From the NCBI RefSeq assembly GCF_014696385.1, contig NZ_JACJQB010000013.1, forward strand, positions 1 to 64,000: a DNA stretch of 64,000 nucleotides, in the 5' to 3' direction. Within the stretch, counting starts at the first letter, position 1, and the number at the start of each line of letters is the position of its first letter. This document shows positions 1 to 64,000 of this stretch, one piece after another. The position numbers and the translations under genes were made by a program. The DNA is from Pseudanabaena mucicola FACHB-723 (GTDB lineage: Bacteria > Cyanobacteriota > Cyanobacteriia > Pseudanabaenales > Pseudanabaenaceae). The notes under the pieces were generated by a model. That model was not told the origin of the DNA and did no database searches. It was given only the letters and a program-made list of their open reading frames with translations.

Positions 1-11
1 CATTGGTTTAG

Positions 12-46
12 AAAGATGGTAATTTTAAGCTAAAATCACCATCTTT
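12..46 (-). terminator. 16-bp hairpin downstream of the truncated pilQ
   Basis: Arms at 12-27 and 31-46 pair over 16 positions with one mismatch and a 3-nt loop. It lies about 45 nt beyond the pilQ stop on the minus strand. It could be a terminator. Because pilQ is cut short just before it, it could also be the subterminal palindrome of an inserted element that continues outside the window. Confidence 0.5.
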
Positions 47-89
47 ACAGGAATAGTGTGCCCGATTTTAGGCTGATTTCATTTCTGAT

Positions 90-1175
90 TCAACACTTCT
101 GATTAAACACATCCTGAGCAGGTTCATTCTCAATATCAAGACTGACTGGTTGCTTTAAGCCCGTACCTGCACTAGTAGCTGCTGTGGGCGTTGAAGTGCC
201 AGTGGTAGAAGGGGCTTCCGCCGAAACAACACTTAACCCAGCAACACGACCAATCAGAGTCAGGACTTCAATCGCAGGCGCATCACGCAAAGTGATGCGC
301 GGTACACGTTCAGCCGTTCCTAATTCAATGATGTCAGGACGTAATTTGGAAGAAGTTGTGGCAATATCGCCGACGGGAGGAGTGCGTAATTGACGGAAAG
401 GAGGCACAATCCCAGGAACACGCCCTGGTAATTGTGGAGTGACAGGATTAGCAACAGGTGGTGGTGTCGTGTTTGGTGCAGAGGTCTGGGCTACACGAGT
501 TGTACCATCGGCTGCGGTGACGGTAACCTTTGGCTCAAATAATGCTTGTCCCACCGAAGAACCTGGAGTTTGTGCGACTAACACTCGATCAGAATCCGTA
601 GGAGTTTGGCTAAGGACACCAGATTCAGGTGCATTAGCACGGGAGATTGAATTAGATTGGGACACAACAGGTTGTGTCATCCCAAGGCTAAATACCATGC
701 TATCCCCAGTGTCTTGACGCTTCGCTAACTCATCAATCATCTCTGGATTAGTTGCAGTTACCCGAATGCGGACTCTATTAGTGGCATATTGGGTTGCCTC
801 AATCGAACTAATCCCTGCGATCGGATTAGCACGGAGATAGCTAACATTTCCATCAGCCAACTGGAGCTGTGCACCATTGAGCAAAGCAACCCAAGAGTTT
901 CCCTGCTTGGTATAAGTCACCTTTGGGCGCTCACTACTTGCAAAATTCAAAGTTAGGTTTAGCCGATCGCCAGACATATTTGTATCAATGCCCGTAATGC
1001 GACTAGACACCAATGCTAGATCAGTTTGACTAGCAGCAATCTTCGTCTGGTTTTCAGCTTGACTTGGCGCTGCGATCGCTAGGACTTGAGGGCAAGTTGC
1101 GGCAATCAAAAACCAGCAAGCCAGAGACTTACCGCTCAATTGGGCATTCAATTTGTCATTCATCTTGTCATTCAT
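90..1175 (-). CDS. pilQ: Type IV pilus secretin PilQ, truncated (AMIN plus start of STN domain)
   Basis: This is the N-terminal part of PilQ, the outer-membrane secretin through which type IV pili leave the cell. The start at 1175 is preferred over 1247 because a GGAG lies about 9 nt upstream and a signal peptide follows directly (hydrophobic run, then APSQA). An AMIN domain (peptidoglycan binding) spans roughly residues 50-165. A Pro/Thr-rich linker follows, then the beginning of the secretin/TonB short N-terminal domain (PAIEVLTLIGRVAGL, later PVSLDIENEPAQDVF). The frame stops right after DVFNQKC at about 361 residues. Cyanobacterial PilQ proteins are usually about twice as long and carry the secretin pore after this point. 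None of the three frames downstream continues the domain. The gene is the last of pilMNOQ. It looks disrupted, although a truncated form or a break near the window edge cannot be excluded. Confidence 0.8.
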   Translation of the reverse strand: MNDKMNDKLNAQLSGKSLACWFLIAATCPQVLAIAAPSQAENQTKIAASQTDLALVSSRITGIDTNMSGDRLNLTLNFASSERPKVTYTKQGNSWVALLNGAQLQLADGNVSYLRANPIAGISSIEATQYATNRVRIRVTATNPEMIDELAKRQDTGDSMVFSLGMTQPVVSQSNSISRANAPESGVLSQTPTDSDRVLVAQTPGSSVGQALFEPKVTVTAADGTTRVAQTSAPNTTPPPVANPVTPQLPGRVPGIVPPFRQLRTPPVGDIATTSSKLRPDIIELGTAERVPRITLRDAPAIEVLTLIGRVAGLSVVSAEAPSTTGTSTPTAATSAGTGLKQPVSLDIENEPAQDVFNQKC

Positions 1176-1517
1176 AATTACACTCCACTTGCTCCTCACG
1201 GAACTCCATACACTTAATCGTTGTAGTAAACCTGTAACAACCTGCATATCCCCCCACTAAAAGGGAACAGCATAACCAAGACAGAATTGACGCGATTATG
1301 GTGCGAGATTATACCATACTTTGTCAGTTTTAAATCAAAAAAATAATAGCAATGCCCAAGCAGGACTAGCTTAACGACAACCCCAGACAAACAAGAATTT
1401 GTATGTCTAAGTAGCTGGTCGAAATTAAATAGAAAATGTGAGACAGGTTTCTAGTCTGTTAATAGGCTTCTAGCCTGTCTCCCTTAACAACACTATTTGC
1501 TTTGCTAAATTATTTAT
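1176..1517. other. pilO-pilQ intergenic region with a hairpin
   Basis: This 342-nt stretch separates pilO from pilQ on the minus strand. I see no coding region in it. It contains an inverted repeat GAGACAGG/CCTGTCTC (1440-1447 and 1474-1481), with TTCTAG repeated in the loop, about 40 nt past the pilO stop. The hairpin could attenuate or end the pilMNO transcript, leaving pilQ with its own promoter in the AT-rich remainder. Confidence 0.5.
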
Positions 1518-2279
1518 TTATTTTGGTGGTGGTGCGGCAGCGGCAGCCTCAGCAGCAGCTTTTAGCTCTTCCTCAGTCTTCGGTACAAACGCTTGTAATG
1601 TAAAATCAGCGCCTAGCAAAGGTGGCAGACTATCCAAAATTTCTTTTTCTTTACCCTCAGCAATGGGACGAGAGAAAGTAAATTTTGTAGTTGGCAAAGG
1701 CTTGCGGGTTAGCTTGAGATCCTTAACAATTAATAGTGGTCTCAAACGTTCAATCTTTTGCACCGTCATTAAGACATCTTCAAATTTGCCATCAAAGCCA
1801 ATATTAAACGTATAGGTATCATATTGCGCTCCCTTCACAGGCTCCAAGGGTTGAAAAGTCCTTAATGTCCCCGCAAGTTCATAGGAAAAATCTGGAGGCA
1901 GAGCAATCACGATCGTCTTAGGAATTTGATCCTGAATATCTCTAATTAAGGTGTCAATATTATCGACATCAGGCAAAAGAGATAGAACAAATTTGTTTTG
2001 TTCCTTCGCCGCCTCAATCTGCTGCAAAATGTCAGCTTTACTATTGACTTGACCTTCTAAAGCACTGACCGCCGCCTTTTTAGTCTCGATATTGGTTTGA
2101 GCTGATTGTACCTGTTCCCATATTGGCATTACATAAGTAGTAGCCGCGTAAACTGCTAACCCAATACCAGCTACACCCATCAAAATACCTAAGCTCTTTG
2201 ATGTGAGCGTAAACCCAAATAGGGTAATGCCACCCGAACCAGCATTTTCATTTCCTGAAGCAGCACTAAAGTTTGTCAT
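1518..2279 (-). CDS. pilO: Type IV pilus inner-membrane protein PilO
   Basis: PilO (253 aa) is a bitopic inner-membrane protein that pairs with PilN to form the alignment complex between the PilM/motor platform and the PilQ secretin. The sequence shows a short cytoplasmic N-terminus, one membrane segment near residues 28-50 (ILMGVAGIGLAVYAATTYV), a coiled coil at about 55-100 and a periplasmic ferredoxin-like domain. The C-terminus is an Ala-rich tail ending PPPK. It starts 2 nt after the pilN stop, with an AGGGAG ribosome-binding site inside the end of pilN, so translation is probably coupled. Position in the pilMNO cluster and fold make the call firm. PilP is not encoded here, as is usual in cyanobacteria. 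Confidence 0.88.
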   Translation of the reverse strand: MTNFSAASGNENAGSGGITLFGFTLTSKSLGILMGVAGIGLAVYAATTYVMPIWEQVQSAQTNIETKKAAVSALEGQVNSKADILQQIEAAKEQNKFVLSLLPDVDNIDTLIRDIQDQIPKTIVIALPPDFSYELAGTLRTFQPLEPVKGAQYDTYTFNIGFDGKFEDVLMTVQKIERLRPLLIVKDLKLTRKPLPTTKFTFSRPIAEGKEKEILDSLPPLLGADFTLQAFVPKTEEELKAAAEAAAAAPPPK

Positions 2280-2281
2280 AT

Positions 2282-2992
2282 CTATTTGATTACTCCCTTT
2301 TGCTTTAATAAGTTGACCCTTGTGACCAAACCATCGGCTCCTGCCTTTTGTAGATCAGACAATATATCAGCAGGGTTTTTGAAAGTTACACTAGTACGAA
2401 TTTGGAAGTTGACCAAGGTAAAATTTTTATCATTTGTTGGTGGCTGTAAAGTCGAAGAAATAAGCCTAGTTTCTCGATCTTCTAGTAATGGGGATGCTTT
2501 GAGCAGCAACATAAAGTCATTTAGCTCGTTATAGCTAGTTGCTTTACCACTAATCGTGATAGTTGATGCGGCGGGAGCTTCTGGTGTTGGCGCAACTGAT
2601 GCTTGCGTAATTGAATCCACCTGTACTGTGACTGGGGTTCTTTTGCGGAGGTCATCGGCGATCGCACTAGCAGGTAAGTTACCAACAAATAGATTTACCA
2701 GTTCACCAGTTCTAGCTTGGATACCTTGTAGCTCTGTTTCCTGCGCTTTGATGGCTGTTAATTTACTGTTAAGCTCGCCTTCTTTGGCAGTCAAAGCTGA
2801 CAACTGTTGCTGAACACCCTCATTCGCCGCATTGAGAAAGACAAACGCGCCACCAACAACTGCTAAAGCAACCACTGCCACCGCACCGCCATAAATTAAA
2901 AACTGAGAATCCGCAATCGGTTGTCGTTCCACTGCCTGAGACTCAGCAGCGGCAATGCGATCGCTTAAAAAGTTAATATCAAGTGTGTACAT
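2282..2992 (-). CDS. pilN: Type IV pilus assembly protein PilN
   Basis: PilN (236 aa) has a short cytoplasmic N-terminus whose motif (MYTLDINFLSDR, the INFL element) binds the groove of PilM. A single membrane helix follows near residues 30-53, then a coiled coil (about 58-95) and a periplasmic domain that dimerises with PilO. In the family this transmits the state of the cytoplasmic ATPases to the periplasmic alignment ring. The gene lies 12 nt after pilM and 2 nt before pilO, so the three are almost certainly cotranscribed. Length and motif order are normal. Confidence 0.9.
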   Translation of the reverse strand: MYTLDINFLSDRIAAAESQAVERQPIADSQFLIYGGAVAVVALAVVGGAFVFLNAANEGVQQQLSALTAKEGELNSKLTAIKAQETELQGIQARTGELVNLFVGNLPASAIADDLRKRTPVTVQVDSITQASVAPTPEAPAASTITISGKATSYNELNDFMLLLKASPLLEDRETRLISSTLQPPTNDKNFTLVNFQIRTSVTFKNPADILSDLQKAGADGLVTRVNLLKQKGVIK

Positions 2993-3004
2993 AGCAATTA
3001 TTTT

Positions 3005-4120
3005 TTAAACCTCCCTCAACCCTAGACCCAGAGCAACAGACAAAGCCATCCGCTCATGCATAGGAATGTCTTCATTCGCATTCACGCCAATGGTGCTTAA
3101 TGGATCAACTGCGATCGCAGCGATGCCTAAGCGTTGGCTAAAGAACTCATTTAATTGACCAATACAAGCTCCAGGCCCAGCAATCAATAACTGCACCACA
3201 TCAGATCCAGGATATTGACTCGTATAAAAATCAATAGAGCGTCTTAATTCATCCGATAAATCACCGACCATCCGCATTACCGCAGCCTCTCCTGGTGTGC
3301 TGCCACCAGCACCACCAGCAAGAGCCGCCGTATCCATGGACTGAATTGGCACAACCGTTGAACTCAACATATCCAAATCCGTCAGTCGTTGAGGTGGCAA
3401 ATTGATTGCACGTAACTGGGCATTCTGAATTTGCAAAGCTCCAATGGGGAAAGTTCTCGAAAACTGCGGAATGCCATCCACTGTTACGGTAATTTCTGTC
3501 GCTTCGTACTCAATATCTACGATCGCAACAGCTTCGGCTAAGGTACTAAATTTAGCTAGTTCATTATGCATTGCCCGAATTAAGGCAAAGCTGCTCACTT
3601 CGACAACATCAACCTGTAGTTGAGCGATTTCCAGAGCCTGCATATAGCTATCAGTAACTTCCTTTGGGGTCGCCACCATCAATATTTCAATGCGCTCAAT
3701 GCCATCATCATCAAGAGCGACTCCTAATTTTTGATAGTCCACATCAGCATCTTCACGGGGAAATGGCAGATATAAACTTGCCTCTTGATTGAGTACCATT
3801 TCGCGTAATTCCACATCAGGAATCTCCGCAGGCAAACGAATCAATCGACTCACAGTCTCGCGTCCAGGGAGTGCGGTAGCAACCTTCTTGACTTTAATTT
3901 TCTTTTCCGCTAGCAAACTGCGAATAGATTCTCCCAGTGCTACAGGATCGAGAATGCGTCCTTCTTCTACCGTTCCTTCAGGAATGTTGACACTACCATA
4001 CGTCACGAGTGTGTAAGCAGATTGACCTTTGCGTCGTAATTGCACTAGGTTAATTTTTTCGGAAGTAATTTCGATTCCGATGCCTTTTTTAGACTTTCCG
4101 CCAAATTTTAAGCCGAACAT
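3005..4120 (-). CDS. pilM: Type IV pilus actin-like ATPase PilM
   Basis: PilM (371 aa) is a cytoplasmic actin/FtsA-fold nucleotide-binding protein that recruits PilN to the type IV pilus machine. Visible features are the first phosphate-binding strand region (GIGIEITSEKINLVQL), the second (AVAIVDIEYEATEITV) and the adenosine region near residue 315 (LLIAGPGACIGQL). A Gly/Ala-rich insert lies near residues 265-280. It is the first gene of pilMNO(Q), and the promoter should lie in the 4121-4300 region. I see no clear ribosome-binding site before the ATG. In cyanobacteria these genes serve twitching motility, phototaxis and DNA uptake. Confidence 0.92.
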   Translation of the reverse strand: MFGLKFGGKSKKGIGIEITSEKINLVQLRRKGQSAYTLVTYGSVNIPEGTVEEGRILDPVALGESIRSLLAEKKIKVKKVATALPGRETVSRLIRLPAEIPDVELREMVLNQEASLYLPFPREDADVDYQKLGVALDDDGIERIEILMVATPKEVTDSYMQALEIAQLQVDVVEVSSFALIRAMHNELAKFSTLAEAVAIVDIEYEATEITVTVDGIPQFSRTFPIGALQIQNAQLRAINLPPQRLTDLDMLSSTVVPIQSMDTAALAGGAGGSTPGEAAVMRMVGDLSDELRRSIDFYTSQYPGSDVVQLLIAGPGACIGQLNEFFSQRLGIAAIAVDPLSTIGVNANEDIPMHERMALSVALGLGLREV

Positions 4121-4308
4121 AAGCGTGTCTTTATGAGTTTTGTAGCTTTCGTAGCACTGGGCATACTAAACAATGGAGGGATTATAGACTGATAGTGACC
4201 ATTGTCAATAGCACAGAAGAAAATAATCATGACAAATGTCGTATATGTCCGATTTTGCCTTGTTTCTTATAGACTATTTTGGTCTTTTTAGCAAACAAAC
4301 AAAAAAAG

Positions 4309-4367
4309 GCATCAAGCCAAAAGAGAGTTGCAGTGCGAAGCACTGCAACTCTCTTTTGGCTTGATGC
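4309..4367. repeat. Perfect 28-bp-stem palindrome (GAGAGTTGC family)
   Basis: Arms at 4309-4336 and 4340-4367 are perfectly complementary over 28 bp with a GAA loop. The inner half contains GAGAGTTGCAGTGC, the core shared with palindromes near 21070, 41160, 42305, 44395 and 60775. It sits between the terminator of the 4436-5029 gene and the pilM promoter region, so it is not needed as the primary terminator. Confidence 0.85.
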
Positions 4368-4394
4368 GCCGCTTGTACTGACTACATAAAAATA

Positions 4395-4433
4395 AAAGAC
4401 TGAGCCGACCGCATAGCAGTCGGCTCAGTCTTT
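4395..4433 (-). terminator. Rho-independent terminator of the 4436-5029 gene
   Basis: A GC-rich 15-bp perfect stem (4395-4409 with 4419-4433, 9-nt loop) is followed on the minus strand by an AT-rich run. It starts 2 nt after the stop codon of the upstream gene. Confidence 0.75.
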
Positions 4434-4435
4434 AG

Positions 4436-5029
4436 TTAATTATCGCGTAGTTGCATTTGCTTATCTTGGATGATGCTACGCAGTCGAGCATTCTGATTTT
4501 GCTCAATCGTAATTTGATTGAATTCCTTAGTGGTGAAACCATGACGACAAATTTCTTCCTCGCTGTAGCTGCGTAACTGATTGCATAGCGATCGCAAAAA
4601 AGAAGGTGGATTACTTAAATCACAAACTTTAGTTTGTTGTGACTCGGCTAGCTTCACAACATTACTCCACTCAGGATGACTTTTGGCAGTCCGAAATACC
4701 TCCAAGCGTTTGCTTTCGATCGCATTAGCCGTTGCTGCATATCGCGTAAGAGGATCATCCCCTAGGGTGACTCGATTGAGAAAGTTTTGCAGCGATGATG
4801 GTTTTATACAATTTTCATCGGCAAAAGCTGCCGTGCGATCACCAGTAACGATCGGTTCAAAAACAATCGATATAACCACAAATAGCCAAAATAGACTGAA
4901 TCGAGATAGACCAGATCGAAATTGCCCCCATCTGAGCAAATTATTGATGGAGAGGCTGTTATTTTGGTTTATCTGTTTGTGTTTAAGGTGTTGTAAATAA
5001 ATGAACTGCCTCTGATACCAACTATTCAT
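4436..5029 (-). CDS. Signal-anchored or secreted protein, DUF4168-like C-terminus
   Basis: This 197-residue protein has no firm assignment. A basic N-terminus is followed by a hydrophobic segment at about residues 43-60 (FSLFWLFVVISIVFEPIV) and an Ala-rich stretch ending AFADENC, which reads as a signal peptide or anchor. The mature part holds four cysteines (ENC, KVC, SLC, EIC) that could form two disulfides. The C-terminal pattern, with EFNQITIEQNQNARLRSII, resembles the DUF4168 module of exported proteins. That resemblance is by eye only. It is a single-gene unit with its own terminator. Confidence 0.5.
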   Translation of the reverse strand: MNSWYQRQFIYLQHLKHKQINQNNSLSINNLLRWGQFRSGLSRFSLFWLFVVISIVFEPIVTGDRTAAFADENCIKPSSLQNFLNRVTLGDDPLTRYAATANAIESKRLEVFRTAKSHPEWSNVVKLAESQQTKVCDLSNPPSFLRSLCNQLRSYSEEEICRHGFTTKEFNQITIEQNQNARLRSIIQDKQMQLRDN

Positions 5030-5175
5030 AACTGATTGCCATTATTGTCATTGAGCAACAAAACTAACTAGGACGTAACGTCTTCTGTCTATCTAAATCA
5101 AGCTTTTGCTCAGCTTGAGACAAAACCGCAGCCAGACAAAATTTGATTAAATAGTGATCTACTACAAATACTGAC

Positions 5176-6283
5176 TCAAACTGGCTGATTTTGTTGCCGT
5201 AAATAAGCTTGAATAAATGGTTCAAGATCGCCATCCATCACATTTTGGATGTTTGTAGTCTCCTCACCTGTACGCAAATCCTTGACCAATTGGTAAGGAT
5301 GAAAGACATAGTTGCGAATTTGGTTGCCCCATGCTGCTTCCACCATATCTCCACGAATATCGGCGATTTTCTGAGCGTGCTGCTCTTGGGCGATGATCAA
5401 CAATTTCGCTTTAAGTAGCCGCATGGCCGTTTCTTTGTTTTGTAATTGCGATCGCTCTTGGGTACAACGTACTGAAATTCCTGTGGGTAAATGCGTAATC
5501 CGCACCGCAGTTTCTACTTTGTTAACGTTTTGTCCGCCTTTACCACCCGCTCGTGTCGTCGTGATTTCTAGCTCTTTAGGATCAATCTCCAGATTAATAT
5601 CCTCATCTAATAAAGGCATCACCTCCACCCCTGCAAAGCTAGTTTGCCTTTTATCATTAGCATTAAAGGGGGAAATTCTCACCAGTCGATGTGTACCTTT
5701 CTCTGGGGCAAGATAGCCATAGGCATAACGTCCATGCACTAGCAAAGTGACTGATTTAATTCCAGCCTCTTCTCCCTCAGATATTTCTGAAATCTCGACT
5801 TTGTAGCCTTGAGACTCACAAAAACGGGTATACATCCGCAATAGCATCTCTGTCCAGTCTTGGGAGTCAGTGCCACCCGCCCCTGCATTCAGGGTCAAAA
5901 TTGCATCATGCTTGTCATAGGGGCCAGATAGCAGTTGTTCTAGATCCCATCGGTCAAACTCTTGTAAAAGTTGGTCAAGACTCTGCTGCGCTTCCTTCTT
6001 GAGTGATTCGTCTTCATCCATGGCAAGTAGTTCGATGATTGTCTCCAAGTTTTCGATGGTTTTATGCCATCGATCAAAGGTGACAATATAAGACTTAAGT
6101 CCATCTAGCTCACGCATTATTTTCTGGGCTTGATCACTATCTCCCCAAAATTCAGGTTGAGCCGCAACCTGTTCTAGATCACTAATCTTTGCGGCGATCG
6201 CAGGTACGTCAAAGATAGTCCTGAGCATAGCTCAGGCGCTGAGATAAAAGTTGGGTTTGGCGCGAGATTTCCGTCACATCCAC
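5176..6283 (-). CDS. prfB: Peptide chain release factor 2, expressed by programmed +1 frameshift
   Basis: RF2 recognises UGA and UAA stop codons and triggers peptide release. The long frame (5176-6228) carries the GGQ catalytic loop ([11 protein letters not shown]) and the domain 2/4 region but lacks the usual N-terminus. A second frame supplies it: GTG at 6283 (GGAG about 10 nt upstream) encodes 24 codons beginning VDVTE and ending AQDYL, then an in-frame TGA at 6211-6209. The junction reads CTT TGA C with AGG a few bases upstream, which is the classical RF2 autoregulatory frameshift site. Shifting +1 joins the two frames into about 368 residues, the normal RF2 length. Low RF2 should favour the shift and high RF2 termination at the UGA. 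It is not a pseudogene. Confidence 0.95.
6208..6236 (-). promoter_or_regulatory. prfB programmed frameshift site and adjacent hairpin
   Basis: On the minus strand the slip site CTTTGAC occupies 6214-6208. The SD-like AGG lies at 6222-6220. Just upstream, CCTGAGC and GCTCAGG (6236-6230 and 6226-6220) can form a 7-bp hairpin with a UAU loop whose 3' arm contains that AGG. The slip site is the known RF2 element. A role for the hairpin is my inference. Confidence 0.85.
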
Positions 6284-6554
6284 TAAGTTATTTCTCCAAT
6301 TTTGATGATTGTGATAGTCTGTGGGTTTTGATTATTTGCCCTAAGGCAAGTAGCGATCGCTATAAATTCAATTTTAGAACTGGTAGCACTTAAATATCGC
6401 TACTAAGCCCTTAAAATGAGAATTGCGAACTCGTACTAAAAACTCTATGATTCCATCCCCTTGTAGAGTAAAGTAAAGCGAGATCAAATCCAATGTCTAT
6501 CAGTAGCATATATTTTTCACTGATAAGCGCCATCTACTCTTTTTTGGTGAGCTA

Positions 6555-6902
6555 ATGAGCGAAACACACGTTAGTCACACATTACTAATCACAGATGCGA
6601 GAGGCAGTAGGAAGCTCGCACTTGATGGCTTAAAGTACACAATCGGGCGGGATGTAAATAATGACATTCAGCTTTATTCCCGTTTTGTCTCTCGCCAACA
6701 TGCGATCTTGCTGCGAGTACCTGAAGAAAATGGGCGATATCTTTACAGAATCGTCGATGGCGATCTAGCGGGTAAGCCTAGTGTTAATGGGGTGATCATC
6801 AACCATCATATGAAGGTTTCATCTTCCTATGATCTGCGGAATGGAGACATTATTACTCTTGCCCCTAATGTGGAGCTGACTTACCTGAGCGCTTCTGGCT
6901 AG
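6555..6902 (+). CDS. FHA-domain protein
   Basis: This 115-residue protein is almost entirely one forkhead-associated domain, a module that binds phosphothreonine peptides. It shows the diagnostic order: YTIGRD near residues 28-33, SRQHA near 45-50 and the late NG near 80. The loop residues Arg, Ser, His and Asn that contact phosphopeptide are all present. It has no fused enzymatic or membrane domain, so it probably acts as an adaptor for a Ser/Thr kinase encoded elsewhere. A GGTGAG ribosome-binding site precedes the ATG. The neighbours (prfB, a TPR protein) are on the other strand and give no functional hint. Confidence 0.85.
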   Translation: MSETHVSHTLLITDARGSRKLALDGLKYTIGRDVNNDIQLYSRFVSRQHAILLRVPEENGRYLYRIVDGDLAGKPSVNGVIINHHMKVSSSYDLRNGDIITLAPNVELTYLSASG

Positions 6903-6923
6903 AGACTTTTTCGGCTAAAGAAT

Positions 6924-8144
6924 TCATGATTTTTGCGATCGCATTACAAGTTCAAGCATGGTATCAACTTGTGTAGCGAATTCAGTATGTCCCATCTCCA
7001 GATGATTGAGAATATCGAGGCATAACTCTAGAGATCGCAACGCTTTGCCTTTATATTCGTATTGTCTCTGCACATTGCTGCATAGGTAGTGATACAAAAA
7101 GGCTAAGTTGTACAAGGCTTTTGCATAGTCAAATGCCATGCCAAGATTTTCCAAAGCCGAGGAAGCTTCTAACAGTGCATCCTCTGTGGCTTCAATCACT
7201 TCTATATCAGTATGGTCAGTACCATCAATTAGTTGTTGTACTTGAACTTTTGCCAATAGATATCTGGCGATCGCAATGCCCCTTTCATATTGCAGATGTG
7301 TAAAACGGGGTAGAGCCTCCTTGCTCAAGCAAACAATGCTTTCTTCGATCTTTTGCTTGCCTAGCAATGCCTCAGCCAGATCACAATATAGATAGCCAAT
7401 ATCAATGCAATCCTCTGGCTCTTGTAGGCAACTGATGGCATCTTTGATGATGTCGATCGCAGATTGCCACTGTGATTCGGCGATCGCAACTTTGGCTAAT
7501 CCTTTGAGGGCTTGCGATCGCAAAAAGTTATTGGCATTTGCGATCGCAATATCAAGGGTGTTATGAAATAGCCCAGAAGCTTGGTTCGTATCTCCAGACA
7601 GCAAGTATAACTGCCCCAAATGAGCATAACTTATACCAATATCACAGCCATTATCCCCATCAAGACGTACCGTTAGAGATTTTTCAAAACTCTCCAAAGC
7701 CGAGGACGTATCATTTATACGTAGATAATATTGACCAATGGCATCATTGACCAATGACTGTCCCTCCAGATTATCGCCATAGGTATCATAGGCAGACCGC
7801 AACAAACCCAACACCGAACTCACATCACCCGACTCCAGTACCAACATCCCCTGCACATAAATTAGATATGCTCGTTGCTCATTAGGAATATCTAAATTTT
7901 CCTGATCAAAAAGTTCAGATACTTTCTGGAGTAACGAATTTGCTCTTGTTAAAGCCTCTGACTGCCTAGTAGTGATTAACTCTGCCGCTAAATCCAATAA
8001 GATCCTTGCCTTTAAAATAGGGTCGGCTATATCAGCTTCGCCCGACTCTAGCTCATGCAGACATTTCTCAAAATAGGCAATCGTCGATGAACGACTTTGC
8101 TGCCTTAGATACTTTCCTTGGCTTAAGAATTCAGCTAGTTTCAT
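6924..8144 (-). CDS. Tetratricopeptide-repeat protein of unknown role
   Basis: This 406-residue all-helical protein contains a series of TPR-like repeats from about residue 40 to 370. The clearest match the repeat pattern at about 128-160 (AIGQYYLRINDTSSALESFEKSL) and 168-200 (AYAHLGQLYLLSGDTNQASGLF in degenerate form). No signal peptide, membrane segment or catalytic domain is visible, so it is likely a cytoplasmic scaffold. It stands alone and converges with the FHA gene, with only 21 nt between their stop codons. No specific partner can be named. Confidence 0.7.
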   Translation of the reverse strand: MKLAEFLSQGKYLRQQSRSSTIAYFEKCLHELESGEADIADPILKARILLDLAAELITTRQSEALTRANSLLQKVSELFDQENLDIPNEQRAYLIYVQGMLVLESGDVSSVLGLLRSAYDTYGDNLEGQSLVNDAIGQYYLRINDTSSALESFEKSLTVRLDGDNGCDIGISYAHLGQLYLLSGDTNQASGLFHNTLDIAIANANNFLRSQALKGLAKVAIAESQWQSAIDIIKDAISCLQEPEDCIDIGYLYCDLAEALLGKQKIEESIVCLSKEALPRFTHLQYERGIAIARYLLAKVQVQQLIDGTDHTDIEVIEATEDALLEASSALENLGMAFDYAKALYNLAFLYHYLCSNVQRQYEYKGKALRSLELCLDILNHLEMGHTEFATQVDTMLELVMRSQKS

Positions 8145-8311
8145 GAAAATACCAAAAATATGCGTGCAAGTTGCTTATATTTAAGTCCCACAACTCACAC
8201 TTAGTATCCTACCCAAAGATATCTATATAGTCGATAGGCAAAATTTTTAGGAAATCCTGCGCACTAGCTGATATTGATCCATTTTCGTGATGTTTCGTAA
8301 AGATAACACTT

Positions 8312-9061
8312 CTATTTCAAGGCAAATGTATTGCTAACCAAAGTCAAAGAATTCCAAAAAGTCCGAATTTGCTTACTGACAGACTGCCATTGTGAATAAT
8401 GCAAGAAGTGCTTGCCATGCTCACTGAGCCACAGGCGATCGTTTTCTTTAAGATGCAATCTCCATTTTTGATAAGCATGTTCGCCGCCAGCAATTACATA
8501 GTCATCCAAAGCCCCACAAACTAACAGCGGCACTGCGATCGGGGTAGGGGCTGTATAGGTTTGAGCATAAAGTGAATGGGGGATTAAAGAATTATCGAGA
8601 TCCTGTTTTAATAGTTCGGCTAACCATTGCAGCATGTCTTTATCTCGATAACCAAACAAATAAAACGCGGTTCGCATCAGCATGGTGTCACGATTACAAG
8701 ACATGAGTTGCCGTTGCTCGTAGTAATGGCTATGCCAACTAGTTGATAAATTCACACCCACTGACACCAGCGTTAGCGATCGCACCCGTTCAGGATATTG
8801 GCGAGCATATAACCAACCTAGTAAACCAGCAATACCATGTCCGACTAGATGTACAGGTGCATCACAGGTATCTAAATAGTTGTGTAGTGAATCAATCGCC
8901 ATATTTAGATCAATTGCTTCATCTGGTTCTTGGCAATATTCCCACTGGGCAACCGCATATTGACGCGATAGCGATCGCAATAGGGGTAAATCAAACCGAC
9001 GTAGGGGTTGACTAGTACAAATACCGACAACTTGAGGTGAGGTGGACTGTCTAAAGGACAT
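8312..9061 (-). CDS. Alpha/beta-hydrolase-fold protein lacking the nucleophilic serine
   Basis: This 249-residue protein has the alpha/beta-hydrolase layout: an oxyanion/cap region, a nucleophile-elbow motif, a strand with the acid residue (VCGALDDYV near residue 182) and a late histidine (SEHGKHFLHY near 215). The elbow reads VHLVGHGIAGLLG where most family members have GHSxGG. The expected serine codon is GGT (Gly) and I see no alternative Ser or Cys nearby. The Asp and His of the triad are kept. It may be a non-hydrolytic relative, for example a binding or scaffold protein, or use unusual chemistry. Substrate unknown. Confidence 0.75.
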   Translation of the reverse strand: MSFRQSTSPQVVGICTSQPLRRFDLPLLRSLSRQYAVAQWEYCQEPDEAIDLNMAIDSLHNYLDTCDAPVHLVGHGIAGLLGWLYARQYPERVRSLTLVSVGVNLSTSWHSHYYEQRQLMSCNRDTMLMRTAFYLFGYRDKDMLQWLAELLKQDLDNSLIPHSLYAQTYTAPTPIAVPLLVCGALDDYVIAGGEHAYQKWRLHLKENDRLWLSEHGKHFLHYSQWQSVSKQIRTFWNSLTLVSNTFALK

Positions 9062-9437
9062 ACTTTTATTGATAAATATTACTAATAAATTTTAAAAGTT
9101 CTAAAAAATGTAACGAGAAACAAATATAAAAAGAATTGAGTGACAAATATCTTCTTGTCCTAATTTTCAGCAATCCTGTCACAAAGAATTTGCCACTCAA
9201 CCCTGCCAACGCATTTGAACTACGAATAATGAAACGGTGCTGAGTCAAACCGCATCAGAACCCTGTTCTTAAATTACATTAACTTTATTGATTCTAATTG
9301 TCAATAGATGGCTTGTATATAGATTGTGTGCTAGAAAAATTATATTGAGAATTCTGATTATTTTTATAAAGCTTTTTGGCAAAATTGCCATATACTAGAT
9401 AGGCTGTCAAGTTTTCAACAGTAACAAGGAAGGAGCT
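9062..9437. other. rpsD upstream region
   Basis: This 376-nt AT-rich stretch lies between divergent genes. A 60-codon minus-strand frame (9066-9248) lacks any recognisable feature and I do not call it a gene. A TATACT at 9391-9396 is a candidate -10 element for rpsD. The strong AAGGAAGGAG just before 9438 is its ribosome-binding site. Confidence 0.55.
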
Positions 9438-10046
9438 ATGTCCCGTTATAGAGGTCCGCGCCTCAGAATCGTCAGAAGACTCGGAGAGCTTCCCGGTCTA
9501 AGTCGCAAACAACCTAAGCACGCTTATCCACCTGGACAACATGGTCAAGATCGTAAAAAGCGTTCTGAATATGCTGTTCGTCTAGAAGAAAAGCAAAAAC
9601 TACGTTTTAACTATGGTCTTACCGAAACTCAAATGCTCCGCTATGTGCGCCGAGCCAGAAGAGTTAAGGGTTCTACAGGATTAGTATTGCTGCAATTGCT
9701 AGAAATGCGCCTAGACAATACAGTTTTCCGTATGGGATTTGCCCCAACCATCCCTGCTGCACGTCAACTGGTAAACCACGGGCATATCACCATCAATGGC
9801 AAGAGCGTAACTATTCCTAGTTATGGTGTTCGTCCTGGTGAAGTAATCAGCGTTAAAGATAACGAAAAATCTCGCAAGATTGTCGAACGTAACCTCGAAT
9901 TCCCTGGCTTGTCCAACATTCCTAGCCATTTAGAATTTGATAAAGCAAAGATGACTGGCAAGGTCAATGGCGTTGTTGAACGCGAATGGGTGGCATTGCA
10001 AGTGAACGAACTGCTGGTTATTGAGTACTACTCACGCCAAGCTTAA
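9438..10046 (+). CDS. rpsD: 30S ribosomal protein S4
   Basis: S4 (202 aa) is a primary 16S rRNA-binding protein that nucleates assembly of the small-subunit body. The N-terminus [16 protein letters not shown] and the segment [11 protein letters not shown] are typical of cyanobacterial and plastid S4. The S4 RNA-binding domain lies at about residues 91-155 ([20 protein letters not shown]). Length is normal. A strong ribosome-binding site precedes the ATG. It is monocistronic here, as is common for cyanobacterial rpsD. S4 represses its own operon in some bacteria, but I cannot see a matching leader pseudoknot here. Confidence 0.97.
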
Positions 10047-10181
10047 GGTTGAAGCACTCAGCTACGGGCTTTGTTGATCTTAGGATTGCGATCTTAGACA
10101 TGCCGCTTGTAGCTGAACGCCTTTTAACTGGGTAAACTGCCAATTGAGTAAACTCTATTAGGTTCAACTTCACTGCGAATT

Positions 10182-10769
10182 ATGCAGTTAAATATTTCTG
10201 CTCCAGAAACCCTCGACTTGCACGTTCCTAAGGACTTTGTTAGGGGTTGTCCCCGCAGTGTTCGCATGGATATTGATCATCTGCTTCTAGCGATCGAGGC
10301 GCTGGATTTAGAAGCAGTTGAGGTAATGTTAGCCCTGATCGAACAATTGGGCTTAGAAAAAACGATTCCTAGTCGTGTTGCTTTTTGGCGACTACGAAAT
10401 ACGAATCCTTTACGTCGCAACTACCAAAGGGCAAGCCTTAGTTGGGATGAGTTAAAAGCTTTAGTTAAGTTAGTCTGTACAATTACCAAGCAGCTAGATA
10501 CAGGCTTGCGTTTACTGATTAGTACACATCAGCAAATGCTTGAAGGCAAGATCGAAGCTTTAGGTTTACAGCAAAACCAAGTTTTTTTAGAAAATTATAT
10601 TAGTCGCTTTACGTCCTTATATATAAGTCGGATGCGATCGCCTTCTCCACTAAATAATCAAGAAATTCGCGAGTTAGCGCTGCAATTGCTAACTAGAATG
10701 CTTTTATGTAGTGGAGTTGCAGGCGAATATCGTCTGTGGAATAGTCTGTTTGATGGAGCAGTCGCCTAA
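10182..10769 (+). CDS. DUF3038 family protein
   Basis: This 195-residue, mainly helical, soluble protein matches the cyanobacterial DUF3038 family in my recognition of its pattern (RMDIDHLLLAIEALDLEAVE early, RVAFWRLRNTNPLRR in the middle). No catalytic motif, signal peptide or membrane helix is visible. Its stop codon overlaps the start of the next gene (TAATG), so the two are translationally coupled. The second gene is a DUF4335 protein. The pair likely acts together, but the function is not known to me. Confidence 0.75.
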   Translation: MQLNISAPETLDLHVPKDFVRGCPRSVRMDIDHLLLAIEALDLEAVEVMLALIEQLGLEKTIPSRVAFWRLRNTNPLRRNYQRASLSWDELKALVKLVCTITKQLDTGLRLLISTHQQMLEGKIEALGLQQNQVFLENYISRFTSLYISRMRSPSPLNNQEIRELALQLLTRMLLCSGVAGEYRLWNSLFDGAVA

Positions 10770-11536
10770 TGATTCAACGCAGCTATAGTTTGCCAAGTTG
10801 TACTTTATTGGTTGAGGGAATCAGTACAGGCGGCGATGTGATGTCAATCTTGACAAGTTTTAACTGTCGCTTTAACCACCATCCTGAGCCAATTGTGGGT
10901 GGACTGGATCTACTAAATACGTTAGTTAAAGTGGTGGGTGCTTACGCTCAAGCTCTAAAAAGCAATACTGCCCTTTCTATTCCTGAACAACAAGTACGAC
11001 TAGAGCCGCAGAACCAGCATTCGCATTTGCTTTCAGTATCATTGAATGAAGCAGAAGCCCATAACCCTAAGCAATTACAAATTAAATTAAATACGATTCA
11101 GCTTTTTGATCTGATGGAAAGTTTAGATCGCCTTTGTGGTGATCCTACGACCTTACCCGATTTGAAACTGGTAACTCAAATTTCTGATTTCCGATCGCAA
11201 TCACCATTAAGCAGGCAAACCGTACCTGCGATCGCAGGGGTAATCAGTTTTGCAATCGCAGCGACGGCTTTATACTTTATCCCAACGCCCAAACCACAGC
11301 CAAAACCTGCTCAAACTGTACCTGTGCAGACCAGTCCCTTACCCAATATTTCTACACCGCCCAGCCCATTGTTAGAATCTACTCCTAGCCCCACTCCTGA
11401 TGCGGGACAACCCACTGAAGCTATTGATGCTTTGGAAAGTCCATCTCCCACACCAACCCCAGAAACAATCGATGGATTGGAAACGCCTGCACCTACACCG
11501 ACTCCTGTAAGTCCAGAAAACTCTGAAAGACCGTAA
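10769..11536 (+). CDS. DUF4335 family protein with membrane anchor and Pro-rich tail
   Basis: This 255-residue protein begins with a DUF4335-type domain (RSYSLPSCTLLVEGIS, residues about 1-140). One hydrophobic segment at about 155-172 (AIAGVISFAIAATALYF) follows. A low-complexity tail rich in Pro, Thr and Ser contains repeated PSPTPTP/APTPTPV units. The architecture suggests a cytoplasmic domain, one membrane pass and an extracytoplasmic flexible tail. Its start overlaps the DUF3038 stop. Function unknown. The tail resembles wall-spanning linkers and may place the protein near the peptidoglycan; that is inference. Confidence 0.72.
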   Translation: MIQRSYSLPSCTLLVEGISTGGDVMSILTSFNCRFNHHPEPIVGGLDLLNTLVKVVGAYAQALKSNTALSIPEQQVRLEPQNQHSHLLSVSLNEAEAHNPKQLQIKLNTIQLFDLMESLDRLCGDPTTLPDLKLVTQISDFRSQSPLSRQTVPAIAGVISFAIAATALYFIPTPKPQPKPAQTVPVQTSPLPNISTPPSPLLESTPSPTPDAGQPTEAIDALESPSPTPTPETIDGLETPAPTPTPVSPENSERP

Positions 11537-11603
11537 GTACGTAAACATGTTTGTGATCTAGTGATCTACAGTTAACAGCCGCTCAACCGCCGAAAAATAA
11601 ACT

Positions 11604-12992
11604 ATGACCAGAACTGAACGTGACTCCATGGGGGAAATGTCCCTACCTGATAATGTTTACTACGGCATCCAAACCGTAAGGGCAATTGATAATTTTAAAA
11701 TTAGTGGACTCAAGCCCCTACCAACTTTTGTTGATGCTTGTTTACTGATTAAAAAGGCAACAGCATTGGTTAATGCTGAGCTAGGCTGTATCCCTGTCAG
11801 TATGGGCATGGCGATCGCGGCGGCAGCTGACGAAATATTAGATGGTCAGTTGCGTGATCAGTTTGTGGTTGATGTGTATCAGGCAGGTGCAGGTACATCA
11901 CATCACATGAATATTAATGAGGTACTCGCCAATCGTGCTTTAGAAATATTAGGAGATGTCAAGGGTAATTATGCCAATGTCAACCCCAACGATCATGTTA
12001 ATTACGGTCAATCGACTAACGATGTAATTCCAACCGCGATTAGGATTGGGGCATTATTGGCACTCGATCATGTGCTATTTCCTGCATTAGCCAATCTCAA
12101 TGAGCAGTTACGCATCAAAGCAATTGCATTTTCGGGCATTGTCAAATCGGGGCGCACTCATTTACAAGATGCTGTTCCTGTCCGTCTGGGTGATGAGTTC
12201 CAAGCATACGCCCAGATTATTAGCGACCATGTAAATCGGATTCATTTAGCTGCCAATGACCTCAAAACTTTGGGATTAGGTGGTAGTGCTTCAGGTACAG
12301 GGCTAAATACTCATCCCCAATATTGCGATCGCGTTGCCGAAAAGCTCAACGAAATTACAGGCTTTGAATTGAAATCTGCCAGTAATTTAATGGCAGCCAT
12401 GCAAAGCATGGCTCCCTTTGTGAATGTTTCAGGAGCAATCCGTAACCTCGCCCAAGATACTTGCAAGATTGCCAATGACTTACGCTTGATGGATTCAGGC
12501 CCGAAAACAGGTTTGCGCGAAATTCAGCTACCACCCGTCCAACCAGGATCATCAATCATGCCTGGCAAATATAACCCTGTGATTGCTGAGATGATCAACA
12601 TGGTTTGCTATCAGGTGATTGGCTATGACACCGCAATTACCTTTGCCGCACAAGCAGGTCAATTAGAGCTAAACGTGATGATGCCACTGATTGCCTATGA
12701 TTTGATTCATAGCATTGAGATTTTGGGAAATGCGATCGATACCCTAGCCAGTAAATGTATCCGTGGGATCACTGCCGTTGAAGAGCGTTGCCTTGCCTAT
12801 GCCGAAGGTAGCCTCTCTTTGGTGACCGCACTCAATACTCATATTGGCTACTTGAATGCTGCCGACGTGGCTAAAGAATCCCTAGCCACGGGCAAATCTT
12901 TACGCCAAGTTGTCTTAGATAAAGGCTTGATGGATGAGGATAAATTAGCGGAAGTTCTCAATCTCGAAAAAATGAGTCGCCCTAACGAATAA
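11604..12992 (+). CDS. aspA: Aspartate ammonia-lyase
   Basis: This 462-residue enzyme belongs to the aspartase/fumarase superfamily and most likely converts L-aspartate to fumarate and ammonia. The signature loop GSSIMPGKYNP, which carries the catalytic Ser, is near residue 315. Aspartase-type features are YYGIQTVRAIDNFKISG near the N-terminus and YQAGAGTSHHMNINEV at about 92-107, where fumarase C normally has QTGSGTQ. Substrate choice within the family rests on few residues, so fumarase C remains the alternative. It follows the DUF4335 gene by 67 nt on the same strand. The product would feed the TCA-linked pool and nitrogen metabolism. Confidence 0.82.
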   Translation: MTRTERDSMGEMSLPDNVYYGIQTVRAIDNFKISGLKPLPTFVDACLLIKKATALVNAELGCIPVSMGMAIAAAADEILDGQLRDQFVVDVYQAGAGTSHHMNINEVLANRALEILGDVKGNYANVNPNDHVNYGQSTNDVIPTAIRIGALLALDHVLFPALANLNEQLRIKAIAFSGIVKSGRTHLQDAVPVRLGDEFQAYAQIISDHVNRIHLAANDLKTLGLGGSASGTGLNTHPQYCDRVAEKLNEITGFELKSASNLMAAMQSMAPFVNVSGAIRNLAQDTCKIANDLRLMDSGPKTGLREIQLPPVQPGSSIMPGKYNPVIAEMINMVCYQVIGYDTAITFAAQAGQLELNVMMPLIAYDLIHSIEILGNAIDTLASKCIRGITAVEERCLAYAEGSLSLVTALNTHIGYLNAADVAKESLATGKSLRQVVLDKGLMDEDKLAEVLNLEKMSRPNE

Positions 12993-13093
12993 AAAATAAT
13001 AGTGATCAAGGGGTAATGAATCGCCGCCCATCATTACCTCGCAAATCCTGTCAAATTAATTTCTAATAATTTCTAATCACGATAGAGGAGTGT

Positions 13094-14458
13094 ATGTTAG
13101 CAGTAGCAGTATTGGCAGCAGGTAAAGGAACGCGAATGAAGTCCGCCTTACCAAAGGTATTACAACCTCTTGGTGGTAAATCCTTAGTTGAGCGAGTTCT
13201 CAATGCGACAGATGCACTCAATGCGGATCGTCGGATTGCCATTATTGGTTACTGTGCAGATCAAGTATGTACTGCCCTAGCCGACTATCCCCAACTCGAA
13301 TTTGCCGAACAAACAGAACAACTGGGAACTGGTCACGCGATTCAGCAATTGTTAGAACCATTAGCAGGATTTACAGGTGAGTTAGTGGTACTCACAGGTG
13401 ATTCACCTCTGATGCGTACCGAAACAATCCAAGCGTTAATTGATAGCCATCGCCAACACAAAGCTTCAGCAACCGTACTAACAGCAATTTTACCTAATCC
13501 CACGGGCTATGGTCGTGTATTTTGCGATCGCGACATGAAAATTGAACGTATCATCGAGCATCGTGATTGCAGCGCTGAACAACTACTCAACCAACGAGTT
13601 AGCACGGGCGTATATTGTTTTGATTGGCAACAGCTAGCTCAAGCCTTGCCTAAACTAACTACCAACAACGCACAGCAGGAATACTATCTAACTGAAGTTT
13701 TTGATTATCTCAGTTCTGTTTATGCCAGCGATCTTGACGATCCTGATGAAAGTTTAGGCATTAATGATCGAATCCAGCTTGCCCATGCCTATGAGGTGTT
13801 GCAAAAAAGAGCTAGAGAAAAATGGATGCGTGCAGGTGTAACAATGTTGCTCCCTGAGACAATTACTATCGAGGACGAAGTAGAGCTTGCACCTAATGTA
13901 ATTATCGAACCCCATTCCCATTTACGCGGTAAAACAAAGGTTGGCTCAGGTTCAGTAATTGGTCCCTCTAGCCTATTATCCAACAGCAATATTGGTGAGA
14001 ATTGTGTAGTTCAGTTTTCTGTAATTGAAGATAGTCAAGTTGCCGATCAATGTCGGATTGGTCCCTTTGCCCGCATTCGTGGCGAGTCAGTAGTCGGCAC
14101 AAACTGTCGAATCGGTAATTTTGTAGAACTAAAAAATGCCAAGGTCGGTGAACGCACTAATGCTGCCCATCTTAGTTATCTAGGCGATGCCACCCTTGGG
14201 CAACAGGTCAATATTGGTGCTGGAACAATTACCGCTAATTATGATGGCTTTAAAAAGCATCAAACTGTGATTGGCGATCGTAGCAAGACTGGCTCCAATT
14301 CTGTGCTGGTTGCACCTGTACAAATTGGTGAAAATGTAAACATTGCTGCTGGTTCAACGATTGTCGAAAATATTGACTCTAATGCATTGGCAATTGCTAG
14401 AGCAAAACAGATCGTCAAGTTTGATTATTACGATGCAGAAGGCAAGAAGAAGATTTAA
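13094..14458 (+). CDS. glmU: Bifunctional GlmU (GlcN-1-P acetyltransferase / GlcNAc-1-P uridyltransferase)
   Basis: GlmU (454 aa) makes UDP-N-acetylglucosamine for peptidoglycan and lipopolysaccharide. The N-terminal nucleotidyltransferase domain starts with VLAAGKGTRMKS (residues about 6-17) and contains GTGHAIQQ and LTGDSPL. A left-handed beta-helix of hexapeptide repeats begins near residue 255 and carries the acetyltransferase site, with GTITANYDG and the late GSNSVLVAP. GAGG-type spacing (GAGGAGTGT) just before the ATG sets the start. Length is normal. It converges with the ABC permease gene over a shared terminator. Confidence 0.96.
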   Translation: MLAVAVLAAGKGTRMKSALPKVLQPLGGKSLVERVLNATDALNADRRIAIIGYCADQVCTALADYPQLEFAEQTEQLGTGHAIQQLLEPLAGFTGELVVLTGDSPLMRTETIQALIDSHRQHKASATVLTAILPNPTGYGRVFCDRDMKIERIIEHRDCSAEQLLNQRVSTGVYCFDWQQLAQALPKLTTNNAQQEYYLTEVFDYLSSVYASDLDDPDESLGINDRIQLAHAYEVLQKRAREKWMRAGVTMLLPETITIEDEVELAPNVIIEPHSHLRGKTKVGSGSVIGPSSLLSNSNIGENCVVQFSVIEDSQVADQCRIGPFARIRGESVVGTNCRIGNFVELKNAKVGERTNAAHLSYLGDATLGQQVNIGAGTITANYDGFKKHQTVIGDRSKTGSNSVLVAPVQIGENVNIAAGSTIVENIDSNALAIARAKQIVKFDYYDAEGKKKI

Positions 14459-14480
14459 ATCTGTACTATAAAAATCATGT

Positions 14481-14515
14481 TTTTTGCAAGCCAGCCTTTG
14501 GCTGGCTTGCAAAAA
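14481..14515. terminator. Bidirectional terminator between glmU and the ABC permease
   Basis: A perfect 16-bp stem (14481-14496 with 14500-14515, TTT loop) has T-rich and A-rich outer ends, so it can terminate transcription from both converging genes. Confidence 0.85.
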
Positions 14516-14516
14516 T

Positions 14517-16253
14517 TCATACAACCAACTGATATTTGACCTGAGCCACTTTATAAAGTGGTCGCCACACCAAGCGATTGGTCATCACAACTAACAAAGA
14601 CATTACAATTGTCGAAGCTAAAAGCAGGGAAAAATCGCCGACATCTGACGCTTGTGTAATTGTCGAGCCTAGCCCCGTTGCCGTCAGCACCCTGCCCTGA
14701 AATTTGACGTATTCACCTGCAATGCTGGCATTCCATGCGCCACCAACTGCTGTGATGATCCCCGTCACTAAATAAGGGAAAATGCCTGGCAAAATCAAAG
14801 TTTGCCAACGTTGCCAAGGTGACAGTTTATATACTCTTGCCGCTTCAAATAGCTCTGAGGGGATCGCTTGTGCGCCTGCAATTACATTAAATAGGATGTA
14901 CCACATACTACCCAAGGTCATCAGGATCACAGCACCAATATCTAACCCGCCTGCGATATTTCCTAAATATAGTAGTAAAACTGGAAATAGAGCTGTAGCT
15001 GGTACGGATGCAGCTATTTGAACGATTGGCTGTAAAAATTGCGCTAATTTTGGATTTCTGCCAATCGATACACCAATGGGAACAGTGATAATCAGTGAAA
15101 TGACAAGCACAATAAACACTCGAATCGCTGTAAATAAAGCGCCGATGCCTACTTGTTGCCATGCACTCAAAGGCATCCTGCTCAATAATGCGATCGCATT
15201 CCATGTACTGCTTAAAACAACAAAACCTAATGCCCCCACTAATAGCCAGTTAAACCAGTTCAGCCATTGTGAGGTTTTACGCTGAATATTTGAAGAAGCT
15301 GTATTTTTTACACTAAAGCTATGATTAACAGCCTCAGAAATTGGCATAAATATGCGATCGCTAATAATTCGCATCGTCGGCGAACGGCGCAAAAAATCCA
15401 GCAATCTTGATTCTGGGACTTGAGCCGCTTCAACGGTTTCATTCTTAAACTTCTCTGCCCAAGCAATTAGTGGTCGCCAGACCAAATAATCAATCACCGT
15501 AATAATGCCAATCAAAACCGCAAGACCTGTAAAAATGGCTAAGTTATCTCCCGCATCTGCGGCTGCCCTCAGAAATGAGCCAAGACCAGGCAAGGTAAAG
15601 TCTCGACTGGAGAGGGTGAAAGATTCTGTTTCCATCAAGAAAAACCATCCCCCCGCAACAGACATCACACTATTCCAGACTAATCCCACCACACCTGAAG
15701 GTAACTCTAATGTCCAAAACCTTTGCCAAGCTCCAAGTCGATAAACTTGGCTAGCTTCGATCAACTCTTGAGGAATGCTGGTCAGGGATTGATAAAAGCT
15801 AAAGGTCATATTCCAAGTCATGCCCGTAAAAATTAGTAAGATCGAGGCAAGCTCAATTCCTAATCGCTGTCCGGGAAACAAACCAACTAAAGCAAGTACC
15901 ACTGCTGGTAAAAATGAAAGTACAGGAATCGATTGCAATATATCTAGTAGCGGAATTAGCACCTTTGACCAGAGTGGTGAGCGATAGGCAACATATGCAT
16001 ACCCAAGACTGAAAACTAGCGAAATCCCATAGGCGGCAAGCATTCTCACCAAAGTTTGCAAGGCATAAACAGGCAAAGCACCTAACGATAAATTAATGAC
16101 ATAGCCACTATCGTAGCTACCTGTAAAATTACTGGCAGTCTGAACAACGATAAATATAAAAGCAATAATCGCTAACGGTAGTAAAACATCACCAATAGTC
16201 CAACGTGATCTAAATTCTGATCTGGGGTTAATAGTGGGCTGGTACATGGGCAA
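14517..16253 (-). CDS. ABC transporter permease, two fused permease domains (NitT/TauT type)
   Basis: This 578-residue protein consists of two binding-protein-dependent permease units, each with about six membrane helices. They run roughly over residues 15-270 and 325-570, joined by a soluble linker. Each half has the EAA-type loop that docks the ATPase: QELIEASQVYRLGAWQRF near 172 and SELFEAARVYKLSPWQRW near 458. The duplicated layout lets one chain form the whole channel. It follows its ATPase gene by 60 nt. No substrate-binding protein is encoded next to it, so the transported compound (nitrate, sulfonate, bicarbonate or other anion in related systems) cannot be assigned. Confidence 0.85.
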   Translation of the reverse strand: MPMYQPTINPRSEFRSRWTIGDVLLPLAIIAFIFIVVQTASNFTGSYDSGYVINLSLGALPVYALQTLVRMLAAYGISLVFSLGYAYVAYRSPLWSKVLIPLLDILQSIPVLSFLPAVVLALVGLFPGQRLGIELASILLIFTGMTWNMTFSFYQSLTSIPQELIEASQVYRLGAWQRFWTLELPSGVVGLVWNSVMSVAGGWFFLMETESFTLSSRDFTLPGLGSFLRAAADAGDNLAIFTGLAVLIGIITVIDYLVWRPLIAWAEKFKNETVEAAQVPESRLLDFLRRSPTMRIISDRIFMPISEAVNHSFSVKNTASSNIQRKTSQWLNWFNWLLVGALGFVVLSSTWNAIALLSRMPLSAWQQVGIGALFTAIRVFIVLVISLIITVPIGVSIGRNPKLAQFLQPIVQIAASVPATALFPVLLLYLGNIAGGLDIGAVILMTLGSMWYILFNVIAGAQAIPSELFEAARVYKLSPWQRWQTLILPGIFPYLVTGIITAVGGAWNASIAGEYVKFQGRVLTATGLGSTITQASDVGDFSLLLASTIVMSLLVVMTNRLVWRPLYKVAQVKYQLVV

Positions 16254-16313
16254 TTCAGAATAAAAAGTTAATAGAAAATGCTTGAGATGATTTACAGATA
16301 AGTTGTTTGATTT

Positions 16314-17660
16314 CTACACAATTTCTTCGGTTGTGGGTACATTCTCTTCAATAAAAATTTCTCCAGAAGGTTCGTCATAACTAAATAATTCTGCATAACG
16401 TCCCCAGTCCATAGCAGTCCTGAGTTGGCGTTGGGCTTCTTTAGTGGTGAAATAATTTTCTAAAATATCTAAGACCAGTTCTTCAGAGATTCGATGGTTG
16501 CGTTTTGCCTGCAAAAGCTGCCAAATTTGTTGGACTAAACGAATATTTTGCTGTAACAGATCACGAATAATTTCTTTTCGTTCATCAATATTGCTATTGA
16601 TAAACTGCTCCCCCATTTTTGATAGCTGGATATCACCCTCGTTAATTGATACTAGTTCCATTAGTTTACTGGCATCAACAATGGGCAAAATATCATCAAC
16701 TTCTAGCAATAATTCTTGGGCAATCCGATATAAATCCTTGTCCTGACGACCTTCTAGGAGTTCGAGTAAACCAGCTACTGAGCCGATCCGCACATGGGGC
16801 AGAGATTGATATTTGGGTTGAGATTTGCTTTCGGTAACAGGTGTAGTGGTAGGGCTAGTCTGAATTGATAGATCTGGCAAATCGGGGTTTGTGAGAATTT
16901 TGTAAACTTGATCAACTAGGGCTTGGAATTCAGGACTTTTGCGATCGCGATAATGTGGCAAGGTGATCGACAAATCTGCTCGAATCCGTCCAGGATTGCG
17001 ACCCAATACAATTACTCGATCCGCAAGAGTTACGGCTTCTTCGATCCCGTGGGTAACAATCAAAATCGATTTGGTGGGGATCTTTTTCTCTAACCAAAGA
17101 TCAAGCAGTTCAAAGCGTAAATTCTCTGCGGTTAATACATCCAAAGCCGAAAATGGTTCATCCATACATAGCAGTTCTGGCTCCACCGCCAAAGCTCTCG
17201 CAAAACCTACTCTTTGTCGCATTCCCCCCGATAGTTCTTTAGGATAAGCATTTTCAAAGCCATCTAAACCAATTACGTCAATCATGCGCAGTGCTTTTTG
17301 GATGCGGGTGTCCTTGGCTTCCCCCTTAGCCTTCAATCCAAGCTCTACATTTTCTAAAACTGTTAGCCAAGGATAGAGCGCAAAGTTTTGAAAAACGATT
17401 GCCACTCCAGGATTTAAGCCTATTAGTTGGCGGTTGTAGTACAAAACCTTGCCACTAGAAGGTGGAATTAATCCTGCAATCATTCTCATCAAAGTTGATT
17501 TGCCAGATCCCGAAGGTCCCAACAAAGCAATAATTTCACCTACTTGCAACTGACAATTAATGTTTTCAATGATTGAAATGGTTTGCCCATTTGGTTGTAA
17601 GTAAGATTTGCCAATTCCTTCTAAGGAAATAAAGCTTTTTTTTGCAACGTTTTGAACCAT
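16314..17660 (-). CDS. ABC transporter ATPase with C-terminal AAA-associated domain (NitT/TauT type)
   Basis: The protein (about 448 aa from the preferred start) powers the adjacent fused permease. The ABC domain has Walker A GPSGSGKST, the signature LSGGMRQR, Walker B LLCMDEP and a switch histidine in IVTHGIEEA. After about residue 270 a helical C-terminal domain follows (from HVRIGSVAGLLELLEG to the end), of the AAA-associated type found in some nitrate/sulfonate-like ATPases. An ATG at 17714 would add 18 residues, but 17660 has AGGT about 8 nt upstream and the homology begins after it. The C-terminal domain may be regulatory. Confidence 0.85.
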   Translation of the reverse strand: MVQNVAKKSFISLEGIGKSYLQPNGQTISIIENINCQLQVGEIIALLGPSGSGKSTLMRMIAGLIPPSSGKVLYYNRQLIGLNPGVAIVFQNFALYPWLTVLENVELGLKAKGEAKDTRIQKALRMIDVIGLDGFENAYPKELSGGMRQRVGFARALAVEPELLCMDEPFSALDVLTAENLRFELLDLWLEKKIPTKSILIVTHGIEEAVTLADRVIVLGRNPGRIRADLSITLPHYRDRKSPEFQALVDQVYKILTNPDLPDLSIQTSPTTTPVTESKSQPKYQSLPHVRIGSVAGLLELLEGRQDKDLYRIAQELLLEVDDILPIVDASKLMELVSINEGDIQLSKMGEQFINSNIDERKEIIRDLLQQNIRLVQQIWQLLQAKRNHRISEELVLDILENYFTTKEAQRQLRTAMDWGRYAELFSYDEPSGEIFIEENVPTTEEIV

Positions 17661-18099
17661 AATGTTACCTGTGTAGGTGTTTTGAGCTACATAGATTTGC
17701 GTCTTTTTTATCATTATGAAATGGATGTTTCTGCATTTATTGGCACTAGACAGTTAAAACATGATCGACGTATTTGCGTCTTTCTTGTCAGCATGAAGTA
17801 AGCATTTCAGAACCCATCTCCGATTACTGAGAAGCGCTGCATTTATTTTCGATTAGCGGAATAACACTAAACATTTTCCGAGTTAGTATTGACTATAATA
17901 CTAGCAAATGTTAGTTTCTTTAATTAAAGATAGAAGGTTTACAGCAATCTTAAATAGAATGTAAGAAAAGTAAAGTGCTTAATCTACTTGCTGCGATATT
18001 CTACTTCTCACGACTCATTTGATATTGCTACATCCGATTTTTGATGCGATGTATTGGATAAAATCCTGATCCATTATAGGTTTAACAATTACTTAAAAA
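17661..18099. other. Divergent intergenic region
   Basis: This stretch separates the minus-strand ABC operon from the plus-strand glycosyltransferase genes. No coding sequence is recognisable apart from a possible short N-terminal extension of the ATPase (17661-17714). A TATAAT at 17894-17899 is a candidate plus-strand -10 element. The region is strongly AT-rich towards 18100. Confidence 0.45.
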
Positions 18100-19656
18100 A
18101 TGACTCAAAAATTACTTAATCCCATACCCTATATAGTTTTAATTGCAACTCTGACTGTCTTTTTAATTGGATCGGGAAGTCTTAATAGTGCTGACACATT
18201 AAGGAGATTGCAGGTTACTCGATCATTATGGACAAATGCTCCTCAAGTTCTAGAAAACGACCAAAATGCCAAAGGATTTTCTGCTATCGGGAAAGACGGT
18301 AATCGTTATGTAACTTGGGGTATGGGACAAAGTTTGGTGATGTTACCAGCAGATATATTTGCTCATAACTTGACTAAAGCACTAAATTTACAAAAAGGAA
18401 ACTCTGACAAATTAATTAATGGAATTGTATCTTACTTGACATTTCCATTGATTAACATTCTAGCAATTGTGGCAAGTTTTAATCTTTTGAAAAATCTAGA
18501 TTTTAATATAAAACAGGCTGCTTTTGGCACACTAAGCTTATTATTCTGCACAAGTTTTCTACACTATTCACAAATACATCAAGAGAATAGTTTAGATTTT
18601 TTAATGACTACTAGCGGATATTTACTTCATTTATTATGGTTAGCCTCTAACTCGATTCTATTTCTATGGCTAGGTTTATCTGCTTTGGGGTTTAACTTGT
18701 TGATTCGCTTACCCCTAGCAATAAATAGTATTTCTGTAGCTATATTTACTGGAGTACAGATTTATCTTCAAAGTAAATTGGCAACTTATGATTTAAATCA
18801 TACCAAGAAATCTATAATTAAATACTTGACTGTTGCTGCGATAGTTTATGGCTTTTTCTTGGGAATAGATCGATTTTATCATTGGATGAGATTTGATACT
18901 TTTAGCGGCTCATACACATCTATTTGGGCAGAGCAAATGAAATCTAACAATCCAAACCTACCTAACTCTTTCCCTTTCTCAGTTCCTTTTATAGAAGGAT
19001 TTTTAGGATTTTTGTTTTCACCAGAAAGATCCATATTCTTGTTTAATCCATTAATTTTAGTAACTTTATATATTTCAATCAAAAATTGGAAAGATATTTC
19101 CTATAAAGTACGTGCTTTTTTGCTTTCACTAATCTTCTTGTTACTTGTAACTATAACTACTTATTCTACTTGGTTTTTATGGGGTGGAGCTGGTTCTTGG
19201 GGATCAAGGTATACAACTACAGCCTCACAATTGATTAGTTTGATTGCAATACCATTAGCAATGAAATTTAGCTTAAAAAACGTTATTGAAAAATTTGTTT
19301 TTAAAGTAATTATCTTAGTTAGCTTATTGATCCAATTATCTTCGGTACTCTTTGATTTTAACTTGGAATTAACACAAAAAGATGTGTCTAGCCAATTTAC
19401 AGTTGTTCAAAGATTTCTTAATGCGGTTGCTATTTTTACAGGAAATTTTGATAACTGGGGATTGCGTCCCAGTAGTGTTCCTGCTAACGAGTCACAACGT
19501 TTTATCACCATTATGTTTTTTCCTTGGAAAAATGCTTCGGGTTTGCTCCCAGCACATTTAACTATAGTAATTCAGTTTGCTTGGATAGTTTGTCTAATTA
19601 TTTTGATTTATTTAATCTGGGTACTATTAAAAAAAGTCTCAGTAATTCAAGATTAG
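18100..19656 (+). CDS. Polytopic membrane protein, probable GT-C-fold glycosyltransferase
   Basis: This 518-residue protein has about ten or more hydrophobic segments and an acidic-basic first loop (SADTLRRLQVTRSLW). Two later features recall membrane glycosyltransferases that use lipid-linked sugars: GFLFSPERSIFLFNPLIL near residue 303 and FLWGGAGSWGSRYTT near 360. I recognise the general GT-C pattern, not a specific family. The gene is more AT-rich than its neighbours, with many AAA, TTT and ATA codons, which could reflect acquisition. It precedes a GT2-GtrA gene by 129 nt on the same strand. An alternative is a sugar polymerase or flippase-like protein. Confidence 0.55.
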   Translation: MTQKLLNPIPYIVLIATLTVFLIGSGSLNSADTLRRLQVTRSLWTNAPQVLENDQNAKGFSAIGKDGNRYVTWGMGQSLVMLPADIFAHNLTKALNLQKGNSDKLINGIVSYLTFPLINILAIVASFNLLKNLDFNIKQAAFGTLSLLFCTSFLHYSQIHQENSLDFLMTTSGYLLHLLWLASNSILFLWLGLSALGFNLLIRLPLAINSISVAIFTGVQIYLQSKLATYDLNHTKKSIIKYLTVAAIVYGFFLGIDRFYHWMRFDTFSGSYTSIWAEQMKSNNPNLPNSFPFSVPFIEGFLGFLFSPERSIFLFNPLILVTLYISIKNWKDISYKVRAFLLSLIFLLLVTITTYSTWFLWGGAGSWGSRYTTTASQLISLIAIPLAMKFSLKNVIEKFVFKVIILVSLLIQLSSVLFDFNLELTQKDVSSQFTVVQRFLNAVAIFTGNFDNWGLRPSSVPANESQRFITIMFFPWKNASGLLPAHLTIVIQFAWIVCLIILIYLIWVLLKKVSVIQD

Positions 19657-19785
19657 GTACTAGTCCTTGAATCAGTGGCAAGATAAAGTAGAGGCAGAGA
19701 AAAGGCGAAAGCTAGGGAATGCTCTCACTGCCAACAAGTGCATACATAATCTTACATCTCAAAATATTTTTTCGTCTTTAATCAT

Positions 19786-21039
19786 ATGTCTCACTCTCTT
19801 ATCCCAGTTCCTGTAGGTTCGTTTCAAGTTAATGAACTATTAATTAATGTAGAGTCATTAAGTTCTCAACAAAATAATCAACAGGCACAAGAATCAGTGT
19901 TTTTTTCTCTAATTGTCCCGACTTATAATGAAAGTAAAAATTTATATAAACTAGTAGAAATATTGACGCAATTATTAGGGGATTATTGTCATGATAACTA
20001 TGAATTAATCATTGTCGATGATGATAGTCCTGACTTGACATGGCAAGTAGGTCTAGATCTAATGCCAATATATCCCCAATTAAGGGTGATGCGTAGGCAA
20101 GGGGAAAAGGGATTGTCAACAGCAGTAATTAGGGGATGGCAAGCTTCGCAGGGAGAGATCTTAGGAGTGATTGATGGCGATCTACAGCATCCCCCTGAAA
20201 CCCTGATTAAGATGCTCGACTGCATGAAACAAGGTGCAGATCTAACCGTTGCTAGTCGTCATGTGGAAGGCGGCGGTGTTAGCGACTGGGGCTTTATCCG
20301 CAGAGTGCTATCAAGGGGCGCACAGATGCTCGGCTTGATCATTTTGCCCAGCGTTATCGGTCGGGTGTCAGACCCAATGAGCGGTTACTTTATGGTGAGA
20401 CGAAGTGCGATCGCAAACTGCTCCATGAATCCCTTGGGATACAAAATTCTCATCGAAGTGCTTGGGCGGGGCAATATTGGCACTGTGTCGGAAGTAGGCT
20501 ATGTGTTTCAGGAACGTCAAGAAGGCGAAAGCAAGGTGACTTGGCGGCAATATGTGGACTATATTTTGCATCTCCTGCGGTTGCGATCACGGGGGAGAAT
20601 CACCAAATTGCGAGAAAAACTGCGCGTCCCTGTCAAACGTTTTCTCAAATTTGGCATCGTTGGCTTTAGTGGTGTGTTTGTCGATATGGTAATTTTCTAT
20701 TTACTCAGCGATGCCTCTACCCTTGGTTGGGGGATCACCCGCAGCAAAGTAATTGCGGCTGAAGTAGCCGTTGTCAATAATTTTCTTTGGAACGATGTTT
20801 GGACTTTCAGGGATTTATCTAAGCAACAATCTGGAATCCGCAAACTAATCAAGCGCTTCATCAAGTTCAACCTCATTTGTCTAATCGGCATTGGTTTAAA
20901 CCTAATTATCCTTAATCTCCTCTACAACTATTTCGGCATCAATAAGTATTTGGCAAACCTGATTGCGATCGCAATCGTCACAGTTTGGAACTTCTGGTTC
21001 AACCTCAAACTTAGTTGGCGAGTCACAGAGACTAAATAA
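19786..21039 (+). CDS. GT2 polyprenyl-phosphate glycosyltransferase fused to a GtrA membrane domain
   Basis: Residues about 40-280 form a GT-A glycosyltransferase of the dolichol-phosphate mannose synthase type. It shows the start FSLIVPTYNESKNL, the nucleotide-binding VDDDSPD, the metal-binding IDGDLQHPPE and the GxSKVTWRQYVDY end. Residues about 287-415 are a GtrA domain with four membrane helices (FGIVGFSGVFVDMVIFYLL first). The family transfers a hexose from a nucleotide sugar to undecaprenyl or similar phosphate and may help flip it. The upstream membrane protein could use this lipid-linked sugar. The N-terminal 35 residues look like an extension without homology. Confidence 0.85.
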   Translation: MSHSLIPVPVGSFQVNELLINVESLSSQQNNQQAQESVFFSLIVPTYNESKNLYKLVEILTQLLGDYCHDNYELIIVDDDSPDLTWQVGLDLMPIYPQLRVMRRQGEKGLSTAVIRGWQASQGEILGVIDGDLQHPPETLIKMLDCMKQGADLTVASRHVEGGGVSDWGFIRRVLSRGAQMLGLIILPSVIGRVSDPMSGYFMVRRSAIANCSMNPLGYKILIEVLGRGNIGTVSEVGYVFQERQEGESKVTWRQYVDYILHLLRLRSRGRITKLREKLRVPVKRFLKFGIVGFSGVFVDMVIFYLLSDASTLGWGITRSKVIAAEVAVVNNFLWNDVWTFRDLSKQQSGIRKLIKRFIKFNLICLIGIGLNLIILNLLYNYFGINKYLANLIAIAIVTVWNFWFNLKLSWRVTETK

Positions 21040-21446
21040 GTATGGTTATAAAAAGAGAGTTGCAGCGCTTCGCGCCGCAACTCTCTTTTTATAACGTAAA
21101 TGGCTGTAGCTTTACCAAAATAAATATCGGTCAAAAGTGAGATTATTGCGATTATTTGTGATTTAATGAAGTTTTGTTAAGAAAAGTTCAAAAGATATTT
21201 ACTTAACAAAGTTTACTTGCATGACTCAAATTATTGCAGGGTAAATACTTCAGCTAATCTAATTTATTCTAAACAATTGTTACAAACTCCCTAGAGCGAC
21301 ACAAACCTAAATCTATAATTACGACATCGTGGCTCAGCGACTCTTGTAAAGCAGTAATTATCTCATTCATAGATTCCTCGCTATGAGAGAGCTAGCCTAA
21401 TCGTTTAATCTACTTTGTCTTAACAGTCTGAGAGAGGAAAATTTTC
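21040..21446. other. psaA upstream region
   Basis: This 407-nt region contains a palindrome of the GAGAGTTGC family at 21045-21095. The remaining 350 nt form the psaA leader and promoter region. Two TTTACTT heptamers at 21198-21204 and 21212-21218 are spaced 14 bp apart. GAGAGAGG just before 21447 is the psaA ribosome-binding site. I see no small gene here. Confidence 0.6.
21045..21095. repeat. 24-bp-stem palindrome (GAGAGTTGC family)
   Basis: Arms 21045-21068 and 21072-21095 pair with one mismatch and a TTC loop. It lies 5 nt past the glycosyltransferase stop and can serve as its terminator. The DNA to its right, read on the minus strand, resembles the ATAGCT/CAGCCA flank seen beside other copies. 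Confidence 0.8.
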
Positions 21447-23699
21447 ATGACAATGACTCCTCAAAAGCCAGACACAGAGGTAAAGGTATCGGTTGATCGT
21501 GATGTAGTACCTACTTCCTTCGAGAAGTGGGGACAACCTGGTCACTTCGATCGCACCCTTAAGAAGGGACCAAAAACCACCACATGGATTTGGGATCTTC
21601 ATGCCAATGTGCATGACTTTGACAGTTTCACAACCGAAGAAGATACTGCCCGTAAGATCTTCTCTGCTCATTTTGGGCATCTAGGTATTATCTTTATCTG
21701 GCTCAGTGGTATGTATTACCACGGTGCAAAATTCTCCAACTACACTGGTTGGCTTGCCGATCCAGTCAACATCAAACCCAGCGCCCAAGTGGTCTGGAAT
21801 GTTGTCGGTCAAGATATCTTGAACGGCGATGTTGGTGGCGGTTTCCAAGGTATTCAAATCACTTCTGGTTTGTTCCACCTGTGGAGAGCATCTGGTATCA
21901 CCACCGAGTATCAACTCCTCTGTACCGCAATTGGCGGTTTGGTGATGGCAGGCTTAATGTTCTTCGCTGGTTGGTTCCACTACCACAAGGCAGCTCCTAA
22001 ACTTGAGTGGTTTAAGAATGCTGAATCGATGATGAACCACCACTTGGCTGGTTTACTCGGTTTGGGTTCACTCTCTTGGGCTGGACATCAGATCCACGTA
22101 TCGATTCCTATCAACTACTACCTTGATAAGGGCGTACCTGCCGATCAGATCCCTCTTCCTCATGAGTTCATCACCAATCCTCAATTGATGGCGGACATCT
22201 TCCCTAGCTTTGCTCAGGGCTTAACACCTTTCTTCACTTTGAACTGGGGTGCTTATGCAGATTTCCTAACCTTCAAGGGTGGTTTGAATCCTCAGACTGG
22301 ATCTCTTTGGCTAACTGACCAAGCTCACCATCACCTTGCGATCGCAACTCTTTTCATCATTGCTGGCCATATGTACCGCACCAACTGGGGTATCGGTCAC
22401 AGCATGAAGGAAATCCTTGAAGCTCACAAGGGTCCTCTAACTGGTGAAGGTCATAAGGGTCTATACGAAATCTTGACCTCTTCTTGGCATGCACAGCTCG
22501 CTGTCAACCTCGCTTTGATGGGTTCTTTGAGCATCATCGTCGCTCAGCACATGTACGCGATGCCTGCTTACCCCTACATTGCGATCGACTACGCAACTCA
22601 AGTTTCTCTATTCACACATCACATGTGGATTGGCGGCTTCTTGATCTGTGGTGCGGCTGCTCACGCAGGTATCTTCATGGTTCGCGATTACGATCCTGCT
22701 AAGAATGTAAACAACTTGCTTGATCGGATGTTGCGTCACCGTGATGCAATTATTTCTCATCTCAACTGGGTATGTATTTTCCTCGGCTTCCACAGCTTTG
22801 GTCTTTACATCCACAACGACACCATGCGTGCATTGGGTCGTCCTCAAGATATGTTCTCCGACACCGCAATTCAGTTGAAGCCCGTCTTCGCTAACTGGAT
22901 TCAAGGTATCCATGCTGCTGCTGCTGGTACAACCGCTCCTTACGCAACCTCTAGTGTTAGCCCCATCTTTGGCGGTGAAACTCTTGTTGTTGGCGGTAAA
23001 GTAGCTGCTGCTCACATGGTTCTCGGTACAGCTGACTTCTTGGTACACCACATTCATGCGTTTACCATTCACGTCACTGTTTTGATCTTGCTGAAAGGCG
23101 TGCTTTATGCTCGTAGCTCTCGCTTGATTCCAGACAAAGCTGAACTTGGTTTCCGCTTCCCTTGCGACGGTCCTGGTCGTGGCGGCACATGTCAAGTTTC
23201 GGCATGGGATCACGTATTCCTCGGTCTTTTCTGGATGTACAACTGTATTTCCGTTGTCATCTTCCACTTCTCTTGGAAAATGCAGTCCGATATCTTCGGT
23301 ACTGTTGACGCAAGCGGCACAATCACCAACATGGCTGGCGGCAACTTTGCACAGAGTGCATTGACCATCAATGGCTGGTTGCGTGACTTCTTGTGGGCAC
23401 AAGCTTCCAATGTTATTCAATCCTACGGTTCGGCATTGTCGGCTTACGGTTTGATCTTCTTAGGCGCTCACTTCATCTGGGCCTTTAGCCTCATGTTCCT
23501 ATTCAGTGGTCGTGGCTACTGGCAAGAACTCATCGAGTCAATCGTTTGGGCACACAACAAGCTCAACGTCGCTCCTGCTATCTCTCCTCGCGCTTTGAGC
23601 ATTACTCAAGGTCGTGCAGTGGGTCTAGCTCACTACCTCTTAGGTGGAATTGCCACAACTTGGGCATTCTTCCTAGCCCGTTACGGTGCACTTGGCTAA
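21447..23699 (+). CDS. psaA: Photosystem I P700 apoprotein A1
   Basis: PsaA (750 aa) is one half of the photosystem I reaction-centre heterodimer in the thylakoid membrane. With PsaB it binds P700, the electron-transfer chlorophylls, phylloquinone and the Fx iron-sulfur cluster. Eleven membrane helices are expected. The Fx-ligand loop [12 protein letters not shown], whose two cysteines coordinate the 4Fe-4S cluster, is near residues 570-581. Many His residues in HH pairs ligate antenna chlorophyll. The length is typical for cyanobacteria. The gap to psaB is only 25 nt, so they are cotranscribed, as is general in cyanobacteria. Transcription normally responds to light. Confidence 0.99.
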
Positions 23700-23724
23700 T
23701 ATTAACGGAGAAATTGAAGTAATT

Positions 23725-25953
23725 ATGGCAACGAAATTTCCTAAGTTTAGCCAGGCTCTCGCACAAGATCCAACAACCCGTCGGATCTGGTATGCGATCG
23801 CTACAGCGAACGATTTTGAAAGTCACGATGGTGTTACTGAAGAAAGTCTTTACCAAAAGATCTTTGCTTCACACTTCGGACACTTGGCAATCATCTTCCT
23901 GTGGACATCTGGCAACCTGTTTCACGTAGCGTGGCAGGGTAACTTCGAGCAATGGATTCAAAATCCTCTCACCACACGTCCCATCGCCCATGCGATCTGG
24001 GATCCTCACTTTGGTAAGGCAGCAGTTGAAGCGTTCACTCAAACTGATGCTGCTGGTCCTGTTAACGTCGCTTACTCTGGTGTTTACCACTGGTGGTACA
24101 CCATCGGAATGCGTACCAATGCTGAGCTATTCACTGGTGCGATCTGGATGCTAGTATTTGCTGCCGTCCTGCTCTTTGCAGGTTGGTTGCACCTACAGCC
24201 CAGCTTCCGTCCTAGTCTCTCTTGGTTCAAGAATGCTGAGTCTCGCCTCAACCACCACTTGGCTGGTTTGTTTGGAGCAAGCTCCTTGGCATGGACTGGT
24301 CACATGGTTCACGTTGCGATTCCTGAATCTCGCGGTATCCATGTCGGTTGGGATAACTTCTTGAGCGTTCCTCCTCACCCAGCAGGTCTTGCACCTTTCT
24401 TCACTGGTAACTGGGGCGTATATGCTCAGAATCCTGATACCGCAGGTCATGTGTTTGGTTCTTCTCAAGGCGCTGGTACTGCAATCCTCACCTTCTTAGG
24501 TGGTTTCCATCCTCAAACCGAGTCTCTTTGGTTGACTGATATTGCTCATCACCACCTTGCGATCGCAGTATTGTTCATCATTGCTGGTCACATGTACCGC
24601 ACCAACTTTGGTATCGGTCACAGCATCAAAGAGATCTTGTCTGCACACAATCCTCCTAAGGGTACTCCTTTCGGTGGTTTGTTAGGCGATGGTCACAAAG
24701 GCTTGTATGACACAGTTAACAACTCCTTGCACTTCCAACTCGGTCTTGCTCTTGCTTCTTTGGGTGTAATCACATCCTTGGTTGCTCAGCACATGTACTC
24801 GATGCCTTCCTATGCTTTCATCGCTAAGGACTTCACCACTCAAGCTGCTTTATATACTCATCACCAATATATTGCTGGTTTCTTGATGGTCGGTGCATTT
24901 GCTCACGGTGCGATCTTCTTCGTCCGTGACTACGATCCTGAAGCTAACAAGAACAACGTGCTTGCACGTATGCTCGAGCACAAAGAAGCAATCATCTCTC
25001 ACTTAAGCTGGGTATCACTCTTCTTAGGTTTCCACACTCTCGGTATCTACGTTCACAACGACGTAATGCAAGCTTTCGGTACTCCTGAAAAGCAAATCTT
25101 GATCGAGCCTGTATTTGCTCAATGGATTCAAGCTGCTCACGGTAAAGCATTGTATGGATTTGATGTCCTACTTTCTAACCCTGATAGCATCGCTGCAACA
25201 GCTTGGCCAAATAGCGGTAACGTTTGGTTGTCTGGTTGGTTGGCTGGTATCAACTCTGGTGATAACTCTTTGTTCCTCACCGTTGGTCCTGGCGACTTCC
25301 TAGTTCATCATGCGATCGCACTAGGTCTACACACCACCACCTTGATCTTGGTTAAGGGCGCGTTAGATGCTCGTGGATCTAAGCTCATGCCAGACAAGAA
25401 AGACTTCGGCTACAGCTTCCCTTGCGACGGTCCTGGTCGTGGCGGTACTTGCGATATCTCTGCATGGGATTCCTTCTACCTCGCCATGTTTTGGATGTTG
25501 AACACCATCGGTTGGACAACCTTCTACTGGCACTGGAAACACCTCGGTGTATGGCAAGGTAACGTTGCTCAGTTCAACGAATCCTCTGTCACCATTATGG
25601 GCTGGCTTCGTGACTACCTATGGCTCAACTCCGCACAGTTGATCAATGGCTATAACCCCTATGGTATGAACAATATCTCTGTTTGGGCTTGGATGTTCCT
25701 GTTTGGACACCTTGTTTGGGCAACTGGTTTCATGTTCTTGATCTCTTGGCGTGGTTACTGGCAAGAATTGATCGAAACCCTTGTATGGGCTCACCAACGC
25801 ACACCTCTTGCAAGTTTAGTTCAGTGGAAAGACAAGCCTGTGGCTCTCTCCATCGTTCAAGCTCGTTTGGTTGGCTTGGCTCACTTCACGATTGGCTACA
25901 TTGTTACTTACGCAGCCTTCCTGATTGCCTCCACATCGACTGCTTTCGGTTAA
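23725..25953 (+). CDS. psaB: Photosystem I P700 apoprotein A2
   Basis: PsaB (742 aa) is the second reaction-centre subunit of photosystem I. The start at 23725 gives the conserved N-terminus [20 protein letters not shown]; the in-frame ATG at 23686 would overlap the end of psaA and add non-conserved residues. The Fx loop [12 protein letters not shown] recurs near residue 567. The protein also helps dock plastocyanin or cytochrome c6 on the lumenal side. A strong terminator follows the gene. Nothing unusual is seen. Confidence 0.99.
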
Positions 25954-25977
25954 TCTAGCTTGCTAAATTAGATGAAT

Positions 25978-26013
25978 AACAAAATCCCCCACACTAATGT
26001 GGGGGATTTTGTT
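25978..26013 (+). terminator. psaAB terminator
   Basis: A perfect 16-bp stem (25978-25993 with 25998-26013) has a CTAA loop, a C/G-rich centre and a 3' arm ending in TTTTGTT, 25 nt after the psaB stop. Confidence 0.88.
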
Positions 26014-26158
26014 ATTTGATGATTAGTTATTCATTGCAACTGTTATTAAGATTTGCTACAGCTATATAACTGTCGAATGCCTAGCAAAAAAAGTTAAGAT
26101 AGTAGACTGAGATTAAATTTGTAATTTTGTAAACTAATAAAGGTCACGACATCAAGTT

Positions 26159-27979
26159 ATGGATGCAGTTGCAGAAAAGTCCAGTGATATTAAACCGAGT
26201 GATATCCTGCGGCAAGCCGATACTGAAAAACTAGCGCGGATTCGCCACACTTGTTCCCATGTGATGGCGATGGCAGTCCAAAAGTTATATCCCGATGCTA
26301 AGGTGACAATCGGTCCTGCAACTGAGAATGGCTTTTATTATGATTTTGATCGTAAAGAACCATTTGCCCCCAGCGATCTCAAAGCGATCGCTAAGGAAAT
26401 GAAGCGGATCATTAAGTGGAATCAGCCCCTTGTGCGGCAGGAATTGCCACGTCCTGAAATGCTTGCCGAAATCGAAAAGCTGAATGAGCCTTACAAAATA
26501 GAATTATTAGCGGCAATTCCTGAAGGACAAAATATTAGTCGCTATTTTATTGGTGATCCTGAAAAGCTTGAAAAGCAACCTTGGTGGGATTTGTGTGCGG
26601 GACCGCACCTTGGTAGTACAGGAGATATTCACCCTGATGCCTTTGCTCTAGAAAGCATTGCGGGAGCTTATTGGCGCGGCGATGAAAAAAATCCGATGCT
26701 GCAACGTATTTATGGTACGGCGTGGGAAAGCCCTGAGCAGCTTCAGGCTTATCATGCGATGTTAGAAGAGGCTAAACGCCGTGATCACCGTACTATCGGT
26801 AAAGATCTACAACTATTCAGTATTCAAGAAGATGCTGGTGGCGGATTGGTGTTCTGGCATCCCAAGGGGGCGATCATCCGCAATACGATCGAGACTTTTT
26901 GGAAAGATACCCATGTCAAGAATGGTTACGAGTCAGTAACTACGCCCCATATGGCGAATTTAGACCTGTGGAAGATCTCTGGACATAATGATTTCTATCG
27001 CGAAAGTATGTTTCAGCCGATGGAAGTGGAGCATCAGGTTTATCAGCTTAAGCCGATGAACTGTCCTTTTCATGTCTTAATTTATAAAGATACGCTGCAT
27101 TCCTATAAGGAGTTTCCGATCCGCTATGCTGAGCTTGGTACTGTGTACCGCTATGAGCGTTCTGGTACGATGCATGGTTTGATGCGGGTGCGCGGCTTTA
27201 CCCAAGATGATGCTCATATTTTTTGTACTGAAGAACAGATTGAACAGGAGATTTTGGGGGTTCTGAACTTAGCAGAATTGATTCTTTCTACCTTTGGGTT
27301 TGCGAACTACGAAATCAATCTTTCTACTCGTCCAGAGAAATATGTTGGATCTGATGCGATTTGGGAGAAGTCCACTAAGGCGCTCAAGCAGGCGCTTAAT
27401 CATAAGGGTTGGAATTATGTTGTTGATGAAGGGGGTGGCGCTTTCTATGGACCAAAGATCGATATTAAGATCGAAGATGCGATCGGTCGCCGTTGGCAAT
27501 GTTCGACGATTCAGTTAGATTTTAATCTGCCCGATCGCTTCCAGATGGAATATGTTGGCGAAGATGGTGCAAGACATCAACCGATCATGATTCACCGTGC
27601 TTTGTTTGGTTCGGTTGAGCGCTTTATTGGTGTATTGATTGAAAGCTATGCGGGTGATTTTCCGTTGTGGCTTGCACCTGTACAGGCTAAGCTCATTGCT
27701 GTCTCTGATAGTCAAATGGATTATGCAGAGCAGGTTGCTGCCAAGATGAAAGCGGCTGGGTTGCGTGTGCAACTAGACCATAGCGGTGATCGCATGGCTA
27801 AGCAAATCCGCAAAGCAGAAATGGAAAAAGTCCCTGTCATGGCAGTCATTGGTGCAAAGGAAGTTGAAGCTGGTACGCTCAGCATCCGTAGCCGCAAGCA
27901 TGGCGAACTTGGTGCAATTTCCGTTGATGAGGTGATTAATAAAATGCAAGAAGCAATTTGCGATCGCACTTGGTTCTAA
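26159..27979 (+). CDS. thrS: Threonyl-tRNA synthetase
   Basis: ThrRS (606 aa) charges tRNA-Thr and edits mischarged Ser-tRNA. The N-terminal editing domain begins around residue 25 and shows HTCSHVMAMAV, then the second editing motif with DLCAGPHLGSTG near 147. The class II catalytic core contains the zinc-binding MNCPFHVLIY near 300, motif 2 around RYERSGTMHGLMRVRGF and motif 3 with GSVERFIGVLIE. The C-terminal anticodon-binding domain starts near 505. The usual TGS domain in front of the editing domain is absent. That shorter form accounts for the length and is known in cyanobacteria. The start has only a weak ribosome-binding site. Confidence 0.97.
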   Translation: MDAVAEKSSDIKPSDILRQADTEKLARIRHTCSHVMAMAVQKLYPDAKVTIGPATENGFYYDFDRKEPFAPSDLKAIAKEMKRIIKWNQPLVRQELPRPEMLAEIEKLNEPYKIELLAAIPEGQNISRYFIGDPEKLEKQPWWDLCAGPHLGSTGDIHPDAFALESIAGAYWRGDEKNPMLQRIYGTAWESPEQLQAYHAMLEEAKRRDHRTIGKDLQLFSIQEDAGGGLVFWHPKGAIIRNTIETFWKDTHVKNGYESVTTPHMANLDLWKISGHNDFYRESMFQPMEVEHQVYQLKPMNCPFHVLIYKDTLHSYKEFPIRYAELGTVYRYERSGTMHGLMRVRGFTQDDAHIFCTEEQIEQEILGVLNLAELILSTFGFANYEINLSTRPEKYVGSDAIWEKSTKALKQALNHKGWNYVVDEGGGAFYGPKIDIKIEDAIGRRWQCSTIQLDFNLPDRFQMEYVGEDGARHQPIMIHRALFGSVERFIGVLIESYAGDFPLWLAPVQAKLIAVSDSQMDYAEQVAAKMKAAGLRVQLDHSGDRMAKQIRKAEMEKVPVMAVIGAKEVEAGTLSIRSRKHGELGAISVDEVINKMQEAICDRTWF

Positions 27980-27996
27980 CTTGCTTCACCGTATAT

Positions 27997-28033
27997 CAAA
28001 AGAAGTGTCGTGCTCTGCGTGGCACTTCTTTTG
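27997..28033. terminator. Shared terminator of thrS and the DUF4079 gene
   Basis: A 13-bp stem with one G-U pair (27997-28009 and 28021-28033) has A-rich and T-rich ends. It sits between two converging stop codons (27979 and 28045). Confidence 0.75.
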
Positions 28034-28044
28034 TTGTTGTGGGG

Positions 28045-28767
28045 TTAATTTGCTGTTGGGGTAGGGGGTAATTGAGGACAGGTTCGATTTGTAAAATCAC
28101 ATTTGCCAAGATATGATTTTTGCCAAGTATAAGGAATTGATAGCAAATCCCTAGTGCCAGTCATGCCCTGTCCGATAAAGAGCAGTAAGGCTAAGCAGTT
28201 GAGGATGATATGAATATTGCGCCAACGATTTTGCTTGTCTTTGTAAATATCTTGAGTAATTGCAACGGAAATAATCATCAAGATTGCTGCGACGATACCA
28301 TAGTAATAATGGGAAAAGAACCATTCGTTATCCCGTCGAAATACTTCTGGTTGCCATCCTAAGATAAGTAAGCCGATCGCTGTGAAGGTGGCAAAAATAT
28401 TGCGCCAATTTTTGATCTTGGCTTTGAATAGGAAAGTGAATGAGGCGATGGTTGCTATAAAAATAGCAATTACCGCGATTGCCCGTACAGGTTCTTTGGT
28501 AAAAGTATCATTTCTGATGAATCGAGAAAAGATTGGGTAAGCCATCCCCAATAGTGTCACACCGACGACGGAGATGCTTAGCCAATTTCCTACTTCCACA
28601 TGTTCAGAGCCAACTATGGGTGGGATCTTACTTTTTTCGCCAGCAATGGTTTGCAAGCGACGTTGACGGACTAGCCAAGAGCGATGGGTGACAATGCCGA
28701 TCAGAGGAAACACCACAATAATTGCGATCGCAGGATGTATTAAGGCAAAAAAATCTTCTAGTTCCAC
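28045..28767 (-). CDS. DUF4079 family integral membrane protein
   Basis: This 240-residue protein has about six hydrophobic segments. It matches the cyanobacterial DUF4079 family by overall pattern: FALIHPAIAIIVVFPLIGIV with an early His, then GNWLSISVVGVTLLGMAYPIF. Conserved histidines in membrane segments (LIHP, FFSHYYYG) make haem or cofactor binding conceivable, as in cytochrome b561-like folds, but this is only suggestive. The start codon is GTG with AGGG upstream. It has its own terminator. Function unknown. Confidence 0.72.
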   Translation of the reverse strand: MELEDFFALIHPAIAIIVVFPLIGIVTHRSWLVRQRRLQTIAGEKSKIPPIVGSEHVEVGNWLSISVVGVTLLGMAYPIFSRFIRNDTFTKEPVRAIAVIAIFIATIASFTFLFKAKIKNWRNIFATFTAIGLLILGWQPEVFRRDNEWFFSHYYYGIVAAILMIISVAITQDIYKDKQNRWRNIHIILNCLALLLFIGQGMTGTRDLLSIPYTWQKSYLGKCDFTNRTCPQLPPTPTAN

Positions 28768-28834
28768 GTCATTAATCCCTAAATGAAGCCCTAAATAAAT
28801 ATAAAAATACAGCGCTTTGTGCTGATATTTATAG

Positions 28835-31800
28835 CTAGTTATCTACAAAAAATGTTAATACAGTTTCATCAACTCCTCTGAGTTTGAGAGGGTCGCGCTT
28901 GTGAATTTCTTCATCTTCGAGATAGTCAGCCACCGTTGCCGATACGAGAATGCAATCGGGTTCTGCCGCCGCTTGAATGCGTGAGGCAATATTGACTGTG
29001 GGGCCAATCGCTGTGTAATCCGATCGTTCTGGGCTGCCAAACATACCGACTACCGCAGTTCCCTGATGGATGCCACAACGAAACCTGACCTTGGGAATGC
29101 CTTGGGATTGCCATTGTTCATTGAGCTTAGACAAAGCTCGTTGCATTTGTTTGGCACTTTGGACGGCGCGATGTACTTGCTCATTGGGGCTGCAATCTTC
29201 GGGTGCACCAAACAACGCCATGATGCCATCACCCATAAATTTATCGACAGTGCCGCCATTGGCAAAAATCACTTTGCTCATGGTGCTGAGGTACTGATTG
29301 AGAAGTTCCGCAACTCTGCGCGATCGCAAAGTATTGGCGAGGGGAGTAAACCCAACAATATCGGCAAACAAAACCGTAATCATTTTAGGTTCAGGGCGGA
29401 GGTCAAGGCTAAGTTGTCCTGTGGCGGCTTTGGTAACTAGGCTTGGTGGCAAAAAACGCTTGAGTACCGATTCGGTCAAATAGGAATTGAGCTGGCGAAC
29501 GCGATGTTCATTAGCCTTAAGCGCTAACAAGTTGCGGACTTCGGCAACTAATTCGCGATCATTAAAGGGCTTTGATAAATATCCATCTGCGCCGATTTCT
29601 GTGCCTTCAATCCGTGACTCTTCATTGGCTTTTGCCGTGAGTAAAATAATCGGCGTACCTGATAAATCTGTATCGGCACGGATTAAGGCAATTAAGTCTA
29701 GTCCTGACACCTGTGGCATCATTAAGTCGGTGATGATTAAGTCGGGATGATGTTGTTTGGCTTGAACGTAGCCCTTAGCGCCATTATGTGCAGAAACAAC
29801 TTGATATCCCGCTTGCTCTAGGATGCGGCGCAGATAGTTGCGGAGGTCGTGATTATCATCAATGATTAAAATTTTGTTGCCAGTAATCACCTCTAGCTGA
29901 TGTTCGGGGCTGGCGATCGCAATTTCTTCGAGAGTCTGGTCATCAATATTCAGATCGGCTAACTCGATGTTGGCGTGGGATACTTGCCAGTCCGTGGGTG
30001 TATCACTCACTTGCTCAGCAGGTAAATGTGCGCTGCCAAGAGGAATCGTAATCGTGAAGGTTGTGCCTATGCCATATTCGGAAGTCACCGAAATTGTCCC
30101 ACCGTGCAGATGCACCAATTCTTTAACCAGCGCTAGCCCTAGCCCACTGCCTTCATAACTACGATTGACAGAACCCTCAGCTTGGCAGAAGCGATCAAAT
30201 AGAAAGGGTAGTTGATCTTCCTTAATGCCGATGCCCGTATCACAAACGCTGAGAATGCAGGTTTTTTGTTCGTTATCGATGGAAATATTCAGGGTGATGC
30301 TGCCTTGTCTAGGCGTGAACTTCATAGCATTGGATAGCAGGTTATAGATGATTTTGTCGAACTGTTCGATGTCTATATAAATCTCTGGACATTCTTCGCT
30401 AAATTCGCTCAATAGCTGAATATCTTTGCGATCGCAGTAGGGACGAAAAGACTCGATGGTTTGACTAACAAATTCCACCAGATTACAGGGGCGGAAGCAG
30501 GCTTGCATTTTGCCAGCATCAAGACGCTGAATATCAAGTAATTGATTAACTAAACGCAGCAGTCGCCGACAGTTACGCAGGGCAATTACGGACTGCTCAT
30601 AGGGAAGTCCATCATTCTTTTCGATCGCAGATTCGAGAGGTCCAATCGTCAGGGTTAGGGGGGTGCGGAATTCGTGGGAGATATTTTGAAAGAACTCTGT
30701 TTTTTGGCGATCAAGTTCGAGTAATTTTTGGGCTTGTTGTCGGGTGGTCTGAAACAGATTTGCCTGTTGTACAGCAATAGCAGCTTGAATTGCTACCGCT
30801 TGCACCAGTGAAATTTCGGCATCAGTCCATCGCCTTGGCTGCTGATTTTGGCGCATGGAAATGCTTCCAATAATCTTGCCATCCAAGAGCATCGGCACAA
30901 CGAGGAGCGATCGTGCAGGGGCTTGCAATGGCAAATCAGCAACGTTCCATTCAGGATTTTTTTGTAAATCGTTAATTGCTACGGGTTGCTTTGAGCTAAT
31001 CAGCGCTTGGAAGATTGGATTTGCCGAAATATCGACAAAGGACTGCGGCAAGCTTGAGGTGACGGGATCATTGGGGTCATAGGGGAGATCCATTGGCTCT
31101 AATAGATGCAGTCCCACGCAACGTAAATGATCATCGGTTTCTTTCCATAATGAGAGGGCGCAACTTTCTGCGTTTAAAGTCTCGGCAAGCTGTTGGGTAA
31201 TTGCGGCAAATGTTTTCTGCGGGTCGAGGCTAGAGCGAATCGTGCTAGTAATTGTATTGAGAAGCAACTCCCGTTCGGCAAGTTCCTGAATGCGATCATA
31301 GGCTCTCGCATGGGAACTGACAATCGCAGATTGATTGGCGGCTAGCGTCATTAGGGTTAATTCGTCTTCATTCCATATATGTGGTTGGTCGCAGTGATAG
31401 ATGGAAAGGATGCCTAGCTGTTCTTTGTTGACGATCAGGGGTGCGAGGAGAACTGATTTGATATTTGCCTCTGCATAAACTTGACGCTCTGATGGGTCAA
31501 GGTGGGGATGACTGGCAACGTCACTGATTGCTATGGTTTGTGGCAGCAATGTGAGGGTTTCCGCTAGGTTCGCTAAATTGGCAGTTGGTTCTGCACAGTA
31601 AGCGATGTAATCCTCTGATAGTTCCTCGTTTTCAATGAGGCGCAGCAAAACGATGGAAGCATCATAATCCTTGGCAATTGCCTTGGCAATCGCGGCAATA
31701 CTATCGCGATAGGGAGTTGTACTATCGACGGAAGAGGCGATCGCATTTAAAAGTGATTGTTGCCGTAGGGCATGGCGTAACTCAGCAGTTCGCGATCGCA

Positions 31801-32167
31801 AAATGTGATGGGTGGCAATCGCTTGATTTACTAAATCTTTTAGTTCTATTTCATGCCATGGCTTCTGTACATATCTAAAGGCATTTAATCCTTCAATGGC
31901 AGACGATTCTGATTTGACAATCTGCATGGTATCGGGATATTGTCGCTCGATCTGACGTAAAACTTCAGCATCATTGCCCATGGCTTCTAGATCAACGATG
32001 ATTACCGATACTTCTCCTTGCTGATTGATGATTGTCAAGGCTTCTAGACCACTATGAGCCAACAAAAATTGCCAATTTTCATCACAAGTCTGCACCAACA
32101 AGCTCAAGTTATCGGGTTCGTCGTCGATAACTAATAGTTTCGGTGTGTGGATAGTTGGCGAACCCAT
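28835..32167 (-). CDS. cyaC: CyaC-type hybrid sensor histidine kinase/adenylate cyclase
   Basis: This 1110-residue soluble protein combines, in order: a receiver domain (residues about 10-125, IDDE and phosphoacceptor Asp59 in IIVDLEAMG), two GAF domains (about 145-300 and 310-470), a histidine kinase (H-box NISHEFRTPLT near 496, N-box NLLSNAMKF, G-boxes DTGIGI and GSGLGLALV), a second receiver (about 765-880, LIITDLMMPQ near 814) and a class III nucleotide cyclase domain (about 925-1110). The cyclase keeps the metal-binding Asp residues (LFADIVGFT and KFMGD) and DYTAIGPTVNIASR. The layout matches the cyanobacterial CyaC cyclases described in Anabaena and Spirulina. cAMP is the likely product. 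GAF1 and GAF2 lack an evident bilin-binding Cys motif. Confidence 0.9.
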   Translation of the reverse strand: MGSPTIHTPKLLVIDDEPDNLSLLVQTCDENWQFLLAHSGLEALTIINQQGEVSVIIVDLEAMGNDAEVLRQIERQYPDTMQIVKSESSAIEGLNAFRYVQKPWHEIELKDLVNQAIATHHILRSRTAELRHALRQQSLLNAIASSVDSTTPYRDSIAAIAKAIAKDYDASIVLLRLIENEELSEDYIAYCAEPTANLANLAETLTLLPQTIAISDVASHPHLDPSERQVYAEANIKSVLLAPLIVNKEQLGILSIYHCDQPHIWNEDELTLMTLAANQSAIVSSHARAYDRIQELAERELLLNTITSTIRSSLDPQKTFAAITQQLAETLNAESCALSLWKETDDHLRCVGLHLLEPMDLPYDPNDPVTSSLPQSFVDISANPIFQALISSKQPVAINDLQKNPEWNVADLPLQAPARSLLVVPMLLDGKIIGSISMRQNQQPRRWTDAEISLVQAVAIQAAIAVQQANLFQTTRQQAQKLLELDRQKTEFFQNISHEFRTPLTLTIGPLESAIEKNDGLPYEQSVIALRNCRRLLRLVNQLLDIQRLDAGKMQACFRPCNLVEFVSQTIESFRPYCDRKDIQLLSEFSEECPEIYIDIEQFDKIIYNLLSNAMKFTPRQGSITLNISIDNEQKTCILSVCDTGIGIKEDQLPFLFDRFCQAEGSVNRSYEGSGLGLALVKELVHLHGGTISVTSEYGIGTTFTITIPLGSAHLPAEQVSDTPTDWQVSHANIELADLNIDDQTLEEIAIASPEHQLEVITGNKILIIDDNHDLRNYLRRILEQAGYQVVSAHNGAKGYVQAKQHHPDLIITDLMMPQVSGLDLIALIRADTDLSGTPIILLTAKANEESRIEGTEIGADGYLSKPFNDRELVAEVRNLLALKANEHRVRQLNSYLTESVLKRFLPPSLVTKAATGQLSLDLRPEPKMITVLFADIVGFTPLANTLRSRRVAELLNQYLSTMSKVIFANGGTVDKFMGDGIMALFGAPEDCSPNEQVHRAVQSAKQMQRALSKLNEQWQSQGIPKVRFRCGIHQGTAVVGMFGSPERSDYTAIGPTVNIASRIQAAAEPDCILVSATVADYLEDEEIHKRDPLKLRGVDETVLTFFVDN

Positions 32168-32272
32168 GTGATTACTTTTGGGTGAAAAGCTTAACTTGGT
32201 TTGACAGATGCTTGTTTTGAATCATAACCGAGTTTTCCTAACTCTGCCTATTTATGGTGATCAGGAAAAATC

Positions 32273-32327
32273 AAAACCCCAAAAACGAGTTGTGGCACAA
32301 AGCGCCACAACTCGTTTTTGGGGTTTT
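32273..32327. repeat. 24-bp-stem palindrome, likely murE terminator
   Basis: Perfect arms at 32273-32296 and 32304-32327, 7-nt loop. The inner sequence CGAGTTGTGGC is a diverged form of the GAGAGTTGC core. To its right, read on the minus strand, lies ATAGCTGTCGCCA followed by GTTAGGACATAAAAC, the flank shared with other copies. It lies downstream of murE on the minus strand. Confidence 0.8.
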
Positions 32328-32359
32328 ATGTCCTAACAAGAATGGCGACAGCTATACGA

Positions 32360-33850
32360 TTATTGGAATCGTTTGGCAAGAGCCACTTGCGCCTCTTCGC
32401 GATCATCGAAATGGATCTTCTCGCGTCCAATAATTTGATAGTCTTCATGCCCTTTACCTGCAATCAAGATTGTGTCGCCTGCCTGTGCATTTGCGATCGC
32501 AAGTTGAATGCAGCTACGGCGATCTCCTTCAACAATCATCGGTTTATCCCCAATATCGGTTACGACTCCTGCGACGACATCATCCAGAATTCTCTGCGGA
32601 TCTTCGGTGCGGGGATTGTCGGAAGTTACATAGACCCGATCGGCGAGTCGGGCGGCGATGCCGCCCATCAATGGGCGCTTAGTGCGATCACGATCGCCAC
32701 CACAGCCAAAGACACAAATTAATTCTCGCTGGGTAAAGGGACGCATTGCCTTGAGTAAATTTTCGAGACTGTCGGGTGTATGGGCATAGTCCACAACCAC
32801 TGTGACATCTTGGGCATCACTGATTTGCACCCGTTCAACGCGCCCAGGGACATTTTTAAATTCGGGTAAACGACTCACCACCTCTGCTAAGTTCATGCCC
32901 ATATGCAGAGCCGTGGCGATCGCCGCTAAAATATTTTCGACATTAAAACGTCCGACTAAGGGTGTCGTAAATGCGATCGCACCCTGTGGCGTATGCAATG
33001 TTCCTGTCGCACCATTGGGCAAATAGGCAAGATTTTCAGTATAAAAATCAGCCTGTGAGTTGCTAATACTGTAAGTCCAGATCGGCTTATCTGTTACCAT
33101 TTGCGCTAAACGTTGACCAAAAGTATCATCTAAGTTGATAATTGCCCGACCCTGTAAATAGGTATCAGCGAATAACAAAGCCTTCGCTTGAAAATAATCC
33201 TCTAGGTCTTTGTGATAGTCCAAATGATCCTGCGTCAAATTGGTAAATACTGCCACTTCAAAGGGACAGCCCAAAACTCGACTTTGGTGCAGGGCATGGG
33301 AGCTAACCTCCATCAATCCTGCATCACAACCTGCGGCAACCGCTTCCGCGAGCTGCGCCTGCAAGTCCACCGCAAAAGGAGTGGTATGGGTTGCCGTTTG
33401 CGAATAGCCAGCCCAACGGGTATAGAGAGTCCCAAACAATGCCGATGCATACTGGGTTTGTAATAAAAACTCGATCAAATGCGTGGTGGTGGTTTTGCCA
33501 TTGGTTCCCGTCACCCCTACCAACTTCAACTTCTGAGCAGGATATTCATAAAAAGCCGTCGCAATTTTGCTGCAAGCGATAACTACATCATCCACGGCAA
33601 TTGCCTTGTTTTTTTCTTGCTCAGATAAATCCGCAAAAGCCTGATGGGAGATGATCGCTGCCACTGCTCCCTGTGCGATCGCCTGTGGTGCGAATTTGCC
33701 CCCATCCACCTGAGTCCCTGTCATGCCAATAAACAAATCACCAGCTTGGCAAGATCGCGAATCGGTAATTACACGCTTTACTTCCAGCCCTTCTAGTTCT
33801 GGCTGTGAATGTTGATATCCTGCTGACTCTAGCAATTGTGTTAAACGCAT
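32360..33850 (-). CDS. murE: UDP-N-acetylmuramoyl-L-Ala-D-Glu--meso-diaminopimelate ligase
   Basis: MurE (496 aa) adds meso-diaminopimelate to the peptidoglycan precursor in the cytoplasm using ATP. Visible features are the N-terminal substrate domain, the ATP-binding loop VTGTNGKTTTTHL near residue 110, the central ligase segment with the carbamylated-lysine region (HTPFAVDLQ, MEVSSHALHQ, TNLTQDHLDYH) and DNPRTEDP near 410, the motif that marks DAP-specific rather than lysine-specific enzymes. A GAGAGGA ribosome-binding site precedes the ATG. Length is normal. The gene is not in a mur cluster here, which is common in cyanobacteria. Confidence 0.97.
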   Translation of the reverse strand: MRLTQLLESAGYQHSQPELEGLEVKRVITDSRSCQAGDLFIGMTGTQVDGGKFAPQAIAQGAVAAIISHQAFADLSEQEKNKAIAVDDVVIACSKIATAFYEYPAQKLKLVGVTGTNGKTTTTHLIEFLLQTQYASALFGTLYTRWAGYSQTATHTTPFAVDLQAQLAEAVAAGCDAGLMEVSSHALHQSRVLGCPFEVAVFTNLTQDHLDYHKDLEDYFQAKALLFADTYLQGRAIINLDDTFGQRLAQMVTDKPIWTYSISNSQADFYTENLAYLPNGATGTLHTPQGAIAFTTPLVGRFNVENILAAIATALHMGMNLAEVVSRLPEFKNVPGRVERVQISDAQDVTVVVDYAHTPDSLENLLKAMRPFTQRELICVFGCGGDRDRTKRPLMGGIAARLADRVYVTSDNPRTEDPQRILDDVVAGVVTDIGDKPMIVEGDRRSCIQLAIANAQAGDTILIAGKGHEDYQIIGREKIHFDDREEAQVALAKRFQ

Positions 33851-33964
33851 AATTTCCTCTCACAGCCGCAAAATGTGTCAGAATTCTGGCACAAAATCTT
33901 GAGTTATAGCAAAACTTTTTTGCCTTGGACAAGAACCGAGAGGGTGACTAGCAGCATTGTAAGT

Positions 33965-34618
33965 TCACGTACCTTCTGGCAAAGGTAAAGATAGCTTGAG
34001 CCGTAAAGTTTGGCTATATTCTGCGATCGCAGCAGGATAAATAATATGTTCTTGGACTTGAATCCGTTTTTGTAAATCCTCTAACCTGTCGTCTTCAAAC
34101 ACTGGCACAGCCGCTTGTTTGAGGATTTTACCGCTATCAACTTCAAGGCTGAGTAAATGCACTGTGCAGCCCGTAATTTTGACCCCATAGTTAAAGGCTT
34201 GTTCGATGGCATGGATACCCTTAAAGCTAGGTAGTAGGCTGGGGTGAATATTGAGAATGCGTTCTGGGAAGGCATCAATTAAAACTTGAGTGACAATCCG
34301 CATCCAGCCTGCCATGATCACCAAATCAATGCTGTAGGTGATGAGAATGTCAATAATGGCGCGATCGAGGTCTTTACGAGACTTGTAATCACGATGATTG
34401 ACTAAAATTGCAGGAATACCAAATTTTTCGGCTCGTTGCTTTACAAAAGCATCTGGCTCATTGTAAATAACCACGGCAATTTTGGCTGCTAGCTGTCCAT
34501 GGGCAATTGCTTTTGCGATCGCTTCTAAATTGCTCCCACTGCCAGAGGCAAGCACTGCCAGAGTTGGAATCTGTGTGTTTACAGAGTTAGAGTTGGACAA
34601 ATCTTCAGACAAAATCAA
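33965..34618 (-). CDS. purN: Phosphoribosylglycinamide formyltransferase PurN
   Basis: PurN (about 217 aa) formylates GAR with 10-formyltetrahydrofolate in purine synthesis. The fold is evident from VLASGSGSNLEAI at the phosphoribosyl-binding N-terminus, the catalytic strand ILNIHPSLLPSFKG (Asn-x-His) and the acid loop EVDSGKIL. The start is uncertain. The long frame opens with TTG at 34618 and no ATG occurs before the conserved region. Nearby in-frame TTG codons at 34612 and 34600 are alternatives. The first 20 residues are not conserved in the family. It lies 114 nt upstream of murE on the same strand. Confidence 0.93.
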   Translation of the reverse strand: MILSEDLSNSNSVNTQIPTLAVLASGSGSNLEAIAKAIAHGQLAAKIAVVIYNEPDAFVKQRAEKFGIPAILVNHRDYKSRKDLDRAIIDILITYSIDLVIMAGWMRIVTQVLIDAFPERILNIHPSLLPSFKGIHAIEQAFNYGVKITGCTVHLLSLEVDSGKILKQAAVPVFEDDRLEDLQKRIQVQEHIIYPAAIAEYSQTLRLKLSLPLPEGT

Positions 34619-34804
34619 AAACCTGCTGCGGTACTAAAACAACGACGAAATAACAAAAAATGCACTAAATAGCACCAAATCAAGGGTGCAGACATAAGTT
34701 TACTACAGCGTTAGACTTGCCTGATCTGAATTGATACAATACTAAATTGGTATGAGAAGCTTTGGGCGTGAATTGGACAGCTATGAGCAAGTCATAGGAA
34801 CAAC

Positions 34805-35995
34805 ATGAAAATATTGCTAGTCGAAGATGATGAAGCATTGATTACTGGTCTCACCAAAGCTTTGGCAGCCCATCACTATATTGTCGATGTGGTCAAGGAT
34901 GGGGAAGCGGGTTGGACCTATGGCTCCACCTTTGAATATGACCTAATCGTTTTAGATATAGTTTTGCCAAATTTAGACGGAATCTCTCTCTGTCAAAGGT
35001 TTCGAGCGGAAGGATATACTGTGCCGATTCTGCTCTTAACTGCTCAAAACAATAGCACCGCTAAGGTGAGCGGATTAGATGCGGGGGCAGATGACTGTGT
35101 AGTTAAGCCCTTTGATCTACCCGAATTAATTGCCCGAATTAGAGCGCTATTACGACGAAGCCATGCCACTTCTTTCCCTTTGCTTGTTTGGGGAGACTTA
35201 TTGCTCAATCCTAGTACCTGTGAGGTTTTTTACAATAATCAACTTCTATCGCTGACCAATAAAGAATATGAGCTATTGGAATTGCTATTGCGCGATAGTC
35301 AACATTTGCTTAGTGCCGATGAAATTCTCGATCGGCTGTGGTCTTCCGATGAATTTCCGTCAGAAGCAACGGTGCGATCGCATATTCGCCGATTGCGCCA
35401 TAAACTAGTCACAGCAGGTGCGCCATCAGATTTTGTGGCAACTGTCCATGGACGAGGCTATTACCTCAAAGCTCCCGATATGAATGTGCGCGCTCTTTCG
35501 GAAAGTTCTATTTCTATTCATGATGAGCATAAATCATCACCACTAAAGCGAGTTATCACTAATATCAATACTATTGGAAGTAATCTTGTTAACTCTCTTG
35601 ATGCGATTCCCCAAGATATTAAAGTGATGATCTTGGATGATGATGTGGAATATTTGCGATCGCTACCGAAGTTACTCAAGCCTTGGGGTTTTAAAGTGAC
35701 CACTTTGGCGGATGCAAGGGACTTTTGGACGGTCTTGCAATCCATTTTGCCAGATGTACTAATATTGGAAGTGAATATATCTGAAATCAATGGTTTAGAG
35801 ATTTGTCAAGACCTGAGAAGTAAACCTAACTGGCAGCGTTTACCAGTTCTATTTTTGAGTGCGATAACCGATGCCAATACGCAAAATCTTGCCTTTAGTG
35901 TCGGAGCCGATGACTATCTCTGTAAGCCGATGGTCAATATTCACTTAGTAAATCGTATTCATAACCGTTTAAAACGATTCAGTGTTTATAGCTAA
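34805..35995 (+). CDS. OmpR-type response regulator with a second, Glu-substituted receiver domain
   Basis: This 396-residue regulator has a normal receiver domain (residues 1-118; DD at 8-9, phosphoacceptor Asp51 in VLDIVLPNLDG, Lys in VVKPFD) and a winged-helix DNA-binding domain (about 128-222; EYELLELLLR and RSHIRRLRHKL). A linker follows, then a second receiver (about 275-396). In the second receiver the phosphoacceptor position reads LILEVNISEING, so Asp is replaced by Glu (codon at 35768-35770), while the acidic pair (LDDD) and the Lys (LCKPM) remain. Glu often mimics a phosphorylated or fixed state. AGGA precedes the ATG. No sensor kinase is adjacent, and the targets are unknown. Confidence 0.88.
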   Translation: MKILLVEDDEALITGLTKALAAHHYIVDVVKDGEAGWTYGSTFEYDLIVLDIVLPNLDGISLCQRFRAEGYTVPILLLTAQNNSTAKVSGLDAGADDCVVKPFDLPELIARIRALLRRSHATSFPLLVWGDLLLNPSTCEVFYNNQLLSLTNKEYELLELLLRDSQHLLSADEILDRLWSSDEFPSEATVRSHIRRLRHKLVTAGAPSDFVATVHGRGYYLKAPDMNVRALSESSISIHDEHKSSPLKRVITNINTIGSNLVNSLDAIPQDIKVMILDDDVEYLRSLPKLLKPWGFKVTTLADARDFWTVLQSILPDVLILEVNISEINGLEICQDLRSKPNWQRLPVLFLSAITDANTQNLAFSVGADDYLCKPMVNIHLVNRIHNRLKRFSVYS

Positions 35996-36005
35996 TATTA
36001 TTAGG

Positions 36006-36058
36006 ACAAACCAGAATTGAATGGCGGCGCTCCGCACCGCCATTCAATTCTGGTTTGT
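36006..36058. repeat. 25-bp-stem palindrome with ATAGCT flanks
   Basis: Arms at 36006-36030 and 36034-36058 pair over 25 positions with one mismatch and a TCC loop. The core differs from the GAGAGTTGC family, but the outer context is shared: ATAGCT and TTAGGACA on the left, TAGCTAT on the right about 35 nt beyond the stem. It follows the response regulator stop and may terminate it. Confidence 0.75.
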
Positions 36059-36134
36059 GTCTCAGCGTGACTGAATATAGCTATAACATGTTTAGCATCA
36101 TCACTTTTTTAATCAAAATATAACTGGAAACCGC

Positions 36135-36875
36135 ATGACCCAATTGACACAAACGTCGCTGCGAGAGCAACAATATCCTCTAATTCATAATTTAGCTAAC
36201 TGTATTGAATCTGTTTGGCAGGAAAATTTAGAGCTATCTCCCTATCAAGTTCCTGAAGATCTGGGCTATGTGGAAGGAGCTTTAGAAGGTGAGCGTCTAG
36301 TCATCGAAAACCATTGCTATAGCACGCCGCAATTTCGGAAGCTGCACCTCGAACTTGCTAAGGTTGGTAGTGGTCTGGATATTCTGCACTGTGTGATGTT
36401 TCCGAACCCTCAATATGGTATTCCCATTTTTGGAGCCGATCTTGTGGGCGGACGCGGCAGTATCAGTGCGGCGATCGTAGATCTCTCGCCTGTGCATCCT
36501 GAACGCGCTTTACCCCGCAGCTATTACGATGCCCTGTCTAATCTCCCTGCGATCGCGTTTGAGCAGACCCGTGAGTTACCTCCATGGGGCGATATATTTT
36601 CAGATTTTTGTTTGTTTGTGCGTCCGATGGGCGAGAGCGAAGAAACTGCATTTTTGCAAAGAGTGCGGGACTTTTTGACTGTACATTGTCAATTGGCAGT
36701 GGCTACTGAGCCTTTGACTGCATCTCCAGATATCGAGCAAATTCTGGCAGGTCAGCGCAACTATTGCCAAAAGCAACAACAAAACGATAAGACGCGCAGG
36801 ATTCTGGAAAAGTCCTTTGGTGCAGAATGGACAGAGCGCTATATGACTACAATGCTCTTTGATTTTGTGGCGTAA
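36135..36875 (+). CDS. pcyA: Phycocyanobilin:ferredoxin oxidoreductase
   Basis: PcyA (246 aa) reduces biliverdin IXalpha by four electrons from ferredoxin to phycocyanobilin, the chromophore of phycocyanin. It belongs to the ferredoxin-dependent bilin reductase family. Conserved segments are visible: [29 protein letters not shown] and [10 protein letters not shown]. The last contains the Asp that corresponds to the catalytic Asp105 of the Synechocystis enzyme. Length is normal. It lies about 740 nt upstream of cpcB on the same strand, with its own terminator, so it is a neighbour but not part of the cpc transcript. Confidence 0.96.
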
Positions 36876-37612
36876 ATTAATCTTGTTACTTATAGAAAAA
36901 AGAGGAAGTGCGAATCACTTCCTCTTTTTTGTGCAAGTTATTTCTACAGCCATAGAAGATATTGCGATCGCTATATCTTCTATGCTTCTCTTGATGTGAA
37001 CTAAACAGTATTTATACTTATCTAGCTTATTAAAAAAATATTAAAAAGATTCCTTATGAATTGCTTAACATTTGTTTATATTGATTTTGCATTGGCTAGA
37101 AATAACCATGAGTAAAAGTTACTAATTCTATCAATATTTATGATCAGCAATTTCTGTAAAGCAAAAGGTGTAAGAAGTTTAGCTTTGTTATTAATCTTTA
37201 TATAAAGAAATGGATCTAAATGCAAAGAATACTTAACAATATTTTGATAGGTACAAATCCCTAAAAAAACTTGCTGGAAGGGGATTATAGCGATTCTAAA
37301 TATTCTTTACGTAACTTCATATACAGTATTTTTAAATTTGCACAAAATCTGCACAAATTAGTTGTTTTAATCGCATTATTCGGAAACGACTAAACTAAAA
37401 ATGACATCAAAACTTATTTCGGTTTAGTTCCATTGAGTAAATCAAATTGAAGTTGGGCTTAGTGCTTTATTTGATTTCTTGGCAATGCTACTTAGCTTTA
37501 TTCGATTTTGATTTGGCTGGTCTGACTCAAAATCTCAATACAAGTAGTAGCTCGGTTCAGAATGATTTCGCTATTAAAATATACCTTTAAAATTATTAAG
37601 GAGATTCTTTAA
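36876..37612 (+). promoter_or_regulatory. Long upstream region of the cpc operon
   Basis: This 737-nt AT-rich stretch holds no convincing gene. After the pcyA terminator comes a HIP1-centred palindrome (36951-36984). TGCACAAA is directly repeated at 37339-37346 and 37350-37357, an 11-bp period that puts both copies on the same face of the helix. AAATCAAA and TTTGATTT form a spaced inverted repeat near 37440-37480. AAGGAGA just before 37613 is the cpcB ribosome-binding site. Long leaders are usual for cyanobacterial cpc operons. The transcription start cannot be fixed from sequence. Confidence 0.6.
36896..36930 (+). terminator. pcyA terminator
   Basis: A perfect 15-bp stem (36896-36910 with 36916-36930) with a CGAAT loop ends in a run of six T, 20 nt after the pcyA stop. 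Confidence 0.88.
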
Positions 37613-38131
37613 ATGCTAGACGCTTTTACCAAAGTAGTTGCTCAGGCAGATACTCGCGGAGCTTTTGTAAGTGATTCTCAAATTGATGCTCTCAAGCAAT
37701 TGGTTGCTGACGGCACAAAGCGCTTGGATGTTGTTAACCGCATCACCTCCAACTCATCCTCCATCGTTACCGATGCTGCTCGTGCTTTGTTTGAAGAGCA
37801 ACCTCAATTGATCGCTCCTGGTGGAAATGCATACACCCACCGTCGTATCGCTGCTTGTATGCGCGATATGGACATCATCCTTCGCTATGTAACCTACGCT
37901 GTATTTGCTGGTGATGCTAGTGTTCTAGAAGATCGTTGCCTCAATGGCTTGCGTGAAACCTACAGCGCTTTGGGCGTACCTGGTGGATCTGTTGCAGTAG
38001 GTATCGAAAAAATGAAGGCTGCTGCGATCGCACTTGCTAACGATCCTAATGGCGTAACTCGTGGTGATTGTAGTGCTCTTATGTCTGAACTAGCTGGCTA
38101 TTTCGACAAAGCAGCCGCAGCAGTAGGCTAA
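37613..38131 (+). CDS. cpcB: C-phycocyanin beta subunit
   Basis: CpcB (172 aa) pairs with CpcA to form the hexameric discs of phycobilisome rods. The globin-like fold carries two phycocyanobilins: Cys near 82 in [10 protein letters not shown] and Cys near 153 in RGDCSAL. Asn in [10 protein letters not shown] corresponds to Asn72, which is gamma-N-methylated in the family. The length and residues identify phycocyanin rather than phycoerythrin or allophycocyanin beta. It is the first gene of the cpc operon with a strong ribosome-binding site. The use of preferred codons is in line with high expression. Confidence 0.98.
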
Positions 38132-38246
38132 TCACTCAATAAAATTTTTGTGCAAGCACCTTGCATTAAAACTTTTTGAAATAATTTTCTTTTCTTCCTT
38201 TTTCTCTACATTCCAACACAAATAATTTTTTAGAGGTACATTGAGC

Positions 38247-38735
38247 ATGAAGACTCCTTTAACTGAAGCCGTCGCTACAGCAGATTCTCAAGGTCGCTTT
38301 CTAAGTGTTCCTGAAATGCAAGCTGCATTTGGTCGTCTACGCACAGCCGCAGCTAGCCTTGATGCTGCTAAGGGTTTGAGCGCTAATGCTGCTAGCTTGG
38401 CTGAAGGTGCTGCAAATGCTGTTTATCAGAAGTATCCTTACACCACCCAACAACAAGGTAACAACTTCGCTTCCACCCCTCGTGGTAAGGCAAAGTGCTC
38501 TCGTGACATCGGTTACTACATCCGCATGATCACATACTGCTTGATCGCTGGTAGCACTGGTCCTATGGATGATTACCTTGTCAGTGGTTTGACCGAAATC
38601 AACCGTGCTTTCGATCTATCTCCTAGCTGGTATGTTGAAGCTTTGAAGTACATCAGAGCTAACCACGGTTTGGGTGGCGATGCAGCTTTAGAAGCTAACT
38701 CCTACATCGACTATGCAATCAATGCGCTCAGCTAA
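38247..38735 (+). CDS. cpcA: C-phycocyanin alpha subunit
   Basis: CpcA (162 aa) carries one phycocyanobilin at Cys near 84 ([13 protein letters not shown]). It starts at ATG 38247, giving the family N-terminus [22 protein letters not shown] two codons earlier (38241) is in frame but less likely, because AGAGG lies well placed for the ATG. It lies 115 nt after cpcB. The downstream 280 nt contain a hairpin that probably limits read-through to the linker genes. Length is standard. Confidence 0.98.
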
Positions 38736-38884
38736 GGTTTTCTTCTAGTTACAGCAATTTGTAATAAAGCGAACCACCAGATTTCTATCGAAAGTTTGGC
38801 TTCGCCGTACCTTCAACAAAAATCTGGGTTCTCACTTCAGCACAAATTGCTAAAGTTACTAGAGAATCAAGAAAACCCCGAAGA

Positions 38885-38917
38885 CGGTAAGTACACCCTG
38901 AGGGGAAGTGCTTACCG
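38885..38917 (+). terminator. Hairpin between cpcA and the rod-linker genes
   Basis: A 10-bp stem with one G-U pair (38885-38894 and 38908-38917), followed by TTTT. It probably acts as a partial terminator, so that cpcBA transcripts outnumber the linker transcripts. Confidence 0.75.
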
Positions 38918-39014
38918 TTTTCTGCATTGGTTTAGTGTGGATTTTTAAGAGATGCCATACTAAATATTTTTAAATATTTTATAAAAAATCCCATTATTTT
39001 TAAGGAGCTTCGAT

Positions 39015-39830
39015 ATGACAAGTTCTGCGGCAGCAACCCGTTTAGGATTTGAGCCTTTTGTTAATGCTTCTCCTGTGGAATTGAAAACGAATTGGAGCGA
39101 TGCTGATATACAGTCAGTGATCACGGCTGCCTATCGCCAAGTGTTTGGTAATGATCACCTGATGCTGTCAGAACGTTTGACCACGGCTGAGTCAATGTTG
39201 GCTAGTGGTAATCTTTCGGTAAGAGACTTTGTTCGTGCTTTAGCGCAATCAGAATTGTACCGAACCAAATTTTTCTCTTCCACTCCTCAAGTTCGCTTTA
39301 TTGAATTGAACTTCAAGCATCTTTTAGGTCGCGCACCTAATGATGAGGCGGAGATTACAGAACATGTCAATCGCTACATTGAGCATGGATATGAAGCTGA
39401 AATCAATTCCTATATTGATTCCTTAGAATATCAAGAGAACTTTGGTGACTCGACTGTACCTTACTATCGTGGATTCGCTACCCAGCGTGGTCAGAAAAAT
39501 GTCGCGTTCAACCGTATGTTCCAGCTCTATCGTGGCTATGCTAATAGCGATCGCGCTCAGGGCAAAAACAAATCAACTTGGTTGACCGAAGATCTAGCTC
39601 GCAATACAGCTAATGCAATTCGCACTCCTAGTTTTGGTCTAGCTCTAGCTGGTAACACTGCTGGAGATCGTGGTCTGTATCGCGTTACGGCTGTCCAAGC
39701 TAACCGTGGTCAGTCAACCCAAATTCGTCGCAGTGTCAGAGAGTATTTGGTGACCTATGACCAGCTTTCTGCCACCATGCAAAGGCTGAACAAGAGCGGT
39801 AGTCGCATTACCCAGATTTCGCCCGCTTAA
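39015..39830 (+). CDS. cpcC: Phycobilisome rod linker polypeptide (first copy)
   Basis: This 271-residue rod linker joins phycocyanin hexamers. The N-terminal linker domain (residues about 15-150) shows AYRQVFGNDHLMLSERL, VRDFVRALAQSELYRTKFF and the segment [13 protein letters not shown]. The C-terminal CpcD-like domain lies at about 215-270 (LYRVTAVQA, VREYLVTYDQLSATMQRL). It is preceded by AAGGAGC. It is clearly paralogous to the next gene. Which of the two corresponds to CpcC1 or CpcC2 cannot be decided here. A hairpin follows. Confidence 0.95.
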   Translation: MTSSAAATRLGFEPFVNASPVELKTNWSDADIQSVITAAYRQVFGNDHLMLSERLTTAESMLASGNLSVRDFVRALAQSELYRTKFFSSTPQVRFIELNFKHLLGRAPNDEAEITEHVNRYIEHGYEAEINSYIDSLEYQENFGDSTVPYYRGFATQRGQKNVAFNRMFQLYRGYANSDRAQGKNKSTWLTEDLARNTANAIRTPSFGLALAGNTAGDRGLYRVTAVQANRGQSTQIRRSVREYLVTYDQLSATMQRLNKSGSRITQISPA

Positions 39831-39836
39831 ATCTTA

Positions 39837-39877
39837 TTAATCTAGCAAGTATCAAAAATTCTTACTTGCTAGATTAA
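39837..39877 (+). terminator. Hairpin between the two rod-linker genes
   Basis: A perfect 15-bp stem (39837-39851 with 39863-39877) is followed by a T-rich stretch, 6 nt after the stop. It could attenuate transcription or stabilise the upstream mRNA end. Confidence 0.7.
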
Positions 39878-39937
39878 TTTTTTATTTAAGTTCCTCGCAC
39901 TGCAATTTATTTAAATATCTACGGAGAATAAAATAAC

Positions 39938-40801
39938 GTGATTACCAATGCCGCTTCCCGTTTGGGAACTTCCGCTTATAGTGATAGCAGCCCAGTGGAA
40001 CTACGTCCTAACTGGACATCAGAACAGGCTCAAGCTGTGATCAATGCTGTTTATCGCCATGTGTTGGGAAATGATTACATCATGGCATCAGAGAGACTAG
40101 TGCCTCTAGAGTCTTTGCTCACCAGTGGACAAATCACTGTCCGTGATTTTGTGCGTGGTGTTGCTAAATCTGAGCTTTACAAAAACAAGTTTCTTTATCC
40201 TAACTTCCACACCCGTGTCATTGAACTCAACTTCAAGCACTTCTTGGGTCGCGCTCCTTACAACGAAGCAGAAGTAATTGAGCACCTCGATCGCTATCAA
40301 AATGAAGGTTTTGATGCTGATGTTGATTCTTTCATTGACTCGGCTGAGTACGAAGATAGCTTCGGTGATTCAACAGTGCCTTACTATCGTGGTTTTGAAA
40401 ATAAAGTTGGCGATCAAACCACTGGTTTTACGAGAATGTTTCGCCTCTATCGTGGCTATGCCAACAGCGATCGCGCTCAGATCGAAGGTAATAATTCTCG
40501 TCTAGCGGTTGAGCTGGCTCAAAACAGTGCATCTACCATCGTGGGTGCTTCTGGTGGTAATGATGGTTGGGCATACCGTTCGACCCGTGGCACAATGCCT
40601 ACCCGTGCTTTTGGTCGTTCTTCTACAGGTTCGACAGATCGTCTATACCGCATTGAAGTCGCGGCAGTGTCTCAACCTCGCTACCCTAACGTGCGTCGTA
40701 GCAATAGAGAATACATTGTCTCCTATGATCAATTGAATAGCACCTTGCAACGCATCAACAAAATGGGCGGCAAAGTCGCTAGCGTGACTGTTGCTCAGTA
40801 G
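39938..40801 (+). CDS. cpcC: Phycobilisome rod linker polypeptide (second copy)
   Basis: This 287-residue rod linker has the standard N-terminus ([23 protein letters not shown]) and linker domain ([36 protein letters not shown]). The C-terminal CpcD-like domain starts around 227 ([20 protein letters not shown]). The start codon is GTG with GGAG 11 nt upstream. It differs from the first copy mainly in a longer middle section (about residues 185-225, Gly/Ser/Arg-rich). Tandem rod linkers set rod length, each copy sitting at a fixed position in the rod. Confidence 0.95.
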
Positions 40802-40820
40802 TTGAGCTTCGCAGTTTGCC

Positions 40821-40845
40821 AAAGTACACCCTTTGGGTGTACTTT
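40821..40845 (+). terminator. Hairpin between the second rod linker and cpcD
   Basis: An 11-bp stem with a TTT loop (40821-40831 and 40835-40845), followed by a short T run. It lies 20 nt after the rod-linker stop. Confidence 0.7.
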
Positions 40846-40879
40846 TTGTTTAATTTCTAATTTATTGCAAAATATATCT

Positions 40880-41113
40880 ATGATTCTCTCTAATTCCTCT
40901 GCTGATACCCGCTATTTTGTCTATGAGGTATCTGGTTTACATCTAAAGAACCAACCTGCTAAGAATGACACCTATATTCTGAACGACAATGGTAATGCCC
41001 TAATTCAAGTTCCTTACAATCGGATGAATGAGCAGATGCAAACAATTCTTCGTCGTGGTGGCAAGATTGTAAATATTCGTCCTCTTAACGAAAATCTATC
41101 TGCTGAAGGTTAA
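40880..41113 (+). CDS. cpcD: Phycobilisome small rod-capping linker
   Basis: CpcD (77 aa) caps the distal end of phycocyanin rods. The start at ATG 40880 gives the usual length. The longer in-frame opening at 40802 would cover the upstream hairpin. The domain shows RYFVYEVSGL, QVPYNRMNEQMQTILRRGG and KIVNIRPL, as in the C-terminal domain of both rod linkers upstream. It ends the cpc gene series. cpcE, cpcF and cpcG are not in this window. Confidence 0.95.
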   Translation: MILSNSSADTRYFVYEVSGLHLKNQPAKNDTYILNDNGNALIQVPYNRMNEQMQTILRRGGKIVNIRPLNENLSAEG

Positions 41114-41140
41114 TTTTTAACCTATAAAGATTCAACAAGT

Positions 41141-41173
41141 AAAAAAGAGAGTTGCGTTGCAACTTTCTTTTTT
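41141..41173 (+). repeat. 15-bp-stem palindrome, cpcD terminator (GAGAGTTGC family)
   Basis: Arms 41141-41155 and 41159-41173 with a GTT loop and one G-U pair, ending in T7. The core GAGAGTTGC is shared with the dispersed palindromes. The long T run makes this a good terminator of the cpc operon. Confidence 0.82.
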
Positions 41174-41255
41174 TGTTTTATGGATCGCAATATTTTGTAA
41201 AAAGCATTCATCAGCCTTCACAATGGAAATAATTGATCTCAATGCTTAGCTCTTT

Positions 41256-42278
41256 ATGACTTTCTTATCGCCGCTAACTTCTGAAGCAGTTTGCGATCGC
41301 AAAATCTATCCCATTAGTATTGCGCCCATGATGGATCGCACCGATCGCCACTATCGCTACTTCATGCGGCAGATTACGCGGCGGACTTTGCTCTATACCG
41401 AAATGGTGACTAGTGCGGCGATTAAGCATGGTGATAAGGACTATTTATTGGGATTTTCCCCCGATGAAAATCCGATTGCACTGCAAGTTGGGGGTGATAA
41501 TCCTCAAGACTTGGCAGAATGTGCGCGGATTGCAGAGTCGATGGGCTATGACGAAATTAATCTCAACGTGGGCTGTCCCAGCGATCGGGTGCAGAGTGGC
41601 CACTTTGGGGCATGTTTGATGAAAACTCCTGAACGAGTTGCCGAATGTGTGGCGGCAATGATGGCGGCGACGAAAATTCCTGTATCGGTCAAGCATCGCA
41701 TTGGAGTTGATGAGCTTGATCGTTATGAAGATATGCAAAATTTTGTGCAAATTTTGGCGGAGGTGGGGTGTCAGCGTTTTTCTGTACATGCGCGTAAGGC
41801 TTGGCTACAGGGGCTAAGCCCGAAGGACAATCGCGAAGTTCCACCCCTACGCTACGGTGATGTGCATCGCTTAAAGCAAGAATTTCCTGATTTATTGATC
41901 GAAATCAATGGCGGCTTTACTAATCTAGAGCAGGTGCATCAACAGTTGCAGTATGTCGATGCGGTGATGATTGGTCGTGCTGCCTATGACAACCCCTATC
42001 TATTTGCCACTTGCGATCTCGAATTTTTTGGTGACGAGACAGCGATTCGTAGTCGAATTGAGGTGGCGGAGGCGATGATTCCCTATATTGATACATGGAC
42101 AGCGCAGGGATTGCGTTTACATAAAATCACGCGCCACATGTTGCAATTGTTCCATGGTCAGGCGGGTAGCCGTATCTGGAAGCGAATCATTACTGATAAA
42201 TCCTGCATTGTGGGTGCGGGTTCAGAAGTAATTAGCGAAGCAATTGCCGCAGTTGTCTCCAGCAGCCAAGCAAGTTAA
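41256..42278 (+). CDS. dusA: tRNA-dihydrouridine synthase A
   Basis: DusA (340 aa) is an FMN enzyme that reduces uridine at positions 20/20a of the tRNA D-loop. The TIM barrel shows ISIAPMMDRTDRHYRYF (FMN site), MVTSAAIKHGD, the catalytic cysteine in LNVGCPSDRVQSG, FGACLM, VKHRIGVD, FSVHARKAW and GRAAYDNPYLF. These are typical of DusA rather than DusB or DusC. Length is normal. The stop codon lies inside the left flank of a palindrome, which also ends transcription from the converging holB gene. Confidence 0.95.
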   Translation: MTFLSPLTSEAVCDRKIYPISIAPMMDRTDRHYRYFMRQITRRTLLYTEMVTSAAIKHGDKDYLLGFSPDENPIALQVGGDNPQDLAECARIAESMGYDEINLNVGCPSDRVQSGHFGACLMKTPERVAECVAAMMAATKIPVSVKHRIGVDELDRYEDMQNFVQILAEVGCQRFSVHARKAWLQGLSPKDNREVPPLRYGDVHRLKQEFPDLLIEINGGFTNLEQVHQQLQYVDAVMIGRAAYDNPYLFATCDLEFFGDETAIRSRIEVAEAMIPYIDTWTAQGLRLHKITRHMLQLFHGQAGSRIWKRIITDKSCIVGAGSEVISEAIAAVVSSSQAS

Positions 42279-42287
42279 GACCCAAAA

Positions 42288-42322
42288 CCCAAAAGAGAGT
42301 TGCGTTGCAACTCTCTTTTGGG
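42288..42322. repeat. 16-bp-stem palindrome between dusA and holB (GAGAGTTGC family)
   Basis: Perfect arms 42288-42303 and 42307-42322 with a GTT loop. An outer arm (TAAGACCC with GGGTCTTA at 42320-42327) gives an alternative pairing that includes the dusA stop region. It works as a bidirectional terminator and is identical to the 41141 copy in its central GAGAGTTGCGTTGCAACT. Confidence 0.85.
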
Positions 42323-42324
42323 TC

Positions 42325-43260
42325 TTAAAGCTTTCCTGCGATATGCAGTAAAGTTACTTCCCAAACTAGCCTTGGTTGGACATAGCGACCAATCAATTCC
42401 CTAGCTTTGTCGAGATGTTGCAACACTGACTTAGATTTTTGCTGCTCCCAAAAATAATTTTGCAAATAATCAATTAACCACAATTGTAGATCTACCTCTA
42501 AATCCTTGGTGATTTGCTTGGCGATGGTCATTGCACTGCGAGCATCCTGCGGAATCTGTCTCACCGAATTTAACAAATCATTGGGGATACTTTTAAAACG
42601 CTCAAAGGAATCGATCGCATTTCCTGCCGAGCCTTGGGCGAGAGCAATTACTTCAGGCGGAATATCAGCATGTCCTTCACGGGCAAGTACCTCTTGCATT
42701 TGTGCTTGATTGAGCCTTGTGAAAGGGATGCGCTGACATCGGGAAACAAGGGTGGGTAAGATCGACCCAGCATCAGGCACAATCAGAATAATCGTGGCGT
42801 AGAGAGGTTCTTCGAGGGTTTTGAGAAGGCTATTGGCGGCAGACTCCGCCATGGACTGAGCCTCTTCGATAATTACCACCGAGCGACGACATTCGAGCGG
42901 GGCGCGGCTCACAAATTCACTGATTTCACGGACTTGCTCAATTCTGATCTGTGGCAAGGCGCGGCGCTTTAGTCCTGATGCCTCAGCCTCTTTTGCTGTG
43001 AGCATTTTGCCCCTATCTAAATAGGTTGGCTCGACCCATAGCAAATCGGGATGATTGCGATCGCGCAAGCGATTTACGGATTTGTGATCGCCTAGTAAAA
43101 TCTCGGCAAAGGCTAAAGCAGTTTTGCTGCGACCGACACCACTCGTCCCTGCAAACAGGTAAGCAGGGGCAATACGATCGCGTTGCATGGCTGCCTTGAG
43201 TAAGGTGATTGCTTGAGTTTGTCCGACCACGGCATCAAAAGCCGTTAAAGTATTACCCAC
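42325..43260 (-). CDS. holB: DNA polymerase III clamp-loader subunit delta prime
   Basis: This 311-residue AAA+ protein is the delta prime subunit of the clamp loader. It shows the P-loop region FAGTSGVGRSKTALAF, Walker B-like VVIIEEAQSM, sensor region SLLKTLEEP and the SRC motif (LVSRCQRIPF) that acts in trans on gamma/tau. The Walker A lysine is Arg (GVGRS), consistent with a subunit that does not hydrolyse ATP. The start is GTG and its G is the last base of the upstream TAG, so translation is coupled to the preceding gene. DnaX would have zinc-binding Cys and a longer C-terminus, which are missing here. Confidence 0.88.
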   Translation of the reverse strand: MGNTLTAFDAVVGQTQAITLLKAAMQRDRIAPAYLFAGTSGVGRSKTALAFAEILLGDHKSVNRLRDRNHPDLLWVEPTYLDRGKMLTAKEAEASGLKRRALPQIRIEQVREISEFVSRAPLECRRSVVIIEEAQSMAESAANSLLKTLEEPLYATIILIVPDAGSILPTLVSRCQRIPFTRLNQAQMQEVLAREGHADIPPEVIALAQGSAGNAIDSFERFKSIPNDLLNSVRQIPQDARSAMTIAKQITKDLEVDLQLWLIDYLQNYFWEQQKSKSVLQHLDKARELIGRYVQPRLVWEVTLLHIAGKL

Positions 43261-43940
43261 TAATCATTCCAACTTTGTTGTTGCGATCGCCAAGACTCGC
43301 TAGAGCGCAAACTTCTACGGTTGGGACGATCGGAATCCTGTTCCACAATTCGCCGCCGTAGCCACCAACGAATTGCTTCATCGACTGCCGCCGCAGGATC
43401 GCTAGAAATTTCCGCTAATTCCGCAAATAGTTCAGGGGAAATTTCGACATAGGGCTTCCGATTTGCTTCGATTGGAGTCTCTTGAGAAATTTCTTCCACG
43501 ATTAGGGGTGTGTCAATTATTTCTTCTAGGATAGTTATAGTTGACTGATCCTGTGGAAATTGATCTGTAAATTGCTCGGTTTCATTATTGCGGATGGTTG
43601 GCATATAAGCACTCTCTGCGTCATGAAATAGATTAATTCTCAGGGCAGTAAAGGTGACGGCAAGATTGATGGCAGCTAAGACTAATAGGTTAACTGCCTG
43701 TCCCAATAGTAAAAGTATGGCTGCCGTCAGACTGATGAGGACACCTGTCGCCAAAAAATTATAGCCAACAGTTTTTCTCGATACTACTGGTTTGCTTGTT
43801 TTTACGGGCGGTTCAGGGCGAACTCTAGAACCGCGTTGCCTTGTCCCAAAGATAAAAACTAGGGCAATGGTGATATAGACCAGACCCAGTGCTAAGAAAA
43901 AGCCATTGAGTAGCCAAAAGTCTTGCATGAATTTATTCAA
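43260..43940 (-). CDS. Membrane protein with C-terminal duplicated module
   Basis: This 226-residue protein has hydrophobic segments at about residues 8-31 and 62-100 (two or three helices), then an acidic variable region, then a C-terminal module of about 55 residues (ELFAELAEISSDPAAAVDEAIRWWLRRR) ending in Arg/Ser-rich sequence and WND. The module recurs in the small protein encoded just upstream (43967-44221), which also ends WND. The helical AxDEAIRxWLxRR pattern resembles short DNA- or protein-binding helices, but I cannot name a family. It overlaps the holB start by 1 nt. Confidence 0.6.
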   Translation of the reverse strand: MNKFMQDFWLLNGFFLALGLVYITIALVFIFGTRQRGSRVRPEPPVKTSKPVVSRKTVGYNFLATGVLISLTAAILLLLGQAVNLLVLAAINLAVTFTALRINLFHDAESAYMPTIRNNETEQFTDQFPQDQSTITILEEIIDTPLIVEEISQETPIEANRKPYVEISPELFAELAEISSDPAAAVDEAIRWWLRRRIVEQDSDRPNRRSLRSSESWRSQQQSWND

Positions 43941-43966
43941 GCTTGCTTAAATTTGCTGGTCATTTA

Positions 43967-44221
43967 TTAGTCATTCCATTCGCCGCGTGGTGGTACGACA
44001 GGATTCATGGTGAGGGGACGAGAGCGATCGGCTTCTTTGATTGCCCGACGTTGTAACCACTGACGGATAGCTGTATCAATTGCTTGTTCTGGATCATTCG
44101 TTACTTCGCCAAGTTCGGCTAGCAAAGCAGGGTCAATGTCTATACTCTTTAGTACCTCATTAAATACTGCTTCGTTAGCCGATTGGTTTATTTGCGGTTC
44201 GTTGGCGTTATCTTCTGGCAT
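43967..44221 (-). CDS. Small protein sharing the C-terminal module of its neighbour
   Basis: This 84-residue soluble protein consists mainly of the module also found at the C-terminus of the next gene product. Its LLAELGEVTNDPEQAIDTAI aligns with the neighbour's LFAELAEISSDPAAAVDEAI, followed in both by RxWLxRR and a WND end. It is acidic at the N-terminus. The gap between the two genes is 26 nt, and holB follows. The arrangement points to a local duplication. Function unknown. Confidence 0.6.
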   Translation of the reverse strand: MPEDNANEPQINQSANEAVFNEVLKSIDIDPALLAELGEVTNDPEQAIDTAIRQWLQRRAIKEADRSRPLTMNPVVPPRGEWND

Positions 44222-44571
44222 GGGTACTATTTTAAGAATTATTTAACTTGAATTAATCTAGGGCTATGCCGATTTTACCCAGATTTGTTACCCTCTGAAT
44301 GTACATTGCGATCGCAATCTAAATTTTATAGTGATCAGATATAGATATAGCTAAGTAAGTTAAGACATAAACTCAAAAGGGAGTTGCGGCGCTTCGCGCC
44401 GCAACTCCCTTGTAGGTTGTAAGGTAACTGGCTGCAGCTATAAAAGGGGCTTAAGTGTTGCTAGTCCACGTTGCCACTCCATGCTCAAGCCACAATTTCA
44501 ACCAAAAATTGAGGATTTGATGACCAAAAATTCTGTATTCTGGATTAACATCACAGACTTTATTTGTATCC
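44222..44571. other. Divergent intergenic region before hisS
   Basis: This 350-nt region lies between divergent genes, so no terminator is needed here, yet it contains a perfect GAGTTGC palindrome (44377-44411) with ATAGCT flanks on both sides (44346 and about 44440). I see no gene. Candidate promoters for hisS and the small minus-strand gene must flank this element. Confidence 0.65.
44377..44411. repeat. 16-bp-stem palindrome in a divergent promoter region
   Basis: Perfect arms 44377-44392 and 44396-44411 with a TTC loop; core GGGAGTTGCGGCGC. The outer context reads ATAGCTAAGTAAGTTAAGACA on the left in two parts. Read on the other strand, the right side is ATAGCTGCAGCCAGTTA, matching the left flank near 60718. 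This is the clearest complete copy of the dispersed element. Confidence 0.85.
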
Positions 44572-45837
44572 ATGTCTTCACTTCAGGTCACACGCGGCAC
44601 TCGCGACATCCTTGCTCCCGAAATTTATTATTGGCAGCAGTTAGAGGCAACTGCGCGGCAAATCCTTAGCCAAGCCGCCTATACCGAGATTCGCACGCCC
44701 ATTTTTGAGGCAACGGAGCTGTTTGCGCGGGGCATCGGTGAAGCTACAGATATTGTCGGTAAAGAAATGTACACCTTTAGCGATCGCGGCGATCGCTCTT
44801 TGACTTTGCGTCCTGAAGGCACGGCAGGAGTAGCCCGATCCTATATCGAAAATAAGTTATTTGCTCAAGGTGGTGTGCAGCGTCTCTGGTACATGGGTGC
44901 AATGTTTCGCTATGAACGCCCCCAAGCAGGTCGCCAGCGTCAATTTCACCAGTTAGGTGTAGAAGTATTAGGTAGCGCTGATCCGCGTGCGGATGCGGAA
45001 GCGATCGCCATCGCTAGTGATTTTTTGCAAGCTGTGGGTTTAACGGATCTTGTGGTTGACCTAAATTCCGTGGGCAGTGCAGAAGATCGGGTTGCCTATC
45101 GTCAAGCATTGGTGGATTATTTCACGCCTTTTGTGGAAGAAATTGATGCTGATTCTCGCGATCGCCTGACGCGCAACCCTTTACGAATTCTCGATAGCAA
45201 AGACAAACGCACTCAAGAAATTTCTCAAGATGCGCCGAGCATTCTCGATTATTTAAGCCCTGAATCGCAACAGCATTTTGAGCAAGTCCAAAGTCTATTA
45301 ACAGACTTGAATATTGCCTATCGCATCAATCCGCGTCTAGTCCGTGGCTTAGACTACTACACCCGTACTGCCTTTGAGATTCAGTCTAATCAATTGGGCG
45401 CACAGTCGGCAGTCTGTGGTGGTGGACGTTACGATCGCTTAATTGCGGAACTCGGCGGCGCGGATGTGCCTGCGGTAGGTTGGGCGATTGGTTTAGAGCG
45501 ACTGGTGATCCTGATGCAACAGGTGGCGGAACAAAAGCGATCGCAAGTTGATTTTTACATTGTCTCACGCGGTGAAAAAGCCGAATCTAAGTCGCTATCA
45601 ATTGCTCAGGTTTTCCGCAAAGCAGGATTTATGGTAGAACTCGATCTCAGTGGTGCGAAGTTTGATAAACAATTCAAACGCGCCAGTAATGCCAATGCGA
45701 GAGCTGCAATTGTGATCGGTGATAGCGAAATTGAAGCAGGGCAAGTCCAAATCAAGTGGCTAGAATCTGGTGATCAAGAAGCAATTGCGATCGCAAATCT
45801 CAGTGACAGTTTTGAGGTGTTGAGACAAAAGTTGTAG
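44572..45837 (+). CDS. hisS: Histidyl-tRNA synthetase
   Basis: HisRS (421 aa) is a class II synthetase that charges tRNA-His. It shows the N-terminal SLQVTRGTRDILAPE, motif 2 region (TLRPEGTAGVARSYIE, MFRYERPQAGRQRQFHQ), the histidine motifs LVRGLDYYTRTAFE and AVCGGGRYDRLI, motif 3 (AVGWAIGLERLVIL) and a C-terminal anticodon-binding domain from about 325. Dedicated HisZ paralogues lack such complete motifs, so this is the true synthetase. The start at 44572 fits homologues; the ribosome-binding site is weak. Confidence 0.96.
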   Translation: MSSLQVTRGTRDILAPEIYYWQQLEATARQILSQAAYTEIRTPIFEATELFARGIGEATDIVGKEMYTFSDRGDRSLTLRPEGTAGVARSYIENKLFAQGGVQRLWYMGAMFRYERPQAGRQRQFHQLGVEVLGSADPRADAEAIAIASDFLQAVGLTDLVVDLNSVGSAEDRVAYRQALVDYFTPFVEEIDADSRDRLTRNPLRILDSKDKRTQEISQDAPSILDYLSPESQQHFEQVQSLLTDLNIAYRINPRLVRGLDYYTRTAFEIQSNQLGAQSAVCGGGRYDRLIAELGGADVPAVGWAIGLERLVILMQQVAEQKRSQVDFYIVSRGEKAESKSLSIAQVFRKAGFMVELDLSGAKFDKQFKRASNANARAAIVIGDSEIEAGQVQIKWLESGDQEAIAIANLSDSFEVLRQKL

Positions 45838-45912
45838 TTAGAGATGAACGGCTATGCAAACCGTTCATCAATTAGCCTTTGCTATACTTGCGGTAAGATT
45901 TGCCTAAAGATT

Positions 45913-46392
45913 ATGACTGTTGCTTTACCTAATCCATTTCAGGCTGCTACTCATGGCACATTGTATGAGCAGGATTATGCTCTGTGGTTAGAGCAAGCAG
46001 TCGATTTATTGCGATCGCAGAATTTTGCAGAAATAGATATTGAGAATTTAGTTGCAGAACTTGAGGGCATGGGTGGCAGTCAAAAACAAGCGATCGAGAG
46101 TAATTTAGAAGTTTTGCTGATGCATCTTCTCAAATATAAATATCAACCTGATAAGCGTTCTAATAGTTGGCGCTATACGATCATTGAACATCGCCTCAGA
46201 TTGCACAAAGCCTTTAAACATAGTCCTAGCTTGAAGCGGTATTTTTTGCAGGAGTTTGCTGATGGCTATCTAAATGCAAGGAAGTTAGCCAGTGCGGAAA
46301 CAGGATTAGCGATCGCTACTTTTCCAATGGAGTCTCCTTTTACTTCTGAGCAAACTTTAGATGAGGATTTTTTTCCTGAAGTTTCGTTATAG
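45913..46392 (+). CDS. DUF29 family protein
   Basis: This protein (about 159 aa from the preferred start) matches DUF29, a helical family expanded in cyanobacteria. It shows LYEQDYALWLEQAVDLLRSQ, FAEIDIENLVAELEGMGGS and LLMHLLKYKYQPDKR, then a variable end. The frame opens at 45844, but the ATG at 45913 starts directly before the conserved region and the first 23 residues of the longer form are unlike the family. No catalytic motif is known. It follows hisS by 75 nt. Function not known. Confidence 0.85.
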   Translation: MTVALPNPFQAATHGTLYEQDYALWLEQAVDLLRSQNFAEIDIENLVAELEGMGGSQKQAIESNLEVLLMHLLKYKYQPDKRSNSWRYTIIEHRLRLHKAFKHSPSLKRYFLQEFADGYLNARKLASAETGLAIATFPMESPFTSEQTLDEDFFPEVSL

Positions 46393-46421
46393 AGATCTCT
46401 GTGTGGTAATGATCGCAATAT

Positions 46422-47198
46422 CTAAGAAGCTATTGACCTCACAGCTACCTTGTTAGCACTGAGATACTCTTTGATTTCTGCGATCGTCAACTCCCCATAG
46501 TGCAACAACGAAGCTAATAATGCTGCTTCTGCTCTTCCTTCCGTTACTGCTTGCAAAATATGCTCACAATTCCCTGCACCACCCGATGCAATTACAGGAA
46601 CTTCCACTAAATCCGCAACCTGACGAGTGAGTTCAAGGTCATATCCCGCCTTAGTGCCATCGGCATCCATACTCGTTAGCAAGATTTCCCCAGCACCACG
46701 CTTGACGACTTCCTGCGCCCACCACAACGCATCAATGCCTGTGTTCTCTCTTCCACCGCGTACATAGACATCCCAACCGCGATTATGCGGATCATTTCTC
46801 CGCCTTGCATCAATAGCAACGACAATGCACTGATTTCCAAAGCGATCGCTACTGCGATTAATTAGGTCAGGATCATTTACTGCGGCAGAATTCATGCTGA
46901 CTTTATCTGCACCCGCCCGCAACAGTTCACGAATATTGTCGAGATTGCGAACCCCACCCCCTACGGTAAGCGGAATAAATACTTGCTCAGCAGTGCGATA
47001 AACCACATCTAAAATTGTGCCGCGATCTTCATGGGTCGCTGTGATGTCGAGAAATACCAATTCATCAGCTCCCGCAAGGTTATAGACTTGTGCTAGCTCT
47101 ACTGGATCGCCAGCATCCTTGAGATCGACAAAGTTTATCCCTTTGACAACCCGACCTGCTTTTACATCCAGACAAGGCAAAATGCGTTTTGCTAGCAT
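46422..47198 (-). CDS. hisF: Imidazole glycerol phosphate synthase cyclase subunit HisF
   Basis: HisF (258 aa) forms the IGP synthase with HisH and makes imidazole glycerol phosphate and AICAR in histidine synthesis. The half-barrel repeats are visible. Asp11 lies in [14 protein letters not shown] and Asp130 in IVVAIDARR; the phosphate-binding loops include VGGGVRN and ASGGAG. GAAGAG lies about 8 nt before the ATG. Length is normal. hisH is not next to it. Confidence 0.96.
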
Positions 47199-47263
47199 AA
47201 TCTCTTCAAATTTTCCACAATCACGGCAAGAAAGTATATTTTACAGCGCTTTGGGCGGTGCAA

Positions 47264-50200
47264 TTATTTGGCAAGTGCTATGGTTTTGATTTCAGGAAAA
47301 ACTAACGGCTCGGTCAGAGTTTGATGCATATTGCCGATAATCGCTTGCAAATATACCCTTAGCTGTTGGAACTTGACCATATTCGGTTGGTATGTGCCGT
47401 CGGTTTCTAGATCAAATAATCGACCTGTAAACAACTCATTGCCAAGGGTTGGGTCTTCCAGAATTACCGAACTTTCTGGCTCTTGCCAAGGAAATAAACC
47501 TTCGGGCAAATCTCCTTGCAAAATGCTCAAAATGCGATCGCGACAGGTTTTAATATTGACTCCGCGCATTTGTAATTGCTGAAGGAGTTGATTAGGATTG
47601 ATGGCTTGATTGAGGTTGAGGCGACAGATTTCTTGCAAGAGAAAGTAATCTGAATATTGCTGACGCGCCACATCTTGCAACTGTGGATAGAGCGGTGCGA
47701 CCGCTAACCCATTTGCCACTGCCGAAGTAGCTAGGGGATCAATCTTGGCATTGGGTAATTTTTGGGCTAACCAACGCGACAGTAAAGGAATCTGCATGGT
47801 GCTGCCCAACAACAAAACCTGTTGAACATCTTCACCAAGGATGCCCGCATTGCTGAGAATCGAATTAAGTTCACGGTTAATCCTTTGCATAAAGGGTTGC
47901 AAAATCAAATTTTCGACTTCGCGACGCAGCACCACGATCGGTTGCCCCATTAAGTCTTCATTCCAACTATCAACTCCTACATCTCTGCCAAAGGCAACCT
48001 TAACGCGATCGGCAAGTTCTAACATCTGCTGTCCAATCGTCGAACTTAACAAATATTGCTGAAGCAGTATGCGTTGCTGTGGTGCTGAAGTCCCGACTTC
48101 TGGCAAACTGAGCTGATCAAAATTGCATAGATGACGATTGGGATTGGTAATTAACTGCCAATGGGGATAAAACAGTTGCGTCACGATATCTTGACTGAGG
48201 CTGATTCCTGCATAGTCAAGGCTGCGAACATGCAGTTTAGAGCTATCTCTGCCATTATCTAAGCCTCTGCTCAAGCAAATGCTGGTTGTCACTGCTCCTG
48301 CATCGATAAATAGCGTAATTTCCTTGGCAATTTTGCGATTATGCAGCAAGGACAATGCAGGAGCGATCGCCTGCTCAACCGCAAGAATCTGCTCAGCATG
48401 ACTGACTAGCCCTGCATGTAAAATTGCTTCACGGACATTGAGAATATAGGTGTCTGACCAGTTACTGGGGTAGTTAAACACTACACCACTGAGTTTGAGC
48501 AAAATCAAACCAAGGTCAGGCAATTTGGGATGATTGGCACGGGTTTGGATTTGCTCTAGTAAACTCTTCAGGGCAGTAAGTAACCAGCGCATTGATATTT
48601 GATAGGAATTAGACCATTGAATAATTGGTTGCCAAACACTCACGCCGCGATAGGGTAAGCCCAATTTGAGCAATTGTTTGAAATGGCTGAGGACAATTTC
48701 GCCATGGTCGAGGTCAGGATTTTGCGATCGCTTTGGCAGTACACGCACATCCTTTGTGATCGGATCATCGAGGCTATGTTCCTCATTCCAGACCACTTTG
48801 CAGAGTATCTCATCAGAATCATCCAGATACAGAGAATATACTCGCCCCGTATCTGCATTCAGTAAGCTTGCCCTTATTGCACTACTACCAATATCAATAC
48901 CCAAAATCCAATTGTCATCAAGACTATACACTTCGTTTTCAGGAGGGGCTGGTATGAGTGCCACACTTTCTGATTCCAAAACGAGCGAGTCAATGTCTAA
49001 AACGTTCTCGCTTGTGTCGCTAATGGGCGCAACTGAGGATAAACCGAGTTGTTCACGCTGATCGTCTAGCAATGGCTCATTAAAGCTAAAGGTGCTTAAG
49101 TCCTTGAGCAACTTATCCCAATCACTATCAATGGTTTCGGTTTGATTATCCCCATGGGCATCAGCAAACTCATTGAGTATTGAATCTTCTTCCTCTTCTT
49201 CGGGCTTATCGGTGGGGACGAAGTTAATCAAATCTGCGATCGCATCCAGTAATAATTCCGATGATTTACTGTCGCCACTATCGGTAACATTGGCAAAATT
49301 ATTTAACTTTTCCTCCTCTAAAGAAGCGAAAAACTCTTCAGCCGATAAATCAGTTGCCGATTTGTCTTGCTTTCTACGCCCATCACCACTACTCGTCGGC
49401 TGCGATGTAGAAATTTCCACAACATGATTCGTAGTTGATGGCTGATTAAATCCCTGCAAAATTGTATCTAGTTCTTCTAAATCTTCCGAAATTTCAGTAA
49501 CTGGCTCCGCAAAAGACAAAGGTGTAGTGATCGTATCCGCACTGGTATCTAGATCTGTATCTTCATCTCCAGACATCTGTTGCATTGATGTGTCAGCTTC
49601 TCCTAAATAATTGAAATTATCTAGACTATTATGCGTATCAAATTCCATCAAAAGAGTGTCAATTTCATTGTCGCCACTGGAACTCAGATTGGAAGCTCTC
49701 TCTGTATCAAGATCTGCTGCTGCTTGTGATTCATCTTGAAGAGACTGCAAAAATAACGAGTCTAGTTCATCATTAACTTCAAAGGGAACTGATGGCGAGT
49801 ATTTCGCGGCATTTTCGGCAATCACTTCTGCAAAAATAGCGTCCATATCATCATCCTTAGCTTCAGAAACCACAGAAGTTTCTTCTAAGGAAATTTCAGG
49901 CAATCCTTCTGATATGTCTGGCTCATTGACAGTTTCTAATTCCTGTACATCTGATAAGTTAGAACTTGTAGAACTATCAAAAACGATAGGAATTTCCTCT
50001 ATTTGTGATTTAAAGGGTGACAACTGCAAGTCTTCAATGTTGACAACAATTTCTGATTTTGCGCCACTTTTATCTAGGGAAGAGTCGGCAAAGCTATCAA
50101 TCGATAGATTATCCTCAACCACGGATGGTGAGGATACATCATCCGTAATCGTTTCAGATGCTGTGGTATGTCCATTGGTTTGCTGGGCTGCGACTTCAAT

Positions 50201-52375
50201 AATCGGTGAGAATGCTTTCGGTTCTGCATTGCCCCAATCAGTTAATGCGTAAGGCGTATTGCGAATGAATTGATCTAGATTATCGGTAATTATGGGATCG
50301 GCAATCATGCCTGCATCTAGTCGTTGGAGATCGGAGCTTAACTCATTTACTAGTGAATCTTCCCAAGTGGATAGTTCCACATTTTCATTATCTTGACTAG
50401 CCAATAAGATGAGTGACTCGTCATCATCCCTTGTCGGTTCTGTAATAGTTTCTTCTAGATCCGTTGTCAGCTCTGAGAGTTTGATGGGCGTTGTCTCTTC
50501 TGGAGTAGAGATTTTGCTGATATCAACAGATTGATTCCCTAGCCACAACAGCAGGTCTTCATCGGCTGATACTTCCGCAATATTTACGCTGTCAGTCGTT
50601 TGATTACTATTTGCTTCTAGCCACTGGAGAAGTTGAGGATCGTTGATTTCCTCGGTATTGGTACTCAATTCTTCCGCAGGAAAATTTACAGCTAATAAGT
50701 CGATATCATTAGGATCTTTTGCTAATGAGCTTAACTCTTCAAATTTCTCAACTATTTGTGTCGCTGCTTCTAGATCAAAGTCGGGATTCATCTCATGGGC
50801 TGAGATTGCACTCTGATAGTCGGGAATTGACTCGGTTGCAGCTTTGTCTGCATCCACTAGCAAGTCAGCAAACCCTCCCAATTGATGACTTTGGATGCCC
50901 AAGACATCGGTTTGAGGAGTTAGGTACTCATCGGCGCTATCGGTTATAGAATCATCTGGCTCTGGATGTGACTCTATAGTTACAGTCTCAACAATATCTA
51001 GCCCGTCTCTGGGTTTCTCCATGACAGGAGCGCTATGCTCATTGCCGCTTTTGTCGCTGCTTTTGTCTAGGGCATCATTAGTTTCAATAGGTTCATCGAC
51101 TACTTCCTGTTCTTCAACGATGCTTTCACCAAATTGATCGCCAGCTAGGAGCGCATTGATGAGGTTTTCGTCAGCAGGCTCTGTAAAAGTCTCTAAATAC
51201 TGAATAGGAATTTCATCAGGCAATTCAGGTAATTGATCAGATAACGGGATGCTTGGAGACTGTAACTCAAGTTGTTGCTCATGTTGACTAATCCGTGCAA
51301 CTAAAGTGTTGATTAATTCCTCTCCCTTTTGCTCAAGGGTTTCCATATGCCCAATTTTTGCCGTAATCGAGGACTGATAGCCTTGAATCTCCTGCTCTAA
51401 CGATCGAAATGTTGAGTTAAACATTTGATCTAGTTGCAACAAAAAGCGATCAGTTTGTTCTTGGACTTTGCTAACAAACTCGGCAGATGGGGGATTAACC
51501 TCAGATATGCTTGGATTAGTTACACTAGAGTTCGCGGTAGACAATTGAGCAAGATTATCTTGGAGTGTTTTCGCAACTGTCTGATTAACGCTATCAGTGA
51601 CCCTGAGTGCCATTGTTTCCTGTAAGCTGTCAACGGACTGCAACGAGCGATTTAATGATTCTTGCTGCGTCGACTGAAATTCCTTGAACTGCTGCATCCA
51701 ATTGGCGCGATCCAGCTCTAGTTGGGATATTTCATCACTTAGCTTTTGCTTTTTGTCGTTTAAATTAATTAATTCTTGGTTTATTTGCGATCGCTGTTGT
51801 GACTCGATAAATTTATTCAGGTTTGCCGAGATTTCCCCTACCATCAAGGCTCGCTCTACCGCCAAAGTTTGGCTGACAACCTGCTGGATTGATTGCTGTA
51901 CTGACTCTTTGACAACTTGTTGCAATGTCTGTTGAATGGCTTGCTGAAGCGAAGCAATCATCCGATCATTGACCAGCGTAGAATCTGGCTCAGATATGCC
52001 ATTTGTCATTGTGCTAGTCTCCTTTGTCAAGTTAGATTCGGCATCAAATAAGTTGCTAATTAATGGCGCAACTAATGGCGGAGGGGACATTTCTAGTTTA
52101 TCTGCTTTAAATATGTCTGTACTTAGCTCGGTACTGCTTGGCTGGGCATTTGCATATATTTGCACTTGTAAGCGTTGAACTAAAGCCTGATATTGCTGAT
52201 CTAAGCTACCGACATACGCGTCATCAGTTAAAGTCTCAAGTTGCGATCGCAATTGCTTTAACTGTTCTCTTTGATGCACCGTATCTGGAGATACATGCCT
52301 AGATACCGAACCCACTGGGCGGCGTAGCAATGTATTAATTTCATTGATCAAATTGTTAATCAGGACTTTTGACAT
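47264..52375 (-). CDS. Giant protein: coiled coil, long acidic linker, Hsp70/actin-like ATPase domain
   Basis: This 1703-residue protein has no family name I can give. Residues about 1-130 are polar. About 135-300 form a Gln-rich coiled coil (IQQTLQQVVKESVQQSIQQV and onwards). About 370-1130 are acidic, Ser/Asp/Glu-rich and probably disordered. About 1150-1560 form an Hsp70/actin-type nucleotide-binding fold: phosphate 1 loop ILGIDIGSSAIRASLL, phosphate 2 loop LFIDAGAVTTSICL and adenosine loop VLLLGSTMQIPLLSRWL. A helical C-terminal tail follows. It has neither a DnaK substrate-binding domain nor a signal peptide. GGAAGGG lies 7 nt before the ATG. It is monocistronic. It may couple an ATPase switch to a scaffold or filament; that is inference. 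Confidence 0.7.
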   Translation of the reverse strand: MSKVLINNLINEINTLLRRPVGSVSRHVSPDTVHQREQLKQLRSQLETLTDDAYVGSLDQQYQALVQRLQVQIYANAQPSSTELSTDIFKADKLEMSPPPLVAPLISNLFDAESNLTKETSTMTNGISEPDSTLVNDRMIASLQQAIQQTLQQVVKESVQQSIQQVVSQTLAVERALMVGEISANLNKFIESQQRSQINQELINLNDKKQKLSDEISQLELDRANWMQQFKEFQSTQQESLNRSLQSVDSLQETMALRVTDSVNQTVAKTLQDNLAQLSTANSSVTNPSISEVNPPSAEFVSKVQEQTDRFLLQLDQMFNSTFRSLEQEIQGYQSSITAKIGHMETLEQKGEELINTLVARISQHEQQLELQSPSIPLSDQLPELPDEIPIQYLETFTEPADENLINALLAGDQFGESIVEEQEVVDEPIETNDALDKSSDKSGNEHSAPVMEKPRDGLDIVETVTIESHPEPDDSITDSADEYLTPQTDVLGIQSHQLGGFADLLVDADKAATESIPDYQSAISAHEMNPDFDLEAATQIVEKFEELSSLAKDPNDIDLLAVNFPAEELSTNTEEINDPQLLQWLEANSNQTTDSVNIAEVSADEDLLLWLGNQSVDISKISTPEETTPIKLSELTTDLEETITEPTRDDDESLILLASQDNENVELSTWEDSLVNELSSDLQRLDAGMIADPIITDNLDQFIRNTPYALTDWGNAEPKAFSPIIEVAAQQTNGHTTASETITDDVSSPSVVEDNLSIDSFADSSLDKSGAKSEIVVNIEDLQLSPFKSQIEEIPIVFDSSTSSNLSDVQELETVNEPDISEGLPEISLEETSVVSEAKDDDMDAIFAEVIAENAAKYSPSVPFEVNDELDSLFLQSLQDESQAAADLDTERASNLSSSGDNEIDTLLMEFDTHNSLDNFNYLGEADTSMQQMSGDEDTDLDTSADTITTPLSFAEPVTEISEDLEELDTILQGFNQPSTTNHVVEISTSQPTSSGDGRRKQDKSATDLSAEEFFASLEEEKLNNFANVTDSGDSKSSELLLDAIADLINFVPTDKPEEEEEDSILNEFADAHGDNQTETIDSDWDKLLKDLSTFSFNEPLLDDQREQLGLSSVAPISDTSENVLDIDSLVLESESVALIPAPPENEVYSLDDNWILGIDIGSSAIRASLLNADTGRVYSLYLDDSDEILCKVVWNEEHSLDDPITKDVRVLPKRSQNPDLDHGEIVLSHFKQLLKLGLPYRGVSVWQPIIQWSNSYQISMRWLLTALKSLLEQIQTRANHPKLPDLGLILLKLSGVVFNYPSNWSDTYILNVREAILHAGLVSHAEQILAVEQAIAPALSLLHNRKIAKEITLFIDAGAVTTSICLSRGLDNGRDSSKLHVRSLDYAGISLSQDIVTQLFYPHWQLITNPNRHLCNFDQLSLPEVGTSAPQQRILLQQYLLSSTIGQQMLELADRVKVAFGRDVGVDSWNEDLMGQPIVVLRREVENLILQPFMQRINRELNSILSNAGILGEDVQQVLLLGSTMQIPLLSRWLAQKLPNAKIDPLATSAVANGLAVAPLYPQLQDVARQQYSDYFLLQEICRLNLNQAINPNQLLQQLQMRGVNIKTCRDRILSILQGDLPEGLFPWQEPESSVILEDPTLGNELFTGRLFDLETDGTYQPNMVKFQQLRVYLQAIIGNMHQTLTEPLVFPEIKTIALAK

Positions 52376-52421
52376 AGCAACCCTTCCAAGACCTCCATAA
52401 CGACAGATAAGGTTAGTTTAA

Positions 52422-52454
52422 TTAGATTTCAGGTGTTAAAGTCCTGAAATCTAA
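52422..52454. promoter_or_regulatory. 12-bp inverted repeat in a divergent intergenic region
   Basis: Perfect arms 52422-52433 and 52443-52454 with a 9-nt spacer lie between the giant gene (minus) and the small secreted-protein gene (plus). With both genes reading away, a terminator role is unlikely. It may be an operator or a 5' UTR structure. Confidence 0.45.
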
Positions 52455-52633
52455 GTTACTATCACCCGAATTGCTGGACAAATCGGCAAGATCAGTACAC
52501 AAATTAGCCCTCAAATGAGCTACACTCTAAAGCCAAATTTGTTAGCAGACAATAGCACACATCTTTCCCAGTTTTTTGCTAATATCCTAGCGATTTTCCT
52601 ATACTTTTTGGTGAGTTTCTGGCGAAGATAACT

Positions 52634-53056
52634 ATGAAAAATAAATCGCATGTTTCTCCAGCTTTTTTTCTTAAGGATTCAATGCTTTATCCTTTGCGTA
52701 GAGTCACTAATTTCTTACTTGTTTCTGCGATCGCATCCTTGTCATCTATGGCAATTGCTGGCACTGCGATCGCCGAGCGTCGTGAGGTCGATATTCGTTT
52801 ACTAGTCAATCAAGATGAAGGCTTTACGGTAATGACTCGTAAGGCTGAAACCCTAGCGCGATCAGCTGCTCAAAGAGCCTTTGATAGTGAAGTTTTAATT
52901 TCTAACGTATCGGTAAAAGTCACTGCTCAGCGTGAAGATCGTGCTGCTATCATCCTTCAGCTAATTGTGTCCCGCCGAGACTGGGTTAGCCGACCCGACC
53001 CTAAAATATGGGCAACCTACTTTCCTATGGCAAAACAACTCATTGGCATTAGGTAA
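52634..53056 (+). CDS. Small exported protein of unknown function
   Basis: This 140-residue protein has a signal peptide: positive LYPLRRVTN, hydrophobic [17 protein letters not shown] and a likely cleavage after AIA near residue 47. The mature part of about 90 residues (ERREVDIRLLVNQDEGFTVM) ends RRDWVSRPDPKIWATYFP. No cysteine, repeat or enzymatic motif is seen. The ATG at 52682 (MLYPLRRV) would give a more usual signal peptide length and is a good alternative start. It converges with the porin gene over a shared terminator. Confidence 0.6.
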   Translation: MKNKSHVSPAFFLKDSMLYPLRRVTNFLLVSAIASLSSMAIAGTAIAERREVDIRLLVNQDEGFTVMTRKAETLARSAAQRAFDSEVLISNVSVKVTAQREDRAAIILQLIVSRRDWVSRPDPKIWATYFPMAKQLIGIR

Positions 53057-53060
53057 AAAT

Positions 53061-53105
53061 ACACAAACAAAAAGAGGACGCTTTGCGTCCTCTTTTTGTT
53101 TGTGT
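53061..53105. terminator. 21-bp bidirectional terminator between two converging genes
   Basis: Perfect arms 53061-53081 and 53085-53105, TTT loop. It has the same architecture as the dispersed palindromes, but its core (GAGGACGC) differs. Confidence 0.85.
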
Positions 53106-53124
53106 GTAAGAAGCTAAGTGAACA

Positions 53125-54903
53125 TTAGAACGAGAATACAGTTCTCAAAGTACCAACAAAGACAGTACCGTTAGGATTAGTTCCGCCACCCAGAGCGCCA
53201 GCATTGAGGAATTGCTGTGCAATGTTGTTGTTGGGGTTGAAGATCAACTGAATATCAGGAGTGATGCGGATATTCTTGGTAACAGGGAAGCTGTAGAAAA
53301 GCTCCAAGTTAGTTTGGCTAGAAACACCAACATCACCTTCAATGAAGGGCTGACCGATTGCAATGCCTGCGACTGCGCCTTCCTTAAACACATCAGAGAA
53401 TGAGAATCCAGCCATCCAGCTTTGAGGATTGTATACACCCTTAACGGCAGGAATACCAACAGGAACAGTCCCACCTGTAGCAGTGAAGTTGCGAGAGATG
53501 TCGATAGAGCCAAAGCCGTAGCGACCAAATACTGCAACGTTTTTAGCAAATGCCCATTCAACGTTTACCCCACCTGCATTAATAGTGGAGTTGTCAACAG
53601 CACCATTGGTGTATAGCAATCTGAGCGCGAAGGGCTTAGCTCCATCGGCTCCTTTAGGTGCATATTCAAGCTCAACACTTGCTTGGTAAGGATCACCAAA
53701 CAGACCACCATTACTACGCAATACTGGGTTGCCAGTAATGTTGGATGCAGTAGTAGCTGTTGTACTTGGAGAAGCGCCATTGCCACCTAAGTAAAGTGCG
53801 CGTAAGGTGAAGTCACTTTTACCGAGATTCCAGTCAATCGCAGCACCTGCTCCACCAGTTTGACCATTGATCAACATGTGGAGAGGGTTGTTGATGAAGA
53901 ATGTAGAAGAGAAATCTACGGCTTCGTCGTTAGCAAAGCTGTTTTTGTCAATGTGATCATAGGGATGCATCACAGGACCAACAGAAACACGAGCATCGCC
54001 TACGTTAAAGTCGTAGCGAAGTTTCGCCAAGGTGAATGTGCTAGAAGCACCAGCATAATCTTGACCAAAAGTGTCAAAGCCAATATTGGTGTTGGTTATA
54101 GGACCAAGAGCTGGACCACCAAATGCAGCAGATGCTGTATCTAATGCGCCAGGTAAAGCTCCAACCGTACCAGGAACTGTTCCAGAACCGTTGCCAACTT
54201 CTAATCTGGTGATCAGATTGTCAGTGCCATTAAAGCTGGTGTTAAGGTCAAGTCTGACACGACTAGTCACGAAAACATTGGTGCGATCTTGGAATCCAGG
54301 AATAGCATTTGGTGTACCTAGGATGCCAGGACCAGCACCGTTATTCAAAATGCTGCTAGCACCACTAGCACCCGTTACCGCCATGATGGCTTGACCAGAG
54401 AGTTTGGTGGTGGTGGAGAACTGTTGAGCTTCGAGCTTAGCAGTCTTAGCATCAAGGGCATCAACACGACCACGAAGGGTAGCTAGTTCAGCAGCAAACT
54501 CTTCTTGAAGTTTTTGCAAGGTAGCGAGGTCTTCTTGGGATACCTTATCAGCAAGACCAGCCGAGATGATTTCATTGATTTTATCCAAGCAAGCATTCAA
54601 GCCAGCAGCAAATTCGTAGCGGCTGGTGGCTTGGTTGCCACGGAAGGTGCTGTCGGGATAACCAGCGATACAACCGTAACGCTCTACCAAGGACTGCAAA
54701 GCGGTGAAAGCCCAATCGGTAGGACGAACATCGCTGAGTTGAGATACGGAAGTTACATTTTGAGCAACAGGGTCGCTGCTCATGGCTTGGCTAATTTGGG
54801 AAACGCCTGTTGCGGTTTCAGCAAATGCGGGACTTGCTGCGGCTACGCCAATTAGGCTTAATACACTTAAGCTACCAGCCAAATTCAAAGATAGTTTTTT
54901 CAT
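53125..54903 (-). CDS. SLH-domain outer-membrane porin (OprB / iron-uptake-porin type)
   Basis: This porin (about 592 aa) has a signal peptide (KKLSLNLAGSLSVLSLIGV to AFA), an SLH domain at about 50-110 (DVRPTDWAFTALQSLVERYG, FRGNQATSRYEFAAGLNACL), a coiled coil at about 115-165 and an OprB-like beta-barrel ending in Phe (LRTVFSF). In cyanobacteria the SLH part holds the porin to the peptidoglycan-linked polymer and the barrel lets small solutes, including inorganic ions, pass. The start at 54903 is preferred over 54918 because GTGAGGAGTGG lies just upstream. That ribosome-binding site is complementary to the conserved core of the small RNA Yfr1. Substrate cannot be decided. Confidence 0.9.
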   Translation of the reverse strand: MKKLSLNLAGSLSVLSLIGVAAASPAFAETATGVSQISQAMSSDPVAQNVTSVSQLSDVRPTDWAFTALQSLVERYGCIAGYPDSTFRGNQATSRYEFAAGLNACLDKINEIISAGLADKVSQEDLATLQKLQEEFAAELATLRGRVDALDAKTAKLEAQQFSTTTKLSGQAIMAVTGASGASSILNNGAGPGILGTPNAIPGFQDRTNVFVTSRVRLDLNTSFNGTDNLITRLEVGNGSGTVPGTVGALPGALDTASAAFGGPALGPITNTNIGFDTFGQDYAGASSTFTLAKLRYDFNVGDARVSVGPVMHPYDHIDKNSFANDEAVDFSSTFFINNPLHMLINGQTGGAGAAIDWNLGKSDFTLRALYLGGNGASPSTTATTASNITGNPVLRSNGGLFGDPYQASVELEYAPKGADGAKPFALRLLYTNGAVDNSTINAGGVNVEWAFAKNVAVFGRYGFGSIDISRNFTATGGTVPVGIPAVKGVYNPQSWMAGFSFSDVFKEGAVAGIAIGQPFIEGDVGVSSQTNLELFYSFPVTKNIRITPDIQLIFNPNNNIAQQFLNAGALGGGTNPNGTVFVGTLRTVFSF

Positions 54904-54921
54904 GATTCCACTCCTCACGAG
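54904..54921 (-). promoter_or_regulatory. Porin ribosome-binding site, candidate Yfr1 target
   Basis: On the minus strand the leader reads GTGAGGAGTGG before the ATG (54918-54908). It pairs completely with CCACUCCUCAC. The unpaired core of the cyanobacterial sRNA Yfr1 contains ACUCCUCAC, and Yfr1 is known to repress outer-membrane-protein mRNAs in Prochlorococcus. The Yfr1 gene itself is not seen in this window. Confidence 0.5.
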
Positions 54922-55276
54922 AGTAAATTTTTAGATGTGTAGAGCATAGACTTTAAATCTACTAATAGATTATACAAGTCTTCAGCTTATGCCAATCGTT
55001 GTTTGTCGTAAATATACATAAACCTAAGTCTTGTAAGTTTTTTACAAACGAGCTATCTAGCTTTACGAAGACTGCTGACTTTTACATTACTACTGATATG
55101 AGTGTATCTTAACACACATCGATTTGTTGTTTGGTCATCCGATCGGATTATTTGTGTGGATATGCTGATGTAGCTATAGTTTTTGTTGGGCAGCCTGATA
55201 GTTGGTGATTCCGTTCAAATTATGTTGCGATCGCTATACTTGAGTTTTTAACCTGATTATTTCTAATCATTTATTT
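54904..55276. other. Divergent region between the porin and HEAT-repeat genes
   Basis: This 373-nt AT-rich region has no visible gene. It contains the porin leader and, near 55172, a TGTAGCTATAG that matches the outer end of the dispersed palindrome element, perhaps a relic. It should include both divergent promoters. Confidence 0.5.
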
Positions 55277-55954
55277 ATGTCCTCTAGCCAAAAATTAGAT
55301 TTAGAAGATATCTCGCAACGTTTAGAGAGTGAAAATTCTCGCGATCGCCTCTTGGCTTTAGTTGCTTTACGTGATTTGTCGCCTGAAGAAGCGGTTCCTT
55401 TAATTTTGAAAGTAATCGATGATGAAAACTTGCAAATTCGCTCAATGGCGGTATTTGCGTTGGGTTTGAAGCATACGGAGGATTGTTTTCCTGTCTTAGC
55501 TAAGATCCTTGAAACTGAGAATGATTATGGGATTCGGGCTGATGCGGCAGGGGCAATGGGCTATTTGCAGGACAATCGCGCGGTTGAGCCTTTGTTGCGG
55601 GCTTTTTATGAGGATACGGAGTGGCTGGTGCGGTTTAGTGCTGCTGTATCGTTGGGGAATTTAGGAGATGTTCGTGCTTATGATGCCTTAATTCAAGCCT
55701 TGGATAGTCCTGAAACTATGCTGCATCAAGCGGCGATCGCCGCTTTGGGGGAAGTGGGGGATTTGCGCTGTGTGGATCAAATTCTGAGATTTGCTCAGTC
55801 CGATGATTGGTTAACCAGACAGCGTTTGGCGGAATCCTTAGGACATCTCAATTGTGAGAAGAGTTTGTCGGCGTTAAATTATTTGGTTAAAGACGCGCAT
55901 CCACAGGTGGCAGCGGCAGCGAGATATGCAATTGAGCGGCTTGTTGCTAGTTAA
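55277..55954 (+). CDS. HEAT-repeat protein related to bilin lyase/NblB-type proteins
   Basis: This 225-residue protein is built from about six HEAT-like repeats of about 31 residues (for example VPLILKVIDDENLQIRSMAV, then FPVLAKILETENDYGIRADA). The type is called PBS-lyase HEAT repeat because it occurs in phycobilin lyase subunits CpcE/CpcF and in NblB, which acts in phycobilisome breakdown. The size fits NblB-like proteins, but many generic HEAT proteins share the pattern, so the role is open. It stands 66 nt before glk on the same strand, with a hairpin between. Confidence 0.72.
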   Translation: MSSSQKLDLEDISQRLESENSRDRLLALVALRDLSPEEAVPLILKVIDDENLQIRSMAVFALGLKHTEDCFPVLAKILETENDYGIRADAAGAMGYLQDNRAVEPLLRAFYEDTEWLVRFSAAVSLGNLGDVRAYDALIQALDSPETMLHQAAIAALGEVGDLRCVDQILRFAQSDDWLTRQRLAESLGHLNCEKSLSALNYLVKDAHPQVAAAARYAIERLVAS

Positions 55955-55989
55955 GATGATTGCCCCACCAAAAACGGGGCAATCATCTT
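55953..55989 (+). terminator. Terminator hairpin of the HEAT-repeat gene
   Basis: A perfect 14-bp stem (55953-55966 with 55976-55989) overlaps the stop codon and is followed by TT. Confidence 0.75.
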
Positions 55990-56019
55990 TTGTTGCAATA
56001 TTTTTAGGATAGAAAAATA

Positions 56020-57069
56020 ATGATCATTTTAGCTGGCGACATTGGTGGAACTAAGACTTTGCTGCGCTTGGTATCCAAAGAGTCTGATGACTTTACAGTG
56101 ATTTACGAGGAAAGATTTGCCAGTGCCAACTATGTCAGTTTTGATGACTTGCTTCAGAGCTTTTTGGTAAATGCTAAGACGGCTTTTTGGGAATTGGCGA
56201 GCATCTCAACTGCCTGTTTTGGTGTGGCGGGTCCCGTTCGCGATCGCAAATCACAGCTCACTAATTTGGGTTGGGCTTTAGATTGCGATCGCATAGCCAT
56301 AAACTTAGGTATTGACAATGGCAAAGTGAGTTTAATCAATGACTTTGTGGCAGTTGGCTATGGGGTGTTAGGTCTGCAAACCAATGATCTGTACACGTTA
56401 CAAGCAGGGCAAGTGATCGAGAGAGCGCCAATTGGTGTTATTGGTTCAGGCACAGGACTGGGGGAGGCTTTTTTGGGATGGTGTGATGATCGTTATGAGG
56501 TTTATCCCACGGAGGGAGGGCATACAGATTTTGCACCGCGAAACGATCTCGAAATTGATTTGCTCCAGTATTTGCGAAAGCGTCATGATCGCGTTTCGGT
56601 GGAACGGGTAGTTTCAGGAGTAGGGATTGTGGCGATTTATCAGTTCTTGCGCGATCGACAATTTGCACCTGAGTCTGCTGAGGTGGCTGAGCAAGTAAGG
56701 CGGTGGGAGTCGGGTGATCTGAATGCGGATGCTGCAGCTGCGATCGCAAATGCTGCTCTTGTTAATTGTGGAATTAATAGCGCGACTAATACTGATCATT
56801 TAGCTACGCAAACAATGCAGATGTTTGTCGAAGCATATGCGGCGGAAGTCGGGAATTTTGCTTTGAAATTAATCCCCAATGGCGGTTTATATATTGCAGG
56901 AGGGATTATCGCCAAAATATTGCCGTTGATTCAAGATGGCAAATTTTTACAAATTTTACAAGCTAAGGGTCGAGTTAGCCCTGTACTGGCAGATTTGCCG
57001 ATTTATATTGTGCTTAATCAGGAGGTGGGACTGATTGGGGCAATGATCTATGGCGCTAGTTTAATTTGA
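56020..57069 (+). CDS. glk: Glucokinase
   Basis: Glucokinase (349 aa) phosphorylates glucose to glucose 6-phosphate. It shows the ATP phosphate motif LAGDIGGTKTLL at the N-terminus, FGVAGPVRD, the sugar-binding LINDFVAVGYG, IGSGTGLGEAF, PTEGGHTDFAPR (catalytic region) and IAGGIIAKILP near the C-terminus. It belongs to the group A glucokinases used by bacteria, not the ROK group. AGGA precedes the ATG. The last 14 nt overlap the 3' end of the gene on the other strand. Confidence 0.93.
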   Translation: MIILAGDIGGTKTLLRLVSKESDDFTVIYEERFASANYVSFDDLLQSFLVNAKTAFWELASISTACFGVAGPVRDRKSQLTNLGWALDCDRIAINLGIDNGKVSLINDFVAVGYGVLGLQTNDLYTLQAGQVIERAPIGVIGSGTGLGEAFLGWCDDRYEVYPTEGGHTDFAPRNDLEIDLLQYLRKRHDRVSVERVVSGVGIVAIYQFLRDRQFAPESAEVAEQVRRWESGDLNADAAAAIANAALVNCGINSATNTDHLATQTMQMFVEAYAAEVGNFALKLIPNGGLYIAGGIIAKILPLIQDGKFLQILQAKGRVSPVLADLPIYIVLNQEVGLIGAMIYGASLI

Positions 57070-57511
57070 TTCGCTTTCGGATTTTCTCACCCACGGGTAA
57101 GGGAAATGTTTGATTGATTGTCTCTGGATATTTTTGTAAATCTGCGATCGCAAAATAGTTCAGTACCGTAAAGTGAGTTTGCTCCACTGCGGCAACTTTG
57201 ACTGCACCTTCATCGAGCAAATTTTTTTGTCCATGGTGTCCATATAGCTTCACCCAGAGATAATACTTGGGTACACCAACCCCAACTTGGGTAGGCACAG
57301 GTCGTAAAAGTTCGTACTGCACCGTTTTTACATCTGAGTTTAAATCTTGGAAATATTTGTCGAGATCGCGTTGAAGCACCTTGGCAAACTGGGAGGGGAC
57401 ATTCCCTTGAATATGAGAATCATGGACTTCTGCTAATGGATTGGAGGTTTGTTGCGTGGAGAACCCCAAGAAGCCCAACAAAATCATCACAAAGCCGAGA
57501 CTATATTGCAT
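57056..57511 (-). CDS. Small exported protein of unknown function
   Basis: This 151-residue protein starts with a hydrophobic segment (SLGFVMILLGFLGFS) that reads as a signal peptide. The mature region of about 125 residues is soluble, with LQRDLDKYFQDLNSDVKTVQYELLR (split pattern), then VGVPKYYLWVKLYG. No cysteine pair or enzymatic motif is seen. GAGGAA lies about 9 nt before the ATG. Its 3' end overlaps glk by 14 nt (convergent). pdxH is upstream on the same strand (62-nt gap), so they may share a transcript. Function unknown. Confidence 0.65.
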   Translation of the reverse strand: MQYSLGFVMILLGFLGFSTQQTSNPLAEVHDSHIQGNVPSQFAKVLQRDLDKYFQDLNSDVKTVQYELLRPVPTQVGVGVPKYYLWVKLYGHHGQKNLLDEGAVKVAAVEQTHFTVLNYFAIADLQKYPETINQTFPLPVGEKIRKRIKLN

Positions 57512-57572
57512 TACTAGTATTCCTCGTTAATCTAGAGTTAACCATTTCTCGCGATTTGGGCGGGACAAACTT

Positions 57573-58211
57573 TTAAGGGGCAAGTCTTTGAATTTGCCAT
57601 GATTGATCAGCTTGGGTGGTATATAAAAAACGATCATGTAAGCGATTAGTACATCCTTGCCAAAACTCAAAACTATTAGGCATAATCCGATATCCACCCC
57701 AAAAATCTGGCAAAGGAATCTCGCCGTCCAAAAACTTGTTCTTAATCTGCTCAAATTGCATCAATAGCAACTGTCGCGAGGAAATGATCGAACTTTGCTG
57801 CGAAGTCCAAGCGCCCAGTTGGCTGCCTCTCGGTCGTGACGTAAAGTATTGCCAAGATTCTGCTGTGGTTACTTTTTCGGCATTACCCGTAATGTGGACT
57901 TGACGTTGAAGTGGCAACCAAGTAAATAACATGGAAACTTGGGAATTATTGCCAATTTGTTGAGCTTTGCGGCTTTCATAGTTGGTGAAGAACACAAAGC
58001 CACGATTATCAAAATATTTCAGTAAAACTGTCCGCATAAATGGCTGACCCGTTGCCGAAACCGTCGCTAAGGTCATCGCATTTGGCTCTAGTATTTCAGC
58101 CTCACAAGCTTGCTGAAACCAAATCTCAAACTGCTTAAAGGGATCATCTTGCAGATCTTTACGACGTAGCTCGCTGGGTTTGTAGTCTTTTCTTAATGCG
58201 TGGATATCCAT
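57573..58211 (-). CDS. pdxH: Pyridoxamine 5'-phosphate oxidase
   Basis: PdxH (212 aa) is an FMN enzyme that oxidises PNP and PMP to pyridoxal 5'-phosphate. Features: MDIHALRKDYKPSELRRKDL at the N-terminus, MTLATVSATGQPFMRTVLLK and FVFFTNYESRKAQQIGNN (FMN site), WLPLQRQVHITG, then SRPRGSQLGAWTSQQSS and a C-terminal WQIQRLAP that binds substrate. The length is normal. It follows glgB on the same strand but behind a terminator. Confidence 0.95.
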   Translation of the reverse strand: MDIHALRKDYKPSELRRKDLQDDPFKQFEIWFQQACEAEILEPNAMTLATVSATGQPFMRTVLLKYFDNRGFVFFTNYESRKAQQIGNNSQVSMLFTWLPLQRQVHITGNAEKVTTAESWQYFTSRPRGSQLGAWTSQQSSIISSRQLLLMQFEQIKNKFLDGEIPLPDFWGGYRIMPNSFEFWQGCTNRLHDRFLYTTQADQSWQIQRLAP

Positions 58212-58237
58212 ATGCCCAATTCAAAATAAAAAACTAA

Positions 58238-58272
58238 AGCCTGTAAATCCTACATGACAGGATTTACAGGCT
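58238..58272 (-). terminator. glgB terminator
   Basis: A perfect 14-bp stem (58238-58251 with 58259-58272) lies 17 nt after the glgB stop on the minus strand. Confidence 0.82.
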
Positions 58273-58288
58273 CTAATCCAATCAGTTG

Positions 58289-60553
58289 CTAATTTTGGGA
58301 TTCATTAACATGCTTCAAAACCACGACGCTTAGTGGTGGTGCTGTCACATCGATTGAATATGGCTTGCCATGGGTTCCATACTCATCGGCATACTTTCCG
58401 CCAAGATTACCAATACCGCTACCGCCATAAATCTGGGCATCACTATTGAGAACTTCCTTATAGAAGCCCTTTTCAGGGACACCGACGCGATAGTTGTGGT
58501 GAGGAACTGGCGTAAAGTTACAGACTACTAAGGCAAAGTCTCCATTGTCTGCTTTACGGAGGAAGGAAATAACTGAATTTTGCGTATCATTACACTCAAT
58601 CCATTCAAAACCAGATTCTGAAAAATCTTGAGTGTAGAGTTCAGGTAGCGATCGCAAAAGTTTATTCAGATCACTGACAAACCTTTGGAGTGTTTTGTGG
58701 CTAGGATATTGCAGTAAATGCCATTCCAGATCGCCCCACACATTCCATTCCGCCCATTGCCCAAATTCCATGCCCATAAACATGGTCTTTTTACCAGGGT
58801 GCGTAAACATATAGCCGTACAAGCAGCGCAGGTTGGCGAACTTCTGCCACTCATCCCCCGGCATCTTGCCAATCATTGGACTCTTGCCATGCACCACTTC
58901 ATCATGGGATAGCGCCAGCATGAAGTTTTCACTAAAGGCATACCAAATGCTAAAGGTGACATAGTTGTTGTTATGTCCACGGAAATAGGGATCAAGCTTG
59001 AAGTAATCAAGCATGTCATGCATCCAGCCCATATTCCATTTCAGGTTAAAGCCTAAACCACCTGAATAGGCGGGCCATGTCACCATTGGCCATGAAGTGG
59101 ATTCTTCTGCGATTGATAAAGCGCCGGGGTAATAGGTGAACAGAATACTGTGCAGGTGACGGAATAGCTCGATCGCTTCTAAGCTTTCGCGACCACCGTA
59201 CTCATTAGCAAGCCATGTTCCGGGTTCGCGGTTATAGTCACGATAGATCATTGAAGCAACAGCATCAACGCGAATACCATCAATGTGATATTTATCAAAC
59301 CAGAAAAGCACATTGGCAATCAGGAAGTTCTTAACTTCACTACGCTTGTAGTTAAAGATTTTGGTGCCCCATTCTTTATGCTCACCAATGCGTTCATCGG
59401 CTGGTTCATAGAGGAATGTGCCATCAAAGAAGGACAAACCATGTCCATCCTTGGGGAAGTGGGCGGGAACCCAATCGACAATGATACCAATGTCATTTTG
59501 GTGGCACTTATCAATAAAGTACATCAAGTCTTGGGGTGTGCCATAGCGTGATGTGGCGGCATAGTAACCCGTCACTTGATAGCCCCATGAGCCATCGAAG
59601 GGATGCTCGGCAACAGGCATCATTTCGATATGCGTATAGCCCATCTCCTTGACATAGGGGATCAGGTCTTCGGCGAGTTCCCGATAGGTGAGAAATCTTG
59701 CTCCTGGTTTGAGGTCTGCTGCCGATACACTCTGATAACCACTAGCGGGAGGATTGGCTGCGGAGGCGTGCATCCATGAGCCAAGGTGCATTTCATAGAC
59801 GGAGATTGGTTTTTTGAGGGGATCTTCAGTGCGTCGTTTTTCGAGCCACGCCTGATCATTCCATTCGTAGGTATTGAGATCGGTGACAATTGACGCTGTC
59901 TTAGGGCGTACTTCTTGAAAATAGCCGTAGGGATCGGATTTTTCGTAAATATGTCCTTCAGGACTCTTAATTTCGTATTTGTAAACAGTACCAACTGTTA
60001 ATTCAGGAATGAACAGATCCCAAATGCCTGTATTGCCCTTCCGCATTTGGTGTTTGCGTCCATCCCAGCTATTAAAGTCTCCGATAATCGAGACGTTACG
60101 GGCATTGGGTGCCCAGACTGCAAAATAAACGCCACTTACACCGTCAATGGTGGTGGGGTGTGCGCCCATTTTTTCGTAAATTTGGTAATGTGTACCTTCA
60201 CCAAACAAATAGCTATCGAATTCTGTTAACAATGGTGACTTGAAGTAGTAAGGATCGTGAATGAGGCGATCGCTATCACCAGATTTAACTCGGAACTGAT
60301 AGTTGAATAGGTGGGGGGAGTCGGTGATGATACATTCAAAAAAGTGTGGATGATGCACGGATTGCATCGGATATTCTTTGTGAGGATCAGGCGTAACTAC
60401 ATATACTGCCTCTGCGTCGGGTAGATACGCTCTAACCACCCATACCGACTTACCATCTTGCTCAATTTCATGGGGACCAAGGACTGTAAAGGGGTCGTGG
60501 TGTTGATTCCACACAATGCGATCGATCTGCTCGGTGGGGAGAGTTGGGGTCAT
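58289..60553 (-). CDS. glgB: 1,4-alpha-glucan branching enzyme
   Basis: GlgB (754 aa) introduces alpha-1,6 branches into glycogen. It has N-terminal beta-sandwich domains (CBM48 around residues 110-210, GVYFAVWAPNARNVSIIGDF), a GH13 barrel with the catalytic Asp in DGIRVDAVAS near 429, Glu in IAEESTSWP near 484 and Asp in LSHDEVVHGK near 551, and a C-terminal all-beta domain. MEFGQWAEWNVWGDLEWHLL marks the branching-enzyme group. Length is standard for the long N-terminal form. Glycogen and cyanophycin are parallel storage polymers in cyanobacteria, and cphA lies about 3 kb away. Confidence 0.96.
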   Translation of the reverse strand: MTPTLPTEQIDRIVWNQHHDPFTVLGPHEIEQDGKSVWVVRAYLPDAEAVYVVTPDPHKEYPMQSVHHPHFFECIITDSPHLFNYQFRVKSGDSDRLIHDPYYFKSPLLTEFDSYLFGEGTHYQIYEKMGAHPTTIDGVSGVYFAVWAPNARNVSIIGDFNSWDGRKHQMRKGNTGIWDLFIPELTVGTVYKYEIKSPEGHIYEKSDPYGYFQEVRPKTASIVTDLNTYEWNDQAWLEKRRTEDPLKKPISVYEMHLGSWMHASAANPPASGYQSVSAADLKPGARFLTYRELAEDLIPYVKEMGYTHIEMMPVAEHPFDGSWGYQVTGYYAATSRYGTPQDLMYFIDKCHQNDIGIIVDWVPAHFPKDGHGLSFFDGTFLYEPADERIGEHKEWGTKIFNYKRSEVKNFLIANVLFWFDKYHIDGIRVDAVASMIYRDYNREPGTWLANEYGGRESLEAIELFRHLHSILFTYYPGALSIAEESTSWPMVTWPAYSGGLGFNLKWNMGWMHDMLDYFKLDPYFRGHNNNYVTFSIWYAFSENFMLALSHDEVVHGKSPMIGKMPGDEWQKFANLRCLYGYMFTHPGKKTMFMGMEFGQWAEWNVWGDLEWHLLQYPSHKTLQRFVSDLNKLLRSLPELYTQDFSESGFEWIECNDTQNSVISFLRKADNGDFALVVCNFTPVPHHNYRVGVPEKGFYKEVLNSDAQIYGGSGIGNLGGKYADEYGTHGKPYSIDVTAPPLSVVVLKHVNESQN

Positions 60554-60681
60554 ATCTCTTTTAGTAAACGCACATATTTAAATTACTGCATATTATTCAC
60601 CAAATTACGGTGTGTAATCTAAACTAAAGACTGATGGATGTTTTCTTTTATTTATTATGTATATAAATAAAACGTAAAATG

Positions 60682-60717
60682 TAGCTTCTTATAACAACAT
60701 AGCTTCTTATAACAACA
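60682..60717. repeat. 18-nt tandem repeat upstream of glgB
   Basis: TAGCTTCTTATAACAACA occurs twice in direct succession (60682-60699 and 60700-60717), followed by a further TAGCT that begins the flank of the palindrome at 60749. It is a short local duplication. Confidence 0.8.
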
Positions 60718-60748
60718 TAGCTCCAGCCAGTTAAGTTAGGACAAAAAC

Positions 60749-60797
60749 AAAAACAAAGAGAGTTGCAGCGCGAAGCGCTGCAACTCTCTTTGTTTTT
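60749..60797. repeat. 23-bp-stem palindrome (GAGAGTTGC family)
   Basis: Perfect arms 60749-60771 and 60775-60797 with a GAA loop and core GAGAGTTGCAGCGC. The left flank runs ATAGCTCCAGCCAGTTA, then GTTAGGACA. Immediately to the right is another hairpin. Confidence 0.87.
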
Positions 60798-60837
60798 AAG
60801 TAAAGCGGTTGACAGCGCTTTGCCAACCGCTTTACTT
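60798..60837 (-). terminator. Methyltransferase gene terminator
   Basis: A perfect 14-bp stem (60798-60811 with 60824-60837) overlaps the stop codon of the methyltransferase gene at 60832. It directly abuts the palindrome at 60749-60797. Confidence 0.75.
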
Positions 60838-61617
60838 AATTGTGCAGAGATAATAAAGCCACATATCCTCGTTAGCACGCAATTCCTGTGGATTGGTAAT
60901 TTCTAAACCACTTTTCCAAGAATAGATTTTGATATTTTCAAAATTCGCTTGGAGCTGCCTAATCTGTTCCTGAGGTCTAACGTAATATTGCTTTAGACGA
61001 AAGTTGTGAGATTCATCTTGAATAATCTCGTGACTAGAAGACTTAATTTGCTGTGGTGAGGTTGAACGGTTGAAGAAGCGTAGCAGAACAAACATGATTA
61101 AGTTGACATAGGTCGTGAGGGGATTGCAGCTAACCTGATTTTTCCAGTTAAATTCCCGTTCTAGACCTTGGAGACTATGGCTTGAGAAAAAGAAATATCC
61201 TCCCGACTTACTGACGCGACTAACTTCTTGAAAGACTTGTAGTCGATCGCTATGAGAAAGAGAGTCGATGCCATTAAAGCTAAATAAAATAAAGTTGAAG
61301 GACTTGTCGGCAAACTGCTGCATATTTCTGGCATCACCTACTGCAAATGAGCGTGCTTGAGTAGATGCGGGAAACCGTTTTTGACAAGCGGTGATCATTT
61401 CTTGAGCATAATCAATCCCCGTATATTCTTGAACGATGCTGGAGAAATGTTGAGTAGTACGTCCTCCCCCTACGCCGATGTCCAACATGTTTATGCTTGA
61501 CCATTGATTCTGGAGCAAATCTAGGATGGTTTGCTCCGCAGGTTGTAGTTGGCGTAACTGACTGTAATGTTGAACAATTTCACGGGCTGTATAAACTTGA
61601 TAATTATTCTCAAACAT
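60832..61617 (-). CDS. Class I SAM-dependent methyltransferase
   Basis: This 261-residue protein has a Rossmann-type methyltransferase domain: motif I in MLDIGVGGGRTTQHF near residue 45, the acidic motif II in YTGIDYAQEM, DARNMQQF (motif III region) and FILFSFNGIDSL (motif IV region). The C-terminal part (from LMIMFVLLRFF-like hydrophobic text to the end) is variable. Substrate cannot be read off. Both neighbours are separated by hairpins, so it is a single-gene unit. Confidence 0.8.
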   Translation of the reverse strand: MFENNYQVYTAREIVQHYSQLRQLQPAEQTILDLLQNQWSSINMLDIGVGGGRTTQHFSSIVQEYTGIDYAQEMITACQKRFPASTQARSFAVGDARNMQQFADKSFNFILFSFNGIDSLSHSDRLQVFQEVSRVSKSGGYFFFSSHSLQGLEREFNWKNQVSCNPLTTYVNLIMFVLLRFFNRSTSPQQIKSSSHEIIQDESHNFRLKQYYVRPQEQIRQLQANFENIKIYSWKSGLEITNPQELRANEDMWLYYLCTIK

Positions 61618-61698
61618 GTAGATTCATGTTTGTAAAAGATTTTAGTAGGGCTAATTGCATTGGGATACCAGAAGCGAGAGGATTATCAACATAGCATT

Positions 61699-61732
61699 GC
61701 GAGAATGTTTTGCGATCGCAAAACATTCTCGC
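61699..61732. repeat. Perfect 34-bp palindrome centred on a HIP1 site
   Basis: The sequence from 61699 to 61732 is its own reverse complement, with GCGATCGC in the centre and no unpaired loop apart from the turn. It lies 20 nt past the stop of the DUF3593 gene (minus strand) and may be its terminator. Confidence 0.85.
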
Positions 61733-61752
61733 TCTTAAAATCAAAAAAACAC

Positions 61753-62034
61753 TTAGTCTTTGGGTTTGAGGGCATGTTTAAACCCTAGTACCAGCAGAAT
61801 ATTGGTAATTGTTAAGAATGACTCAGCACTACCATGTAACCAATCGACATTGGCTAAAACGTCGTTATATTTGGTTTGAGCGTAAATTCCTGCGGGAATG
61901 GTGATTGCCACAAATACCAATGTTCCATAAAAACCCCATAGCCCTAGTTTGGGAAATTGCCGAGATTTGGTGGCAAACCAAAGAAAGGCGAGGTAGGGAA
62001 ACAGTGATAATCCAAAAAGGGCTTCTTTGGGCAT
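61753..62034 (-). CDS. DUF3593 family membrane protein
   Basis: This 93-residue protein has three hydrophobic segments (about 5-21, 32-53 and 72-87) and matches DUF3593 by pattern (LFGLSLFPYLAFLWFATKS, LHGSAESFLTITNILLVLGF). Homologues occur in cyanobacteria and plant plastids. It directly follows a DUF2499 gene (25-nt gap), which is also a small membrane protein. The pair is likely to form one complex. Function is not known to me. Confidence 0.8.
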   Translation of the reverse strand: MPKEALFGLSLFPYLAFLWFATKSRQFPKLGLWGFYGTLVFVAITIPAGIYAQTKYNDVLANVDWLHGSAESFLTITNILLVLGFKHALKPKD

Positions 62035-62059
62035 TATTTTATATAGCTAAAAGCTAAAA

Positions 62060-62368
62060 TTACGATTGAGGTTTTGTGAGGGCAATTTTCCAGATCGAGT
62101 AAGCTGCGATCGCAAGTGTACTATTGCCGATCAGGGTCATAGCTGCTTGCACGGTGACTAACCACTCTAAGGAGTCAGCATTATCAAAGAAGTGCCAAGT
62201 TACCGCGCACATAGCACTAACTAGTGCAGGAAACATTGCCCAAGCTAAGTTACGCCAACCACAATTGGGATGCTGTTTGTCATATTGCCAAATTAACCAA
62301 ATCGCTAATGTCCACTCGATGACGCTTGAAATATGGATTACCCATGTGGGCAGAGATAGGGAGTGCAT
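62060..62368 (-). CDS. DUF2499 family membrane protein
   Basis: This 102-residue protein has three hydrophobic segments (about 8-25, 40-62 and 72-92) and matches DUF2499: LPTWVIHISSVIEWTLAIWL early, then CAVTWHFFDNADSLEWLVTVQ. The conserved His and acidic residues in FFDNADSLEWL lie at a membrane boundary. It begins 2 nt after the PfkB-family kinase stop, so translation may be coupled. DUF3593 follows. Homologues are found in cyanobacteria and plants. Confidence 0.8.
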   Translation of the reverse strand: MHSLSLPTWVIHISSVIEWTLAIWLIWQYDKQHPNCGWRNLAWAMFPALVSAMCAVTWHFFDNADSLEWLVTVQAAMTLIGNSTLAIAAYSIWKIALTKPQS

Positions 62369-62370
62369 TG

Positions 62371-63348
62371 TTAATTTTTTGCCTCGCGCATGGCTAAAAA
62401 CTCGCGAATTTGCCGATCGGTGGGCTGGGCGGCGATCGCACCCATATCTAAAGTGGTCAAAGCTCCTGCGGCACAGGCATAGGCAATGGCTTCATTTGCA
62501 AACTTGGGATCAAGGAGATGTGTGAGTGGACGATGATAAATCTTGTGGATAAAGGCCGCTAAAAAAGCATCCCCTGCACCAGTGGTGTCTACGGAATGGA
62601 CGGGATATACGGGATGTTTGCCTTGACGCTCACCCAGATAGTAACGACAGTCCTTATCGCCATTGGTGATTAAAATTCCTTCGATATGGCTATAGGCTTG
62701 AGCAATTGCGGCGGGACTAGTGAGCCGAAATAGTAACTTTGCCTCATCCTCAGTCATTTTTAGGAAGTCTGTATATTTCAACAGCACTGGTAATAACTTA
62801 GTTACCTGCTCAGGATTCTTCCAGAACATAGCCCGCCAGTTAATATCAACGATGACTTTGACGAAATATTGCTCAGCTAGCTTTAAGGCACGACCGACTG
62901 CCCGTGATGCCTGAGGACTAGATAACCCCAATGTCCCTAGTACCAAAAATTTGGCATCGACAAATAGATGCTCAGGTAAATGATCGGCAGACATTAAGGT
63001 ATCAGCAAAGACTGTATTTGCGTCACCATTAAAGCGATCAAAACTGCGATCGCCTTTAACGTCGCGGGTAACATACACCTCACGGGTTGTGGCTTGAGGG
63101 TGAACCTGTACCCCTGATGTCTCTACTCCCGATATGCCCAATTCTTTGAGTAAAAACGTTCCCGATGCATCTTGCCCCACACAGCTAATTAAGCTGACTG
63201 GGGTTCCCAACTTCGCTAATCCACAGGCAACATTAGCAGGTGCGCCACCAAAATACGGCTGCCAAGAGTTGACTTGCTCATAGGGTACACCGATATCTTC
63301 AGCTATTTGATCGATTAAGACTTCGCCAAGACAAATTACACGCGGCAT
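62371..63348 (-). CDS. PfkB-family carbohydrate kinase (fructokinase-like)
   Basis: This 325-residue kinase has the ribokinase-family fold: N-terminal substrate motif WQPYFGGAPANVACGLAKLG near residue 30, the catalytic anion-hole motif VDTTGAGDAFLAAF near 252 (Asp in GAGD), and GALTTLDMGAI near the end. Its sequence is of the fructokinase type, but ribokinase-family substrates are hard to tell apart. It sits 9 nt after the cphA stop and 2 nt before the DUF2499 gene, suggesting one transcript. Confidence 0.85.
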   Translation of the reverse strand: MPRVICLGEVLIDQIAEDIGVPYEQVNSWQPYFGGAPANVACGLAKLGTPVSLISCVGQDASGTFLLKELGISGVETSGVQVHPQATTREVYVTRDVKGDRSFDRFNGDANTVFADTLMSADHLPEHLFVDAKFLVLGTLGLSSPQASRAVGRALKLAEQYFVKVIVDINWRAMFWKNPEQVTKLLPVLLKYTDFLKMTEDEAKLLFRLTSPAAIAQAYSHIEGILITNGDKDCRYYLGERQGKHPVYPVHSVDTTGAGDAFLAAFIHKIYHRPLTHLLDPKFANEAIAYACAAGALTTLDMGAIAAQPTDRQIREFLAMREAKN

Positions 63349-63357
63349 AGGCGGACT

Positions 63358-64000
63358 TTACGATGACAATTTGGACTTTCGCGATTCAATGATAGCAATT
63401 GCCAGATCCACTTTGTCAGGGAAAACCACAACTAAACTGCTTTGAGGGGCGCTATCCAGTGCAGCAGTGAGCGCTTCCGCTTCGTCAAGAATTGTAATAC
63501 AGGGAATATTCCCGTTGACGGATTCGACTCCTTGACGCAGCAGGTCAGCCACCACGCGAGGTTCTCGACCTCTGAGGTCTTTATCCTCTTTGATAAAGAT
63601 GCGGCTAAACATTTCGGCGGCGAGTTGTCCTAACTCAATGATGTCTTCATCGCGACGATCTCCAGGTGCGCCAATTACACCGATTGCTTCACCTTCCCAT
63701 TTTTGAATGAATTCTGCGATCGCTTTAAATCCCGCAGGATTATGGGCATAGTCCACTAGTGCGTGATATTTGCCCAAGTCAAATAGGTTCATGCGACCGG
63801 GCGTTTGTTCGCTAGAGGCGATAAAAGTCGCTAAACCTTGACGAATTTGCTCAATTTGCACATCTTGTGAGAAGGCGGCGAGGCTGGCGGCAAGAGCATT
63901 TTGAATATTGAAAGCGGCGCGTCCACCAAGGGTAAGCGGTACATTGACTGCTTCTTCAATCCTGAGTTTCCAGTCGCCCTTCAGGATTGTTAAAAATCCG
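63358..64000 (-). CDS. cphA: Cyanophycin synthetase, C-terminal part (5' end beyond the window)
   Basis: Only the last about 214 residues are in the window; the frame stays open to position 64000. They form the C-terminal domain of the Mur-ligase half of CphA, which polymerises aspartate and arginine into cyanophycin. Visible features: GDWKLRIEEAVNVPLTLGGR, FNIQNALAASLAAF, GRMNLFDLG, LVDYAHNPAGFKAIAEF, VIGAPGDRRDEDI and FIKEDKDLRGREPRVVA. These match the family end to end. A GTG inside (63861) should not be taken as the start. It probably heads an operon with the PfkB kinase and two membrane proteins. Confidence 0.93.
   Translation of the reverse strand, partial: GFLTILKGDWKLRIEEAVNVPLTLGGRAAFNIQNALAASLAAFSQDVQIEQIRQGLATFIASSEQTPGRMNLFDLGKYHALVDYAHNPAGFKAIAEFIQKWEGEAIGVIGAPGDRRDEDIIELGQLAAEMFSRIFIKEDKDLRGREPRVVADLLRQGVESVNGNIPCITILDEAEALTAALDSAPQSSLVVVFPDKVDLAIAIIESRKSKLSS

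Follow-up and report, generated by a model that had tools for sequence, protein, structure and literature searches.

What kind of system is encoded by a single gene whose product joins a coiled coil, a very long acidic stretch and an Hsp70-like ATPase domain? The gene, of 1703 codons from its ATG, lies on the minus strand of contig NZ_JACJQB010000013.1 of Pseudanabaena mucicola FACHB-723, within the 64,000-nt stretch of DNA analysed here (the window); the layout of its product is given in Table 1. A preliminary description, made from the letters of the window, had seen in it a candidate for an undescribed structural or condensate-forming system. The reading that we favour, held tentatively and a little short of even confidence, is that of a cytoplasmic, septum-associated multimeric scaffold with an attached nucleotide switch.

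The chain and its acidic region

Table 1. Features of the 1703-codon gene (positions in the window; residues of the product)
Feature	Position	Strand	Basis or remark
Whole ORF, 1703 aa	47264..52375	-	Starts with ATG, preceded by a GGAGG-like stretch
Residues 1-75, helical-type segment conserved at the N-terminus	52151..52375	-	Recognisable in many relatives and in ATPase-less forms
Residues 136-275, Gln-rich coiled-coil-type region	51551..51970	-	Composition, BLAST
Residues 296-371, coiled-coil module in common with SepJ-type permease proteins	51263..51490	-	Sequence matches
Residues 372-1139, acidic region, predicted disordered	48959..51262	-	Composition, within-genus alignment, structure model
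Residues 395-414, conserved island of the acidic region	51134..51193	-	Within-genus conservation
Residues 669-712, helices predicted at 669-706 and an island conserved at 699-712	50240..50371	-	Alignment, structure model
Residues 843-859, conserved island with predicted helix	49799..49849	-	Alignment, structure model
Residues 1101-1134, conserved stretch immediately before the nucleotide-binding domain	48974..49075	-	Alignment
Residues 1154-1568, Hsp70-type nucleotide-binding domain	47672..48916	-	AlphaFold and fold searches
Residues 1159-1165, phosphate-1 loop GIDIGSS	48881..48901	-	Sequence and alignment
Residues 1358-1363, phosphate-2 loop DAGAVT	48287..48304	-	Sequence and alignment
Residues 1569-1703, conserved mostly helical tail domain starting QYSDYFLL, in the position of the Hsp70 substrate-binding domain	47267..47671	-	

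The ORF is not a chance frame, since its Pseudanabaena orthologues, of 1357-1896 aa, match it along the chain. Among the best 80 of its 132 relatives, the nearest named ones are Pseudanabaena and one Phormidium tenue record, and all 80 named loci bear cyanobacterial titles. The whole chain is covered by no Pfam or NCBIfam family above its cut-off, in agreement with the earlier statement that no named family has this layout; the profile search that had been named as a check likewise placed the whole chain in no characterised family. The Gln-rich character of the coiled coil (15% Gln in residues 136-400) was also as described. The roughly 750 residues of acidic, low-complexity sequence are real as well (residues 401-1150: Asp+Glu 24%, Lys+Arg 4%, net charge -150) and are predicted to be disordered, with the refinement that they hold short conserved islands, some of them predicted to be helical. 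Among 18 sequences from within the genus, identity is 0.16-0.59 per block of 50 over residues 401-1100 and 0.82-0.92 in the islands. A structure model of residues 660-1703 has a mean pLDDT of 69, mostly about 30 in the acidic region, where it places helices at 669-706, 843-858 and 1012-1021; the first two overlap conserved islands.

Short motifs recur in other lineages too. An FTLExxxDLF-type motif, for which the pattern was drawn up after viewing the same sequences, was counted 21 times, spread over 13 of the 67 acidic regions, as against 0.2 expected from shuffles, and an ASPEEDLL-type island profile matches 47 of 87 N-terminal parts, with no match in Pseudanabaena. In Scytolyngbya sp. HA4215-MV1 the acidic partner (L127:5844-9947) carries a DUF4912 domain inside its acidic region.

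On the contig, hisF (46422-47198) lies 65 bp downstream of the ORF on the same strand, and of 19 Pseudanabaena-type loci, in the orientation used there, 9 have the hisF cluster after the gene. At 60682-60722 there is a short tandem repeat, perfect, with a period of 18 and 2.3 copies.

The Hsp70-type domain and its tail

AlphaFold prediction of residues 1132-1703 from 74 alignment rows gave a mean pLDDT of 90.8 and a pTM of 0.92. The best PDB match of the predicted domain by Foldseek is DnaK (E 2e-15), and a second structure aligner gave Z scores of 24.0-25.7 (rmsd 3.3-4.5) for ranks 1-9, with DnaK reaching 25.7; among the matches listed, 50 for each fold search, all are Hsp70-family entries, Hsp110 and Ssz1 included. 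In the predicted structure residues 1154-1568 fold as an Hsp70 nucleotide-binding domain, so that the structure prediction which the preliminary description had named as a check came out in favour of its domain assignment. By sequence, the C-terminal part scores 17.4 bits against the HSP70 Pfam model, below the cut-off of 20.6, and finds DnaK weakly in a search of the PDB (E 0.004); the whole 1703-aa chain has no HSP70 match at E 0.1. The alignment sets were A1 (24 of 30 extracted domains), A2 (73 of 79, plus the 1703-aa member) and A4 (33 chosen rows).

An actin-like filament protein of bacteria, comparable to FcmB or MreB, would belong to the same fold superfamily, and weak PilM_2 matches do occur in 21 of the 74 alignment rows, as against 24 for HSP70. 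The listed fold matches are nevertheless Hsp70-family throughout, though such a list excludes nothing, and FcmB, which is like our protein in being an actin/Hsp70-superfamily ATPase frequent in filamentous cyanobacteria, differs in being ParM-like and paired with FcmC, according to passages of PMC12645912. We consider an actin-like filament protein very improbable, and FcmB was rejected as the identity of the ATPase on the ground of its ParM-like character.

Equivalents of the Hsp70 active-site residues were placed by way of the Hsc70 and DnaK sites together with the alignment, and the usual Hsp70 phosphate-2 motif is DLGGGT. The nucleotide loops that had been called recognisable are indeed so: besides the phosphate-1 and phosphate-2 loops of Table 1, the phosphate-1 Asp is present in 69 of the 74 rows, the Lys in 68, an acidic residue at connect-1 in the form of Glu (59) or Asp (10), and one Gly of the adenosine region in all 74. 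The position of the phosphate-2 Asp is occupied by Asp in 24 rows, Ser in 25, Asn in 21 and three other residues, with one gap; the Asp is thus replaced in 49 of 73 family rows. The 1703-aa protein (Asp1358) and its Pseudanabaena counterparts retain the Asp, and most other rows have lost it. The altered phosphate-2 loop had led to the suggestion that hydrolysis may be changed; this appears to fit the family better than the 1703-aa member, in which loss of hydrolysis seems less likely because the Asp is retained.

It had also been said that no substrate-binding domain follows. The C-terminal substrate-binding domain is absent in the predicted structure, as claimed; in its place, however, stand about 135 mostly helical residues that are conserved across the family and start with a nearly invariant QYSD[YF]FLL. 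In four genomes of one family without hetR (L186-L189, in G383, G347, G353 and G271), the copies are diverged or shortened and have no QYSDYFLL tail.

The likeness to Hsp70/DnaK (PF00012), Hsp110 and Ssz1 thus lies in the nucleotide-binding fold, the phosphate-1 loop, the Lys and the connect-1 acidic residue, while the 1703-aa protein differs in having no substrate-binding domain, DAGAVT for DLGGGT, a tail of its own and a score below the Pfam cut-off. Part of what makes the family worth attention is an Hsp70-type domain without the substrate domain of a chaperone, most relatives being also without the usual phosphate-2 Asp. One might see in this a co-chaperone, in which a low-hydrolysis ATP-binding domain like that of Hsp110 or Ssz1 is combined with a polyanionic disordered chaperone for basic clients and the coiled coil just oligomerises. 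The presence of Hsp110 and Ssz1 among the fold matches, the loss of the phosphate-2 Asp in those 49 of 73 rows and the tether's net charge of -150 all suit such a protein; the family-specific tail domain in place of a substrate-binding domain, the SepJ-type module and the persistence of ATPase-less orthologues (both described below) speak against it, and we regard it as unlikely.

An Hsp70/J-domain pair at the septum by way of ZipN was considered and then set aside as evidence. Passages of PMC6391411 report that ZipN has an N-terminal DnaJ domain and interacts with SepJ, and that its chloroplast homologue is thought to be independent of HSP70. The ZipN/ARC6-like gene of this genome (G000:C5:72315-74447) shares a contig with the 1703-codon gene, at a distance of about 20 kb and about 8 kb past the end of the window. 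Residues 1-90 of its product contain no HPD, and the eight Pfam DnaJ matches do not include it.

A coiled-coil module in common with SepJ-type proteins

The proposed link of the protein to the septum comes from its coiled coil. A 77-position module that includes residues 296-371 is present in 48 of the 60 fused and 25 of the 27 split N-terminal parts of the family (defined below) and was not found in 14 of these 87. The module is matched at E 1e-5 in 234 of the 388 genomes of the class. Its second copy in the P. mucicola genome is part of a 577-aa protein that also has a Pro/Ser-rich stretch and an EamA permease, the same architecture as that published for SepJ, namely coiled coil, linker and permease (passages of PMC12096826 and PMC5623728). 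Direct BLAST between the 1703-aa and 577-aa proteins gives a weak match (28.6% over 63 residues, E 4e-6), and FxxL, Tyr and QGE positions are common to both. All 15 genomes that were examined singly have exactly two copies at E 1e-5, one in the Hsp70-like scaffold family, without a hydrophobic segment, and the other in a protein with 6-11 hydrophobic segments, as counted by a crude script and not a topology predictor. Real module segments score a median of 60 bits, as against at most 17.6 when reversed and 9.6 when shuffled. An EamA match is present in 9 of the 10 permease-type module proteins scanned, the tenth being cut off by the end of its locus. In G126, G154 and G196 the module of the permease-type gene lies about 3 kb from hetR; in Anabaena, sepJ is adjacent to hetR. 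It is by architecture and position, and not by a database name, that the second copies are taken to be SepJ.

Judged from these sequence comparisons, residues 296-371 are homologous to the coiled coil of the SepJ-type septal protein over about 65-77 residues. In both SepJ (FraG) and the present protein this module is followed by a low-complexity stretch, and both are frequent in hetR-bearing lineages. SepJ continues with a Pro/Ser/Thr linker and a permease of the EamA drug/metabolite exporter type, whereas the 1703-aa protein has a long acidic region and an Hsp70-type domain, no hydrophobic segment by the same simple script-based scan and no EamA match in the Pfam scan. Passages of PMC12096826 and PMC5623728 describe SepJ as important for filament integrity and cell-to-cell exchange, while its exact role and the membrane side of its coiled coil have been questioned there. 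A widespread protein with the SepJ module and no membrane segment bears directly on that sidedness and makes the family a candidate SepJ partner; because the coiled-coil module is in common, SepJ is the best guess for the protein's neighbourhood or partner.

With only some 65 residues in common, and coiled coils being versatile, the protein could instead organise the cytoskeleton or the poles and have nothing to do with septa, its module being an all-purpose bundling coiled coil that SepJ also has by coincidence. That the module is found just twice per genome and once per protein in the 15 genomes, where many other coiled coils must exist, and that the FxxL, Tyr and QGE positions recur in both proteins make this rather improbable, and we keep to the septal scaffold. 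The earlier proposal of an undescribed structural system is in any case plausible, with the homology of the SepJ-type module and an orthologous family in many cyanobacteria behind it.

In the class search the C-terminal domain family was found at E 1e-12 in 223 of 388 genomes (23 of the rows listed being above 1e-60), including all 38 of the host's own family, the Pseudanabaenaceae. Among the 350 genomes outside it, 161 have both the ATPase family and hetR, 12 the family only, 33 hetR only and 144 neither, an association that shared ancestry confounds. Twelve genomes outside the Pseudanabaenaceae with E weaker than 1e-16 had been dropped before this count as probable other Hsp70 paralogues; in three of them that were inspected the ends are like those of ordinary Hsp70 paralogues. 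Since 33 hetR-bearing genomes are without it, the ATPase is not needed in all filamentous lineages. Passages of a genome survey (PMC3141437) give hetR in all 12 filamentous and two unicellular strains. In our search hetR had no match in the 20 Pseudanabaenaceae genomes listed among those without one, and no member of that family stands in the list of matches; hetR is therefore an imperfect marker of the filamentous habit.

Fused, split and ATPase-less relatives and the A-run junction

The N-terminal part and the ATPase domain are not always in one ORF. From 98 loci analysed for neighbours, some of which are the same place twice, 87 N-terminal parts were obtained; 60 of them continue into the ATPase domain as a fusion, and 27 have an upstream ORF of their own, with the same strand as the ATPase. 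BLAST connects the coiled coil of the 1703-aa protein to the split upstream ORFs (best E 3.8e-14), and a tree built from 74 ATPase domains, of which 45 are fused, 20 are split and 9 are of unknown state, requires at least eight changes between fused and split. In addition, four of the 33 hetR-bearing genomes without the ATPase were opened for synteny (L194-L197). Each encodes a protein of 346-429 aa that has the N-terminal segment as well as the module and no long acidic part, located between a divergent CRP-type gene and genes of sugar-transferase and phosphatidyltransferase clusters; the ATPase, the long acidic tether and the A run described below are jointly absent in all four. The repeated joining and splitting, the A-run junction and this joint absence are arguments for regarding scaffold and ATPase as a single system.

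At split loci, A9-A11 frequently stands at the end of the upstream ORF, with a stop within a few codons and the ATPase frame open across the run. A run of at least seven A's is found in the last 90 nt of the upstream ORF in 23 of 33 split loci (two of which are the same place twice), with the ATPase frame open in all 23. Within 480 nt before the ATPase domain, a run of at least nine A's is present in 36 of 78 loci outside the Pseudanabaenaceae, the other 42 having none, and in 0 of 31 inside, membership having been assigned from kinship labels and the tree; the background is two such runs in 881 other ORFs (893,529 bases) of the same loci. The 1703-codon gene has no run of six A's or more and is permanently fused. 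Among fused genes an in-frame A run lies at most 110 codons from the domain in 11 of 71, with one more at 117 codons, and for 10 of the 12 a stop follows within two codons in one of the two alternative frames. On the tree, the A-run rows change between fused and split at least six times.

These junctions predict, by sequence, a programmed slippage that would give scaffold alone and scaffold-ATPase in many relatives. The RNA polymerase of bacteria slips on runs of nine A's or T's, a property used in Thermus dnaX (passages of PMC5009743 and PMC3711429). The likeness to dnaX is that the A9-A11 run at the frame junction would give a short and a long product; the difference is that slippage is only predicted here and that the 1703-codon gene has no run. 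If the prediction is right, some ten A's would set the share of scaffold that carries the ATPase, as in the two Thermus dnaX products. The run might also reflect phase variation by replication slippage, or homopolymer sequencing error, in which case one form, fused or split, would be the intended one: at the run, Microcoleus vaginatus HSN003 (split) differs by one base from Microcoleus FACHB-61 (fused), and homopolymers are hard to sequence. Against this, the run is retained in many diverged loci whichever frame the genome shows, and no ATG or GTG precedes the ATPase domain in 14 of the 22 distinct A-run split loci (six have an ATG), as against one of the nine split loci with no run by the 90-nt rule (eight have an ATG). 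TTG was not counted; the nine include L158, with masked bases, and L052, both of which have a run by a wider window, and the Fisher values for the contrast are 0.015 and 0.0038, related loci not being independent. Phase variation or error strikes us as unlikely, and programmed slippage is retained in what follows. In the passages of open-licence literature consulted, neither the family nor slippage in it is described, and no protein other than SepJ is described with a SepJ-type coiled coil.

The septum-associated scaffold would then work as follows. Through its N-terminal SepJ-type coiled coil the protein may form bundles, and pairing of this coiled coil with itself or with SepJ probably targets the protein to septa or poles. 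The acidic tether would present its short helical motifs, and the Hsp70-like domain with its own tail would bind ATP and act as a slow or non-hydrolysing clamp on tether motifs or partners. In many relatives the A10 run would set the ratio of scaffold alone to scaffold-ATPase by slippage, and in Pseudanabaena the two are permanently fused. It is possible, though distinctly more doubtful, that filamentous cyanobacteria have in this family a second SepJ-type system, a soluble acidic scaffold at the cytoplasmic side of the septum in which RNA-polymerase slippage on A10 sets the proportion of an Hsp70-like switch for ATP-dependent gating or remodelling of the junctions, frozen as a fusion in Pseudanabaena.

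Outside Pseudanabaena the family gene is often divergent from a CRP/FNR-family gene (41 loci, among them L108, L115, L137 and L164-L181). Control by CRP through TGTGAN6TCACA was rejected, the exact box being present in 0 and a one-mismatch box in 1 of the 41 intergenic regions scanned. Next in these loci come a DUF2232 gene, one that weakly matches a phosphoribosyltransferase, and a small gene of coiled-coil-like type; CyDiv (all2320) was rejected as the latter, being 197 aa with a transmembrane segment according to passages of PMC4748335, unlike the neighbour of about 125 aa. In the P. mucicola genome itself, a UvrD/Rep-type helicase gene (L082:5397-8777, on G000:C1) starts with a copy of the N-terminal segment of the 1703-aa protein, 48% identical to residues 1-154, and looks as if the 5' end of the 1703-codon gene had been captured.
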